From positions 28,034,350 through 28,098,349 of the forward strand of contig NC_091219.1 in the NCBI RefSeq assembly GCF_040958095.1: 64,000 nt of DNA, read 5' to 3'. Under the pieces are notes generated by a model. That model was not told the DNA's origin and ran no database searches. It worked only from the letters and a program-made list of their open reading frames with translations. Shown piece by piece: positions 1 to 64,000 of this stretch. Numbering within the stretch: position 1 is the stretch's first letter; each line of letters starts with the position of its first letter. The translations under genes and the position numbers were made by a program. The stretch comes from Procambarus clarkii (lineage: Eukaryota; Arthropoda; Malacostraca; Decapoda; Cambaridae).

Positions 1-276
1 ATACATGCGCCATCTTCTCATTAGCTTGAGTGAACATAATGAGATGGGTCTCTTAATTTGGAATAATCTCTAAATGTTCTACATTCCTAAATCTTAGGAA
101 TCCTAATTCATAGTCCAGTAATTACAATTCTCAAGTGCACAACTAATTACAATTAATACGTCTTCCCAAGGGTACAGGATCAATGAGGCCAGCAGACTGG
201 TAACCTACCAGATGTTGGTCACTTTGGTAAGATGAGGTGGAAGCTTCTAATAAACTTCGACAGCACATCGCAGGCG

Positions 277-333
277 TCTTACGGGCTATTCATGCCCGTG
301 CCATCTCCTGGGTGGCTTAATCTTAATCAATCA
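277..333 (-). repeat. SINE fragment (family with ATTAAGCCACCC head)
   Basis: The reverse complement matches the 5' part of the copies at 8223, 15475 and 16411: GATTAAGCCACCC, then a GGGCATGAATAGCCCGTAAG core. The 3' part is missing. Confidence 0.75.
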
Positions 334-512
334 CCGGCAGCGTCAGTCAGTCAAACTCGGACGCTTTAGAGAGATACCGCACATCTTCAACATTAACCAG
401 CAACAATGTAACACTTGACGAGTCCAGTTCCTACCTTCACAAGACGCTTCAGTCTCCACACAGAACAGACAGCCAGACTCCGGCCGCATCCAGACTCCAC
501 GCTCTCGGCCCG

Positions 513-600
513 CATTCAGAGCTCTTCGACTCCGCCGGCATTCAGAGCTCTTCGACTCCGCCGGCATTCAGAGCTCTTCGACTCCGCCGGCATTCAGAGC
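513..600. repeat. 26-bp tandem repeat, 3.4 copies
   Basis: Units start CATTCAGAGCTCTTCGACTC; three are identical and a fourth is partial. The total length is 88 bp. Confidence 0.95.
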
Positions 601-984
601 GCGACGCTCTACACACTAACCCTTGTATCCCAGCTCTCTACCCCCGGCCTCACTCGCCTCTGTGCCCTGCTCCAGGCTTCATCTCAACTACTACATTACC
701 AACAAACCGACTGCTGTAACCCAGACAATACTAAATAAATATAAGAAACCACTATACTCTTCGTGCCTTATCACCACAAGACGTAAACATACGTTACAAC
801 CTCCCCCCCCCTCTCTCTCTCTCTCATATTCCTCAGCACACCGTCTCTGCAACACCTTCACTTCCTGCAACAGGCCCACTGCACCTCCGTCAGTCCGGTG
901 CACCATGACGGCGGTGCATGGAAGACGAGACTCAACCCCACTAACTCCACCTGCTGTGTCTGTGTGTGTCCCCCCCCTCTCCCC

Positions 985-990
985 CGTGTC

Positions 991-1077
<87 letters not shown>

Positions 1078-1103
1078 GTCTGTCTCTCTCTCTCTCTCTC
1101 TCC
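985..1103. repeat. (TGTC)n then (TC)n microsatellite
   Basis: About 90 bp of TGTC units with occasional TG slips, followed by a (TC)n run. The open frames through it (CLSVCLSV type) are artefacts. Confidence 0.95.
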
Positions 1104-1118
1104 CACTCTCAAATGGAT

Positions 1119-1389
1119 GGTTATCTTGAGATGATTTCGGGGCTTAGTGTCCCCGCGGCCCGGTCCTCGACTAGACCTCCTCTTTTTTGTTACTCATCCC
1201 CAGGAAGCAGCCCGTAGCAGCTGTCTAACTCCCAGGTACCTATTTAGTGCTAGGTGAACAGGTGGAATCAGGGTGAAAGAAACTGCCCCATTTGTTTCCG
1301 TCTTCACCGGGGATCGAACCCGGAACCTCAGGACTATTTAATCCGAAGCGCTGTCGGATACATAGTCCTGAGGTGCCACTCAGGACTCA
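1119..1389 (-). repeat. tRNA-headed SINE, family 1, nearly complete
   Basis: On the minus strand a tRNA-like head with B box GGTTCGATCCC leads into the body (AAACAAATGGGGCAG, then a TAGGTACCTGGGAGTTAGACAGC-like core) and the tail GCCCCGAAATCATCTCAAGA. It is the same family as 5078, 18771, 26381 and 41423. Confidence 0.85.
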
Positions 1390-1973
1390 TTAAGAAGTTC
1401 GACTCAGGATTTATGGTCTCAACAGAAGGGCTCAGTAAGAATACAACAGATACAGTGACAACTGTCTACAAGTGATGCAAAAAGCGGCCACAGTAGCGAG
1501 GGAACAACAGCTAAAAATCCTAATATTGAGGGACTTCAACCACAGAGTAAAAGACTGGACAAATAAGCATCCCCCCCCCATGGGGAGGTGACGAGACATG
1601 AAGAACAACACTGGTAAACATGACAGACACACACTTCTTAAAGCAACACGTCACACAACCAACACTAGCAAGAGGAGACGGGTCTACCAGCAACACAACA
1701 TATGACATTTCCCCAACATTGGGCAATGTTGACAAAATAAAGTGATGCCTCTAGGAGGTACCGACCACTGCCCATTGTCATGCTAGAATACAAAGTGACG
1801 CTGAAGGAGTTGCTTACACAAAGAAACCCATTGAAAAATATTATAAACACGGGGACTACACAACAGAACGAGGGACTTCAAGTGAGTATATCCAAAATAG
1901 TTACATTGAAACAACAGGTACAAATGGCAGTTGTAGGCATGGCATGTGCTAAACCTCACTACCCCGCAGACAT

Positions 1974-2213
1974 TGATAGGTAGGTGGTGATAGGTAGGTG
2001 GTGATAGGTAGGTGGTGATAGGTAGGTGGTGATAGGTAGGTGGTGATAGGTAGGTGGTGATAGGTAGGTGGTGATAGGTAGGTGGTGATAGGTAGGTGGT
2101 GATAAGTAGGTGGTGATAAGTAGGTGGTGATAGGTAGGTGGTGATAGGTAGGTGGTGATAGGTAGGTGGTGATAGGTAGGTGGTGATAGGTAGGTGGTGA
2201 TAGGTAGGTGGTG
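1974..2213. repeat. 14-bp minisatellite, about 17 copies
   Basis: Unit TGATAGGTAGGTGG, almost perfect, with two units carrying TAAGTAGG. Three overlapping minus-strand frames through it (TYHHLPIT repeats) are by-products because 14 bp cycles through all frames. Confidence 0.95.
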
Positions 2214-2680
2214 CCAGGCAGGTAAGAACACGTGGACAAGACAGCCAGGTGTCTCCAACACCCAAGACGGTGTTCTCAGTGGCCCGAGTGTATGGCATGG
2301 CCTCTTGTCTTGATTTCAACACTGTGTCTATCCAAGTATTGAGACGCCACGCCACACCCACCTTTCTCCTCTGGCTCTCTACCTCACAGTTCCTCTTTCT
2401 TCAGGTTGGTAGTTCAATCCCCTCTCTCCCAGTGATCCCCTCCCTCCCTCCCTTCTCTCTCACTCACACACTCATTTCCTTCTCATTTTAAACAACACAA
2501 AATAAACCCAACTCCCAGTTCCTTCCCACAGACACTAAACAATCAATCCCCGTTCGCTTCTGTCATTCCATCCGGTTGGTTATAGAACAAACTCCATGCA
2601 TGACGTCAAAAGTAAATATAACAGGAAAAAAATAAGGCAGGAGTCTTTGCATAAAAAATAGAGCTGGATAGAAATAGAGC

Positions 2681-2746
2681 AGCTCAGTCGATTACGGCAG
2701 CGTCTGGGATGCTCCCGGACGCAGGTTGGAATCCTCGTCACGGCCC
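2681..2746 (+). repeat. tRNA-like SINE head fragment
   Basis: AGCTCAGTCG resembles an A box and GCAGGTTGGAATCCTC a degenerate B box, as in tRNA-derived SINE heads. There is no intact tRNA cloverleaf. It is not assigned to a family. Confidence 0.5.
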
Positions 2747-3924
2747 TTCTGGAGTTCTTCAAGAGCTGGATACTGTAGGCAGAAGTAGGTGAGTACGCCC
2801 CTCACCCACCCACATAACACTCAGCTGAGCCGGAAGGTAGTAAAGACCCCAGAGATCAACAGCTCCCTGCTGCTGCTGCTGCTGTTGCTGCCCCGTCCAC
2901 TCGTCCAGCGACTCTCCGTAAGAACTGGAACTTGGAAATCCACCAATGATTCTACCGAGCGACCTCTCGCGGCTTCTAACCGGTTTTACACAATTTCCTG
3001 GAGCACTCGTGTGATTTTGTGCACACGTGCTCGGAATCATCAATGACTTTACACACACACACATTTATGTTATACAAGATAACCAAATTTGAAAATATGT
3101 AATTATATATATGGGAGGGACTACCACCTCTGGCTGGAAGAAGGGGACCCCTAGCCTCGGAAAAAGAGCACATGACGCATTAGACGGGGATTTTTTTTAG
3201 GTCCCCTCTAATACTGTTTCTGGTCTTTTATCTTACCACTCTCTTCCTGTTGTTGGGAGGAAGGAAAGGGTAACCGTTTACAAATTGCGACTATTGCTGT
3301 GAACGAGAGACAGACCCGTACAGCCCACCCTGTGAGACACCAACCTCACTAGTTCCCTACTGAAGACTCCAGGCAAGCGTGTCCCCAAGGTCCAAGACAG
3401 CCGGGAAAGAGCCTTATCACCCGCAAACAGCGTGAGGTGACAGCCGTTGAGGGGGTGACGCACGCAACTCCAATGCCAGGCATCATTACTCCCCCCCCCC
3501 CCCCGGGGTAACCAGCACGTCTCAACATTATCCCACCACCACCACCACCCACCCAGCGACTCCCAAGTCTCTTCTTCCAGTCATGGGTTAACGGAGACAA
3601 ACTTGCCCTTCTGAGGCAGGAGGAAGGATCTCTGTGACACGTGTCTCAGCCCTACTGAGAGGGTTTACCTGTATACCTGTGGTATACAGGTGCTAGTGGA
3701 ACGTCTACTCTACACTGCAATCACTATTGCTTCTCATCTCTCACCCCCTCATATCTGAGAAGCCAACCTCACCGTGATGTCTCTCAGCTCGTTATCTCAC
3801 CCTCACATGTCTAACCACTAATACACAAGGTAATAGTGAAGGCGGAAAAATGGCCAAAACAAATATATAATTAATACCTGGAATGCAAAAATGGCCAGCG
3901 GGGAATTATTATTATGAATCAAAC

Positions 3925-3983
3925 ATTGACCCCCCCCCTTCCAAGTGCCGTATAGTCGTAATGGCCTGGAGCTTTCTTCTGAC
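3925..3983 (+). repeat. SINE fragment shared with 12858-13046
   Basis: A C-run followed by TTCCAAGTGCCGTATAGTCG and TGGCCTGGAGCTTTCTTCTG matches the 3' part of the copy near 12,990-13,035. Confidence 0.65.
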
Positions 3984-4909
3984 ATTTCCCTTCCTTTCAC
4001 TCAAACATTTCAAGCAGTTAGTTGTACTCAAGAGCGATTGCAACTAACTACTTGCTTCATAACTACAAGACCTGGCTGGCTCCGGCAGCTTCAACAGAGA
4101 CTACTGGTGCACAGTCTTTGGTTTGGAGGTTTCCAAATACCGCTAATGATCACATACAACCACCCACTATCCCCCTCTTCTACACACACACACACACACA
4201 CCACATGAAGGTTGAAATTGGTTTTAAAATTGGCAGCCAGGGGGGGGGGGGTTTCCTGCACGACTTAAAAATATGGCTACCTTTTAACCACTATGCATCA
4301 GTGTTAAAGTGTAATGTTCCAACAACCAAAAAATATCAGCGCCGTAGGCCAAGATAATGCGGCAATCTGCGTACGGTATCATTCAGGATCTTGTATATCA
4401 CTAGGTCAGACTCCTGGAATATGGGGCTCCATCATGGAACCCTTATCTCGTCTCACACGAAACCAAGTTTGAGGACATTCCAGAGGTACGCCACCAGACT
4501 AGTTCTGAGGGACTTGAGTTACGAGGAAACACATAAGGTACTCAACTTCACGGCAGAAATCAGAAGAGTTACAAGAGATTTACAGAATTCTCAGGGGAAT
4601 TGAAAGGGCCGACACTTGGTAACATTAGTACGCGAGAAAGTACGGAAATAATTGACGAGCCATTTATTCAGTGTGTGAATGGTAAAGAGATGGAATAGAA
4701 TAAGTGGTGATGAAGTGATTGAAAAGTTGAGAGGCGGAAGCGCAGAGTGGCAGCTTAGCGGGCGCCAGCACCCTGAGGCCAGTACTGGCGTAAGACAACA
4801 CAACTGGAGCGCCCCGGGGGCCGCCTGCCTCACTCACTAGTCATCAGCGAGCACCAGGCGGAACACTTCAAGGACACACGCACCTCACACACCTACAACA
4901 CCCCACCCC

Positions 4910-4911
<2 letters not shown>

Positions 4912-4999
<88 letters not shown>
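4912..4999. repeat. (CA)n microsatellite
   Basis: About 44 uninterrupted CA units. Confidence 0.97.
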
Positions 5000-5077
5000 C
5001 TATGTCACATCGCGATATCTTAATGAGAGGCAATCATGGGTACCAGGCCCCTCCTCCCTGTGGGCACCCTGCCCCCA

Positions 5078-5334
5078 GGGCGCCTGACAGCTGAGTGGAC
5101 AGCGCTTCGGATTCCTAGTCCTGAGGTTCCGGATTCGTCCCCGGGGAGGCGGAAACAAATGGGCAAAAAGTTTTATTTCACCCTGATGCCCCGTGTTCAG
5201 CTAGCATTAAATAGGTACCTGCGAGTTAGACAGCTGCCACGGGCTGCTTCCTGAGGGGTGCGTTAACAAAAATGAGGCCTGGTCGAGAACCGGGCCGCGG
5301 GGGTCTCTAAGCCCCGAAATTATCTCAAGATAAC
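5078..5334 (+). repeat. tRNA-headed SINE, family 1
   Basis: Head GCGCCTGACAGCTGAGTGGAC (A-box-like), degenerate B box GGATTCGTCCCC, body with TAGGTACCTGCGAGTTAGAC and tail GCCCCGAAATTATCTCAAGA. Family consensus features are kept along the full length. Confidence 0.85.
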
Positions 5335-5649
5335 GCCTCCCCCTCCTTGGGTATCTTGCCCTCCCCACGTCAACCATTGTCTGCAAAAGCAACGCTTCAC
5401 CGGTGAGTGTATGTAGTACTCAGTACCCACGTAGTTCTCCTTGCAGGAGCCGAGTTGCTGCGTTTGGGCCCGCCTCTCTACTCTTCATCAACGAGTGCAC
5501 AGGTTCCAGAGCCTATTGGGCTGTCTTATGAACTAGCCAGCCACGTCTACCTTCACCACTTCCCTTTCCACCTGCATCCCACTGCTCATGTACCTTGACA
5601 CCTGCGTTGGTGATGCCTTAATGAGCCATCACCACCAACAACAACAGCT

Positions 5650-5753
5650 GGATGGTGTGTGTGGTGAGGTGGATGGTGTGTGTGGGGAGGTGGATGGTGT
5701 GTGTGGTGAGGTGGATGGTGTGTGTGGTGAGGTGGATGGTGTGTGTGTATGGT
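5650..5753. repeat. 21-bp tandem repeat, about 5 copies
   Basis: Unit GGATGGTGTGTGTGGTGAGG plus one base. Being a multiple of three, it opens frames on both strands (DGVCGEV, TIHLTTH), which I do not regard as genes. Confidence 0.93.
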
Positions 5754-6338
5754 CCAGCTGGACGCCCCCGGCCCGCCACCACCTGCAGGAGGAAGAGGCC
5801 CCGACCTTGGTCACACACACCACCCTCATTGTCTTCATTCCTACAACGCCTCCAGCCATAAATCGGTGCCTCATCACCACCACCACCACCATTCTCCTCG
5901 ACTAATCCATCCTCTCAACTATTAGGTCGCGTTTGTTACGTTATCGTGGCCAACATTACAAATGCATCTAAGTAACAGCTCTCAAATATTCGCGTTTTCT
6001 ATGCATCGGACTCGAGAGGTGAGGTGGATTGATCGGGACAGTATTTCTGGTTAGACTAAAAGGATGAATATTTAACGGAGTGTCAAGAGAAAGGTCTGCC
6101 TCACGAGCCTAAACGTATCTTGACACGTCATGTAGCTAAGGAAGACAAGTAAGTCATTACCAAACGAAGGCACCAAGCCGGGAAGGCTAAGGGGACACAA
6201 GACAGACTAACAGTGCACCACCAACCGGAAAGAGGCCTTAGGGACCTGTGGCACATGAGGACCACATCTCATCCAGTTACTACCTTTTACTCCCGGAAAG
6301 TTGAGCAGAGATTTGTGCTCCTAAGCCAAACGTGACAC

Positions 6339-6365
6339 AGAGAGAGAGAGTGAGTGAGTGAGTGA

Positions 6366-6448
<83 letters not shown>
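6339..6448. repeat. (AG)n(TGAG)n(TG)n compound microsatellite
   Basis: About 110 bp moving from AG to TGAG to TG units. Confidence 0.97.
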
Positions 6449-6450
<2 letters not shown>

Positions 6451-7040
6451 CACTGCGCTAGATTAGTCATTAATAAATAAAGCGGATGTCATATACTCGT
6501 TTGCCTTATCTCGGGTCAGTAAAATTAACACGTGTTGATCCATTACTGATAGTGAGCGTTGCCCTGGCGGTCCCCAGCCCATCCTCACATCTAAGCTCGT
6601 TAATCCAGCCGCCAAACCCCCGCTGTTTATGAATTATGAATGAAAAGCGGTTTACACGCGCAAAGCAGTATTAAAACAGCAGAGAGTTGGCCGCCTGGAG
6701 ACCCATGCAGGCAGGTTACTCACCCCCACAACCACTCACTCCGGCACAGGTACTCACACTTCTCACTCACATCACAAAATTATGTGATAACATTTAGTAG
6801 TAGTTAACAATAACAAATGTTCATTATATAACCAGACAAGGTGTATCGGTATGTGAATGTACACATTAGACAATTAACTGGCTACCAGGCCGGGTGGCTA
6901 ATGAACTAGGTCAACCCGTTCTCGCACTTTCCTACAGTCAATATTGACTTATTAAATAAGTGCATATGTGACATACTAATTTATTGTGAATATTTTAGTT
7001 TACCTTGAAAAGCTTCATAGAAAACACCGACCTCACCTAA

Positions 7041-7165
7041 CCTTCTTAGTATGTTAATCTTATTGCTTCTTAATTACAATTATTACTTAACCTATTATAG
7101 ATATAGGTTAAGTAATAATTGTAATTACGAAGCAATAAGATGCTTATCTTAACATACTAAGAAGG
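7041..7165. repeat. long near-perfect hairpin
   Basis: A left arm of 54 bases starting CCTTCTTAGTATGTTAA pairs with a right arm ending TTAACATACTAAGAAGG, with a loop of about 8 bases. The right arm has a short extra segment (about 8 bases) and one mismatch. It may be a small foldback MITE. Confidence 0.85.
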
Positions 7166-7251
7166 TCATACACTGTGCCCTAATGGCGCCTAGACTGTCC
7201 ATGGGATATATTTGTAATGCCTTTTACCGTATCTCTCATTCCACTTTGGAA

Positions 7252-7516
7252 CCTGGGACAGATTCACGAAGCAGTTAAGCAGGTACTTGCGAACGTGTAC
7301 ATCTTTCCTCAATCTTTGACGGCTTTGGTTACATTTATTAAACAGTTTACAAGCATGAAAACTTCCCAATGAACTGTTGTTATTGTTATAAACAGCCTCC
7401 TGGTTTCTCTGAGCACATTAAATGTTTAATAATTGTAAACAAAGCCGTCAAAGATTGAGAAAAGATGTACAGGTTCGTAAGTGCTTGCGTAACTGCTTCG
7501 TGAATCTGGCCCCAGG
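7252..7516. mobile_element. palindromic MITE, copy 1
   Basis: About 265 bp with terminal inverted repeats CCTGGG..CAGATTCACGAAGC / GCTTCGTGAATCTGGCCCCAGG that continue almost to the centre (arms include CAATCTTTGACGGCTTTG). It has no coding capacity. The other copies are at 13429 and 62738. Confidence 0.85.
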
Positions 7517-7897
7517 CTCTCCAGTATTTCACAAGCACGATGTTCCCTCTCTCTGTTGCCCCTAGAGTGGTTGCTAGCTCCATACTTGTCACACAACACA
7601 CTCCCCCTTTGTTTCCCATATACCACCACAATTCAACACAAGCCGCATCATGAGTGTTGGCAGGCCATACCATTGGCCTCTCCTTGTAGGGTATTTAAAA
7701 TAGAATACCATTAATTTATATTAATAAATAATATGTTTAAAGTTATTTGGGTTTTCAGTTTATTTATCCTGTAATTTTATTGAGAATATTTCACCTGGAG
7801 TTCCGTGGGTTCTTTGGCTATCCCGTAATTCTCCAAGATGTACAGAATTCCAACAAGTTCTAGAATTAATAATTCAAAATTATCCCCTCAGTAATTA

Positions 7898-7966
7898 TAC
7901 CTGTTTGATGGGGTTCTGGGAGTTGTTCTACTCCCCAAGCCCGACCCGAGGCCAGGCTTGATTTAT
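7898..7966 (+). repeat. SINE fragment (GGAGTTGTTCTACTCCCC type)
   Basis: Shared with 8766-8825, 57236-57300 and, inverted, 58268-58340: GGGAGTTGTTCTACTCCC, then a CGAGGCCAGGCTTGA core. Confidence 0.7.
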
Positions 7967-8222
7967 TATTAAATCATCAAACGTTTTTCACTGTTCCTGG
8001 CTTTTAAAGTCTCGACTCTCCTCACGAGTCTGGGGCGAGTTTCTTAGTACATTCTACAGTGATAGAGTGGGGAGTGGTGGCAGCGTTCAGATCAACTAGT
8101 TACTTTAAATAATTATCCTTTGTTGACGTAACATTCAGTCCACGCTCTTGGTGTCCTTAGCTCTCACTCCTGTGGAATTTGGGTGTGTGTATCGCTGTCA
8201 GGGCGAGCGCACTATATTCCCA

Positions 8223-8500
8223 TTGATTGATTGATTGATGAAGATTAAGCCACCCAAATGGTGGCACGGGCATGAATAGCCCGTAAGTGGTGGCCCTTTT
8301 GAGCCATTACCAGTATCGATAGATGATCTGCCCGAAACGCTGCGCGTGCTAGTGGCTTTACAAGACTGTAATTACCATATTTGTATCCTCACATTCCTTA
8401 TGTACATTCTTGTATATGCATAAATAAATAAATAAATAAATGATACTGGAGATCTGTAGAGGTGCGGCTGCACCCTGCGTGACGGGAGATGTCTCCCGTG
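8223..8500 (+). repeat. SINE (ATTAAGCCACCC family) with a nested insertion
   Basis: It starts after (TTGA)n with GATTAAGCCACCC and ends GACGGGAGATGTCTCCCGTG. It is interrupted at 8328-8439 by another element; the uninterrupted form is seen at 15475-15620. Confidence 0.88.
8328..8439 (+). mobile_element. SINE tail (family 3) inserted into another SINE
   Basis: It begins CTGCCCGAAACGCTGCGCG and ends in (AAAT)n. It is flanked by the 5-bp duplication ATGAT (8323-8327 and 8440-8444), and the empty site is visible in the related copy at 15.55 kb. The sequence matches, inverted, 13716-13845 and part of 45170-45468. Confidence 0.85.
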
Positions 8501-8765
8501 ACTATATTCCCTAGTGGTTCTCCTCATAAACGTTACCAAGGGTGGCAGGGTAGTGTAACAGCGGGGTAGTGTAACAGCGGTGTCTGGTACACTACAGACA
8601 GCATGAAGATATCAGTCAACAAACATCCAGGGATACAAGCCACAATTAGACCTTACCACACAAGGGAAACAATACGTAAAGGATCTGGGAATAATGATGT
8701 TGGTCGACTTAACGTTTTAGTGAGCATAACAACCCATAGCATCAGCATTTACCCGAGTATACCTG

Positions 8766-8825
8766 GAGAGAGTTTCAGGAGTTGTTCTACTCCCACAAGC
8801 CCAACCTAGGGCCAGGCTCAATTTG
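8766..8825 (+). repeat. SINE fragment (GGAGTTGTTCTACTCCC type)
   Basis: The same core as 7898-7966, more diverged, including a GGGCCAGGCTCAATTTGTG end. Confidence 0.65.
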
Positions 8826-8976
8826 TGAAAAGGATGGATTATGAGAACCTTCAAATTCAGGGATACAGTAACAATGCTCCTACTTTTCAAATCAACTTTG
8901 TTATCCAGCTTTCAGTAATGCTCAGTACTCTTTCAAAGCAGGAGAGAGATTGATGAAATAGTGGAAATACAGAAAA

Positions 8977-9087
8977 TATATACGGCACGCATTGACATGA
9001 CATCAATATATACGGCACGCATTGACATAAGGCACGCATTGACATGATAAGGCACGTATTGACATGTCATGAATATATACGGCACGC
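8977..9087. repeat. irregular tandem repeat (ATATACGGCACGCATTGACAT)
   Basis: Five or so partly shortened units of ATATATACGGCACGCATTGA, with and without the AT-rich part. Confidence 0.8.
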
Positions 9088-9399
9088 ATCTCATCATAAC
9101 CCTCTGATTCCTACCCGAGAGGTACCCCCCTAACGCACTGTTCCAGCATCAAGATTGTATAAAATACAAATCGTGTTATTATGAGAGGTGCAAGAACACG
9201 TGTCAATGACACTGTGGCCGTGCGTGGGATAGGCGGTAGTGGGGGGGGGGGCTTGTGACGCCAGGTCTTGGCACCACCACGCGGCTATAGGCACTGTCAC
9301 CACCTTGGCAAGTGTCACTGTTATCTTATTAAGATATAGGTCACATGACTCCCAAACATGGTTACACACCTCACCTCTCCCAACTTCACAACCCGCTCA

Positions 9400-9540
9400 T
9401 GTCCACCATGGTTCATCATCCCGTCCACCACTGTACCTCATCCCGTCCATCACTGTTCCTCATCCCGTCCACCACTGTACCTGATCCCGTCAATCACTGT
9501 TCCTCATTCCGTCCACCACTGTACATCATCCCGTCCTCCC
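9400..9540. repeat. 21-22-bp tandem repeat (CATCCCGTCCACCACTGT)
   Basis: About six units alternating CCACCACTGTACCTCATC and CCATCACTGTTCCTCATC. The frames through it are not genes. Confidence 0.88.
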
Positions 9541-9894
9541 ACCTAATACATCGCATTTCTTATAAAACTGACCTATCTATTCCCCACAAATACAAATGAG
9601 CAGAGTTAAGAGGACAGATTTCAGTGGGGAAATGCCAGTGTGGAGTGCCCTTGGGGTGGGCCCTGGGCCCTACGTGGTTCATGTAACTGGTCTTCCAGAG
9701 GGGCTCAGACTCTCCCCTCAGTGGTTGCTGATGATCCAAAAACTCGAGGAAGTATTAGCACAATCAAACACTGCACCATCACACCACCGAACACAACTGG
9801 TGCAGCAAGTGGCTAATAAAGTTAAATTCGAACATGTGCAAAGTAATGAAGCTTGATGCTGGGAACAGAAATTAGGACACAGTGTAGCCTGAAT

Positions 9895-10143
9895 AATTGA
9901 TCATTGACATTTGAACACAATTATACGGTCAGGGGACAGGAAGCTTTTTACTTAAGCTTATCGAGGTCCCCCTAGGCCGAGTAATAACCTTCCCCAGAAT
10001 GCAAGCCACAACAGTTGTCCAAATCTCCAGTATCAATTTACTCTAAAGTGAACAATAGCATCAGATGTAAGGAAACGTGCTCAACCGTTTCTGTCGTGGC
10101 GGGGGACTGAACCCGGGTCCCTGGAGTGAGCCGAGGCCCACAG
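9895..10143 (-). repeat. tRNA-headed SINE, family 2
   Basis: On the minus strand a head with GGGACCCGGGTTCAGTCCCC (B box) leads to a body with AGAAACGGTTGAGCACG and TTTCCTTACATCTGATGC, as in the copies at 14697, 27580, 42335 and 44570. Confidence 0.75.
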
Positions 10144-12689
10144 ACCACCAGACACGTGGTGAGAGGGCAAGCACGCCCAGGTGAGCACAGTACGGGTACT
10201 AGACCAGCCGCATCAGAACTCCCGCGCCGCGGGTGAGGTCCAGCAGTGAGTAGCACTGCCGCCCCCCGCCGCCGCCCGCCGCCAGCTTCCTGTGAGTCAG
10301 CAGGAATTGTCAACACTCCACATCACCCCCTCCCCCCCCCCCCACCCCGTGACCAAGGCCCTCCGCATGTCACGTCTGGGGCAGTAACGTTCTTGTGTGA
10401 GAGGATCTGGGGGGGGGGCGGTGTGGTCCGTTATATGCCTCAGCTCCTTGGTCCACCCGCCTCCCACCACTACCATCACCATTCTCGCAGGTCACGCATC
10501 ACCACCACCATTGTCACACTTTGGTGGTCCTTGTGGTGTCCCGCTTGGGTCACCACAAGGACAAGGTGGCACGGGCATGAGTAGCCAGTAGCTGGTGAGA
10601 TGTTTGGAGTGACTGTGGCCTTTGGTCGTGTACCATCTTGAAGTGTTTCTGGGCCCTGAGCACTAAGGACACCTCAATGACCCAAAAACATAAGGCAAAA
10701 TAAAATTGGGTGTGAGTCACGTCAGCCGCTCACTTCAGCACGTTCTCTCGATTTGACACTCCGTAAAAAAGGACCATATTTTGCCTAACCAGCAACGTAC
10801 GAGTTATCAGAGATGAAATGAAATACTTTTTAATGAATTGGTCGATTCCGGACGAGATGCAATGTTTGAGACAAGATGACGGTGTTACTCAGGGACCTTA
10901 AACAATGATGCTTGAGGTAATGGTTCATTGTACAGTGTAAACTTGGGGCTTGTAACAAGTTAATCACTTGTCTCAAACTGTTCACTTGAGATAAGTAACA
11001 ACTGCGTCTGGGTAATAAGTGACAGGATGAACAACCCAGCGACCACCACCACCCTTCCTATTGAGAGGTGTTGAGCATCTTACTATGGCGATAAAACTTT
11101 ATTTAAAGTTTCCCAGTACTAATAAGAACAGTACTAATAAGACAGTACATGTTTACGTGTACTATACAATCATTCTGATTTGTTTACAAATAAAACCTGT
11201 CACAATTTGTCACAGATGATAAACCACGTATTGTAACCAATACCAGACTGGTTATATGATACATTTAAGTATCACTTTTTACATGACACATCGTACAAGA
11301 GTATATTTATCATCCCAGAATGGTTGTAAACCACATTTAAATCAAATTTATAAAGAAACAAAATGCGTTTCTGAAAGCTAATAATGCAGCCCCCATTCTC
11401 TTGCTCTGTTCCTCCGTCTAAAATCCAACCTACTAACCTAACCAGAAACATACCACCCCAAGCAACCCACCTAACCTATCAACTCCTGTATGGAAAAAAA
11501 ATAGATATCTGTGCTCCGTTACTTTTAATAGAATATTTCTTGTGTAACGCAAGTGACCATAACGCAAATAATTAGTAGACAAGACAGGTTGACAGAGCGG
11601 AGTGACTGACATTTGCGTCACGTTGCGTCAGTGCAAATAGCAAGAGTGACGTCACAGGCCGGCCCAGTAATTGTCAACAAAGCATTGCAACACCTCAGTA
11701 AACATGAGAATAGTTGGCAAATGTGAACATTTATAGACTGTGGCGGCGCTGGCTCTCTAAACGCGTGTCTCTTCCTCATCCATTAGCGTTAGTCACGTCC
11801 CCCCCCCCCACACAATGTGTCCGCGCTGTTATGAGGCATGGCCTGGGTTTGGCTTTGCGTGTACAGCACACGTGCGTGCGTGTGCACATGTGTATGTGCT
11901 GTAATTATGTAGCCCACATGTCGCGTGTGTGTGCACGTGCTTCATGTGTATGTGCCGTAATTACGGAGAGATAAGAGGCGAGGGACAAATGATTGGTGAG
12001 CCTCGCACACACGCGGGGGGTCAATAATCAATAGTGGGACAGGCGGAAAGTAATGAGTCAGGTATGGCGGCTGAGGGGAATAGCCAGATAACGATCCAGG
12101 GAAGATAGGGGGAATAGGGGGAAGTACAGGAGGGGAATACACCGAAACGAGGAAGAGAGAAAACAAGGACACTATATGAAAGGAGAGAACAGACGTAATT
12201 AACCATAAATAAATTGTTACCGCCGTAAATATGGCTGTTGCCCCTCAACTACAAATTACTGATGCTTCAGAGCCTCGTGGCGTGCTCCCACCGCCCCACC
12301 GACATATAGCCATCAATTTAGTAAGAACTCAATTATCTTTACAACTCTTGACTCAAACCGCCCTCCAGTCATCAGACCAGCGGTTCCCGCCACGACGGGT
12401 GAGGGGAGGGCACGACGAGGGGGGGGGGGGGGGAGGAAAGAAGTTGAGAAAGGGCAGCTGGGGTTAGGAGGAATAGTAATGAGGAAACATGAGGAGGGGG
12501 GGGGTAGGGGGGGGAGGTGCAGCGGAGCAGCGACAGTGTAGCGTGAGTCACACCAACACCTCCGGGTTAACAACTGTCAACTCATTATACAGCAACAAAT
12601 GGAGGTCGGTGAGGCGCGCGTCAGTACTACTACTGACGAACACTGACGACGGGGAAGCAGTTACAGCCCCGCTCCTGTGCCAGGTAAGA

Positions 12690-12757
12690 CCACTACGGGC
12701 TCACCATAGCCCGTGCTACTTTGGACCTTTTGTTCTAAGTAGCTGACTCTAAAACAA
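12690..12757 (+). repeat. short dispersed repeat (CTACGGGCTCACCATAGCCC)
   Basis: Shared with 19880-19950: a GGGCTCACCATAGCCCGTGC stem, then TTTTGTTCTAAGTAGCT and CTAAAACAA. Confidence 0.8.
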
Positions 12758-12857
12758 TGACAGGGACTCCAGCGACCCACGCCTCGCCTCCTACCCCTCC
12801 TTATACCTTCCTCCTGCAATGTATTTCACCCTAATCTTCCAATTTCTTGTCAAATCT

Positions 12858-13046
12858 GTTTGCCCAACCACTTGGGTTGGACGGTAGAGCGACGATCTCG
12901 CTTCATGCAGGTCGGCGTTCAATCCCCGACCATCCAAGTGGTAGCCTTCTATCCCCCCCCCCCCCCGCGCCATATCCCAAATTCTTATCCCTTCCAAGTG
13001 CTATATGGTCGTAGTGGCTTGGCGTTTCCTCCTGATAGATCCCTTT
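12858..13046 (+). repeat. tRNA-like SINE
   Basis: The head has GGGTTGGACGGTAGAGCGAC (A box) and GGCGTTCAATCCCC (B box), then a C-run and CCAAGTGCTATATGGTCG. Related fragments lie at 3925 and, inverted, 51960-52100. Confidence 0.78.
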
Positions 13047-13428
13047 ATTAAATCCGGCCTCATTTTCAATGCATTTGGTACGATGCAATATATTACTAAT
13101 TTGTATTATTTGTCTGATGTAGGTCTAATGTATTAATATAAAATACATTTGAAAGACAATAGTGATGTATTCGTATTACAGCCACTAATAAGCAGAGTAT
13201 TTCAGACATACAATGAAGCCGTTAAGGGACATGGTAAAGTAGTTTAGGGATATATTTAATAGTACATAGTTCTAGAATAGTCAAACGCGACAGTAGTTTA
13301 GGGACATCTAGTATTACGCGCAGCGGCTTTACATCCTGCAGAGACCAAGTCACAATAACCTGATTGAATACACAGCCCAACTCTCACATGAAATAGGAGT
13401 ATGGCGTCTCGTCTAACAAGCGTCCTCT

Positions 13429-13690
13429 CCTGGGGTCAGATTCACGAAAGCACTTACGCAAACACTTACGAACCTGTACATTTTTTCTCAATCTTTGGCG
13501 GCTTTGTTTCCAATTATTAAACAGTTAATGAGCTCCAAAGCACCAGGAGGCTGTTAATAACAACAGTCGAATGGGAAGTTTTCATGCTTGTAAACTGTTT
13601 AATAAATGTAACCAAAGCCGTCAAAGATTGAGGAAAGATGTACACGTTCGTAAGTGCTTGCGTAAGTGCTTTCATGAATCTGGCCCCTGG
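13429..13690. mobile_element. palindromic MITE, copy 2 (opposite orientation)
   Basis: About 262 bp with ends CCTGGGGTCAGATTCACGAA / TTCATGAATCTGGCCCCTGG. Its inner sequence is that of copy 1 reversed (GGAAGTTTTCATGCTTGTAA), showing that the unique centre defines an orientation. Confidence 0.85.
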
Positions 13691-13715
13691 ACACTTATAA
13701 AGTTGCCACCTAGAT

Positions 13716-13845
13716 AAACAAACAAATATTTATTCAGGTAAAGTACATACATACAAGGTAAGATACAAAAGTTGATGGATTTATAGATAGAGCTGATACA
13801 TACAATGCCTAAAGCCACTATTACGCAAAGCGTTTCGGGCAGGAA
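13716..13845 (-). repeat. SINE tail, family 3
   Basis: The reverse complement reads CCCGAAACGCTTTGCGTAAT, then AGTGGCTTTAGGCATTGTATG and an A/T-rich end with CCTGAATAAA. It is the same element as the insertion at 8328 and the tail of 45170-45468. Confidence 0.78.
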
Positions 13846-14479
13846 AGCGTCCAGGACAGACCGAAACGTCGTCACGTCCTTGCACACACACACACATATA
13901 TGGTGGGTTGCGTTAATTAGAATACTACCCCTCAATATGGAAGTTACTCCACCAGTAAGCCAAAATAGGACAATCCAAATTACTCCTCGGGTACAAGGGA
14001 AAGTATCAAGCATCTGGCGCGTGAGTGACCCGTCCTGAGTGTGGCCCACGTTTTACACACACCAATCTCTACCAATCTCACCAATCCGTTAACATGGCGG
14101 CATTTGAGGTATGCACAATAAGACAAAACAACCAGGGGTTTCATAGCTTGCTGTATTGTATACAACACGCAATAATCCCACCAATCAGATAACAATCGTC
14201 TGAACAAGGGAAAACTATAATGGTGCAAGGCGTGCTATACAAGGCGGTATAAGACGCAAGGTTTAACACCAGGCGGCAGCACCAGTGCGCGCCAAGCGCC
14301 TCCACCCGCGCGTATACCTCCAACCGTGTAATAAAACACACATTTTCACCTAATTATATATAATAAAGCCGTATCTTGTTTATGAAAATAGCAAGTGCTG
14401 AGCGGCAGCGTTCCTTCAAGGTCAGGGCCACACGGTTCTCAACACGACCTTCTGTTGATATCGCGCCTCTACGACTTGT

Positions 14480-14654
14480 ACACCCACGTGAAGCAGGAGG
14501 ATCTACACCCACGTGAAGCAGGAGGATCTACACCCACGTGAAGCAGGAGGATCTACACCCACGTGAAGCAGGAGGATCTACACCCACGTGAAGCAGGAGG
14601 ATCTACACCCACGTGAAGCAGGAGGATCTACACCTACATGAAGCAGGAGGATCC
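14480..14654. repeat. 25-bp minisatellite, 7 copies, with an E-box in six
   Basis: Unit ACACCCACGTGAAGCAGGAG plus five bases. The first six units contain the palindrome CACGTG; the seventh has ACATGA instead. Confidence 0.93.
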
Positions 14655-14696
14655 ATTGCCTCGAGTGACGGACCTTATGTTGTCACACAAACCTGG

Positions 14697-14875
14697 GGGA
14701 GGGGGGTTCTAAGAGTCAATTCCCGAGGCGGGACAGAAATGGTTGGGCAAGTTTCCCTTCACCTAATGCTACTGTTTACCTGGCAGTACATAGGAACTCG
14801 GGAGTTAGGCAAATGTAGTGGGGTTGCAGCCTGGGGAAATGTCAGTAGTTCGACCTAGGGGGGTTGGGGGACTCG
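14697..14875 (+). repeat. SINE, family 2
   Basis: GGACAGAAATGGTTGGGCAAG, then TTTCCCTTCACCTAATGCTAC and AGTACATAGGAACTCGGGAG: the body shared with 27580 and 44570. The tRNA-like head is partly lost. Confidence 0.75.
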
Positions 14876-15474
14876 ATACAAGCCTAAAGAATATACATAC
14901 ACAGGCTTCTTGTCCCCGACAACGATAGTTACAACATTTTGACCTGTTATTACCGTTGGGTTGTGTTGGTTTATACCGTCAGGACGGCGTCAGGTCTTAG
15001 AGCCTACTCCCACGAGGACACTGTGGAGAGGACATTGAAGGGATAATGGGACGGGCATGAGGGCAGAATAGGTAGGAAATATAGTGTGTGAGGGAGGGGT
15101 AGGATCCCTAGGGAAGAGGGGAGGACGGATGGCGTGAGGGGAAGTCGATATCATAGTTGGTGGTGTGACTCAGAGGGAAGTGCCACGTGCAGTGGGCCGC
15201 CCCTCCTCCTGGTTCCTGCCCCCTCACCCTGTCCCTCCGGCGCCACACCCACCCTACACCCTCTTCCTCCCTCCCCACCAACTGTACACCATGCATACAC
15301 ATCAACCATATTATTCACCGTGCATGGCCGATACAAGAGGAAAGAACAGTAGAAACAATCCCTCAAGGACTTCCAAAGGAAAAAACACAACCTAACCAAA
15401 AACAAAGTCATTCACCGACCTCATCACAAACGGCCCCAAGCCAACGGAGAACCCTCTACAGCGAGAGAGAGAGA

Positions 15475-15620
15475 GAAGATTAAGCCACCCAAAAGGTGGC
15501 TTGGGCATGAATAGCCCATAAGTGGTGGCCCTTTTGAACCATTTCCAGTATCAATAGATGATACTGGAGATCTGTGGAGGTGCGACTGCACCCTGCGTGA
15601 CGGGAGATGTCTCCCGTGTA
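15475..15620 (+). repeat. SINE (ATTAAGCCACCC family), uninterrupted copy
   Basis: AGATTAAGCCACCCAAAAGG to GGGAGATGTCTCCCGTG. It serves as the empty-site reference for the nested insertion at 8328. Confidence 0.85.
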
Positions 15621-15934
15621 CAGCAGTCAAACGCGGTATATATATATGTACACCTGCCCCCATGAAGGATATAGCCTTCAATCTAAGCACACATGACGCC
15701 GACCAAGTTCACGAGGCGTTTGACCTGTCATCTTCAATCGGGTGCCCCCAAACATGACACGAGACAAGCCCATGACATCACCCTAAGAGACATGTTGAAT
15801 TGAATGTACTTGCATATTAAATAAAACCCAAGATGTAAGATTACACATTCCTTAAGCCCTACACATCAAGGTATAACAACCTCACTCTACACACACAAGT
15901 AACACAATTATTAATTCTAACCCGGTTGATTAAT

Positions 15935-16045
15935 TCTAACAGCCTGGTTGATCAGTCCAGCAACCAGGAGGCCTGGTCGACGACCGGGCCGCGGGGACGC
16001 TAAGCCCCGGAAGCACCTCAAGGTAACCTCAAGGTAAGGTAACCC
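15935..16045 (+). repeat. SINE tail, family 1 type
   Basis: Reads AGCCTGGTTGATCAGTCC, then GGAGGCCTGGTCGACGACC and GGGCCGCGGGGACGCTAAGC, ending in duplicated CTCAAGGTAAC. Confidence 0.75.
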
Positions 16046-16410
16046 ATCTATTCACCAACCATGACAGTGAGAACAAGACTGGAGAGCAAATAAGCCAACG
16101 AAGAAGTGGCTGCCCAAAACGCCATACCCACAACGGTTTCTCTCCATCCTCCTCCTCCTCTTCCTATCCATCTATCCATCAGTGTATTCACCTGTCTATA
16201 CCTCTATTGATCTATCGATATTCCTTTACCTTTTCATCTATCCCATCTATTGTATTTCTGTCTGCTCTCTCTTGCAAAAATATAATTGTCTAATGTGTAC
16301 TCGCCTATGTGGGAGGTCGGCAGTGAGAAGACCTTACTGGCACGAAATACTAAAAAAAAAAATAAAGTTACCGCTTACTCCGACAAAGAAAAGTGGCTAT
16401 AGAAACCTTT

Positions 16411-16580
16411 GACGATTGATTGATTGATTGATGCAGATTAAGCCACCCAAAAGGTGGCACGGGCATAAATAGCCCGTAAGTGGTGGCCCTTTTGAGCCAT
16501 TACCAGTATCAAGAGCTGATTCTGGAGATCTGTGGAGGTGCGACTGCACCCTGCGTGACAGAAGATGTCTCCCGTGCAAG
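16411..16580 (+). repeat. SINE (ATTAAGCCACCC family)
   Basis: Preceded by (TTGA)n; CAGATTAAGCCACCCAAAAG to AGATGTCTCCCGTGC, full-length relative to the 15475 copy. Confidence 0.85.
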
Positions 16581-17920
16581 CCTTTGACACTGCGGAAAAA
16601 TCACCCATTTTATGCCAGTACGGGCAAATTATTGACAACAGGAAATTTGTTATTAGTTCCAGAGATCAATGAGTAATGATTCATATTCCTACAAGGTAAA
16701 AATAGTTTTTAAACGATTTTGAAAATATTTATCTGTGTAGCTGGCGGACAGTGCCAAAAATCGTCGTGGGGGTCTGGATGTGACCATGGCGCACGGTTCC
16801 CTATTGAATTATGGCGACTCCAAGCAGCAGATGTTCATCCAGTACCCCCAGACCATTCCCTCTGCTAATTTGGGCGAGGCTAGCCCCAACCGTGTGGCCT
16901 CCAACTGTATGTGTAATATGGGGCAGAAGACTGGTACACAGAAAGGGGAAGTGAGGGAAAACACGAGAACACCTGTCTGATGATACCATCAGACACGGAG
17001 CAAGAGGGAAGACCTAACAAGGAATCATGGCCATCCATATCCATAGATGCTGGACTAGTTAAAACACTTATGGCCCTGTAATAAGGTTACTGGCACTTGT
17101 AACAAGGTTACTGGTCCCTGTAACAAGGTCAGCTGCACACATTTCCATCTCTACTTGAGCAGATTGTGTTCAACTGCCGTAAGAGTCGCCCTAAGTCCAT
17201 CAGCACACCGAGGGAAGACGCCGACACCCACCCACAAACTCCGCCATTTAATACAATCAGCACCATTTTGAACTGTTGGCTCTCTTAAAGTTCGTGAACA
17301 AATTTGTTATAAACTGTACCAGGTACAGTTTATATACAGACAAGTACAAGCAATACAGACAAGTACCATACAGCATTGTACTGTACACTGCTATCGTAAT
17401 CTTTATGAGGGATTACAGGTTAGGTCAAGAGTCAGTTAATTAGTAGCCTGCACTAGGAAACGTCGGGCTGACTAGTGGCTCATTTAGTACCAAAAAACCA
17501 TTGTTCACATCCTGCCTTGCGCCATGACTTGTATACTATCACCTCACACACCTGCCTTACTGTGTTCCACACCTGCCTTACCTCACCTCACACCTGTCCC
17601 ACCCAGCCTCATCATGCCAGACTCCACACTTACATCACACCTTCCTCCACCTGCCTCCAATATTATAGAATTGATAGAGGAGTTTATTCAGCTTTGAACA
17701 CTTGTATGTGTTCATCCCATTTGTAACTCCTGGGATTTATTAATGACAATCAAACCTTCAATGGTTTGTTCTCTGAGTGAGGGCCTTAAGTAGGCAGTTG
17801 GCAAGACAATGATGTGTGCATCTATCTCCTATGGTATGAACTGTTATGACCAAGATGGTCTTGGATAGTGAAACATGATAATGTTGTAATCAAAAAGGTC
17901 TCTCTCTACCACTATCATGA

Positions 17921-18000
17921 CACAAGTGGTCCACAACGGACCCAAGTGGTCCACAACGGACCCAAGTGGTCCACAACGGACCCAAGTGGTCCACGACGGA
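17921..18000. repeat. 20-bp tandem repeat, 4 copies
   Basis: Unit CCCAAGTGGTCCACAACGGA, nearly perfect. Confidence 0.95.
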
Positions 18001-18770
18001 CCCAATCCTCCCCACTTCCTTCACAATTCACTTATACAAAAGGGTAGTAGCTAGTTCATGTTGTAGAGACTGGTGTCAACGCCTCATCCGGGGCCCAATG
18101 ATGGTTAAAATGTCTCCCTCCCCCCAAGACGTTTCCACCAGGGCCCCCCTTACAGCATGGTCCTTGACTGCTCACCTATGCTACCCTACCTTCAGCGTAA
18201 CTAATATATCTCTCTCTCTCTCTCTTACTCTCTCTCTTCTCTCCCTCTCTCCCAGCACCTCTCTGGGACCAGCAGTTTGGTTCGAGAGGTGAGGATACAG
18301 ATAAATTCGCTAAACAGGAAAGATTAGATGACAGGGCAAGTTTAACCCGGTGAGGGAGCTGGACGGTGGGAAGCTGAGAGCTTCCGCAGCCCGAGGCCAA
18401 CCTGGCAACACTGGGCAACACTCGGGAATACACTAACATTCATTACACTTTTGAGGTGCAATTTGACAAGTTTCGTGTCCCACCTATTTTTGTTTTAGAG
18501 GCATTCGTGGTAAATGGTAGTTGTGTTCGTGAATGGTCGTCAACACGGACCTGTGTGGGAGAGCTAAGGCAGATATTCCCACACCATGACTCATCATACG
18601 TCTCTCATCACACACGCACGCACGCACACACACACATAGTAACCAAAGGGACCAAACACAGTAACCAAAAACACACGCAGTAACCAAATGGGACCAAAGA
18701 GCCAAAGCTCAACCCCCGCAATCACAAATAGGCGAGTACGCACACACACGGGCACACACAACATTTATGA

Positions 18771-18910
18771 GGCCTCAATGGCTGAGTGGACAGCGCTCAG
18801 GATTCATAGTCCTAAGGGCCGGGGTTCGATCCCTGGCGGAGGCGGAAACATATGAGCAGTTTATAGGTACCTGGGAGTTAGACACAGCTGCTACGGGCTG
18901 CTTCCTGGGA
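18771..18910 (+). repeat. tRNA-headed SINE, family 1, 3'-truncated
   Basis: Head with ATGGCTGAGTGGACAGCGCT and exact B box GGTTCGATCCC, body to GGGCTGCTTCCTGGGA; the distal tail is missing. Confidence 0.85.
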
Positions 18911-19024
18911 ATGTGTGAGTGTTAGAGATAAATATATATAGCATATATAATCGAGGAAAAATAGATTGGTTAGATAAGAGGGGAAAAAGATCTAATAGCT
19001 CTTTCCTGCAGACACAAATAGTCA

Positions 19025-19026
<2 letters not shown>

Positions 19027-19086
<60 letters not shown>
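19027..19086. repeat. (CA)n microsatellite
   Basis: About 30 CA units. Confidence 0.97.
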
Positions 19087-19088
<2 letters not shown>

Positions 19089-19375
19089 CTCCCTTGCACC
19101 ACTGCTCTAGAGAATTCTTCTCGCCAATCTCCACTTGGATAACCGCAGTGATTTTCACCGTACACGGCAGCTTGTGAGGCGTGGACCGTGGAGTTGGCAC
19201 AGGTATGAGGGCACCTCCCACTCACCACCCAACTCAACCCCTAATCATACCAACCCCCGCCCACTACCATCTAAAACCCATAAACCCATTATTATTATTA
19301 TCATACACATGTCTCCAACATGTTATATATAAATATATATTAATTATAGAAAGGCTGCACGAACATGCAAGCCAT

Positions 19376-19595
19376 AGATCACCAAGAACTCTAAATGACC
19401 CGACCAGGATTCGAACCCATGCCACTCAGGATCACCCCTAAACATTCACAGTACTGTGACCACCTCACCAATGATAGTCAAATAGTGATAGTATTATTGA
19501 CAATCATTGGTGAGATGGTCATAGTACTGTGTACGTTTAGGGGTGATCCTGAGCGGCATGGGTCACTTATGAGTTCTTAGTGATATATTTATATA
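19376..19595. repeat. foldback (inverted repeat) containing a tRNA-like B box
   Basis: Arms of about 95 bases (left ATCACCAAGAACTC..CACTCAGGATCACCCCTAAA, right its complement) surround a short AT-rich loop. The left arm contains ACCAGGATTCGAACCCATGC, a B box read on the minus strand that is partly deleted in the right arm. Both sides are flanked by ATATATTTATATATA-like DNA. Confidence 0.82.
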
Positions 19596-19879
19596 TAACA
19601 ACACTATCTCTAAATGTCGTTAGTTAGGGTCAGGCCAGGATAGGATTGGTAAGGTAGGGATGATGTGGTGGGGTGTTGGAGGGTTACCCTATTTTCTCAG
19701 ATCTGGGACCCTACACGCTTCAGTGGCGATGTACTGAATAAACACATTACACCACAATAAAACAAATGCACAATCATTCGCGTTTATTATACATGATAAA
19801 GGACGGTGGTGGCGAGGTTGGGAGAGTCAGATGAAGGGATGGGTGAGGAGAGAGGTGTATTAAAGACCGAGTGTTGCTA

Positions 19880-19950
19880 ACACAGGTTACGGGCTCACCA
19901 TAGCCCGTGCTACATGGACATTTCGTTCTAAGTAGCTAAATCTAAAACAA
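19880..19950 (+). repeat. short dispersed repeat, second copy
   Basis: Matches 12690-12757: CGGGCTCACCATAGCCCGTG, then TTTCGTTCTAAGTAGCT and CTAAAACAAC. Confidence 0.8.
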
Positions 19951-20334
19951 CAACAATTAACACAGGTGTAGGAGGAAGAGGATGGATGCCTTTGTAACTG
20001 GTGTACAGGTGTAGAAGTGTACTTGTGGCCGTTGAAGGTGCAGTGGGTTACAATGTATTACAAGTGTAGGAGGTGCACCCGGGTCTGGTGTAGGAGAATG
20101 CAGGTATGGCTGCGAAGGGAAGAGCAGCTGCTGCTGGTACAGTTGTTCCAGATGTGGCTGGCACAGGTGGAGAAGCTTGAACCCGCAACTCAAGAGGAAG
20201 ATGCCCGGCAGCTTCAGCAGGGATAACTATGGGAGTGGAGACGACCTCTCTCGCTCTCAGGTCACACTCACACACTACCTCTCTTCCCACCACCCACTCA
20301 TCTCTCTCACTGCTGCTCCCACTGACATGTCTCT

Positions 20335-20520
20335 CAAGGCCACTAATGTGCATCTCCCTTTCTCCCACTAATGAGCATCTCAGTTTCTCCCACTAATGCA
20401 TATCACAGCTTCATCCACTAATGTGTATCTTGGTACCTCTCCCACTAATGTGAATCTTGGTACCTCTCCCACTAATGTGTATCTTGGTACCTCTCCCACT
20501 AATGTGAATCTCTCTACTAT
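20335..20520. repeat. about 27-bp degenerate tandem repeat
   Basis: Units of CACTAATGTGTATCTTGGTA plus CCTCTCC, with early units diverged (CACTAATGAGCATCTC). The open frame through it is an artefact. Confidence 0.88.
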
Positions 20521-23291
20521 TCAGACTAATGCCTCTTATTATAGCAGAGTTCCAGTACTCTGTTTGCTTTGCTTACCCAAAACAACTACAAGCACCTCAC
20601 CTCACCTTAAACTCTAAACACTGCCTGAACCCTGCATTTCTCTTATTTGCTTAAGAGGCCACAGGAAAGCCATACAACTCTGTGGATAATGATGATATTG
20701 ATTTTCCACTCAACCGACAGGTGTCCCGACTTTGATGTTGATTTACACTCTTACCTTTAGTCCTTGTAGCAGATTTATTTTTAACAATTTTGTATCAATT
20801 GTATAAGATTTGGGAAGGGTAATTTGAACACTGAAATAAGCAAGACAAAGATACAAGGGAATAATCAAGGTAATAACCACAGAGTTAACCAGAATACTTG
20901 CATACCAGAGTTCTAGTGATTCCCAGATGCTTGCCTTAACCAATTCAGTCACAACAGGACAAAAACCAATCAACCCAGAATTCTACTGAAACCTAACCTA
21001 ACTGTGGACCTACTAATAGAAAACGGGACATCACGTCAATTTTGCGATCTGCTATGATTTTAAGTAAGTGCATCAGATTTTGACCTCATGGGATTTAAAC
21101 ATCAAAATATGATGCAGTATTCAAGAGGACAGGTTGATGATTCCCGTGTCTGGTTGCAAGCAGCTGCATCCGAGTACACTTATTACAGTTCAAAAAGTTA
21201 AGAAAACAAATTACAGATAAATTAACACACTAGTTTTCACTCCTATTAATATATCTTATTAATCCCAACCAATGTTTCTTACTCTCTCCTTCACCTCTCA
21301 AGACTGTCCCTCACTACTTCAAAAACTATTTAGAGGCATAAAACATTAATTAAAAAAAAAAATGTTTGGAAATGAGTTTTCATGAGTATAAACACAAATA
21401 AATTAGATTCATTCTAAGTAAGCAAAGCCTAGTTTACAAAAGTTTGTAAATATTTCTGTAATGAGCAGTTATTTTAAAATAATTTTCAACTTGTAAACTA
21501 TTTACACTGACCACGATGGAGATGTGGCCCAGTGGGCAACAAAGACGGACAGCCTCACAGATTACAGAATCACCGGAGAAGCTTCGCCCCAGACCAGACT
21601 CCAAGAGTAGAACAATCTCCAAACCTTCCATAGGTAATCCTCCGGTAAATTAATATTCTCAAGGACAAAAGAAAGGATGCTGTCGTGTGCACAATGTGCA
21701 GCATCAACATGCATAAATAATGGCAAGTGGTGTAATACAAGTTTTTTTTTTAAGGATTGAGTGATGCACAAATGGGTTGTCAGAGCACCAAGCTAAATGT
21801 AGCCAACGATGGTGTGTTAATGCATTATCAACATACAAAGGTGCTAATCTTTCAGCACAGTGACAATCTTTTGCATCACACTCTCGTGTAAGCAGATTTC
21901 ATTAGCAGATTGATCGTTTATGTTTGATTACCGAATCACTCTTGGCGAGGAAATGAGAGGTTTTTCTTCAGTACCAATCTTGCCTTGTCTCAAAGTTAGA
22001 AATATTAAGGTAGTACTAGTAGTGCACTAATTATACAATTTCTGTGATATTCACTTTTCTTAAAACATTCTCCAAGTAAAATGTTAACATTACGGTATCT
22101 TCCATTCTGTCAAACCCAGATAACTTCCCCACAGTTTTTATTTGTTACATACCATACTGTATCAACCATAAACTTGTTGCTAAAAATTTTGATCCCCTCC
22201 TCCCAGACCTTTTTGTTCAGTCAAACAAAACTTTGGTAACACAAAATTCTATAATTATGGTAAAATGGACATTATAATACAACTACTGCAATTTCATGCC
22301 CAAAACATGACAATTTAATAAACTAATGAGAACCAATGCACTTACCAGCACTGGTTGTGATAATAACTAACGTTGACTCATCTTCCAACACCATAATAGA
22401 GATGTTAACTTACCTTACAACATCACTACAAAAAGTTAATTTGCATTAAAAAATAAACAACTCCTATTATATATATATATTACTGGTACCAGTTTAATGA
22501 TTTACTCAACAATATTTCAGGATTTAACTCCTGTGCAAATTCATGTATTTGCATGACTAGTACCTCCATTGGGGCTTGAGGGCCAAGGACCATTCCCTTG
22601 CCCTCTTTATAATTAGAGAGAAATTTATATTCTATATTGTGAGAGATCTTCTGTAAGTACCCGCCACATGACCTCCACCCCCTCCCCCCAACGTGACTGC
22701 TAGAGGGAGGCCAACTTTGCAGTGACAGTATTATCATGCCAAAAGCAGTTAGAAAGAATCCTACACTTGAGGTAACTGTTTTGATTGGCTTAGGTCTGAA
22801 CAAAGCAACAGGCAAACCATAATATCCCACAGAGAAAACCTTTTAGTGTCAACACTTAAATATACAGGTGGATGTGTGTCCTGTCTTGGCAACAATCAGA
22901 CTGTAAGCCAGTATACCTATGCACACTAAGGTCATTTTCATGCAATACAGCAGTAATCTTTCCTTCCAGATCAATATTGGCTTGCTGTTTGCTTATTTGT
23001 ACTGGGTTATTATAAAACATTTACAGAGTTTCGTTTCACAAACAGATCAACTTGTGGGGAAGGGAAAAATATTCTTATTTAAATTGATCCATTTGAGTTA
23101 ATATTAATGTAACAAAATTTTCTTCTGAGGTTTGCCACAGTTGTTCCACCCAGTTTAAATAGAAGTGAAGTACTGTACAGTGCATATTAATATTCCCAGA
23201 CCCCTCTCTCCCACTAAATTTAAATACATTTCTTCTTGAAAAGATAGCATACACTGAATGATAAAAAATTATAAAAGGATATGACACTTAC
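20521..23291. other. AT-rich stretch downstream of the last visible atlastin exon; no exon found
   Basis: I looked on the minus strand for the helical bundle, membrane hairpin and tail signatures of atlastin (for example the family's ELPEPKS, TAEANNL and YIRYSG motifs) and saw none. A minus-strand frame at 20743-20973 is hydrophobic but matches nothing I know, and 21500-21770 looks like a dispersed repeat. The stretch is best read as intron, or as sequence beyond a truncated gene. Confidence 0.5.
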
Positions 23292-23430
23292 CTGATAATC
23301 TGCCATCAAAATCTGCTTTTTGTATGACCTTGAAGCCCGGATGAGGCATCAAATAGCAGTTGATATCTCGGAAACATTTACGGAGGTCACGACGAACTTC
23401 TTGATGAGCCGGATGTTGTTTTTCTGTTAC
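23292..23430 (-). CDS. atl: atlastin-like exon, end of G domain
   Basis: This exon of 139 bases encodes residues 215-260: [19 protein letters not shown], then [11 protein letters not shown] and FDGRLS. This matches the end of the atlastin GTPase domain (family signature LPHPG / MPHPG and FDGRL). The donor GTAAGTG begins at 23291 and the exon ends in phase 1, so at least one further coding exon must follow at lower coordinates if the gene is intact. Confidence 0.9.
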
Positions 23431-26400
23431 CTAAAACACACACAAGAAAAAAAACAATTAGTTCCACAAAAATCATCTGACCTCACAATACAATATATCT
23501 AAACATTATTAAATTGCACGAATCCCAACAAAATTTTAATTCAGAATTATTACATTAATGTTTACTAACAATGCAGATGAATCCTTGACTTTGCCCTTAC
23601 GTGTGTCTGTGGAAAATATATTAAAATATTATGTTTACTGTACGACATTCAAAGCAAAACAGGTGAATTGATACAGTAAGTTCTATTAATACAATTTGCA
23701 ACAGAATGTCCAGATAAAAAGCTACTATATATAGTCCTGTACTTTTGAGCCAAATAATGTTCTCTCTGTGAGCTCCCAAGCTCAATGAAATGTAAACAAG
23801 TTTTTAAATAAAGAATAAAATTTAAACAATTTTCACACTAATTAACAATTTCCCATTGAAAGGCACAATGTTATAAATTTATGTGAAATTCAAAAGCTGC
23901 TTCAGGCAGACAGAGGCTTTTATATGATGGTTGGACACACATTCAGAGCCTACGTGCGAGAGGTGTTGGCCGAGGGCGTTGTATATGGGGCAGCGATTGT
24001 GTCCACAGATGAGCATTAGCTTTGGGATGACTGTTGTGATGAGCACTGTGTGACCCAACAAATGAGCACTAAAATATTGACATGACTGGCGGAAGGAGAA
24101 CTGAGTGTGTTTACAGATGAGCATTAGCGATGACATGATTGTTGATGTGGCTGTTATATGCCACATGTTATAATAAGAGTATGAGGTGTACAATAAGAGT
24201 ATGAGGTACTCCAGAAGAATGCAAATATAGATTTACTATATTTGCCCAGTAGATGCAATATCTTATGGCAATAGTTCTAACCCTCTCACATACTCCAATT
24301 TTGGCTGTACAGCACAACATGGAACATAAAATCTGCTTCTAATAACACCTATATTACCCTTGCAACACTATGAAGTAATTTTTCACAGCAAATCTGAGGA
24401 CAGATAAAATTATAAAAGAAAAGCTAAAATAGTTTACCCCTTAAAACAGTTTAGCTTTCTAAGTCTTACATCATGGTGCACATGACAAAAAAATCGTTCC
24501 CAAAACTAATGCGTAAATATGGCATTTAGTGATCGAAATGCAGGAGGTAATCACACATAGTGATTGGAGCCAGTTAAGGGTTATATATAATAACTAAAAT
24601 GATTAAAAAATCAAATGTAAACACAGGCAAATTGCTCTAGCATTACAAGATAATGACCGGGGGAAAATTAAAATCCGCAAAGCAACCTGAAATAACATAT
24701 GCTGGTTAAAAAAAAAAAAAAAACTGTCAATCACTGAGAACTGTGTGTAATATTTAAATGTATTGTTATACCATATATTATTGATTTATGTGATGCTGAA
24801 AGTTATTAGATGTAAATTGACTTGAGAATGGTCCAGGACGGACCAAAATGTTGTCGTCCCTTCCCTTTCTAGTGAGTGGTCTGGTCAACATACTTCAGCC
24901 ACATTATTGTGACTCATCGCTTGCTATTAGATGTAAACACTGCACTGCCAGATGGGAACATCATCTACTTAGCCAAATTGAAGATAAGAGACTTGGGTTA
25001 TGAAGTTTTAATCTAAGCAACACATCACACTTTCATTTAACCTTACCTGTAAAATATCATCCAATAACTTTTGTCCACCTTGATGGCCATAGGGAACTTC
25101 ATAGGGAAAACCCCAATCCCTCACCAGGAAGTGCAATCTCTGAAAAAACAAAAACAAACAAAAAAATGGTTTCTAGCCAACATATCAACAGCACTCATCA
25201 CTGTACCCAGATTTGCCATGAGAAAAAGCATTAAATGCAATTCAATCACATGACAGCAACCTTATAATAAATAAGAAATATATAGGTATAAATAAAGGGG
25301 GAATGAGTTAGATTAGTGGTGTAAAATATGGTGCGTGCGGGTCACATGCACACAACAATGGTCTTGCTGCTTCACCCACACCTTCACCATTTAACCTACA
25401 CAAGTTAAAATTACTGCATATGAATTACCAAATTATTATTTTTGTATGCTGTGTTCATTCGAAGTGCTTGTAAGTCTAATAGTGTAGGATGTTTGTGAAT
25501 GGCAGTCCAGTATTTATCAGTTAATTATAGTTCCAAATAGACCACTTGGCGAGTTTAAACGGCAAACTCAAAAAAAAAAAAAAAAAAAGTCTTCGACTGC
25601 ATTTGGTATTGCAATTTATGAGAGTACCGATGTAACTGATGCAACACAACCTGTAATTTTTATACATGGTGGTGATGAAATTATGTAAGTAACAGAAGTT
25701 TGTGGAATAAAATGAACAACAGCCGATATCTCTAAGTTTGGTAGGAGCACTGGACAAAAGTTGAGGGAACAATGCATTGTTGGGTAGAAACATCTTAACC
25801 GACTTATTCATGTTGTACCACAGGAAGCACGGCCTTCAAACACACCCAGCCAACTAAATAGACCCTGCAAGTGAAGATGAAACTTTTCAGCTGTCACTCA
25901 AGTTCCTGGCACTAAATCCAGTGCCTGCCCATCACTATACACAGGTGAGCACCCAATAGCAACGAGTACATTTCCAGGAGAGAGCTGAGATCACCCAATT
26001 CTCCCAGACCAGCCCCAACTACTCTGATTGGCTTGAACTGAGATGTGTCAAAATATGACACACAAGTTCCATGTTCTTGTATAAATTTACAAGACAAGGT
26101 ATTACTTACATAAAACCATTATAAACTGCTGGCCTCTTAGTAGGTTTCAAGAATTTTACTCTTGCCACTACATGAAGTATTTATGCATATTTTACAACAG
26201 CTGTGTTTAACAAATCAGTACACCATTAGTAAAAACAAAATTGTGTATGAACAAACAGAATGCCAAAAGAATAACCACATTAATAAGCAGACTGTAAGCC
26301 ATAATATCATGGCTGAAAATTAGACACCCAATCCACACATCAGAAAATAAAGAAGTGACAACAGCTGAGGGGGGTCAGGGGGGCCTGACAGCTGAGTGAA

Positions 26401-29400
26401 CAGCAGTTCGGATTCGTAGTCCTGAGGTTCCGGGTTCGATCCCCAGTGGAGGCAGAAACAAATGGGAAGAGTTTCTTTCATTCTGATACCCCTGTTACCT
26501 AGCAGTAAATAGCTACTACGGGCTGCTTCCTGGGGGTGTGTAACAAAAAGGAGGCCTGGTCGATGACCATGCCACGGGGACGCTGAGTCCCGAAATCATC
26601 TCAAGATAACGACATTTCAGTCTCTCCTAAACCAGTGTCATGGCTTTATAATGTTCGAGGACACACCAAAATGATGTCACTTCCTTTTAATTTCAGATAT
26701 GTGGGTAGGGTGTCTAATAAATAAATTAATATCACTGCTTTCATAAATGTATTTATACTTATGCTCATTTAAATACTCATTATAAGCCTATCTAAATACA
26801 GTACTGTACTAATAATTTTGAGTTTGAACTTACCATTATCCACGTCCATATAAAGGTTGCAAATGAAGGACGAGATCCAAGTCAAATCCTGACATGTTTA
26901 TGGTAGTGTACATCCAACTCAAATATATAAATAATAAAGCTAACAAATATCTAAGATATTCCACTGCCAAGTTTATTATATATAGATTTTTTTTATTAAC
27001 CTCAAGTTAAATTTAAAACAAGTCATCACATCTAAAGCATTGGCAACACAAGCTACATCCAAAAAATAATAAGGCTCACACCAATAACCTTACCCACACT
27101 GATATGGAATGAAAGTACAGTAATGATGTTTCAACCCATCTCAGATCCATATCAAGTCGTGACAAAGAGAAGTGAGAAACACGCTCTCCCACTTTTCTTT
27201 GTCATGACTTGGTAACAATCTTGGACAGACCAAATCATCATCACTTTCATTGAATTTCCACACAAGCCAATTATTTTCTCTAGTCTAAGAAAGGGTATAC
27301 TGCACTGTATATCTAGAGACCTGAAAGAATATGAATGACTAGTAAACAAAAAACTAATCATATATGATACTTTGGCAGATGAAGTTGTTTGATGAATTAA
27401 ATCAATGAACTGGAATAAATCAATGCAAATGCAGAGAAATAAAAAATAAGAATCTAAGATTACAAGAACAAAACACCAATAAGTACAATAACAGTAGACA
27501 AGTTAAGAATAATCCTAGATCAAAAACCTAAATAAATCAAGTAAATCTGTAACATCAAGTCATATACCCAGCATAGTGTAATAGTACAATTGGTTTAGTT
27601 CTCACCTCGCATCAGGGATCCCAGGTTCAATTCCCGGGCAGGACAGAAATGGTTGGGCATGTTTCCTCTTACCTAATGCCTCTGTTCACCTAGCAGTAAT
27701 TAGGCACCCAATCAAAAGGCATCTACTGTTAGGGCCTCGCAGTCGAAGATTTTTTTGACTGCACAGCATCGACTGAATAAATTCTTTACCTGAATTTACT
27801 CAGGTAAATTCAGGTAAAGCCTTACTGCAACCTTCAAAATAATGCAAGAGATCAGCCATTCCATAAATCTCCTTTACAGTTGTCAGAAATTTCTAAAGAA
27901 TTATATTTTCTAAATTAGCTAATACTTCTGGCACATCTTGAATTGGTTATACACACTATTGTTTAATATTCATATACTAGTTTATCTACAATGTTTACAT
28001 TACAGAGACTATAAAAGACAGCTGTTATTGTATGTACCTGCAGTGTTTGTTAATTGTTTATTACAAAAGCACTAGTAATAATACCCATCATACCTGTCAA
28101 GAGAAGCAACTTATACAGTTTTCTCTTATTGCATTCATAGTCAATTGACCAATTTTGATAGTCCCAAAGATGGTAAATTGAATGATCCTTTGTTGCAGGA
28201 AAGCGAGTTCGATCCCATCATTCAACTTCAATATTTTCTGACAGATATATCATGCTTTTGTGATTTCATTACGTATGTTTCGTAGTATTAGCCGGCCACC
28301 TTTATAGTCACGTCACAACCTATCCTCTCAAATAATACATCGTATTTTAACACCAAAATCTCTAAACGACAAAACACGATGTACAATAAATCATAGCAGC
28401 TCACAAACTACAACTTTTTCTATGAGCAAGTTGGTTAGGTCAGTCCAATTAGGTTCACACATTTTAGTACACCATTTTTTATTGGTTGTGGCAACTCTAG
28501 AGGATGGGCTGAAAGTCTTAAGGCCAGCTTTATGGCAATATAGTAACCAAGAAAAGCCTCTCACCTGGAATGGGTGGGAAGTGTCGCAGTCTTCCTGTGC
28601 CAACATGCCGTACGATGTGAATAGCTGAAGGTTCATCAAGTCGTCCTCTTGTACATTGTTCATTAGATTGTACACTAACACTGAAGATACCATTGTTGTG
28701 AGAGCAAATACAGTGGTAGAATCTTTCATGGAGGACTGTATGTCAAAGGTCCCCTGAGTGTCCATCAAAATAACAGCAATCTATGGAAGGCAATATTCAG
28801 AGCTTCAGTTGAAGAAAATAAATTAAGAATAAACTATGTAAAAGTTTTATAACTGAACATGATCTAAATTATCCTATATTGAGACATAACGAGTTTGAAA
28901 GAAAAGATGATAAACTCAGCACAATGTGAATTATGTTCAGTAATTCACTTAACATACATCATAGACTATGCATCAGATAAATTACCTAAAACAGACACAG
29001 ATCCATCAATTTTTGCAGATATATTTCTCTGGCGTATAAAGTATAGATAATGTGCCCGAAATATGACAATCACAAAATGTACTAAATGCCAAAAAATCCA
29101 TAATTTTGAGTATACAGTATGTACATGTAATTTCCGAGATGGTTATTGAATAACTTGCTGTAATATACAATTGTGCAAGTAAGGGAGTCAATCAAATGAA
29201 TAAATGACACACCTTTTCAAGGGTTCTTCTGTACAGAGAAAGAGGCACAAAGCTAAGACTGTGTCCCAGCATAAACAGACAGTGCAGTCCCATTTTCTTC
29301 ACTACTTAACATTATTTTACAGCTACGGTACTCTACGGGAATATTAAGCTAGATAAATTTATTTTCCAAAACTTATCTAACCCTCAAACATTGTATACAT

Positions 29401-31634
29401 GAAGTCAGAATGAATAGTTCCATTACCTACCTATATACTGTATGAACCGTTAAATTATTAGATTATCACTCAGCATATATCCGGCTCATACAAAGTGTGA
29501 CAGTACAGTACAGAACTGTAGTTGTAATAGTGTTGGGTGCCTAGGGAAAGTTCCCAAAGCTTCTCTCTTAACCCTTAGACAGCAGCTATGGAGAAATGGT
29601 CATACCTGCCTATGCACAAATAATATAAAAATTCCAACAAATAATTTTTCATTTTAGAATTATTAATTTGTATGCATAATACTGTATAAGGAAAACCCGA
29701 AAATAAGTGAATTTTTATCGTTTCACTGGGTGAAGGTGCTCTGCAAGGTTGTGTCTGGCACTTGTCAACGCCTGACTATTGACTATGCCGGCACTCCCTG
29801 TCTTATTCTCCAATGTTTCACCGATTGTTTTATCACTAGTTTTTATTTACATTCACACAGACCTATTATATCCATATTTGCATCATACATATAAAACCTG
29901 GACAATAATTTTTTAAATCTTCACATGATAACCGCATAACACTGTGAATCATCAATTGGCGATAACTGCTGTCTAAGGGTTAACTAACCTTATGATAGAA
30001 CTCACCTCTTCACCAGATCGTTTTTTAATTAAGAAAGGTTCACTCCAGATCAAAACACCCGTAGTCTCTCTCTTGGATCCTTGCCGCCATTTGAAGCCTT
30101 TCAGTGGCTCTTCTACATCACCAAGCCACTCTTGTGATTGCTGAAAATATAGAACATTGTAGCAATAATAATAATGAAAATGTATGCATACTCTTTTCTA
30201 ATTCATTAATGAGAGCACAATTCTACTTTGTACAGTTCCTTTGTGACTGGGAGTGGTGGGAGTATCCAGTACAGTAATGATGTTCAGGAACATTTTGTTA
30301 TTGAGAGGCATATAAAAAAATGGATATTGGGAGGTCAGTGGAATGAATTTCTAATCTTCTAATATGAAAATATGCATCTCAGTCACCATGGACATCATAC
30401 TTATCATTTCCCACAGTTTCAAAAGGATCTCTCATTAAAACGCTTATAACACGCAAATAAAGTACCTGTATTAAGGTTTAAAAATGTGATTTTAAATGAA
30501 ATCAGGACCTAAAAATAATGAGTTATGAGGGGATAATTAGCATTAAATATGCTAAAACAAGCATGTGGAACCTAGTTATCTTTATTTGCATCATGAAAGA
30601 TGTATGCAACTGCAAAAATTTCAATTGCATAAACAGGATATCACCACAACCCCAATAAGAAAGTACTGAACTGTAATTGACATTCGTACAGTATTCTCTA
30701 CTGCACCTTTACTACCTCTACTCTTCACTAACTCTATTCTGCATTTCCTTCCATATTGTTTGCTCCAGTATGCTGTTACTTTACTGCAAATTTGGGATCT
30801 GGCCTTCCAGTATTTTCTATGTGTATATTTTTAAGAGCTTTAAGACTGTCCCAATACCTTAGGCTTTACTGTATGTATGTGTGCCATATATGTTCTTGGT
30901 GTCCCCTCTATATCAGATCTCTCTTCTGCTTTGAAAGGGAAAGTGAGAATCGAAGCGTACTCAAGGCAGGACAACACAAGTAATATGAAAAGTATGAACA
31001 TTGTGATGGGATCTCTGCTACTCCAGGCAGCTATTACTCTCCTACTCTATTTGCACCATAACAATATGTCTTGTCAAAATGCTCGCACAGTCTGAAGGTC
31101 TTGCAACACTGCAGCATTCCTATACAGTACTAAATACACTGACCCAAGAAACGTTTTGGTTTATTTCCAAAAGCTAACAAGTCCCAAAAAGAGCCCCCGA
31201 TGTTTCTTGTTTAATTTTATTTGATTTAAGTTTTAAAATTGTTGCCCCTTGCCCAGCTAGTTAGTCCCGCCCCTTGCCATATGCATTCGTTTGAATAGCC
31301 AAAAGATACACTTTCACTAATAGATCAAAAAGAATAGATCAAAAATAGATTTTTTTAATTTATTCACTATTAAAAGAATCTAAACTAAATCAAAATCAAT
31401 TAACAAGATGCTGTAAGAAGAAAGGAGTAAACTAACCTGTGAACTCATGTATCTTAATAGGAAGTCGAGGAGAAAAGACTTGCCCTTGCGAAAGGCACCA
31501 GCCACGGCCAGGACACACACATACTTGTCTGCAATCTTGGGATTTAAGAGCACCATCTCCAAGGCTTCCTCATCCAGTTCAAAGTTTCCTGTGTCCTCAC
31601 ACTGGATGAGGACTGGCACAGGATGGCCGTCCAT
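23292..31634 (-). CDS. atl: atlastin-like dynamin-family GTPase, five exons, C-terminal part not found
   Basis: Atlastins are GTPases of the endoplasmic reticulum that tether and fuse ER tubules. Coding exons on the minus strand join as 31634-31437, 30140-30006, 28780-28565, 25139-25047 and 23430-23292. All have AG/GT borders and compatible phases (0,0,0,0, then 1). They give 260 residues. Seen: P-loop GAFRKGKS at residues 46-53, switch I ETTG at 91-94, switch II DTQG at 118-121, and the guanine-binding RD of FLVRDW at 190-191. These are the G1-G4 motifs of the atlastin/GBP family, and the FLVRDW and MPHPG context favours atlastin over GBP. The ATG at 31634-31632 is chosen because the resulting N terminus (MDGHPVPV, then FELDEEAL) has the length of fly atlastin, and an acceptor lies just upstream at 31639-31641, implying a 5' UTR exon further up. 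The last exon ends in phase 1. The helical bundle, two membrane segments and tail should follow towards lower coordinates, but I found no matching exon. Confidence 0.9.
24822..24945 (+). repeat. dispersed decapod-type repeat (GGTCCAGGACGGACC)
   Basis: GAGAATGGTCCAGGACGGAC, then CAAAATGTTGTCGTCCCTTC and AGTGGTCTGGTCAACATAC. Diverged relatives lie at 13850, 26630, 33960 and 63870. Confidence 0.75.
25047..25139 (-). CDS. atl: atlastin-like exon with guanine-specificity RD motif
   Basis: This exon of 93 bases encodes residues 184-214, beginning [14 protein letters not shown]. The RD pair is the guanine-recognition motif that replaces the N/TKxD motif in atlastins and GBPs. The acceptor follows a run of T (TTTTTTCAG) and the donor is GTAAGG. 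It is too short to show up as a long open frame. Confidence 0.92.
26381..26610 (+). repeat. tRNA-headed SINE, family 1, full-length
   Basis: Head GGGCCTGACAGCTGAGTGAA, B box GGTTCGATCCCC, body with CCTGTTACCTAGCAGTAAAT and tail CCCGAAATCATCTCAAGATA. It lies downstream of exon 3, in an atlastin intron. Confidence 0.88.
27117..27260. repeat. imperfect inverted repeat
   Basis: AAGTCGTGACAAAGAGAAGTG on the left pairs imperfectly with CACTTTTCTTTGTCATGACTT on the right, and the flanks continue to align. It is probably a folded relative of the GGTCCAGGACGGACC repeat. Confidence 0.6.
27580..27765 (+). repeat. tRNA-headed SINE, family 2
   Basis: A tRNA-like head with B box GGTTCAATTCCC, then GGACAGAAATGGTTGGGCAT, TTTCCTCTTACCTAATGCC and the tail GGGCCTCGCAGTCGAAG. 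Confidence 0.8.
28565..28780 (-). CDS. atl: atlastin-like exon with switch II
   Basis: This exon of 216 bases encodes residues 112-183. It holds the switch II motif MDTQGTFD, then [16 protein letters not shown] and [17 protein letters not shown], which align residue for residue with the atlastin G domain. The reading frame continues beyond the donor (GTGAGA at 28564) into the intron, so the apparent ORF is longer than the exon. Confidence 0.92.
30006..30140 (-). CDS. atl: atlastin-like exon with switch I
   Basis: This exon of 135 bases encodes residues 67-111, in phase 0 at both ends. It contains [15 protein letters not shown] followed by [12 protein letters not shown]. The ETTG threonine is the switch I magnesium/GTP-contacting residue in the family, and the LxGFxWR stretch is characteristic of atlastins. 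The donor is GTGAG and the acceptor TTTTCAG. Confidence 0.9.
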
Positions 31635-31638
31635 CACT
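31437..31638 (-). CDS. atl: atlastin-like exon with start codon and P-loop
   Basis: The acceptor (TTCACCAG, pyrimidine-rich upstream) precedes 31638 and the donor GTTAGT begins at 31436. The ATG lies four bases into the exon. The exon encodes residues 1-66, including the GTP phosphate-binding loop GAFRKGKS and the following [10 protein letters not shown] helix typical of atlastins. If translation starts further upstream, the exon would be coding from its first base; the frame is open across the acceptor. Confidence 0.88.
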
Positions 31639-33939
31639 CTGGTGAATGACAAGATGCGCTCACAACATACTCTTAAACTGTGCAGTTACTTAAAAGGTCA
31701 ATATTGAGCAGAGCTTGACTAAAAATTGGTAACAAATGGTTAAATATCACATATGGCAAATGGGAAAGTGTAAGGGTTAATACCAAATTAACAAATGACA
31801 CTTTTTGATCATCAAATTAACATGAATTGTATTAGTAACTATGATGACAGTGATTTTAGTGGCAATATATATTTTCATAAAAAAGAACTTACAAAACATA
31901 TATATACAGCATTTAAAAGGATGAATTTAAATTTAACACTTAAAACTAAATTACAATTTATAACAAATTAGACAAAATAGTGGATGAAAATAATTCAAAT
32001 TAAGAACTGACAACATTTAAATATCAAGACTACATTACTATCAATAATGCTACTATTGTCATCAGTAACTAAAACAACACTAAATTTCATGTTACTGTAT
32101 CTATACAAAAAACAAAAATAAAGGGAAAATTTAAACATTAATTGAACTACAGGATAATTAAGTACAGATAATAACATCGACAAATACTCTGATGCATCCA
32201 GGATAATCACCAAAGTCAGTCCATCCAATCAAATACAGAATAATTTGCATTTTAAAGCAAAATTTAGCAATGTCTGCATTTTAATGGCAAGATAAGGCTC
32301 TTTTTAGTTATCAATTATAAAAAAGCAAAGCAGATTAGCAAATTAGTTTTGGAGCATATGATGAGTTAATGTCAATGATTACAATCTTATCTCACAACTC
32401 CTTACCGAGGTTGTGACACGTCTCCCTAGACACCAACTTCTCAAACACACTACGATAGTATGGCATCCTATACATTCCACATTCTCAGTCTACAAAGAGC
32501 TACACTCCCAAATTCTCTCTTTAGTATCTACTTAACAGTAGGACATTGGTCCAGACAAATAGACAACCTCTACAATACTTGAAACACCCGCTAAAATACA
32601 ACACTTACCATGGTTACATTTCAGAATTTTTCAGCATGATCATTATGCTAAATTTGTCAAAGCTCATCATTTTCTTTAAATAAATCCTATTTCTCTAAAA
32701 CTTGTCACCCAAAACATGTTGCATCCAAAAATATTCCTTCAATATATTAGCTAAATTGGTGGCTCACCAGCAAGTAACAGATGTGGCCTATGCCTCTGTG
32801 GTTCCTATTGGTTCCCTGTACTCATGATGTGAATGTACAGACACCACTTTTATGGTGAGAATGTCAAGCTTACACTGTGATGAAATATTAGTAAACAGTA
32901 AGTATTCAGAATTGTAAGGCAATTTTAATATTTTATTGTGACTTCATAATACAGTATAACAATATTAATAACATGCACAACACTAAACTAAACTGAGTTA
33001 TAGTAATCTACTGGGTAATTATTTAAACATTTAAGTAAATAACTCTCTTTTCCTGATGGTTTTACTACAATGTCACACCTAAAAAAAAATTTTTTTAAAT
33101 AGCCTTCAGTGTAAAAGGTTCACATCTCACTCCACACACACACACTGCAGAAGACTTCAAAGACGCCATTCCCACAAATAAGCCCGTGTTACAACATTTT
33201 GTCTTACTATGTTTGCAGTTATCCGAGAATAAAAATATAAAATTACAAACAGTATTTAATTTAAACATCCGAGTATAGTAATCATAACGGAAAGAACTAC
33301 AAAACCCTTTTAAATATTAAATTCAAGAACTTTATATAATTGTCTAATGATACCGTACTACAAATCTACAAATATTTTATAGGATGATCACCATGCCGAA
33401 TAAAATGAATGAGTGTTAGTAAAACAGGAGTTGTAGTATTAAGCCCAGGGTAAACTTGGAGGTTAAAAACATTAGAAAACCCAAAGCACACAGCAACACT
33501 CCCAAAGTAGGAAGCTGACTCACATATCCTCAACCTGCATGGTGTAGACTGAGCTCACAGGATGCTATATGAAGACTACCAACTTCTTCTCTATTGGCAG
33601 AATTAAACAAAAATTTAGGTATTACACTCTGTCTTCACAGCCAAATGCAATGCATTTCTCTTAAAGCGCATGTAAAGCTGTATTCCAAAGATGGCTAGTA
33701 CTGTACATTAATTAATAAAATAGCACTAGGACTATGTAAATGCCACCTTATGGAAGGAGAAGACCTTCTTGAGGTTATCTTGAGATGAGATATTGACCTT
33801 GGCAATATCCATCATTATAATTAAATGAATTTTCAGTTCTGTATATACAGTATATACAAATGGTATGTATGTATGTATGTATGCATGTGTGTACAGTATG
33901 TATGCATGCAAGCATGCAGAGAATATGTGGCTGAAATAA

Positions 33940-34080
33940 AATAACCCAACTCACACTTATAAAAAGAAGTGAAAGTGACGACATTTCAGTTCGTCCTGGA
34001 CCTTTAAAGTCCCTCTCCCACTCTGCTGTGTTGCGACTCGACAAGGGTCCAGAACGGATTAAATATATCACTCATTTATT
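33940..34080 (+). repeat. diverged GGTCCAGGACGGACC-type repeat
   Basis: GACGACATTTCAGTTCGTCC, then TGGACC and further down GGGTCCAGAACGGATTAAA, so two inverted cores lie within 140 bp. Confidence 0.6.
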
Positions 34081-34739
34081 TTCACACATGTGGATTAGAT
34101 TATTAGTATGAATATATGTACGAGTATAATAAATAAATTATATATACATACTGAATATATATATTATTTCTAATAATAAACCTTTAAGTAAAAATTTTTA
34201 ATACAAGTTGTGAATAAACAAATCCAAAATAGAATTTGGTGCAGGTTCATAAACCTGGACTAATAGGTCCCAAATCCATTCTTCATTTTCAAATACAGTA
34301 CTTTACAATATTACTGTTTCATGACAACTTTATTCTTTTTATAGAAAATTACAGAATACTATATAAGAATAAATAATACCTTATATACTGTGATAAAAAT
34401 ATTCTTATACTGTACTGTAATATAAAATGTAAATAATATAATACTGTAATACAATTTGCACTTACCTTTCAGTAGATCAGCTTTATCCTTGCAAACTGAC
34501 ATAAAAAATTCCCTCTCTCAACAAGGATCTCTAAAATCTTAACTTTCTGCTATTTATCGTTCAGAAGCCGAACTCCTCTGCTAACCTACTCATTCCCTAA
34601 CCTTAATCACTTTTCTCCATCAATTTATAATTTGTATCCATTTGAAGATATCACTTCTTCCCTCTGCCTGATTTATCCAAACTACACTTCCTACCAGACA
34701 TCTGAATATACAGATATAAACTGGATATGTTTTAGATTC

Positions 34740-35525
34740 AAGATAGACCTGGGTTAGTCTAATTTGTTTGGAAACAGCGTTGTTGAATTAAGGCGCAAAT
34801 TACCATGTTTGCAAAGGACGCGGGATCATTGGAGTGTTTCAAGTGTAGGTTAGATATATATACAAGAATATAGGATAATGTTCTTGAAGGGTATTAAAAT
34901 CGACACCCACAAATTAACAAGTTAGAAATGCTGTAAAACAATTTTGTGCCGAAGGCAGTCAAGAAGCACAACATCCCTTGCCTAAGGCAATACTAATAGT
35001 AGCATGTAAAGGATAAACTCCAGAGATTGAGAATGGGGAACAGGTTCACTGAGAATGAAAAAGAAATGTGTGAAATACTAAATGAACAATTCCAAAGCGT
35101 GTTTGTGCAAAATGAGAATTTCAGAGTCGGTGCCAAAGCCAATTCCAGAAAATGCCATAGAGTACATAGAGGTATCTCAAGATGAAGTGGAAATTTTATT
35201 CAAGGGGCTAGAAAGAAATAAAGCCGTTGGACCACATGGAGTTTCACCTTGGGTGCTTTGAGAACGTGCAACCGAGCTGAGCATTCCTCTCTAACTGATA
35301 TTCCAGATATCTTTTTCCACAGAAATCTTAGCAAATATTTTGAAAAAGGTAAACAGTTCCAATTTACAAAAATAGTTGCCAAGAAGACCCTCTAAATTAG
35401 TAAATAATAGTCTGGTAGTCAAAACACCAGACAAAATAGTTAGAACCAAATGCATAGAAATATACCTGGGGAATAATGACATAATAAGAGATAGACAGTA
35501 TGGTTTTCAAACAGGATGATTCCAA
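34740..35525 (+). pseudogene. decayed LINE reverse transcriptase (CR1/Jockey-like)
   Basis: Broken plus-strand frames read NEKEMCEILNEQFQSVF (34.06-kb-type RT leader, here near 35,060), KAVGPHGVSPWVL near 35,225, LSIPL..LIFQIFFHRN, KKTL near 35,385 and NNDIIRDRQYGFQTG near 35,475. These follow the order of a non-LTR reverse transcriptase (KAxGPDGIxPxxL..RQYGFR). Several stops and frameshifts make it non-functional. Confidence 0.8.
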
Positions 35526-36811
35526 GTAAAAATCTACTTAGTTTGAAATGATTTAAAAGTTATTTTAAGTCTGTCTTCTAAATACATGTAAGGTTTTCTG
35601 CTTAACCCCTAAATAGCTTCAATCATTACAGTATCTGTGATTATCTCCTGTGGTCCAATCACCAAATGCAATTTTTTTACATTACTTTTACAAACTATTG
35701 ACACATGCACCATGATGTGGGACTTAAGTAGCTGAACCATTTATGGGTTAAAGAATTGGATTTATTTCTGTTCAAAGCATATTTTGAAGATCTCCTTTGA
35801 AGTTTTTTCCCCACAAATTCAATGTACAGTATATATTTGTTATACTGAATACATTTTTGTTTTCTCTGTAATTACCATCTATCTTTTATTCATAATGTCT
35901 TTACTGACATTGTTAAAAAGTGGCAAACAATATACAGTACACTCTACAGGAGAGAGAGAGAATTGACCAAAGAGCCAGAGCTCAACCCCCGCAAGCACAA
36001 TTAGGCGAGTACAGGGGTTTGTGAACCAAAGCACACTCCAAAGCAAACTTATTTGTGCTTGTTGCTTCAAATCTATGACATATAGCATATATGGATCAAT
36101 CTAGATCAAGGGGTAAAAATCGGATGAAACAACCAACCTGATTTGTCCAAAACTGTGACTACCAAGAAAGACAAATCTGTACTGGTGGCAAAACCATACC
36201 AGCTCTTTCCTATAGTACTGTAGCTACTCACAGAGACCAAGTACCAGTACTGTAGTTACTAACAACTGTCATGCAGCTTCCCCTGAGCAATGTATCCAAT
36301 TACTGCGAAGTTCTCTATGATAAGCAAATTATTTGCATACATATCTAGTCAGCATGTAGAGTAATTGACCACTATAAAGAGCACTCACAGAACAACTCAG
36401 AGAACTTATTACAGTATAAGATGCAGTAACGATAAGCTCCATAAGAAATGCTACACTTTAGAAGGGAGACGAGTATAGACTGACACGTGACACATCTGAC
36501 ACTTAGATAAGAATAAGATGACTTTGGTCCTTATCCAAATGATAACAAAACCAGCCTGACTGCAGTTATTTTTAGAACTATATGTCCGCAACTCAGAGAT
36601 TTTTCCAAATTTAAGCAACCAAAATAAACATTTGTACTTACCATTCGTACTTTTGCTACTCTAATTACTGTATTACATTGTTACATGATCCATTCTGCAG
36701 TTACTCTTAGTTTGACACTTCCAAACATCACTAGGAAATTATATTTTGAGCACAGCCCACTTTCTCAAGTTATCGCACAGAAAACAATAAGACAAAAATA
36801 AGACAAATGTA

Positions 36812-36858
36812 AGTAATTAACCTGGTGACCTTCTAAAAAAGGTCACCAGGTTATTACT
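36812..36858. repeat. perfect 14-bp hairpin with extended arms
   Basis: AACCTGGTGACCTT pairs exactly with AAGGTCACCAGGTT across a six-base loop, and flanking GTAA..T/TTAC bases extend the stem. TGACC/GGTCA half-sites lie inside. Confidence 0.85.
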
Positions 36859-38623
36859 TACAAAGATACGATTATAATAATGAGCAAAGACAATAATGAA
36901 CGTGAAATTAATATGGAAACAAAAGATAAAACTTTAAAGAATTTAAATGTGGTATGAAATATGAATATAATTTTAAGTTTTACAAAAACAGCCAACACAA
37001 GATTACACTAATTAAGTGTAATCAATGTTCAGTATAACATAACAAGATACATTAATTAGATCAACTCAGTGAAGAGGCTTAGGCAAGCGAGGAAGCACCA
37101 AAAGTCTAGCCAATGGCCTGGCACAACACATGAGGATTTGAACCAGTTCAGGAGCCCTGACAGCCTCAGGATAGAGCACCATCGGTAGTTGTTAGCCTTC
37201 ACAATTAGTGCCAATGATTCGAGCCCTGAATCAAAGTTAAAGTGGATTATAATGTAGACATACAAGAAGACTTGGAACCACACATGAAGCAAATCTCAAG
37301 GAACACCAATTTAAATTAGTAATATTGGCTTTTGGAGAACCTAGTTAACTGATGTTGAAAGTAACTGGCAGTAAAATGAGGACTTGCCACCTCACCTGAC
37401 AGTAGTGCTGCCCTTTAGTGGCACTCAGTGAAGACGAGTGTTGGGCCTTTGGATGTTTCAAAATGATCGTGGACCTTTTTAATGGCCAAGAATAGTTTGA
37501 AGGGAATTTTGAGTGATCTGGAAGTTTTTAGCAAGAGGTTACTGCTGGGTAGATCGAGTTAGGCTCTCATTAACCCTACACCAATTCAGATGAAGAACAA
37601 GAGTTCTTGAAATGGTACTTGTCCTTCTAGGGTGTAAGGTCACTTAAGAGTCCTGCAAAGGACACCAGGTCTGTGTCTTGCAACGGTCAACAGCACAAGG
37701 CACAGGGAAGCTGCCACTGGGGCCTTGTTAAAAAATAAAAATGCACTAGTATTAAATCCCTATACAGAATATGGCACTAGCATGTCTACAATTTCCTGCA
37801 TTAATTCCTTGCATGCCTTGAATAGTTTTAGCTGTTCCAAAAAAATGTGGTTCCAATCCGCTATAAACTGCATTAGCCATTATAACTTTTAGTTTGACTG
37901 TGTTTTACACCCTTAGGGTTAATTTCCTGTCAGAATACTCATCTTACATCTGTCAGCATCTGTGCGAATTTTACCAACCATGTATGCTTTGTAACCAACG
38001 AGGAAGAACATGCCAGCCAAAAACTGTTCCCCAGGAGATAGTGCATTAGCAAACAGTGAGAAAATTCATACACTCTATGGCATTGGAAATGATATTTTCA
38101 CTTTCTTAAATAACTATACTAAATGGATTTAAACATATTGTTAATTAAGAACTACGGCCCCATGTTTAAATGTGACACTGAGATGTGTACTAACAAGAGC
38201 CTGTAAACATGCACAATATATTCTGTACTTTGCAGACTATAATTTTTGACTATACAGTACTATACTTTTTATATATACAGACTATACTTTGCAGACTTTG
38301 AATAATTTTCATTTACCTGTATCTTAAAATTCCAATGACTTAAATAATATTCCCCCAGATCAGATTTTTATATTTTACAATTCTGTAACAACAAAAAATT
38401 TACGTCACCATTTCAAAAATACCCGGCATGCACCACCAGGATAAACATGCAATCTTAAGTATGCAAGGGCTTAAGCAACTAAGATAACCTTTTTAAGTTT
38501 ATGATAATACAGTATTAACTTTAACAAGAATTTTGCCAATCATAAAACCAAGTGTAATATTGAGTCAACTGACAATGATAACTTTCCTTCCATTTTTTGT
38601 ATTATTCACCTCAAACTTTGGCA

Positions 38624-38808
38624 ATTTTGTTTTGACCTTCGCCTCAAACAACTTAAGGGAAGATGACATGAAGGTACTTGAAGACTGCCAACTCCTTATC
38701 TAGAGCTGTGACAAATTATCACAGCTCTAGATTAGGAGTCAGATGTCTTTAAGTACCTCCAAGACATCTTCTCTTAAGCTGTCTGAGGAAAAAGTCAAAG
38801 CAAAGCTA
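38624..38808. repeat. about 185-bp imperfect palindrome
   Basis: Left TTTTGTTTTGACCTTCGCCTC to TTATCTAGAGCTGTGA pairs with right TCACAGCTCTAGATTAGG to GAGGAAAAAGTCAAAGC. The arms are about 85-90 bases with scattered mismatches. The central stem around TCTAGAGCTGTGA is almost exact. Confidence 0.82.
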
Positions 38809-39301
38809 GAAAGAAATAATAGCCATTATTCTATACTTTGAAGGCATAAGCAATTAAAAATATCAATAACCACCAATGGAAAAAAAAAATTGTTACATAG
38901 TCTCATCGATGTAATACTGTAAATATATTCACGTCTCAAGATCAATGTTAATGGTGAAGCCAGAGTGATTAAAGCAAATGATTCAACACAATATATTTAA
39001 GGCAGCTAAGATTAACAGAAGAGGTGAGTAAAACCTGTCTCAAAATGTCTGTGTCATTTAGGACACCTTAGGTTAAAGGTCTTCCAATGTTAAAGATCGC
39101 ATTAGTAAACCTGTATATCAAATAATCTTGAATAATGAAACTTCATACCAAAAAAATCTTTAAATAAATTTTATAAAGGTTCATTGACAAGGTTGGTGCC
39201 ATAGAACAGTTACAACCTCTCAAAACAGTGTCATATGACTAACCACAACACACATCATAACTTGACACTGAAGAGCGTAGGGCAGGTGAAGAAATGGATG
39301 T

Positions 39302-39330
39302 TGCACACACACACACACACACACACACAA
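39302..39330. repeat. (CA)n microsatellite
   Basis: About 13 CA units. Confidence 0.9.
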
Positions 39331-40377
39331 CCTTGCCCAGTAACATATGCTCCACTCACACCACCACAAATGGCACTGCCTGTAGTGCAGCCTTGCCAGT
39401 GCCTCATCCTCCACCTGCATACATACTGCTTGCCAACTATATATTTTTAATTATCTAATCTTCTATTGCTGAAGGCATCATCAAATTTATACTAGACTTC
39501 TATCTAATGAAAACAAATCATTAGATTGAAAAAAATATTTGTTTAAATGTGAAAATCCACGAATATAATTAACGTGCAATATCATGAAGCAGCACCTTTC
39601 ACTGGCACACACTCATGAGTTACCACCTCAATCATTTCTCACACTCTTAGTATTAACTTTATTGCTCACTCATCAAATCCTCTTATCAAACACCAAGACC
39701 ATCATATTCCAGAAAGTGTAATACGCCTGCATCTTCAACCAAATATAAGAAACCTAAGGCATTAAACAAGTGAGGGAGGATGTACGCCTACTTCAAGCTA
39801 TTTTAGGGTGATGTTCTTGCCTGTGGGAGCTATGAAAAGCTGCTTTTTATAGCTACCTAACATACAAGTAATGCCAAGATTTTTTTTTTTTTTAAAATGG
39901 CAAGAAATGTGTAAACAAATAAAAACGCATCCATTTTAGCCTCGAGGTTGTTTGGGTAATATTTAATACTGCTTAAAACCAAAGATATAAAATTAGTTAG
40001 ATCTATATACTGTACCAGTACTCACTGAAAGTTCTGCTAGTGTGTGAATGCTATCGTACATATTTTGTTATAGAAATGCATTTAAAATACTACTTAAATT
40101 TATGCTGTACTGTACATGGTAGTATGGTATAGTATTGTACCAGAGTTAACCTAAATGATGAACTGACATTGCACAATACCATACTGTGTAAATAAATCAA
40201 TGCAACACCAAATGTACTCTTACTTGTGTAGCTAAAACATTAAAAATAGTCTCACATTCAATCTGCCAAAACAAACAGGAAAGAGATTGTCCCATGCTGT
40301 CCATGCCATACATATTAATAACTCTAAAACTAATCTACTGTATACAAATTTAGCATTACCCAAATTATATCCAGAGA

Positions 40378-40462
40378 TGGTTACCTTGAGATGGTTTCGG
40401 GACTTAGTTTCCCCGCAGCCTGGTCCTCGACCAGGCCTCCCTGGTCGAGATGCTCACAAGGA
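40378..40462 (-). repeat. SINE tail fragment, family 1
   Basis: The reverse of the tail: GGTTACCTTGAGATGGTTTC, then CCTGGTCCTCGACCAGGCCTC. Confidence 0.78.
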
Positions 40463-41081
40463 GAGAATAAATCAAGTGTCACCAAGAGTCAGATCAAGGC
40501 AGACACACGAGGGAAAAGCTTGGCAGTGGGTACACTCAGCTTGGCTCACAAGGTTTCTCAGACATGTCCTTATACAAGCAGTACCCCTACTCTTATTTAC
40601 CAACACCACTCTCCTTTCATTTATACGTTCACTCCACACATTTTCAGGCTTTATACCACACAATTTTAGAAATATGGCTCTGGCTAATAGCATCTCTGAA
40701 AACTCTTATAACTTCACATTCATCTTCATGTTCACACCCATCAGTGCACTGATTTTAGCTTTGCATGTATAGTATTTGGAAATACAGTACATGCAACTTA
40801 GACATACATTGTACACTAACAGTGAAGACTATATGTATATACAGTACAGAATATATACATATTTTTTTTTCATTACACAAGTGGGTAGAGAAACAGATGA
40901 CTGCCGACTCCTGTAAACAGGCCGATAGCTTTCCTTTCCCATAGCTCATGGAAAGACTTACCCACTAGCTTGCCCTGGAAGAAGACCGGCCAATCTTTTA
41001 ACCACCAGGTACCCAGGTACCCAATTACCTAATCACTGTTGGGTGAACAGAGGTGTACAGTTAAGGACTGGTGCCTCAACA

Positions 41082-41290
41082 CCATTATGTTTCCCTGCCT
41101 CAATATTCATGCACCACATCATTGGGTCTCCCTGCCTCACTGTTCATGCACAACACCATTGGGTCTCCCTGCCTCACTGTTCATGCACAACACCATTGGG
41201 TCTCCCTGCCTCACTGTTCATGCACAACACCGATTAGGTTTCCCTGTTTGACTGTTCAGGAATAATACCATTAACTTTTCCTGCCTCACT
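41082..41290. repeat. 37-bp minisatellite, about 5 copies
   Basis: Unit CATGCACAACACCATTGGGT plus CTCCCTGCCTCACTGTT; the outer units are diverged. The frames through it (HWVSLPHCSCT) are not genes. Confidence 0.93.
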
Positions 41291-41422
41291 GCTCATGCTT
41301 AACATGGAATAAACACTGAATAAATGGTAGAATACTAGAATGGATACTGTATAACAATGGTTAAAACAAATAAAACAAAGAGTCGTCTAAGATGGAAATG
41401 AATCTGACTGAAATGAATCTAG

Positions 41423-41666
41423 GGAGCCGGTCGGCCGAGCGGACAGCACGCTGGACTTGTGATCCTGTGGTCCCAGGTTCGATCCCGGGTGCCGGCGAGA
41501 AACAATGGGCAGTTTCTTTCACCCTATGCCCCTATTATCTAGCAGTAAAATAGGTACCTGGGTGTTAGTCAGCTGTCACGGGCTGCTTCCTGGGGGTGGA
41601 GGCCTGGTCAAGGACCGGGCCGCGGGGACACTAAAGCCCCGAAATCATCTCAAGATAACCTCAAGA
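41423..41666 (+). repeat. tRNA-headed SINE, family 1, best-preserved copy
   Basis: The head has CGGCCGAGCGGACAGCACGC (A box) and CAGGTTCGATCCCGGGTGCC (B box), like a class II tRNA, followed by AGAAACAATGGGCAG, the TAGGTACCTGGGTGTTAGTC core and tail AAGCCCCGAAATCATCTCAA. A tRNA finder may call the head a tRNA; the attached SINE body says otherwise. Confidence 0.92.
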
Positions 41667-41679
41667 AAACAAGATTGGA

Positions 41680-41820
41680 GAAATGTGGTGAGGGGGGATA
41701 CTGCAAGGTTTCATTTTGGGGCCGACCCTTTTTGTCATGTACATCAATGACATGGATGAGACTATTACAAAATACATCATCAAATTTACAGATGATCCTA
41801 AGATTTATAGTAAAGGGTTA
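41680..41820 (+). pseudogene. LINE reverse transcriptase fragment
   Basis: One shifted frame reads GFILGPTLFVMYINDMDETI, then KFTDDPKIYSK, the FxxDD-containing catalytic block of a non-LTR reverse transcriptase. The usual catalytic FADD is altered to FTDD, and the fragment is isolated. Confidence 0.8.
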
Positions 41821-42334
41821 ACAATGATACAAGTGTTACTACAGCTCAGGCATTGAATTTCAACACACATAAAAATTAACAATCACATATGATACAAGCA
41901 TATCAAAACGTGTTATGGTATACAGATACACCATCAATGGGGGTTAACTCTTCGAAGTAATTAGTGTTGTAAATTACTTAGATTCTAAAAGACATGCTTA
42001 TTAGCATATTCCTCCATAATACAGTAATCTAAATGATATCTTAATAAAGTCACTGATCCCATATTCAAGACAGTAATCCTTCAAACAAGACTAAGAATTT
42101 AATCATCATCTCCTAATTCCAGGTACTGTTTCTTCTAACCTAAACTGATCAACAATCTATCCTAACCTGACCTGACTTAGGACTTATATTTTAAATTTTT
42201 GGATAAATACTGGTTCAGAAACTGGGCTGTTGATATGGAACAAATTACCAGATACTAATACACACAGGATTGTTGGATTGTTTCAAGCATAGGTTAGACA
42301 CATATGTATGAATTTTAATTTAATGCTTTGTGTC

Positions 42335-42592
42335 AGGGGACAGGAAGCCAGAGTGTATTCATACACGTTTTGACTTTTATCAACATCCCTTTCCCCTCCA
42401 TGGCCGAATTATTGACCCCGCCCAGGATGCAACCCCACAACAAGCTGGCTAACTCCTAAGTACCTACTCACTGCTAGATGAACAGTGGCATTGGGTGAAA
42501 GGAAATGAACCCAACCAATTTTGTCTCACCCGGGATTCGAACCCGGAAATCTCGACTGTGCATAGAGAATGAACCCGACTGTACCATAATAT
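42335..42592 (-). repeat. tRNA-headed SINE, family 2
   Basis: On the minus strand B box GGGTTCGAATCCCGGGTGAG leads to TTTCCTTTCACCCAATGCCAC, TAGGTACTTAGGAGTTAGCC and a tail ending CTTCCTGTCCCCTGACAC. Confidence 0.82.
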
Positions 42593-43075
42593 GACCCTCC
42601 ATATCATATTTGAGTAGATATGAATAGCAGCTATCTTGTACGAGCTAATAGCTCATACCAATAGATACAATATAAAACTATTGTATAGAAAGCAATCTGC
42701 TTTCATTTTTTTATTCCTATACAATACAGGAATATAATATAAAATCTCTCTCAGTTCCTCAACATATTTACTGTATATGTTTACTCTACAGTACAGTATT
42801 TAGTATTGAAACTGCATGTGTAGTCCAAAACTTAATCCAACTGTATACCAAGGTATTTATTAGGATAATGTGCCAAGAAAATATGACAATACAGCCCTTG
42901 GAAGGGATATGAGGACAGACTGAAGGAATGATGCCCAACCACTTTAACCACCAAGAATCGAATGACATCAGGTATTGAAAAAACTGGTGATAATAGCACC
43001 AATTACATCATTTCCCTGCTCAATTTACTTGTATATTTATAGTTGGGTATTGCACAATACAATACTGTACATATA

Positions 43076-43990
43076 CAGTGGTACCTCGGAATGCGAGTGT
43101 CCCTGTATGCGAGTTTTTCGGAAGACGAGCAGGATTTACTCCAAAAATATGTCTCGGAAGGCGAGGGTTACCTCGGGACGCGAGTTTGTTGATACGTGTA
43201 CAGGCCGACTGGCGCGTGGTGGCAAGGCGATCGCGCCTCAGTTTACCAGTGTCTCATGTCCAGTGACTATCCCACCTGAATTCTTCACAAGGATTTACAG
43301 TTTTTTATCGGTTTTTTGGCCATTTGAGCATAAAAGTTGTCATTATATATCTTGCCATGGGTCTCAAGAAAGCCATTGGTAAGGTTCAACCTAAGAAAAT
43401 AGCTGTGAGTAGAGGCAGTAGAGGATGTCCCTTCTTGATTAAGAAAATGTGTGAAGTATGGGAAGAACTGCAAAGTTTTGTTGAAAAAACTCACCCAGAT
43501 AAAGCTGTAGCAGGCCGTTGCATTGACCTTTTAAATGATAATGTGATGTCTTACTACAGACAAGTGTTAAAATGTAGGGAAAAACAAGTGTCATTAGACA
43601 AATTCTTAGTAAAACAAGCAAGTCCTAGTGGTATGCAGGCAAAATGTGCCAGAGTGTGCATACCAGTGAAGTCCTCACTGCCTGATGTGATAATGGAAGG
43701 GGACTCCCCTTCCAAACAGTAACTCCTCTCTTCCTCCCACCTACTCACCATCTTCCATACGCCTACAGCAATCAACAGCAAGGTAAGTAATAACTTGAAC
43801 ATAGTTTTGTAGGTTTATTTAGATGAATTAGGTATAAAAATTTAGTTTGATGTGGGGTTTTTGGGGTAGTCAGGAACGGATTAATTCATTTCCCTTTATT
43901 TCTTATGGGGAAATTAGCTTCGGAATGCGAGTTTTAGGAATACGAGGCGTCTCCAGGAACCAATTAAACTCTTAAACTGAGGTATGCCTG
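43076..43990 (+). mobile_element. Tigger-like (TcMar) DNA transposon, internally deleted, 915 bp
   Basis: It begins CAGTGGTACCTCGGAATGCG and ends with the inverted CTGAGGTATGCCTG, flanked on both sides by the TA expected for Tc1/mariner insertion (43074-43075 and 43991-43992). Sub-terminal repeats of CTCGGAATGCGAG occur at both ends. It holds a short frame resembling the end of a Tigger transposase; the catalytic DDE part is absent. Confidence 0.85.
43357..43722 (+). pseudogene. Tigger transposase C-terminal remnant (121 aa)
   Basis: From ATG at 43357 (CTTGCCATGG context) the frame encodes MGLKKAIGKVQ, then PFLIKKMCEVWEELQSFVEK, THPDKAVAGRCIDLLNDNVM and KREKQ-like VSLDKFLVKQ. This is the tail seen in Tigger-derived transposases. 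The DNA-binding HTH and DDE domains are missing, so it cannot transpose itself; the intact short frame and ATG may simply reflect a young deletion. Confidence 0.75.
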
Positions 43991-44569
43991 TATTAGATTA
44001 ATTTATTTTATTATATGTGGTTAAAAATTTTCAGAATTACTACTGTACAGTACTGTACATTCTGTACACTGCAACCTCACAAATTATCTGGATCATATCA
44101 TTCTGGAACTGATCAGGCTTTATAGAATAATCCAAATTTCCAAATGGTTATCCAATTTTGTCTATCACTAAATATTCAAAATTGTTCATGTAAATCTCAA
44201 AACTAAAATAAACACAATTTTATTTTTAATATGCTCAAAGGTTTTCCCTAAGGCATCAACTGCTTCTCCTAATGTTGCACATATTTTCAAAATCATTAAC
44301 AATTTTATCAAGAGCCGCCATTCATCCCATAATTTCCAACACATACGGACAACGTTCATTGAATGGAATTTTAATTACAGCTTATATGATAGACCTCTAC
44401 CAAGAAGACCCTGACTATAGAAAGATTTCATTTAGCACCAGCACTTCGTAGCAACCAGCCTCTTAAAGCCTATTTTTCAAAAGAAGAGCCATGACCCCCA
44501 AATGGTGTAAATGAGTCAAGTCCATCAAAACATCTTGGGAACTTGTTCCAATAAATAATTAAATACTAT

Positions 44570-44790
44570 ACTCGAAATCGGGAATTCAAGGTTTGAATCC
44601 TGGGTGGGACAGATATGGCTAGGCATGTTTCCTTTCACCTTATACTTGCTTCTGTTCACCTAGCAGTACATAGGTACTCAGGAGTTAGTCAACTGTTGTA
44701 GAGCTGTATCCTGAGGATGGCCAGTAGTTTGGCATTTCAGGAGAAGGGGGGGGGGGGAAGAGACCCCTGAAATCAACCAAATGTATACAC
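44570..44790 (+). repeat. tRNA-headed SINE, family 2
   Basis: B box AAGGTTTGAATCCTGGGTGG, then GGACAGATATGGCTAGGCAT, TTTCCTTTCACCTTATAC, TAGGTACTCAGGAGTTAGTC and a G-run tail. Confidence 0.8.
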
Positions 44791-45168
44791 ACACACTTAC
44801 TGCCTGTCCCCCAACAAAAAAAATTTATCATTAACTATTTTCAGATAATCATTTATGATATCTCTACCAAACCAAATTCAACTTCCAATCAAAAATCTTA
44901 ATAAATCTTGCTTAAAACCAGCTGCATGACCTTTTTTTAATCCAAGCCCAATCACATCACATCTCAAAACTTTTATGATCCATTTTACATAGAAAATATA
45001 TTGGGAACCAATTTCAATTGATAATTTAAGAGCTACTATATAGTTTACAGATAATTTCAACAAACATGAACTTTGGAAAGGGAGATCTAGTGGCCGAATT
45101 TAGTCCATTATTTTGAGGGCTCCATTACGCACACGACTAGATTTTTGGAATAGGGTCCAAGACCTGAG

Positions 45169-45169
<1 letters not shown>

Positions 45170-45202
<33 letters not shown>

Positions 45203-45468
45203 TATATACAAGAGTTGTTACATTCTTGTACAGCCACTAGTACGCGTAGCGTTTCGGGCAAGTCCTTAATCCTATGGTCCCTGGAATACGATCCCCTGCC
45301 GCGAAGAATCGTTTTTTCATCCAAGTACACATTTTATTGTTGCGTTAAACAGAGGCTACAGTTAAGGATTTGCGCCCAGTAAATCCTCCCCGGCCAGGAT
45401 ACGAACCCATGACATAGCGCTCGCGGAACGCCAGGCGAGTGTCTTACCACTACACCACGGAGACTATT
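45170..45468 (-). repeat. tRNA-headed SINE, family 3, full-length with A-tail
   Basis: On the minus strand it starts TCTCCGTGGTGTAGTGGTAA (A box), has ATGGGTTCGTATCCTGGCCG (B box), then the body ACTGTAGCCTCTGTTTAACG, CCCGAAACGCTACGCGTAC and a run of about 28 A (the T run at 45171-45198). The two tRNA-like boxes and the A-tail make it a textbook retroposed copy. Confidence 0.9.
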
Positions 45469-45879
45469 TAATTTGAATGGGCTATGTCATAACTACTCTT
45501 TAAACAAACCCAACCCAACCTGACTAAAACATTAGATAAAATGCTGTGTTTTATTTATATATATAGTGTGCACAAAGTGAGTAACATTATACTGTACAGA
45601 TAGTTTTAATGTCAGCACAGCTTCTGGACACTACTGGAGTTTTGAAGGTGTGTACATAGAATTGCATTGTATTAATCCTATACACAGGTTACATGTTATT
45701 CATTACAGTGCTCAATATTCCTGCTTATAAGTAGAGCTTTAGCCTACCCCACTGGATGGTATCACACATGCTATGAGTGTACTGTATAAAGTACAAAGTG
45801 TACTGCAACCTGTGAAGTGGAGCCTAATATATGATCAACAAGTGGGGTCGAAATATTTAGTCAAGAAGTGGAATGCACC

Positions 45880-46050
45880 GAAAGAAGTTGTAGAAGCCAC
45901 CTCCATTCACAACTTTAAGGCCAGATTTGACAATGAAATTGAATAACAGAAGGTAAATTATAATGCAACAGGTACAATAAAACATGTAGGCAGGACATAA
46001 AGAACTAGAACTTGCTGTTCCATAATCACCAATAGGTAAGTACTGATAGG
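45880..46050 (+). repeat. LINE 3' fragment
   Basis: One frame reads PKEVVEATSIHNFKARFDNE, the C-terminal motif often found at the end of CR1/Jockey-like ORF2 (xxVNSFKxxLD), followed by AT-rich 3' sequence. Confidence 0.65.
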
Positions 46051-46389
46051 TAACTATCTCTTAAACAATGCAACCTTTGGCAATTTGGAATAGTTTGGTT
46101 ATTGGAATAATTCACCCAAAACTACACGAACACACACATTTCCTTCCATCCTTCATGGATGGATAATTTGGTAAACAACATAGTGTGGAAAATTGTCGAG
46201 AAATTTAACCTCGAGCCTTCTTGTACACTGTAATACGCATTGAGGTCAATGCCACAAAAATATTTGAGTGTGCTTTTACAGTGTACTGCCGCTACCTTTA
46301 TGCAACCACATAATGGTTACCGAGGTTTGGTTTGGTTCATTTATTATACAGCTTACATACCATAGAGTAGTGCTCAAGTTACACAGAGT

Positions 46390-46790
46390 TCACTGGCTCC
46401 CACAGTCATTATCAACAAGGTACTTGACCCCTCGTGAAACTAGTGCTATTGTGAGGGGTAAATGGGCGTGAGGTAGCATGGGAATCACTGTCTTGAGCCC
46501 CAAACCCTCGTGGTGACCCGTGACCTCCCACACCCCTCGGAGTGACCTCTGACCTCCCACACCCCTCCCCACAGGTCACAACCAACCACCTGCACACACA
46601 CAACACCTGCTGCCCCAGCCTCCCTGCCCCAGGACACCCACACCGCCCCTGGGGGCCTGACCCGCTGCTTCACCCCACCAACACATAACTATTTCAAACA
46701 GAAATGAAACACGCAACACTACACCCGAGTCAGGTGTTGCTGAATTACACTGTCCGCCCCGTCTGGGCTGGCCTAGGGGCACTACACACT
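46390..46790. promoter_or_regulatory. GC-rich block, possible promoter / untranslated first exon
   Basis: A roughly 400-bp C-rich and CACCC-rich stretch in otherwise AT-rich DNA, upstream of the atlastin-like gene and about 1.8 kb before the CULT start. The short frames through it match nothing known. It includes near-repeats of TGACCTCCCACACCCCTC. Its role is inferred from composition and position only. Confidence 0.25.
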
Positions 46791-47579
46791 TAAGGCTACT
46801 ATTTCAACTTTGGGAAAATGTGTTGCAAGGCGAGAAACACGGACTATACCTTTAAATCTCGTTTAAAATTTTGACGAGCCAAAACTAGGTCTCCTTGTTA
46901 TGCCAGCTGAAATTGGATACATTTCTCATGGCAAACTGAATATTAACATCCTTGAATTTAACGACTTTATAACAAACTTTATATATTGCAGATAAATTCT
47001 GTGATTTATCTTTCAAGGCAAGGTAACCTGGGATATATTTTAATTCGGAAATACCACGTCAATCACTTAGAAATACAGAGGCCAAGTTTACGCGCCCACT
47101 TTGAATTCAATATGTACATTATCATAAATCTTAAGCTAATGTATAACAGTATTTTATGTTCATTATAATAAAGAATGTTCTTTACTTCAAATATATCATG
47201 TGTGACAAACATTGGTTTAAAAATGAGAATTATTGCTGAACACGATCTATAATATGAGCAATCATATAAAAATTATTTTTGATGCCCGGTGTTGAATTTT
47301 CTCCAAAGCAGTTATGTCCGACTGAAGATAAGGTCTTCATGCTTGGATACAATAATCCAAGTGTGTAGCGTAATACAGTTGAATAACTAACTTCTTTTCC
47401 CTGAAATAAAACTTACGTCTGGCTTAGGATTTAGCCTGGCTTGGATTTAGTTGGCTTTTCATCAACAAATAATTACAATGTAAATTGACAGAAATGATTA
47501 CACTGGGAGAGATATATGTCTTAAGGACTAATAATGAGGAAGTGGGTAGTACAAGATACAGTGTGAGGTTGAAGCACAA

Positions 47580-48115
47580 GGTAGAAATTTAAGAGGATGA
47601 AATTAGGTACTAATTGGTTTGACTTTTGAATAGGGCATAGGTTGTATAATTTTTTTTTAATTCATCAGGGAATGAGTTCCAAAGACTGGGGTCCTTTTAT
47701 TTGCATGGAGTGTTTACACAGATTTAGTCTGACTCTGGGGGATACCAGAAAGATATTTATTTCTGGTGTGGTGCTTATGGGTTCTATTACATCTATCAAG
47801 GAAAAGTTTCAGATCAAGATTAGCATTTAAGAACAAGATTTTGAACATGTAAATAGCAAATGAGAACATGTGGAGTGAGTGTATGTTTAGCATGTTAAGG
47901 GACTGAAAAAGAAGGGCTGTGTGTTGTCTGAAGACAGAGTTTGTTATATTTCTGATAGCAGACTTTTGGTGAGTGATGATGGGCTTGAGGTAATTTGCAG
48001 TGGTTGAATCCCATGCAGATACCATATGTTAGATAGGGATAGATTAGCGCGTAGTATAATGAGAAGAGAGCTGAGTTAGGAACATAATATCTGATTTTAG
48101 AAAGTATACGACCGT
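47580..48115 (-). pseudogene. LINE ORF2 C-terminal fragment
   Basis: On the minus strand frames read RILSKIRYYVPNSALFSLYY, then ALIYPYLTYGI, a frameshift, QKSAIRNITNS, LNMLNIHSLHMFSFAIYMFK and HKHHTRNKYLSG. These are the conserved C-terminal blocks of Jockey/RTE-like ORF2. At least one frameshift breaks it. Confidence 0.82.
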
Positions 48116-48562
48116 TTTTGAGACTTTTTTGGCTAAATGTTGTATATACACGAAGAAACTTATTTTAATTACTGTGAAATAGGTGTTTTAATATTAATGC
48201 AGAGGAGTTTTAAATCAAAGTGCCCGCCCAGGCATCTCCACCACGTTCGAAAAGGCGCTTATTCAATCACTTATATCAACTCTACATAAATCCTTAGGCT
48301 AACACACTGATAATAATATTATTATATAGATTAATGGATATTAAATAGTCAAACCCACACATACAAATACACATTTGAGCTAGGAAAGTAATAATAGTTT
48401 TAGGTAATATTTAAATGCTAGGCTTTGATTTCCCCAGTGGCATTATTGCATTCATGATAGTACTGTATAAGATAAGGAAGTTATAATGTTACTTATATGA
48501 TTATGCATTATGAGGGAGTGAAAGTCAGAGTTGAATATTTATGTGTGTTGTGAACGTTAGAG

Positions 48563-48570
48563 TGACGTCA
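48563..48570. promoter_or_regulatory. TGACGTCA (CRE/ATF-type palindrome) at the CULT start codon
   Basis: An exact 8-bp cAMP-response-element consensus whose last base is the A of the proposed start codon. Such sites work mostly near transcription starts, so it would suggest a short 5' leader. It could also be chance. Confidence 0.3.
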
Positions 48571-48654
48571 TGTACACAAAGGCGTGGGTACAGGCCGCCG
48601 TGTTGCTTCTTGTATCAGCGGGAAATACTACTGCATCTTCCCACCAAGATACAG
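48570..48654 (+). CDS. CULT gene exon 1: signal peptide
   Basis: The ATG at 48570 starts MYTKAWVQAAVLLLV, a positively charged start and a hydrophobic core followed by small residues, as in a secretion signal. The donor GTGAGC begins at 48655 and the exon ends in phase 1. The start overlaps a TGACGTCA palindrome at 48563-48570. Confidence 0.85.
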
Positions 48655-51600
48655 GTGAGCTTTCTCACACCTGGGTAGGAGGGAAGTGTGGGCGGGGGCA
48701 GGTGTGTGGTGTAGGTGGGGCAGGTGTGAGGACGGGTGTGTGTGTGTACTGGTGGGAGGGGGGAGAGTTAGCGCGCCACAGAGCCATCACTGGGGTCACT
48801 GTATACCAAGCATCCTCCACATGGTTATATCGCTGTAAAAAAGGGCGTTTCTAGCGCTTAATTCACTGGTTAATGACCTGTTTAGATAACAGGTCATTAA
48901 CTCATACGTTTTGTGCTAGAGAAAGAGCATCGGCAAATCAACTGTCCGCACTACACTCCGCTTAACAAAACCTAAGGGCAACGTTACTCGAGTTTACCTA
49001 AACTGTCTTGACGTTACGTTTAACGTTTCAGATTTTGCACATTCTTATGACCTGAGGTACACTGTTAGGTTACAGGCCGTCTATGTGAGAATGCAGAAGC
49101 ACTCTGGCTAGGCTGTTTATGGTCACCTTCACATTTCTTGGCCTTGGAAGTCAAACCAGAGTAGTTATATATCGGCTAAATAATATTGGACTCGTGAGAT
49201 CAGTTTGCAAGAGGGATCTCGGAGGTAAGATTACTGGTGGTATCTAAAATTGAGTAAATAGTGTTTATGTGCTGAAAATAGAGCACATCAACTGGGAATG
49301 CTGGGCCAGCATTCATATAATTCTACATAAATTAAAAAAAAAATTGTGTGCCCCAAAGAAAGGGTTAATGTAGTTTTGTCATATATCATTTCCATAGCAA
49401 TTCATCTAGTAAAATGTATAACTGTTCTTTAGTTCACGTTACAGTGTAACCTCGATTTGAACTATGAGATCAACTTTGATTCGTTGGAGTGAGGGATTTG
49501 TTTCAACTGGAGATGCCTTCAGGAGGCATTTGTGAGACATCTTAAAAACAAAACCTGCAAGAAAAATAAATTTTACCCATTTCATTTTTGTAATGTTTGG
49601 TCCATCCACAAAAATAATAAAAAAATGTGATTAGAGCCATATTAAGAGAGCTATCATTTATACCCTAATATTTCCCATGCTCTGTGGGCTAATTTTATAG
49701 TGAAATTTTAATTTCAACTTATTACAAAATAGACAATTACCAGGAGAACTTGTCTGTAAAGAGAATTCACCAGATCTAGCATATGTCCCAAGCCCCATCC
49801 TCGAAATTTTATTTTCAAAGTAAGACTGTCCCAAATGTAAGTGAACAAAATCTGCAGTAACTTGAAATTTAAATAAACCATAGAATTTGGGTTGAAATAT
49901 GCTCAATGGCTTTCCCAAGGCCCCCAACTGTTTCTTCTAATGTTGCATCATCAATGAAAATCATTAAAAATGTGATTGTAGCCATATTCAGGAAATTGCT
50001 ATTCATGCCTTTATTTTTTATACTGGTGTAATTTCACTAAGCAAAATTTTTATATCAACCTGGGCAACTTTCCTACCAGTCTGGGCCCTGCATCCTAAGC
50101 AAATCTGCATATCATGCACTTTGCCAAACTCTTGTTAGTCAAAGCAGGTGAGTAAATCTGACCTGGAAAGACCAAGAAAGTGTATTTTACAATCAGAAAT
50201 TTGCCAAAATGAGGTTTGTTGAATTGAGGTTTCACCGTATTAACATTAGCTAAATACAACTGGCTTCAGACACCAAAAAACTTATATCCTGTCTTCTATT
50301 ATCATATTTTTTAAGGCAAATATTAAGGATTCAGTTCATTATAAATTATATTGAAAAGGTACATTGTGATTATAATACGATATTATTAGTTGGCATTTTC
50401 AACAGATCACATACTGTGCCGCAAATGTGGAACGGAGTTGACAGAAAACTCGCTGGACAACTTTGTTAATATCACTAGTCCATTATCGGAATCCACTCAT
50501 CAGTTGTCAGTCCTTGGCCACTCTCATTTGATGGTGCAGATGCTTAGAAACCCGGCTGATGTAACATTCAATTTGGTGACTGTGAAAAGATCTGGTTGTT
50601 CTGGCATTGGAGAGGTGAGTATGTTCCAGACAAAGTTCGGTTTACCCATGATTTGGAAATGTCACAACAGTATTAATTATACAGCCGTTAGATACAGATC
50701 TGATGAATAAAGTAGAAAAGGAGAACAGTGTGGAAAACATATTTAAGAGTTTATATTATTGATGACAAAGTAGACTGCCATGAACTAAAAATGCATAATT
50801 TTTTTTAAAATTAGGGATGACATTGATGATGATAAAGAGTGACCTCCTGGTCTTTCTGTTACTGTAATTTAAAACATCCCAACTAACATATTTCAAATAG
50901 TTATTAGGTATTCCCTTACCAAATATTTTTCAGTTTTTGGATGTACAGTACAAAGTTTTTGGTGTCTGTGGGATATCTGGAGAATGCCTTCATGTATTGT
51001 TTTGAAAATACAGTATTAAGCTGTTGAATGATGGAACAAGGAAAGTCTTCAATATTAATAGACCATATAGCCTTCTAGTGAGAGAAAGTTGCAAATTCTT
51101 CATGATTGTAGTAATATGAAGAATTCCACGCATCAGGTCATTTCTTGAAATCCAATTCCAATAATTACCTCTCAATTTTTACATATTGATTGTATAATTA
51201 GATGCAATGCACTCCATAGTCTAAACCTCCATTTAGTGGCTCCTACTTAACACTAGGTCAATCCCTTATTGGATCTCTTCAAAATTTGGGGTTTGGGAAA
51301 ACTCCATATTTTGGAGGGGGGTTGCTATGAAATCCAGAATGTTAAGTCATTTTCAGCAAACTGCTTTATTTTATTTTTGCTTGTGCTTTTGCTATTGTTC
51401 AGTGGAGAACAGAGTTCAAGTAAGAGGTGATCTAAATATTATTCTGAAAAACATTTACACCCAAGCTAATTATTTATTGAACAAGTTTGTAAGACATTTC
51501 TTAGAAAATTTTTAGTTAAAGAATGAGTTTTGGCTATGGGCAAGTCTAGGTTCTTAGTTCTTGTACACTATAAGTTGGTTATGACTGTACTCTTCAAAGA

Positions 51601-54600
51601 TAAGGTTTCTGGGTAGGAATGTCTAGAACATGGGAAATACTGGCAATGATGGTGAACTCTCTATAGCCAGATTCTCTTGGTAGATAGCTATCTTAAGAAA
51701 GATTTAGATTGTTTTACTTAGTAAAATTTACCCCATGGAGAATAGGAAAAATTAGGGTAACTTTTAATATTGCTTGTGTTGTATTTTTAGTGATTCATGT
51801 ACAGTAGGTGGGTACAACATTAGGAGAAACAACTCTTTCCATAGGAAATCTATTAAGAATATTGAAAATAAAATATTGTGGTGATCCACTCGAGAGGATG
51901 GTTTAATAAAACAGGATCAGTGACTACTATTATTACAGTTTATAGATCAGGTTACAGATTTGGGATGCGATATTGGGAAGGAATGTTACCCACTCATTTG
52001 GACGGTTTGGGGATTGAATGCCGACCTGCATTAAGCGAGGCTGTTGTTCTATCATCCAGCAAAAGTGGTTGGATTTGGGATGAGAGTGAGGACTAGCCAG
52101 TTGGCCTGGGGTGGCCTGCATAGTGGTGGATGGGGGAGCAGGTGGGATTGCTTGTTTAGTATAGTAATTTTCAGTTTGTTGTTGGCACTTAAACAAAACA
52201 TTTGATGACATAGGGAGTTTGGGCATCTTATGGCTTTTCATTGTGTTTTGGCCATTGTTCTTTGGTTAGTAGTTTGGTAAGTAGGTAGCCTGGTATTGAG
52301 TTAATCATGATCCGTGTGTTCCCATGCCTCATAAAGGATGCAAGGGAAAATTTGTAGGAATTTTGTCACTGGTGGGCAAAAATAGCTTGAGTTTGGTATG
52401 GTGACAGGTAAGAGCCAGTGGATTTAGCATGGGGAGCTACTGAAGCAGTACCCAGAATGAGGTGTTTCATTATGCTTAATGCACTACATTTGTTTATTGA
52501 CACACTTGTAAAGAGTGGGTTTTTTCTTACTAGAAATATAATATGAATGTGAGTACAGTATTTAATATTGGTTTTTTAGTTCCCATTTAAACCAAGAAAG
52601 GAACTATGCCAAAATCAGAGTGCTGGAATGAAAGGTTAAAACATGCAACGAGACCAGTCTGGTACCAAAAGTTCTTGTGGTACCGGTAAGTAACAAATGT
52701 ATTTTTAAACTAAAAGGATGAAAACAGTGTAGATGCTTTCAGTGCATTGGTGTCATATACATAACATTTCCAAAATTCACTGAACAATTCCCTCCAAAAA
52801 ATAATAGATTTCTGGAAGAGAATAAACAAAATTCTGAATATTTTGTCCCATTTTAAAAATCTGCAAATAAAATCCTTGCTCTTACTTTTAACATAATTGG
52901 AAGTTAATGTTATTTACAATAATATTTAGTTGGCATTAACCCTTATACGGCTCCAATTGTTATTTACAATTACCTTGTGTGCTCGAATCACCATATGCAA
53001 TTTTTTTGTACACTAGTTTTGTGAACTATTTTTTGTCATTCTCATCCTGATGTAGGACTTTTAATTGGCTGAGCTGTTTAAGGGTTAATGACAAGCAGGG
53101 CAGCATTAGGAAGATAGGTAACCACACTATGCTTTTGGTGAGGTCTTGTGTTCTGTTGCAGTGGTACAGTGATCATACCTGGTTTCCTGGCTACTTGTGG
53201 AAGGTGTGCATCTGCCCCCGCTGCCAGGCACACCTAGGCTGGTGAGGATGACCTTATCTGCCTATATGTGTTGGCCAGTCAGCTGTGTGCATGTGTTGGT
53301 TTGTGTTAAACAGTCAGCTGTGTTTGTGTGTAATTACCTAAGTGTAGTTACAGGATGAGAGCTACGCTCGTGGTGTCCCGTCTTCCCAGTACTCTGTCAT
53401 ATAACGCTTTGAAACTACTGACGGTTTTGACCTCCACTACCTTCTCACTAAACTTGTTGCAATCGTCTATCATTCTGCAAAAGAAAACTGTCTAATATTT
53501 TTTGGCATCTTTGTTTCCTTAGCTTGAATCTGTGTATTCTTGTTCTTGAAGTTGCTGGTTTCAGGAATTCCTCTGTCAATTTGGTAGATTCCTGTTATTG
53601 TTTTGTAAGTGGTGATCTTTTTCTTCTACCTTCTAGCTTTGGCTTCTAGCTTTGGCATATTTAATGCCTCTAGCCTCTCCTCTTAATTCTTGTTTTTCAG
53701 TTCTGGAAACCATTTTGTAGCATGCCTTTGTACCTTTTCCAGTTTATTGTTGTGCTTCTTGAGATATAGGCACCATACAACTGCTGCATATTGCAATTTT
53801 GATCTCACAAAAGTCATGAACAGTTTCTTTATTATTTCACCATCCATGAAATTAAAAGGGATTCTAAAGTTGGAAAGTGACGCACATGCTCCTCGCTTTT
53901 TCAGGAACTTGTTCCCCTCTTCCTTTTGTCCTCTACTCCCTCGACCTCTAATGATTTTTTTTTGTTATATACCATTTCACAGACCCCTAGCACCTTGTAG
54001 AAAAATTAATTTCTTTTTTCTTTATTTCTATTCCCATTTTGACATTTTGTCTTATTGAGGTTAGCTTTCTTTAGCTTACCTTCAGCTTTTCTGTCTTCCC
54101 TCGAGAGATCTCGTCTTAATGAAAAAAGTTTTCCATCCTCATCACTTTGCAATTTCCTGGCATTCCTAAGCACTTCTATCATTTGAATGGTCTATATGGT
54201 CTATCATTTGTCTATCTATATGGTATATAATGGTCTATATGGTCTATCATGGTCTATCATATATGGTCTATCATTTGTTTTACTCCATTAAATGTCACCC
54301 TTAATGGTCAAGATTTTTATCTTTTTTTTTTTTATTTCTGCCTATCCTAAAATCATTGATATTTTCCTTTGATGTGAGGCCTACTATTTTGTAGGCCTAA
54401 ACCTACTATTTTCTCAATGATTTTTATCTCTGCTGCTCTGTCCGCCCCAGATATTATGTTCTTTTCCATCCACCCAAAAATAATTATGGGCTTACTTCTA
54501 TCTACAGTGTTTTGTACTGATATACTGCTTGTGACAAACTCCTTCCTAATTGCTTGCCTAATATTGGATTCTTGCTGCTCATCCCTATTCTTAACTTCCA

Positions 54601-56992
54601 AACATATTTCTTTAATTGTTTCTTTTTCTTTTACAACTTGTGCATTTGTTTCTTTCATATCTTCTTTGAGCAATCCCTGAGTAACATCCTGGGCTTGATG
54701 TTTTCGTGAAGTGTCCCTAAGGCTGCCGTTGCTTAATTCTATATTGTTTCTAACCTGTAGGGATTCTCTCATGAGTTCCTCACCACATGTATCAATTTTT
54801 ATCATAGTGCCAGTGCTTCCTGTGCCTCTTTTTGAGGGGGGGGCCACATTCTGGCTCCTGGTCTCTGGTAGGCCTAAAGAATTCCACAACTGATGGCACG
54901 TAGTAGCTTCGCACACCAATAGTAGCTCCATAGAGCCACTGAGGCTTACCCAGAAATTGACATTTAATTACATTCAACACTGGGGGGGCATCATATAATA
55001 TATATTATAATAGCAGGGTCATATAATGACCCTGGATGGGCCTCCAGGATCAATACCATCTCATCAAGTGTCTTAGACTGTCATTGACCTACCAGAGACA
55101 AGAATCAGAATCAGAATCTGAGGCAAAGGAGCCGAGCATGTCTGAGACACCAGCAAGTCCAAGACACATGCTGGTGTCTGGAATAATAGGCTTTGGATTT
55201 TTTCCTTCAATGTGGTTTTATAATTTTCTAGAATTGAGTAATAAAAGAACATGAATTAAAGACAAAACCTTTCAAACAAGAAATGTAACAGGAATTTCTT
55301 TGTAATCTATGGAATTAAAACTCACACGGGCTTGCATACTTTGCAAGCTTTTGATTGGCCTTTGTCTTCTCCCAATCTGTATACCAAACCTTTGAAATAT
55401 ATTCATTAACTCAACATGTTGAGTAAGCCATCACTATTCTTGTTAAAGGACTACTTGGCAGGTACTGTACTGTGACAAATGTATTCATTTTCCCAAACAC
55501 TAACCCTGATGCCAAGTTTTTTGTTGGTATCCTTGCTTTGTGGCATTGCTAAGCTGAATCAGTAATGGCAAGCTGTTTTGGGAGATCTGCTTTGTGGCAT
55601 GCTAAGCTAAATCAGTAATGGCAAGCTATTTTGGCAATGTACCTCTGCTTGGCAATACTAAACTGACTCGGTAATAGTAAGCTATTTTTATGATTACTTT
55701 TGTTTTATGGCAATTTTCTAGTGAATCAGTCATGTGCCAAGATTAGTGCAGCTATTACTTCGCATATTTCTTTTACCAATTCTTTTTCCTTTTTCTTTTT
55801 TTTCTAGGATTTTTGAGCCAGTTGGAAAAGCCAGTATCAGCCATTTCAAAGCTTCATCAGAAGGCTTTTATGGGCTTATTCTTGAAAAACTGATTACTGA
55901 AGAATGTAAGTACTGTACTGTACTGTACTGCATAGTAATAAATAATAATCTTGTTGTGAAGAATGTTAGTAATAAGTTAGTAGCAAGTTGGTCGAGAATG
56001 CAAGTAGCATTAGTTAATGTGCTTTTAACAAGCCCGTCGCTTCCTCACTTCGTATATATACATACACCATATAAAGAATAGAAGTGGTAGGAGAAGAGAG
56101 ATCTGGTCAACCAGAGAGATCTGGTTGATCAGATCACGATCAGGAGGCCTGATGAGAGACCAGGCTGTGGGGGCACTAATACCCAGAACCACAAGGGAAG
56201 GTGCATACAACAGGTCCACCTTCCCACTGAGTTGGACCTGATCACATAGCAGAGCATGCTCCACTTTGGGTGCAGGAACACCATAATCCAAGCATAAATG
56301 AGGAAATGGAGACTAGAGAGATAATTTAAACATGGGAAATACTTGAAGGCTAAGTCTCTACTGTGCACAATAAAATAACTCCTTGTTGGAGTGAAATATG
56401 GTGGAAAATGCAGCATAAGCTCAGTCTGAGCAATGTTTCAACTTCAGAGACTCATGGTTATTCAACCTTCATCAGAAAATACAAGAAATATTTCTGGACG
56501 AAGGCTTTTCCCTTCAACAGGGAGCTAGACTGGTTTCTGCAGGAAGTTTGTGATCAGCCTGGTTGTGGTTCCTATTGGGCCTGTAGGCTGCTAACAGGAG
56601 TAGCTGTAGTGATCATCATCTGCAGGAAAACCTGCCCTTGGATCAAGCTACATGATTAGAATTTGTAAACCAGATTAGTATATCTTTTTGGTTTACCTGA
56701 CTCCCTGTCTTGTTTAGGAATAGATGATACTTTCTTCAGTTGGTTATGCTAGAAAAATATATATTTTTAGTGTAGTAGTTCAATGTACACATGATGGTCT
56801 ACATAAATCTGTTCTTATGTACATGGTGAAAGAGGGACCTTTTGCTGGGGCATAGAGGGAGTGGAAGGGAGGGGAGGTTGGGGCTTATTTACAATTATTC
56901 AGAACATTGTTTTTATCATAATCAAACTATTTTTATTTTTTCCAGTCTCGGATTCTCTTCTTGTTGGTTTACCTAAGCATCACAAATATTAA
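48570..56992 (+). CDS. secreted CULT-domain (cereblon-type) protein, five exons, complete
   Basis: Exons 48570-48654, 50406-50614, 53162-53241, 55808-55905 and 56946-56992 join with consistent phases (1,0,2,1) into 172 residues ending in TAA. Residues 1 to about 23 form a signal peptide (hydrophobic AAVLLLVSA), so the product should be secreted. The rest is a CULT domain, the beta-tent fold of cereblon's ligand-binding region. Zinc-binding pairs are CRKC (C33, C36) and CPRC (C116, C119). The pocket is HTWFPGYLW then HLGWIF, giving W105, W111 and W125 plus H103 and F127, all equivalent to the human cereblon pocket residues. There are no Lon-like or DDB1-binding segments, so it is not cereblon itself; stand-alone secreted CULT proteins are an established but functionally unknown class. 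The C terminus reads EKLITEEFSDSLLV and then LPKHHKY. The stop codon lies four bases before the ATG of the next gene, in the same exon. Confidence 0.9.
48869..48901. promoter_or_regulatory. perfect 14-bp inverted repeat with TGACCT/AGGTCA half-sites
   Basis: GTTAATGACCTGTT - TAGAT - AACAGGTCATTAAC, in the first intron of the CULT gene. Each arm holds the nuclear-receptor half-site AGGTCA. Its regulatory role is a guess from motif and position. Confidence 0.45.
50406..50614 (+). CDS. CULT gene exon 2: first zinc-binding pair
   Basis: It encodes residues 29-98, starting DHILCRKCGTEL, with the first CxxC of the zinc site, a potential N-glycosylation site (NIT) and a beta-rich segment ending SGCSGIGE. 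The acceptor is TTTTCAACAG and the donor GTGAGT. The open frame runs on into the intron, so the apparent ORF is longer than the exon. Confidence 0.88.
51950..52105 (-). repeat. tRNA-like SINE (family of 12858)
   Basis: On the minus strand it reads AACAACAGCCTCGCTTAATG, then CAGGTCGGCATTCAATCCCC (B box) and a GTCCAAATGAGTGGGTAACA body. It is more diverged than the 12858 copy. Confidence 0.7.
53162..53241 (+). CDS. CULT gene exon 3: ligand-pocket core
   Basis: Only 80 bases, encoding WYSDHTWFPGYLWKVCICPR and then CQAHLG, plus two bases of the W125 codon. It holds two pocket tryptophans and the second zinc CxxC. The equivalent stretch of human cereblon reads EHSWFPGYAW and SHIGW. The acceptor is CTGTTGCAG and the donor GTGAGG. 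Confidence 0.93.
53330..54980 (-). mobile_element. LINE fragment with ORF1 (CR1-like), in CULT intron 3
   Basis: On the minus strand 54931-54353 is an open frame of about 190 codons with a glutamine/glutamate-rich, probably coiled-coil segment, then KPIIIFGWMEKNIISGADRA and EIKIIEKIVGLG. A frameshift near 54350 is followed by ARKLQSDEDGKLFSLRRDLS and REDRKAEGKLKKANLNK near 54,190-54,060. This order resembles the ORF1 nucleic-acid-binding protein of CR1-like elements. The 53,330-53,680 part reads as another LINE-derived dispersed repeat. Confidence 0.7.
54183..54275. repeat. short tandem repeat (GGTCTATATGGTCTATCAT)
   Basis: Irregular units of ATATGGTCTATCATTTG inserted within the LINE fragment. 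Confidence 0.8.
55808..55905 (+). CDS. CULT gene exon 4
   Basis: It completes the third pocket tryptophan codon and continues IFEPVGKASISHF, then GFYGLILEKLITEE. The FYGL segment corresponds to FWGL of cereblon. The acceptor is TTTTCTAG and the donor GTAAGT at 55906; phase 1 exit. Confidence 0.88.
56105..56205 (+). repeat. SINE tail fragment, family 1 type
   Basis: TGGTTGATCAGATCACGATC, then AGGAGGCCTGATGAGAGACC, a diverged form of the 15935 copy. It lies in the last CULT intron. Confidence 0.65.
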
Positions 56993-57122
56993 GAAAATGG
57001 CAGCTGAAGTTAGTGAGAATGGTTCTGCAAATGGTATGGTAGAACTGGATGAAAAATACCTCGCTCAGCTTGAAGAAGAGTTTGTAGATCGCTATACAGA
57101 AGATGATAAAGGCTTCATGGAG
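56946..57122 (+). CDS. shared exon: CULT C terminus and RAM start
   Basis: The acceptor TTTTTTCCAG precedes 56946 and the donor GTATGC begins at 57123. Entering in phase 1 from CULT exon 4 it reads FSDSLLVGLPKHHKY and stops at 56990-56992. Four bases later (GAAA) the ATG at 56997 opens a different frame that runs through the rest of the exon (42 codons) into the RAM-like protein. The start context AAGAAAATGG has A at -3 and G at +4. Confidence 0.85.
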
Positions 57123-60100
57123 GTATGCAAATAATACTGGAATAAGAATACTCCCCCCCCCCCTTTCCCAAAAAAATGTTGGTTATGACTATTACAAACA
57201 TTCATTGTACATTTAAGACTGTTAAAGAGGGTGGTTGTATACCTGGAGAAGGTTTTGAGAGTTCTGTTCCCTGAGCTGGTCTCTGGCCAGGTTTAGGTTC
57301 CTCTTGTTCCTTACTCGGTCAGCTTCCAAGCCTTAGACTTGGCCGACTGTCTCTTCTTCATTCCGATTTCTGCAGTACTCTCCTCCTCCCTGGTAAGTGC
57401 CCATTTGTTCCTTCTCCATGGGTAGTAAGCATCAGGGAGCCATAAAGGGTTCCCTCCAAAAAGCCAGCATTCAGTGTAATGAAATGCCAATTTTTTGGTG
57501 AGTTCTGGTGACTCCCTGACATCTTCCCTCCCACAGAGAGTCGGGTAGCTTCATCATTCTTCAAATTAATGTTGGAGTGGCCTGTGAGCTGTGGCCTGGC
57601 CCCCCTCCTTTCCCCAAATGAGGGGGAGGGTAGCATGAACAAGGGAATGTTAGTTTTATGACATTTTTTATTATTTGTTTACATAGTTTGGGGCATTTTA
57701 TGATAGTTTTTGAGTATACAATCCTTGAAGATGACCAGTTGGGATTTATTGTGACTCGCTGACTTTCGGGGTGCCTTTCTAGGTGGTTGCATAAATTAAT
57801 AACTTAATATATAAGTGGCAAGGCTCCCTGCACTTTTCCTCTTCTTGATGGTATGTGCAGTTTGCATGAAGGGTTTATCCTCCCAATGACTGCAAGAGTA
57901 CAAATGTTGGGAGACGCATTAATGTTGAGAATTACAAGGTTTCAAGTGTTTGTATTGTGTTGTAGATAGAGGAGCGGTGACTAAACAGAGGTGTGTGTTA
58001 GAGGGAGACTTGCCGCATTGTCGGGCGGGAGGTTATGTTTATGGCGTCAGCTGATCGTTGGTGCTCGTGCGACGAGGCAGTTTTTTCTGTGTTTGGCTGC
58101 TGGTTGTGCTAGGTATAAATGTGACACAGTTCAAATGTGGCCCAATTTGTTGGTCGACTGGAGATATTTAGCCAGTGCTTTGACAATTTGATACTTTTCA
58201 TAAAACAAGAGATTATCTCCTAATATATGCTCGATGGTAAAAAATTATTTTAAGTGCGATAAGTACTATTGAGCCTGGCCTCGGGCCTGGCTCAGGGAGT
58301 AAATTAACACCTAGAACCCTCTACAGGTATGCTCCAGGTATACTATTTTGAAGTTTACTCTGGCACTATGATGTCAAACAGTGAAAGAGATAGTGTTTCA
58401 GGCACATGACAGTGTATGCAGAGTTTGTTGATGTCTGTTCTGTATTTAGAGCCGTGTGCTGCCAGTTTGATGTGTCCCAGCCTTAATCTGGTCATCGTTA
58501 CATCAATTTCTCTGTCTTATATCTGACATGTTTCCAAGTTTCCCATTTCTTTTTTATGGACCCATAGTACAAAGATGAGCATGACATTTTCCATTTCATT
58601 ACAAAATTTTGGGTGATGGTATCTTTGAAGGCTCCTTTACGTGCAACATGAGGAATTGGATGATGGATAATGTAAGGCGTATTATGCATCGCTTTGGCCA
58701 GTTGATCTACAAGTTTATTATGGAGTATACCATAATGCATTGGGACCCATTGGATAGAGATGCAATAGCCATTCAATTGATGTTCATGAAGTTGAAGGCA
58801 TGGGTAAACAAACTCTTTGCACGTTGTGGAAGAGTACATAATTGCTTGAATCACACTCTAGGAATCATTACACATTGTATATATCCCAACTGGTTTTGTT
58901 ATGATTACTTGGAGAGCTTGGTAAAAGACATACAATTTAGCTGTGAAAATAGATAGTTTGGTAACCGCCATACCTGCTTGAGATGGTATTGCGAAATCCA
59001 TACTGCACTAGTGACCTCACTGTAGTGCGTTGTTCATGGGCAATGCACTGGGTGCATTGTTCATGAGGATGCGAGATCCACCCTGCACTTCTGGTGAGGG
59101 GACCTGGTTCTTCGGGCTCTAGGTCCTTGGTAGACCAGAGTACAGTACTTCTTCACCGATGGCACCTACATCGGAGATGGTAACTTGAGGAAACCAGCCG
59201 GACTCATCCAGAAATTGGCATTTCATTACATTTAATGCTAGCTTTTTTAATGTCAGAATAATAGAACTGGATGGTTTGTGTGTTTTCAGGTTCTATAGAT
59301 CCTTAAATTTCATGTGTGACAAAATAAAGGGCACAGACCTTTTGTTGACTATTGGCAAAAGCTCCATATTCATGTAGAGAAAATGTAAGAATGCCTGATT
59401 GAAATATGAGTGAGTTTTTGATCATCAGATCATGTGTTAACACCAGTAGTTAACCTTATTTCCCTTATTGCATGATACATAGTATGTACGTATGATACTA
59501 TATGATACTATATGTGATACATACATATAGAGTAATGTACTGGCACAGTTCCAAGTATATACAAGTATCCTTGGAACAAAAATGTGTATCAAATGTAACT
59601 ATGTAATTTTCATTTCAATTACTGGACTTACATAGTGTATACTTGTTTCTTTGTATTGTCTAAACATTTTCTTGCGTCAGTTATGCCGCCTGTTGAATAT
59701 GAACCAAATGTTTTAAAATAATTATGTCTTGAGAAATATGTTAATTTTGTTATTTTATTTAAAGGGCAAGATCTAGTTTATTTATAAGAGAGATTAGTAT
59801 ATCTGTTAGTAATTTATATAATGTAAATTTTTAATTACATATGTGCATCAATATTCATTTACGAAATTTCTATTTCAGTACTACAGTAAACCAATGCCAG
59901 ATCCACCAATTCTGCCAGCAGAGAGGAGTGAACGCAGCAAGTATCGTGCAAGTTTACGAGGCAGAAACAGAGGCGGTGGCTACCAGGGTGACAGACGAGG
60001 AGGCTACCAGGGTGACAGACGTGGAGGCTATGGTTATGACAACAGATCAAACTATAGGGGTAATACCAGGGAGTATGGTGGGTATGGAGATAAGAGGGAC

Positions 60101-62410
60101 TATGGAGGTTTTAAGCGAGATTATGATGGTTCTAGGAAGGACACTAGCAATGATATGAGGGGTTATGAGGGTGATAGGAGGGGACTCTTGTCAACACCAG
60201 GTGGTGATAGAAGGGGACTTCTATCACCACCAGGTGGTGATAGAAGGGGACTTCTGTCGTCTCCAGAAGGTGTTGACAGACGTGGACTCTTGGCAGCACC
60301 AGTTGGTGGCGGCGATAAACGGGGACTTCTCTCACCACCAGATGGTGGTGGTGGTGATAGGAGAGGACTTTTAGCCCCACCAGATGGTGGTGGTGATAGA
60401 AGAGGGCTTCTCTCACCAATGGACAGTGGTAGAAGGGGACTTTTAGCACCACCAGATGGTGGTGATAGAAGAAGTCTTCTAACTCCACAGGATGGTGGCA
60501 GTGATAGAAGAGGACTTTTAGCACCTCCAGACAGTGACAGACGTGGACTCTTAGCACCACCAGATGGTGGTAATGATAGAAGAGGACTCTTAGCGCCACC
60601 AGATGGTGGCAATGATAGAAGAGGACTTTTGGCACCACCGGACGGTGGCAATGATAGAAGAGGACTTTTGGCACCACCAGATGGTGGCAATGATAGAAGA
60701 GGACTTTTGGCACCTCCAGATGGTGGCAATGATAGAAGAGGACTTTTGGCACCACCAGACGGTGGCAATGATAGAAGAGGACTTTTGGCACCACCAGATG
60801 GTGGCAATGATAGAAGAGGACTTTTAGCACCACCAGATGGTGGTAGTGATAGGAGAGGACTTTTGGCACCACCAGATGGTGGCAATGATAGAAGAGGACT
60901 TTTAGCACCACCAGATGGTGGTAGTGATAGGAGAGGACTTTTGGCACCACCAGATGGTGGTAGTAGAAAGGGACTTCTGCCAGCACCACAAGGTGGTGAC
61001 AGGAGTGGCTTCAGTGGAGACAATAGTGGTTTAGGTGGAGATAGAGGCAGTTTTGGTGGGGATAGAAGCGGTTTTGGTGGAGATAGAAGCAGTTTTGGTG
61101 GGGATAGAAGTGGTTTTGGTGGAGATAGAAGTGGTTTTGGTGGAGATAGAAGTGGTTTTGGTGGAGATAGAAGTGGTTTTGGTGGAGATAGAAGCAGCTT
61201 AGGTGGAGATAGAGGTGGTTTTGGTGGAGATAGAGGTGGTTTTGGTGGGAACAGAGGTGGATTAGGTGGAAATAGAGGTGGATTTGGAGGAGATGGAGGC
61301 AATTTTGTTGGAGACAGAGGTGGTTTTGGTAGAGATGGTGGTTTTGGCGGAGATAAAAGTGGTTTAGGTGGCGATAGAGGCAGTTTTGGTGGAGACAGAC
61401 GTGGTTTGGGTGGGGATGGTAGTTATGGTGGAGATAGAAACAGTTTTGGAGGAGAAAAAAGTGGGTATGGGGGAGACAGGAGTGGTTTAGGTGGTGACAG
61501 GAGTGGTTTAGGTAGTGACAGGAGTGGTTTAGGTGGTGACAGGAGTGGTTTAGGTAGTGACAGGAGTGGTTTAGGTGGTGACAGGAGTGGTTTAGGTGGA
61601 GACAGAAGTGGATTTGGGGGAGATAGGAGTGGATTTGGGGGAGACCGGAGTGGATTTGGTGGAGACAGGAGTGGATTTGCTGGAGACAGGAGTGGATTTG
61701 CTGGAGACAGGAGTGGTTTAGGTGGAGACAGAAGTGGATTTGGAGGAGACAGGAGTGGTTTAGGTGGAGACAGGAGTGGTTTAGGTGGAGACCGGAGTGG
61801 TTTAGGTGGAGACCGGAGTGGTTTAGGTGGAGACAGGAGTGGTTTAGGTGGAGACAGGAGTGGTTTAGGTGGAGACAGAAGTGGATTTGGAGGAGACAGG
61901 AGTGGTTTAGGAGGAGACAGGAGTGGTTTAGGTGGAGACAGAAGTGGTTTAGGTGGAGACAGAAGTGGATTTGGGGGAGACAGGAGTGGATTTGGTGGAG
62001 ACCGGAGTGGATTTGGAGACCGGAGTGGTTTTGGAGGAGACAAAGGGGGTTTTAGTGGAGATAAAGGTTTTGGTGGTGATAAAGTTGGTTTAGGTGGAGA
62101 TAGAAGCAATTTTGCCGGAGATAGAGGTGGTTTTGGTGGAGACAGGAGTGGTTTTGGTGGAGACAGGAGTGGTTTTGGTGGAGATAGAAGTGGTTTTGGA
62201 GATAGAAGTGGTTTTGATGGTGATAGAAGTAGTTTTGGTGGAGACAAAAGTGGTTTTGGTGGTGACAGAAGCAGTTTTGGTAGTGGTGACAGAAGCAGTC
62301 TAGGTGGTGATAGGAGTGGTTACATGGGTGATAGCAATAGGGGTTCAACCCATAATCAGTCAAGTACCTCCTATTATGGGAATAGTAGTGGAAGGGACAG
62401 TGTGTTTTAG
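56997..62410 (+). CDS. RAMAC: giant RAM/RAMAC-like RNMT-activating protein with repeat-expanded tail (885 aa)
   Basis: Exons 56997-57122 and 59879-62410 join in phase 0 to 885 residues. RAM is the activating subunit of the nuclear cap guanine-N7 methyltransferase RNMT. Residues about 23-60 carry the RNMT-binding head: [20 protein letters not shown], then [10 protein letters not shown]. The human protein has [20 protein letters not shown] and then PPESPPIV in the same place. Next comes an R/G/Y/N-rich stretch (residues about 67-120, with GYQGDRRGG repeats), comparable with the N/R-rich RNA-binding part of RAM. Then follow about 22 units of DRRGLL(A/S)PPDGG(N/S), most exactly 39 bp, and about sixty 21-bp units coding GGDRSG(F/L). 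The tail ends in an S/N-rich segment before TAG. Human RAM has about 118 residues, so the tail is a large lineage-specific extension. The identity of the head is strong; whether the full tail is made, and whether it keeps RNMT activation, is inference. Confidence 0.85.
57123..59878 (+). other. RAM intron with LINE and SINE remnants
   Basis: It begins GTATGC and ends TATTTCAG. It contains the GGAGTTCTGTTCCCTGAGC SINE fragment (57236-57300), its inverted relative at 58268-58340, a decayed LINE RNase H segment (58350-59000) and a repeat with TCCAGAAATTGGCATTTCAT shared with 54935-54965 and, inverted, 57468-57490. No further exon was seen. Confidence 0.7.
58350..59000 (-). pseudogene. LINE ORF2 RNase H / C-terminal remnant
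   Basis: On the minus strand: [20 protein letters not shown], then [39 protein letters not shown] and LAKAMHN. This is an RNase H domain (TAExxA, DS, QWVPxHxGIxxNxxAD) with the catalytic aspartates partly lost. It is followed by [20 protein letters not shown] and a CxxC zinc-knuckle remnant ([12 protein letters not shown]). The frames are broken. Confidence 0.82.
59879..62410 (+). CDS. RAMAC: RAM-like exon 2: end of RNMT-binding head plus repeat tail
   Basis: The acceptor TTTCTATTTCAG precedes 59879. The exon continues the head with [20 protein letters not shown] and runs 843 codons without interruption to TAG at 62408-62410. This intactness across more than 2.2 kb of tandem repeat argues that the frame is under selection, although repeat units that are multiples of three would also keep it open. 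Confidence 0.88.
60175..61000 (+). repeat. coding minisatellite, 39-bp unit ([13 protein letters not shown])
   Basis: About 22 units. The first ten differ in length (11-14 codons) and sequence; from about 60540 to 60960 they become near-identical 39-bp copies alternating GGN and GGS ends. This is the pattern expected from recent unequal exchange within an older array. Every unit is a whole number of codons. Confidence 0.9.
61005..62320 (+). repeat. coding minisatellite, 21-bp unit (GGDRSGF/L)
   Basis: About sixty units of GGDRSG followed by F or L, with scattered variants (GGDRGG, AGDRSG, GSDRSG) and a few shortened units (GDRSGFG without the extra GG). Runs of identical units around 61,490-61,960 suggest recent amplification. 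The residue pattern is RG- and aromatic-containing, low-complexity and probably disordered. Confidence 0.9.
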
Positions 62411-62737
62411 TTAACACTTACTAGGTAGTAATAGTGATTGTGCCTCATGCATTAAGGAAGGCTTTGAAGCCGACCAGGCAGGTAATTTTTTAACCTATGG
62501 AAGTTTCTGCCAACATGACTACCACACCCATACTTAGCAAGTTGTAGGGTCCAAGATCAGTTATTGATCTGGTAAGATCACACAAATACAACTAACCCTG
62601 GAAATTCATTCGCACTGGAATACAATCTTATCAATTAGTTTACATCTAGTACTCCAGTTACTGAATCAAGGTATGAAGAAACTGTCAAAAGGGTTCTGCC
62701 TTGCCCAGTAATCAAACCTGGGGTTTCAGTTGCAAAG
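62411..62737 (+). other. presumed 3' UTR of the RAM-like gene
   Basis: Non-coding sequence directly after TAG. No canonical AATAAA polyadenylation signal was seen between the stop and the MITE; an ATTAAA occurs inside the MITE near 62,820. Confidence 0.4.
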
Positions 62738-63002
62738 CAGGGAACAGATTCACGAAGCAGTTACGCAAGTACTTACGAACGTGTATATCTTTCCTCAATC
62801 TGTGATGGCTTTGGTTACATTTATTAAACAGTTTACAAGCATGAAAACTTCCCAATCAACTGCTGTTATTGTTATAAACAGCCTCCTGGTGCTTCAGAGC
62901 TCATTAACTGTTGAATAATTGTAAACAAAGCCACGAAAGATTGAGAAAAGATGCACAGGCTTGTAAGTGCTTGCGTAACTGCTTCGTGAATCTGGCTCCA
63001 GG
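62738..63002. mobile_element. palindromic MITE, copy 3
   Basis: About 265 bp in the same orientation as copy 1: ACAGATTCACGAAGCAGTTA to TAACTGCTTCGTGAATCTGG, with centre AAGCATGAAAACTTCCCAAT. It lies 330 bases after the RAM stop and could therefore be part of its 3' UTR. Confidence 0.85.
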
Positions 63003-63819
63003 TGCGCTGTCTAACACACCTCGGGATTACCAACTACCTGATAAAGAACTATTGGTTAATTATATGTTGTCCGTAACATACATGCTCTTGCATTCGGAGC
63101 AAGGTTACTTGTAAAGAATCTTCCTCAAAAGATTCATGTCTTGTCTCTTGAAGTCTTTTGAGTGTTAACAACTTGGCATTAATGTTTATAATGTTTCCTG
63201 AAGAACTCTGCAAGTTTGGTGACTCAAAGAAAGTCTTACTGTGCCGTATGAAATATAAACAAAAATACAAAAATAAGGGTTGCTTCAGCAGTGATGCATG
63301 GAAAATTTGAAAATTCTCAGTTGACAAAAGGAAGAATATGGTATTTACGAATTGAAACTTCAGAAAATAATGTGTATTTTTGAATGTTTTGTTAGAATAA
63401 GTGGTGCTGCAGTATGAAAGTGAACAGAAAAAGTACCATTATGAGTGAATAAGAGTTTATTTTGCTTTTATGTTTGTGCTTGTGGCCCTCTTGAGTGACC
63501 AAGGCCACATGACTGTACTCCATGGGTACTGGTGTAACACAGCAGAAAATCTCATACTAGATAATGCTAGCTACTCAAACAGGGTTTTTATCATTTTTAT
63601 GCATGAAAAACATGATGATGCTGTATATACCAGAAGATATTAGGACACTGTATATACCAAGACATTAGGATGCTCTAGGTTCAGACAAACGTTTAAGTAC
63701 AATACTACCAGTATGTTTGGTCTAAGTGGCCCAAGATGTTGCAATAGCAGAAGGGTGGTTTGTAACACTTCATTATAGATAAATAACCCAATGCACACAC
63801 ACACACACACATGGAAAGA
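63003..63819. other. AT-rich stretch, nothing recognised
   Basis: Short frames only, without domains. It contains imperfect duplicates of CTGTATATACCAGAAGATATT near 63,620-63,670. Confidence 0.5.
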
Positions 63820-63965
63820 AAGGAATGCGATGATGTTGCAGTCCGTGCTAAGCCATGGAGCCTGTTTTGACTTGAAGGAGGTCCAAGACGGGCCAAAGTG
63901 TCATCATATTCCTCTCCCGTGCGTGTGGGTTGGGTTACTTTCAGGCATGTTATTGTGACATTCTC
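63820..63965 (+). repeat. diverged GGTCCAGGACGGACC-type repeat
   Basis: GGAGGTCCAAGACGGGCCAA, then AGTGTCATCATATTCCTCTC and TTACTTTCAGGCATGTTATT: the same layout as 24822-24945, preceded by a (CA)n run. Confidence 0.65.
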
Positions 63966-64000
63966 TGCATTTTGCATAATTTTTACATATTTATTTTTAT

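Follow-up and report, generated by a model that had tools for sequence, protein, structure and literature searches.

A CULT gene and a RAM gene appear to share an exon in the crayfish Procambarus clarkii

Two functionally unrelated genes, one for a predicted secreted CULT protein and one for the mRNA-capping cofactor RAM, appear to overlap by one exon and to lie in one transcription unit within a 64,000-base stretch of the Procambarus clarkii genome (hereafter the window). With middling confidence, we favor a mixed model of this unit, in which dicistronic mRNAs coexist with mRNAs that carry an alternative 5′ exon.

Results

The CULT gene reads as five coding exons (48570-56992) that GT-AG introns join into a clean 172-aa frame, ending at a TAA stop (56990-56992). 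The donor of CULT exon 4 lies after 55905 (phase 1), the acceptor that it meets ends at 56945, and the exon that follows carries both the end of CULT and the start of RAM. The RAM ATG (56997-56999) opens a frame that leaves this exon by a donor after 57122, resumes in exon 2 from 59879 and totals 885 aa. An earlier note, made from the letters of the DNA, had described this shared exon, in which the CULT stop, GAAA and the RAM ATG follow one another, and its coordinates hold. We also recovered its four-base gap between stop and start (56993-56996), its strong context for the RAM ATG (aagaaaATGG) and its leader of 51 bases between acceptor and RAM ATG. The features are as follows.

48570..48654, + strand: CULT exon 1; ATG and hydrophobic N-terminus, likely a signal peptide; GT-AG join, open frame; one genome match
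50406..50614, + strand: CULT exon 2; first CxxC, C33-C36; one genome match
53162..53241, + strand: CULT exon 3; W99, W105, W111 and second CxxC, C116-C119; W125 codon split across the exon end
55808..55905, + strand: CULT exon 4; ends in phase 1
56946..57122, + strand: shared exon; CULT tail and stop, 4-base spacer, RAM start
56946..56992, + strand: CULT C-terminal tail FSDSLLVGLPKHHKY and stop TAA; first codon completed by exon 4; equal-length tail in seven relatives
56993..56996, + strand: GAAA spacer from CULT stop to RAM ATG
56997..57122, + strand: RAM coding exon 1, residues 1-42; Pfam RAM match (residues 25-58) crosses the splice to exon 2
59323..59328, + strand: AATAAA in the RAM intron; candidate intronic 3′ end for CULT, motif only
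59879..62410, + strand: RAM coding exon 2; remainder of activation region, R/G-rich and tandem-repeat extension, stop codon
62823..62828, + strand: ATTAAA past the RAM stop; sole AATAAA/ATTAAA there within the window, motif only

Is the splice from 55905 to 56946 real? When AG sites were scored with a generic splice matrix, the acceptor at 56946 ranked 4th of 1333 in 44-63 kb and first within 55906-57000; the acceptor of RAM exon 2 is weaker (119th of 1333 in the same scoring). The 15-residue CULT tail encoded by the shared exon recurs at equal length in seven of the 16 relatives found, with 7 to 13 of its 15 residues identical to the window and F, S, S, L, P and K invariant. The carriers are records of Homarus, Scylla, Penaeus indicus, Macrobrachium and Palaemon, together with two proteins from short contigs that, judged by size and uninterrupted frames, look transcript-derived. 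The nine relatives outside this count comprise six that lack the C-terminus or stop early (P0010-P0014, with no C-terminal part, and P0009, which stops after FS), two distant ones that end earlier (P0015 and P0016) and a Cherax protein with another tail (P0002). Since seven relatives carry the tail, we take the splice to be very probably genuine and the open frame across the join to be no product of chance. Provided that the intron position is conserved, the distance from acceptor to CULT stop has also been maintained.

The four-base gap alone is mildly unusual, since the first CULT-frame stop fell at most 4 bases from the ATG in 4.3% of 100,000 mononucleotide-shuffled leaders. Both this figure and the different end of the Cherax CULT record could be read as signs that the join is a coincidence of frame, an accident of annotation with CULT ending elsewhere. 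Against this, the tail is kept in sequence and in length in seven relatives, which brings that reading close to refutation, and we give it hardly any credence. The earlier note had allowed that CULT might end elsewhere; the tail-bearing isoform is conserved, although the Cherax record suggests a possible second end by exon skipping.

Both gene identities proposed in that note were borne out. The CULT protein aligned to cereblon chains with E-values down to 1.7e-9 (printed alignments spanning residues 77-132) and also to structures of 4V2Y, a bacterial CULT protein (PMC4287342). All three cage tryptophans (W105, W111 and W125) are present, as are two CxxC zinc motifs (C33-C36 and C116-C119). 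The N-terminus, encoded by exon 1, reaches an 11-residue hydropathy of 2.28 within residues 5-17, and this hydrophobic leader is a likely signal peptide. Against Pfam, the CULT protein scored above the cut-off of no family and gave no LON row. Its nearest relatives were found in Cherax quadricarinatus (83% identity over 91% coverage), Homarus americanus (77% over 100%) and Scylla (76% over 94%). Like the secreted animal CULT proteins as PMC4287342 describes them, it combines a CULT domain with an N-terminal hydrophobic leader, three tryptophans and two CxxC motifs; in contrast to them, its gene overlaps RAM and its conserved 15-residue C-terminal tail lies on the RAM start exon.

The search for CULT relatives also returned three Scylla records (P0012, P0013 and P0014) in which a sequence like CULT exon 2 is fused to GTP-binding protein 10 and other models, which suggests stray copies of this exon or mis-joined models. 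Two short proteins, P0015 (138 aa) and P0016 (129 aa), are similar to the CULT core but have neither leader nor tail; they are possibly prokaryotic CULT proteins.

On the RAM side, residues 25-58 matched the Pfam RAM family (PF15320, 37.9 bits against a cut-off of 25, E 2.6e-9) across the 57122/59879 splice, and residues 22-55 matched a solved RAM chain (PDB 5e8j_C, E 1.1e-4). After residue 55, where RAM proteins have an Asn/Arg-rich RNA-binding region, this protein is R/G-rich with repeats rather than N/R-rich, and 59967-62281 holds in-frame repeats, about 18 copies of a 39-base unit and about 60 of a 21-base unit (GDRSGFG-like). It thereby shares the N-terminal activation region with the RAM (FAM103A1, RAMAC) of PMC3235549, whereas it is 885 aa long with extended repeats, compared with 118 aa for the human protein (PMC3235549), and begins on an exon shared with CULT. 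That paper, of 2011, reported RAM orthologues in vertebrates only (PMC3235549); a Pfam-level match in a crustacean goes beyond this statement, as later databases may already do.

How many RAM genes does the crayfish have? In the 4.03-Gb source assembly, where the window occupies C70:28034350-28098349, the RAM N-terminus found just the two window exons (E <= 0.001), and the Pfam RAM model, with 16 candidates scored, matched the shared exon and nowhere else at E <= 0.1. A spliced CULT-RAM query gave six candidates and six matches, each a window exon at one place apiece, and no retrocopy of the spliced message was seen in the assembly, RAM exon 2 being queried by its first 119 bases. As the shared exon is the only RAM-family match in the genome, any RAM protein must be made from an exon that encodes CULT in its first 47 bases, insofar as assembly and searches are complete. 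The domain of the RAM partner RNMT (PF03291) is present as four stretches, each at two places on one contig (C91). These stretches (L009-L016) lie near 0.17-0.21 Mb and 14.12-14.15 Mb in opposite orientation and with identical scores, as an inverted duplication or an assembly fold-back would leave them. A protein search with RAM residues 1-78 covered 5 and 21 candidates of about 165-525 and 487-1550 residues, lengths that exclude shorter relatives such as a human-sized RAM, and none reached E <= 1; on viral contigs, three stretches matched a pattern and none was a relative. Automatic annotation that misses RAM where one transcript carries two frames may account for the lack of RAM relatives within these lengths, among other possible reasons.

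The Cherax CULT record ends LITEE-SPQKTTTKPTNYASRER, unlike the window tail. When we joined window CULT exon 4, in phase 1, to RAM exon 2, the product was identical to this Cherax tail at 9 of 18 positions, the final stop included. None of 5000 shuffles reached 9 identities (maximum 7), and the best-scoring place for the Cherax tail on either strand of 55906-64000 was this very junction, the next best scoring 7. The plain tblastn match had an E-value of 0.05, and in a reverse check 10 of 17 window RAM residues were compatible with the Cherax tail, a count that 5 of 5000 shuffles also reached. This one record, its exon structure read from the protein, suggests that the Cherax gene model leaves out the shared exon, with CULT exon 4 running straight into RAM exon 2 in a frame other than that of RAM. 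Because the Cherax tail decodes as this join, RAM would lie downstream of CULT there too, suggesting that the two genes also form one transcription unit in another crayfish. Skipping of the shared exon, if as read in Cherax, would give CULT without RAM.

We then considered signals for transcript starts and ends. Over the 600 bases ahead of the RAM ATG, the CpG observed/expected ratio is 0.09, at the 4th percentile of the window; over the 600 bases ahead of the CULT ATG it is 0.68 (89th percentile), and centered on the CULT ATG it is 0.51 (70th percentile). On this contrast we see no CpG sign of a separate promoter next to the RAM ATG, a weak argument; as evidence for a common upstream promoter it is weak because other stretches of the window have a higher ratio than the CULT start. 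Within the RAM intron, 57950-58549 stands above its surroundings (ratio 0.57, 78th percentile) and may represent a mobile element or regulatory sequence.

In a motif scan from the shared exon to the RAM stop, the AATAAA at 59323 was the single AATAAA/ATTAAA. Two further AATAAA motifs lie in CULT intron 4: one at 56369, past the in-frame stop (56081) that would be met on intron retention, and one at 55937, ahead of any in-frame stop. CULT mRNAs that end before RAM exon 2 would be compatible with the motifs at 56369 and 59323. As to translation, there is no ATG between 56823 and 56997, and the joined CULT sequence contains six ATGs ahead of the RAM ATG, the CULT start and five others counted in any frame. 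The 519-base CULT frame contains no TGGGA, the DNA form of the UGGGA core, and has TGGG at -504 and -82. The CULT stop sits 130 bases before a splice junction; a stop well upstream of a splice junction may invite mRNA decay. An Rfam scan of the window gave 0 matches at gathering scores.

Discussion

How might two proteins be made from such a locus? The earlier note offered reinitiation or coupling on a two-cistron mRNA, an alternative first exon and a spliced leader. In the mixed model, transcription would begin upstream of 48.57 kb, from the CULT promoter, and continue through RAM. CULT mRNAs that include the shared exon would carry the RAM frame as their 3′ part and would be dicistronic. RAM itself, which is probably needed in most cells, would be made mainly from mRNAs in which another upstream 5′ exon is spliced to the acceptor at 56945, so that the leader would consist of that exon and the 51 bases, and reinitiation after CULT would be a minor source. 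In a third form of the mRNA, suggested by the Cherax record, CULT exon 4 would skip the shared exon, join RAM exon 2 and make CULT only. We prefer this mixed model because PMC5972666 describes restarts downstream of long ORFs as presumably very rare and because the annotated dicistronic pairs of Drosophila show all combinations: of 159 such pairs, 45 are exclusively dicistronic, 45 have monocistronic forms of both genes and 69 are mixed (PMC4528330). With so many pairs annotated in a fly, the earlier note's likening of the locus to a bacterial operon was overstated.

Those 45 exclusively dicistronic pairs (PMC4528330) show what a stricter arrangement could look like, with RAM made solely from the CULT-RAM mRNA by coupled termination-reinitiation and RAM output dependent on CULT translation. 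The gap of 4 bases, the strong ATG context, the missing CpG sign of a second promoter and the single RAM match in the genome would all suit it, and coupled reinitiation has been reported on human cellular mRNAs (PMC3923131). Yet the viral UGGGA core is missing from the whole CULT frame, ribosomes would be expected to restart only rarely after as many as 172 codons (PMC5972666), and leaky scanning is an unlikely substitute with six ATGs ahead of the RAM ATG. The position of the CULT stop could also invite decay of such an mRNA unless RAM is translated. On balance, we consider exclusive reinitiation a possible but unlikely source of RAM. An extended form of the same idea makes decapod RAM an obligate second cistron, translated only by ribosomes that have just finished CULT through a reinitiation signal other than UGGGA, with exon skipping of the kind read from the Cherax record as a RAM-off/CULT-on switch. 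This proposal is speculative and we hold it to be doubtful; if it were true, nuclear cap-methylation capacity would be tied to translation of a secreted CULT protein.

Alternatively, no mature mRNA may hold both frames in full, CULT ending at an intronic poly(A) site and RAM having its own first exon or a start in intron 4, so that the two genes would yield overlapping monocistronic mRNAs. A poly(A) site after 59323 would serve for this, as would the AATAAA at 56369 if CULT intron 4 is retained, and the ATG-free interval before the RAM ATG would give a clean leader to a start there. But the Cherax record, as decoded, takes CULT transcription past the RAM intron, at least in that species, the conserved tail argues against retention of intron 4 as the main CULT end, and CpG is depleted just before the RAM ATG; we regard strictly monocistronic mRNAs as rather improbable. 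A spliced leader added in trans at the 56945 acceptor, which would resolve a CULT-RAM operon into separate mRNAs, has a precedent in another malacostracan, the amphipod Parhyale, which uses spliced leaders (PMC5111886). We rate trans-splicing as very unlikely because this acceptor serves a conserved cis splice: CULT uses it for its coding tail, and trans-splicing there would truncate CULT. Moreover, operons and polycistronic mRNAs had, according to PMC7986045, gone unreported in amphipods and copepods, and the Rfam scan of the window matched nothing at gathering scores.

The mixed model places CULT-RAM near systems already described. As in the Drosophila dicistronic pairs (FlyBase; PMC4528330), two frames lie close together on a predicted mRNA, the proteins are dissimilar, as they mostly are in the fly, and alternative monocistronic forms, frequent there, are proposed. 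The fly loci annotated as polycistronic only have stop-start spacings of -34 to 319 nt (PMC4528330). The crayfish pair differs in that it is from a decapod, combines a predicted secreted CULT protein with RAM, has stop and start in one exon and has an mRNA that is predicted from genome sequence. With coupled termination-reinitiation as described in PMC3923131 and PMC5972666 it has in common a stop and a start within a few bases of each other, whereas several of the sites described there overlap (for example UAAUG, UGAUG) and here there is neither overlap nor UGGGA. Dicistronic and exon-sharing gene pairs are already known as a kind, to which CULT-RAM adds a further pair; among the matches listed from the open-licence literature, no title or abstract opening described this one.

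The sole RAM gene found, which encodes a core mRNA-capping cofactor, thus has its start within the exon that completes the coding sequence of an unrelated, predicted secreted protein. On the CULT side, the coding tail is conserved among decapods as far apart as penaeid shrimp and crabs. The locus probably yields two very different proteins by way of overlapping or shared messages. It offers a clean natural test of reinitiation versus alternative first exons in an animal gene that is presumably essential.
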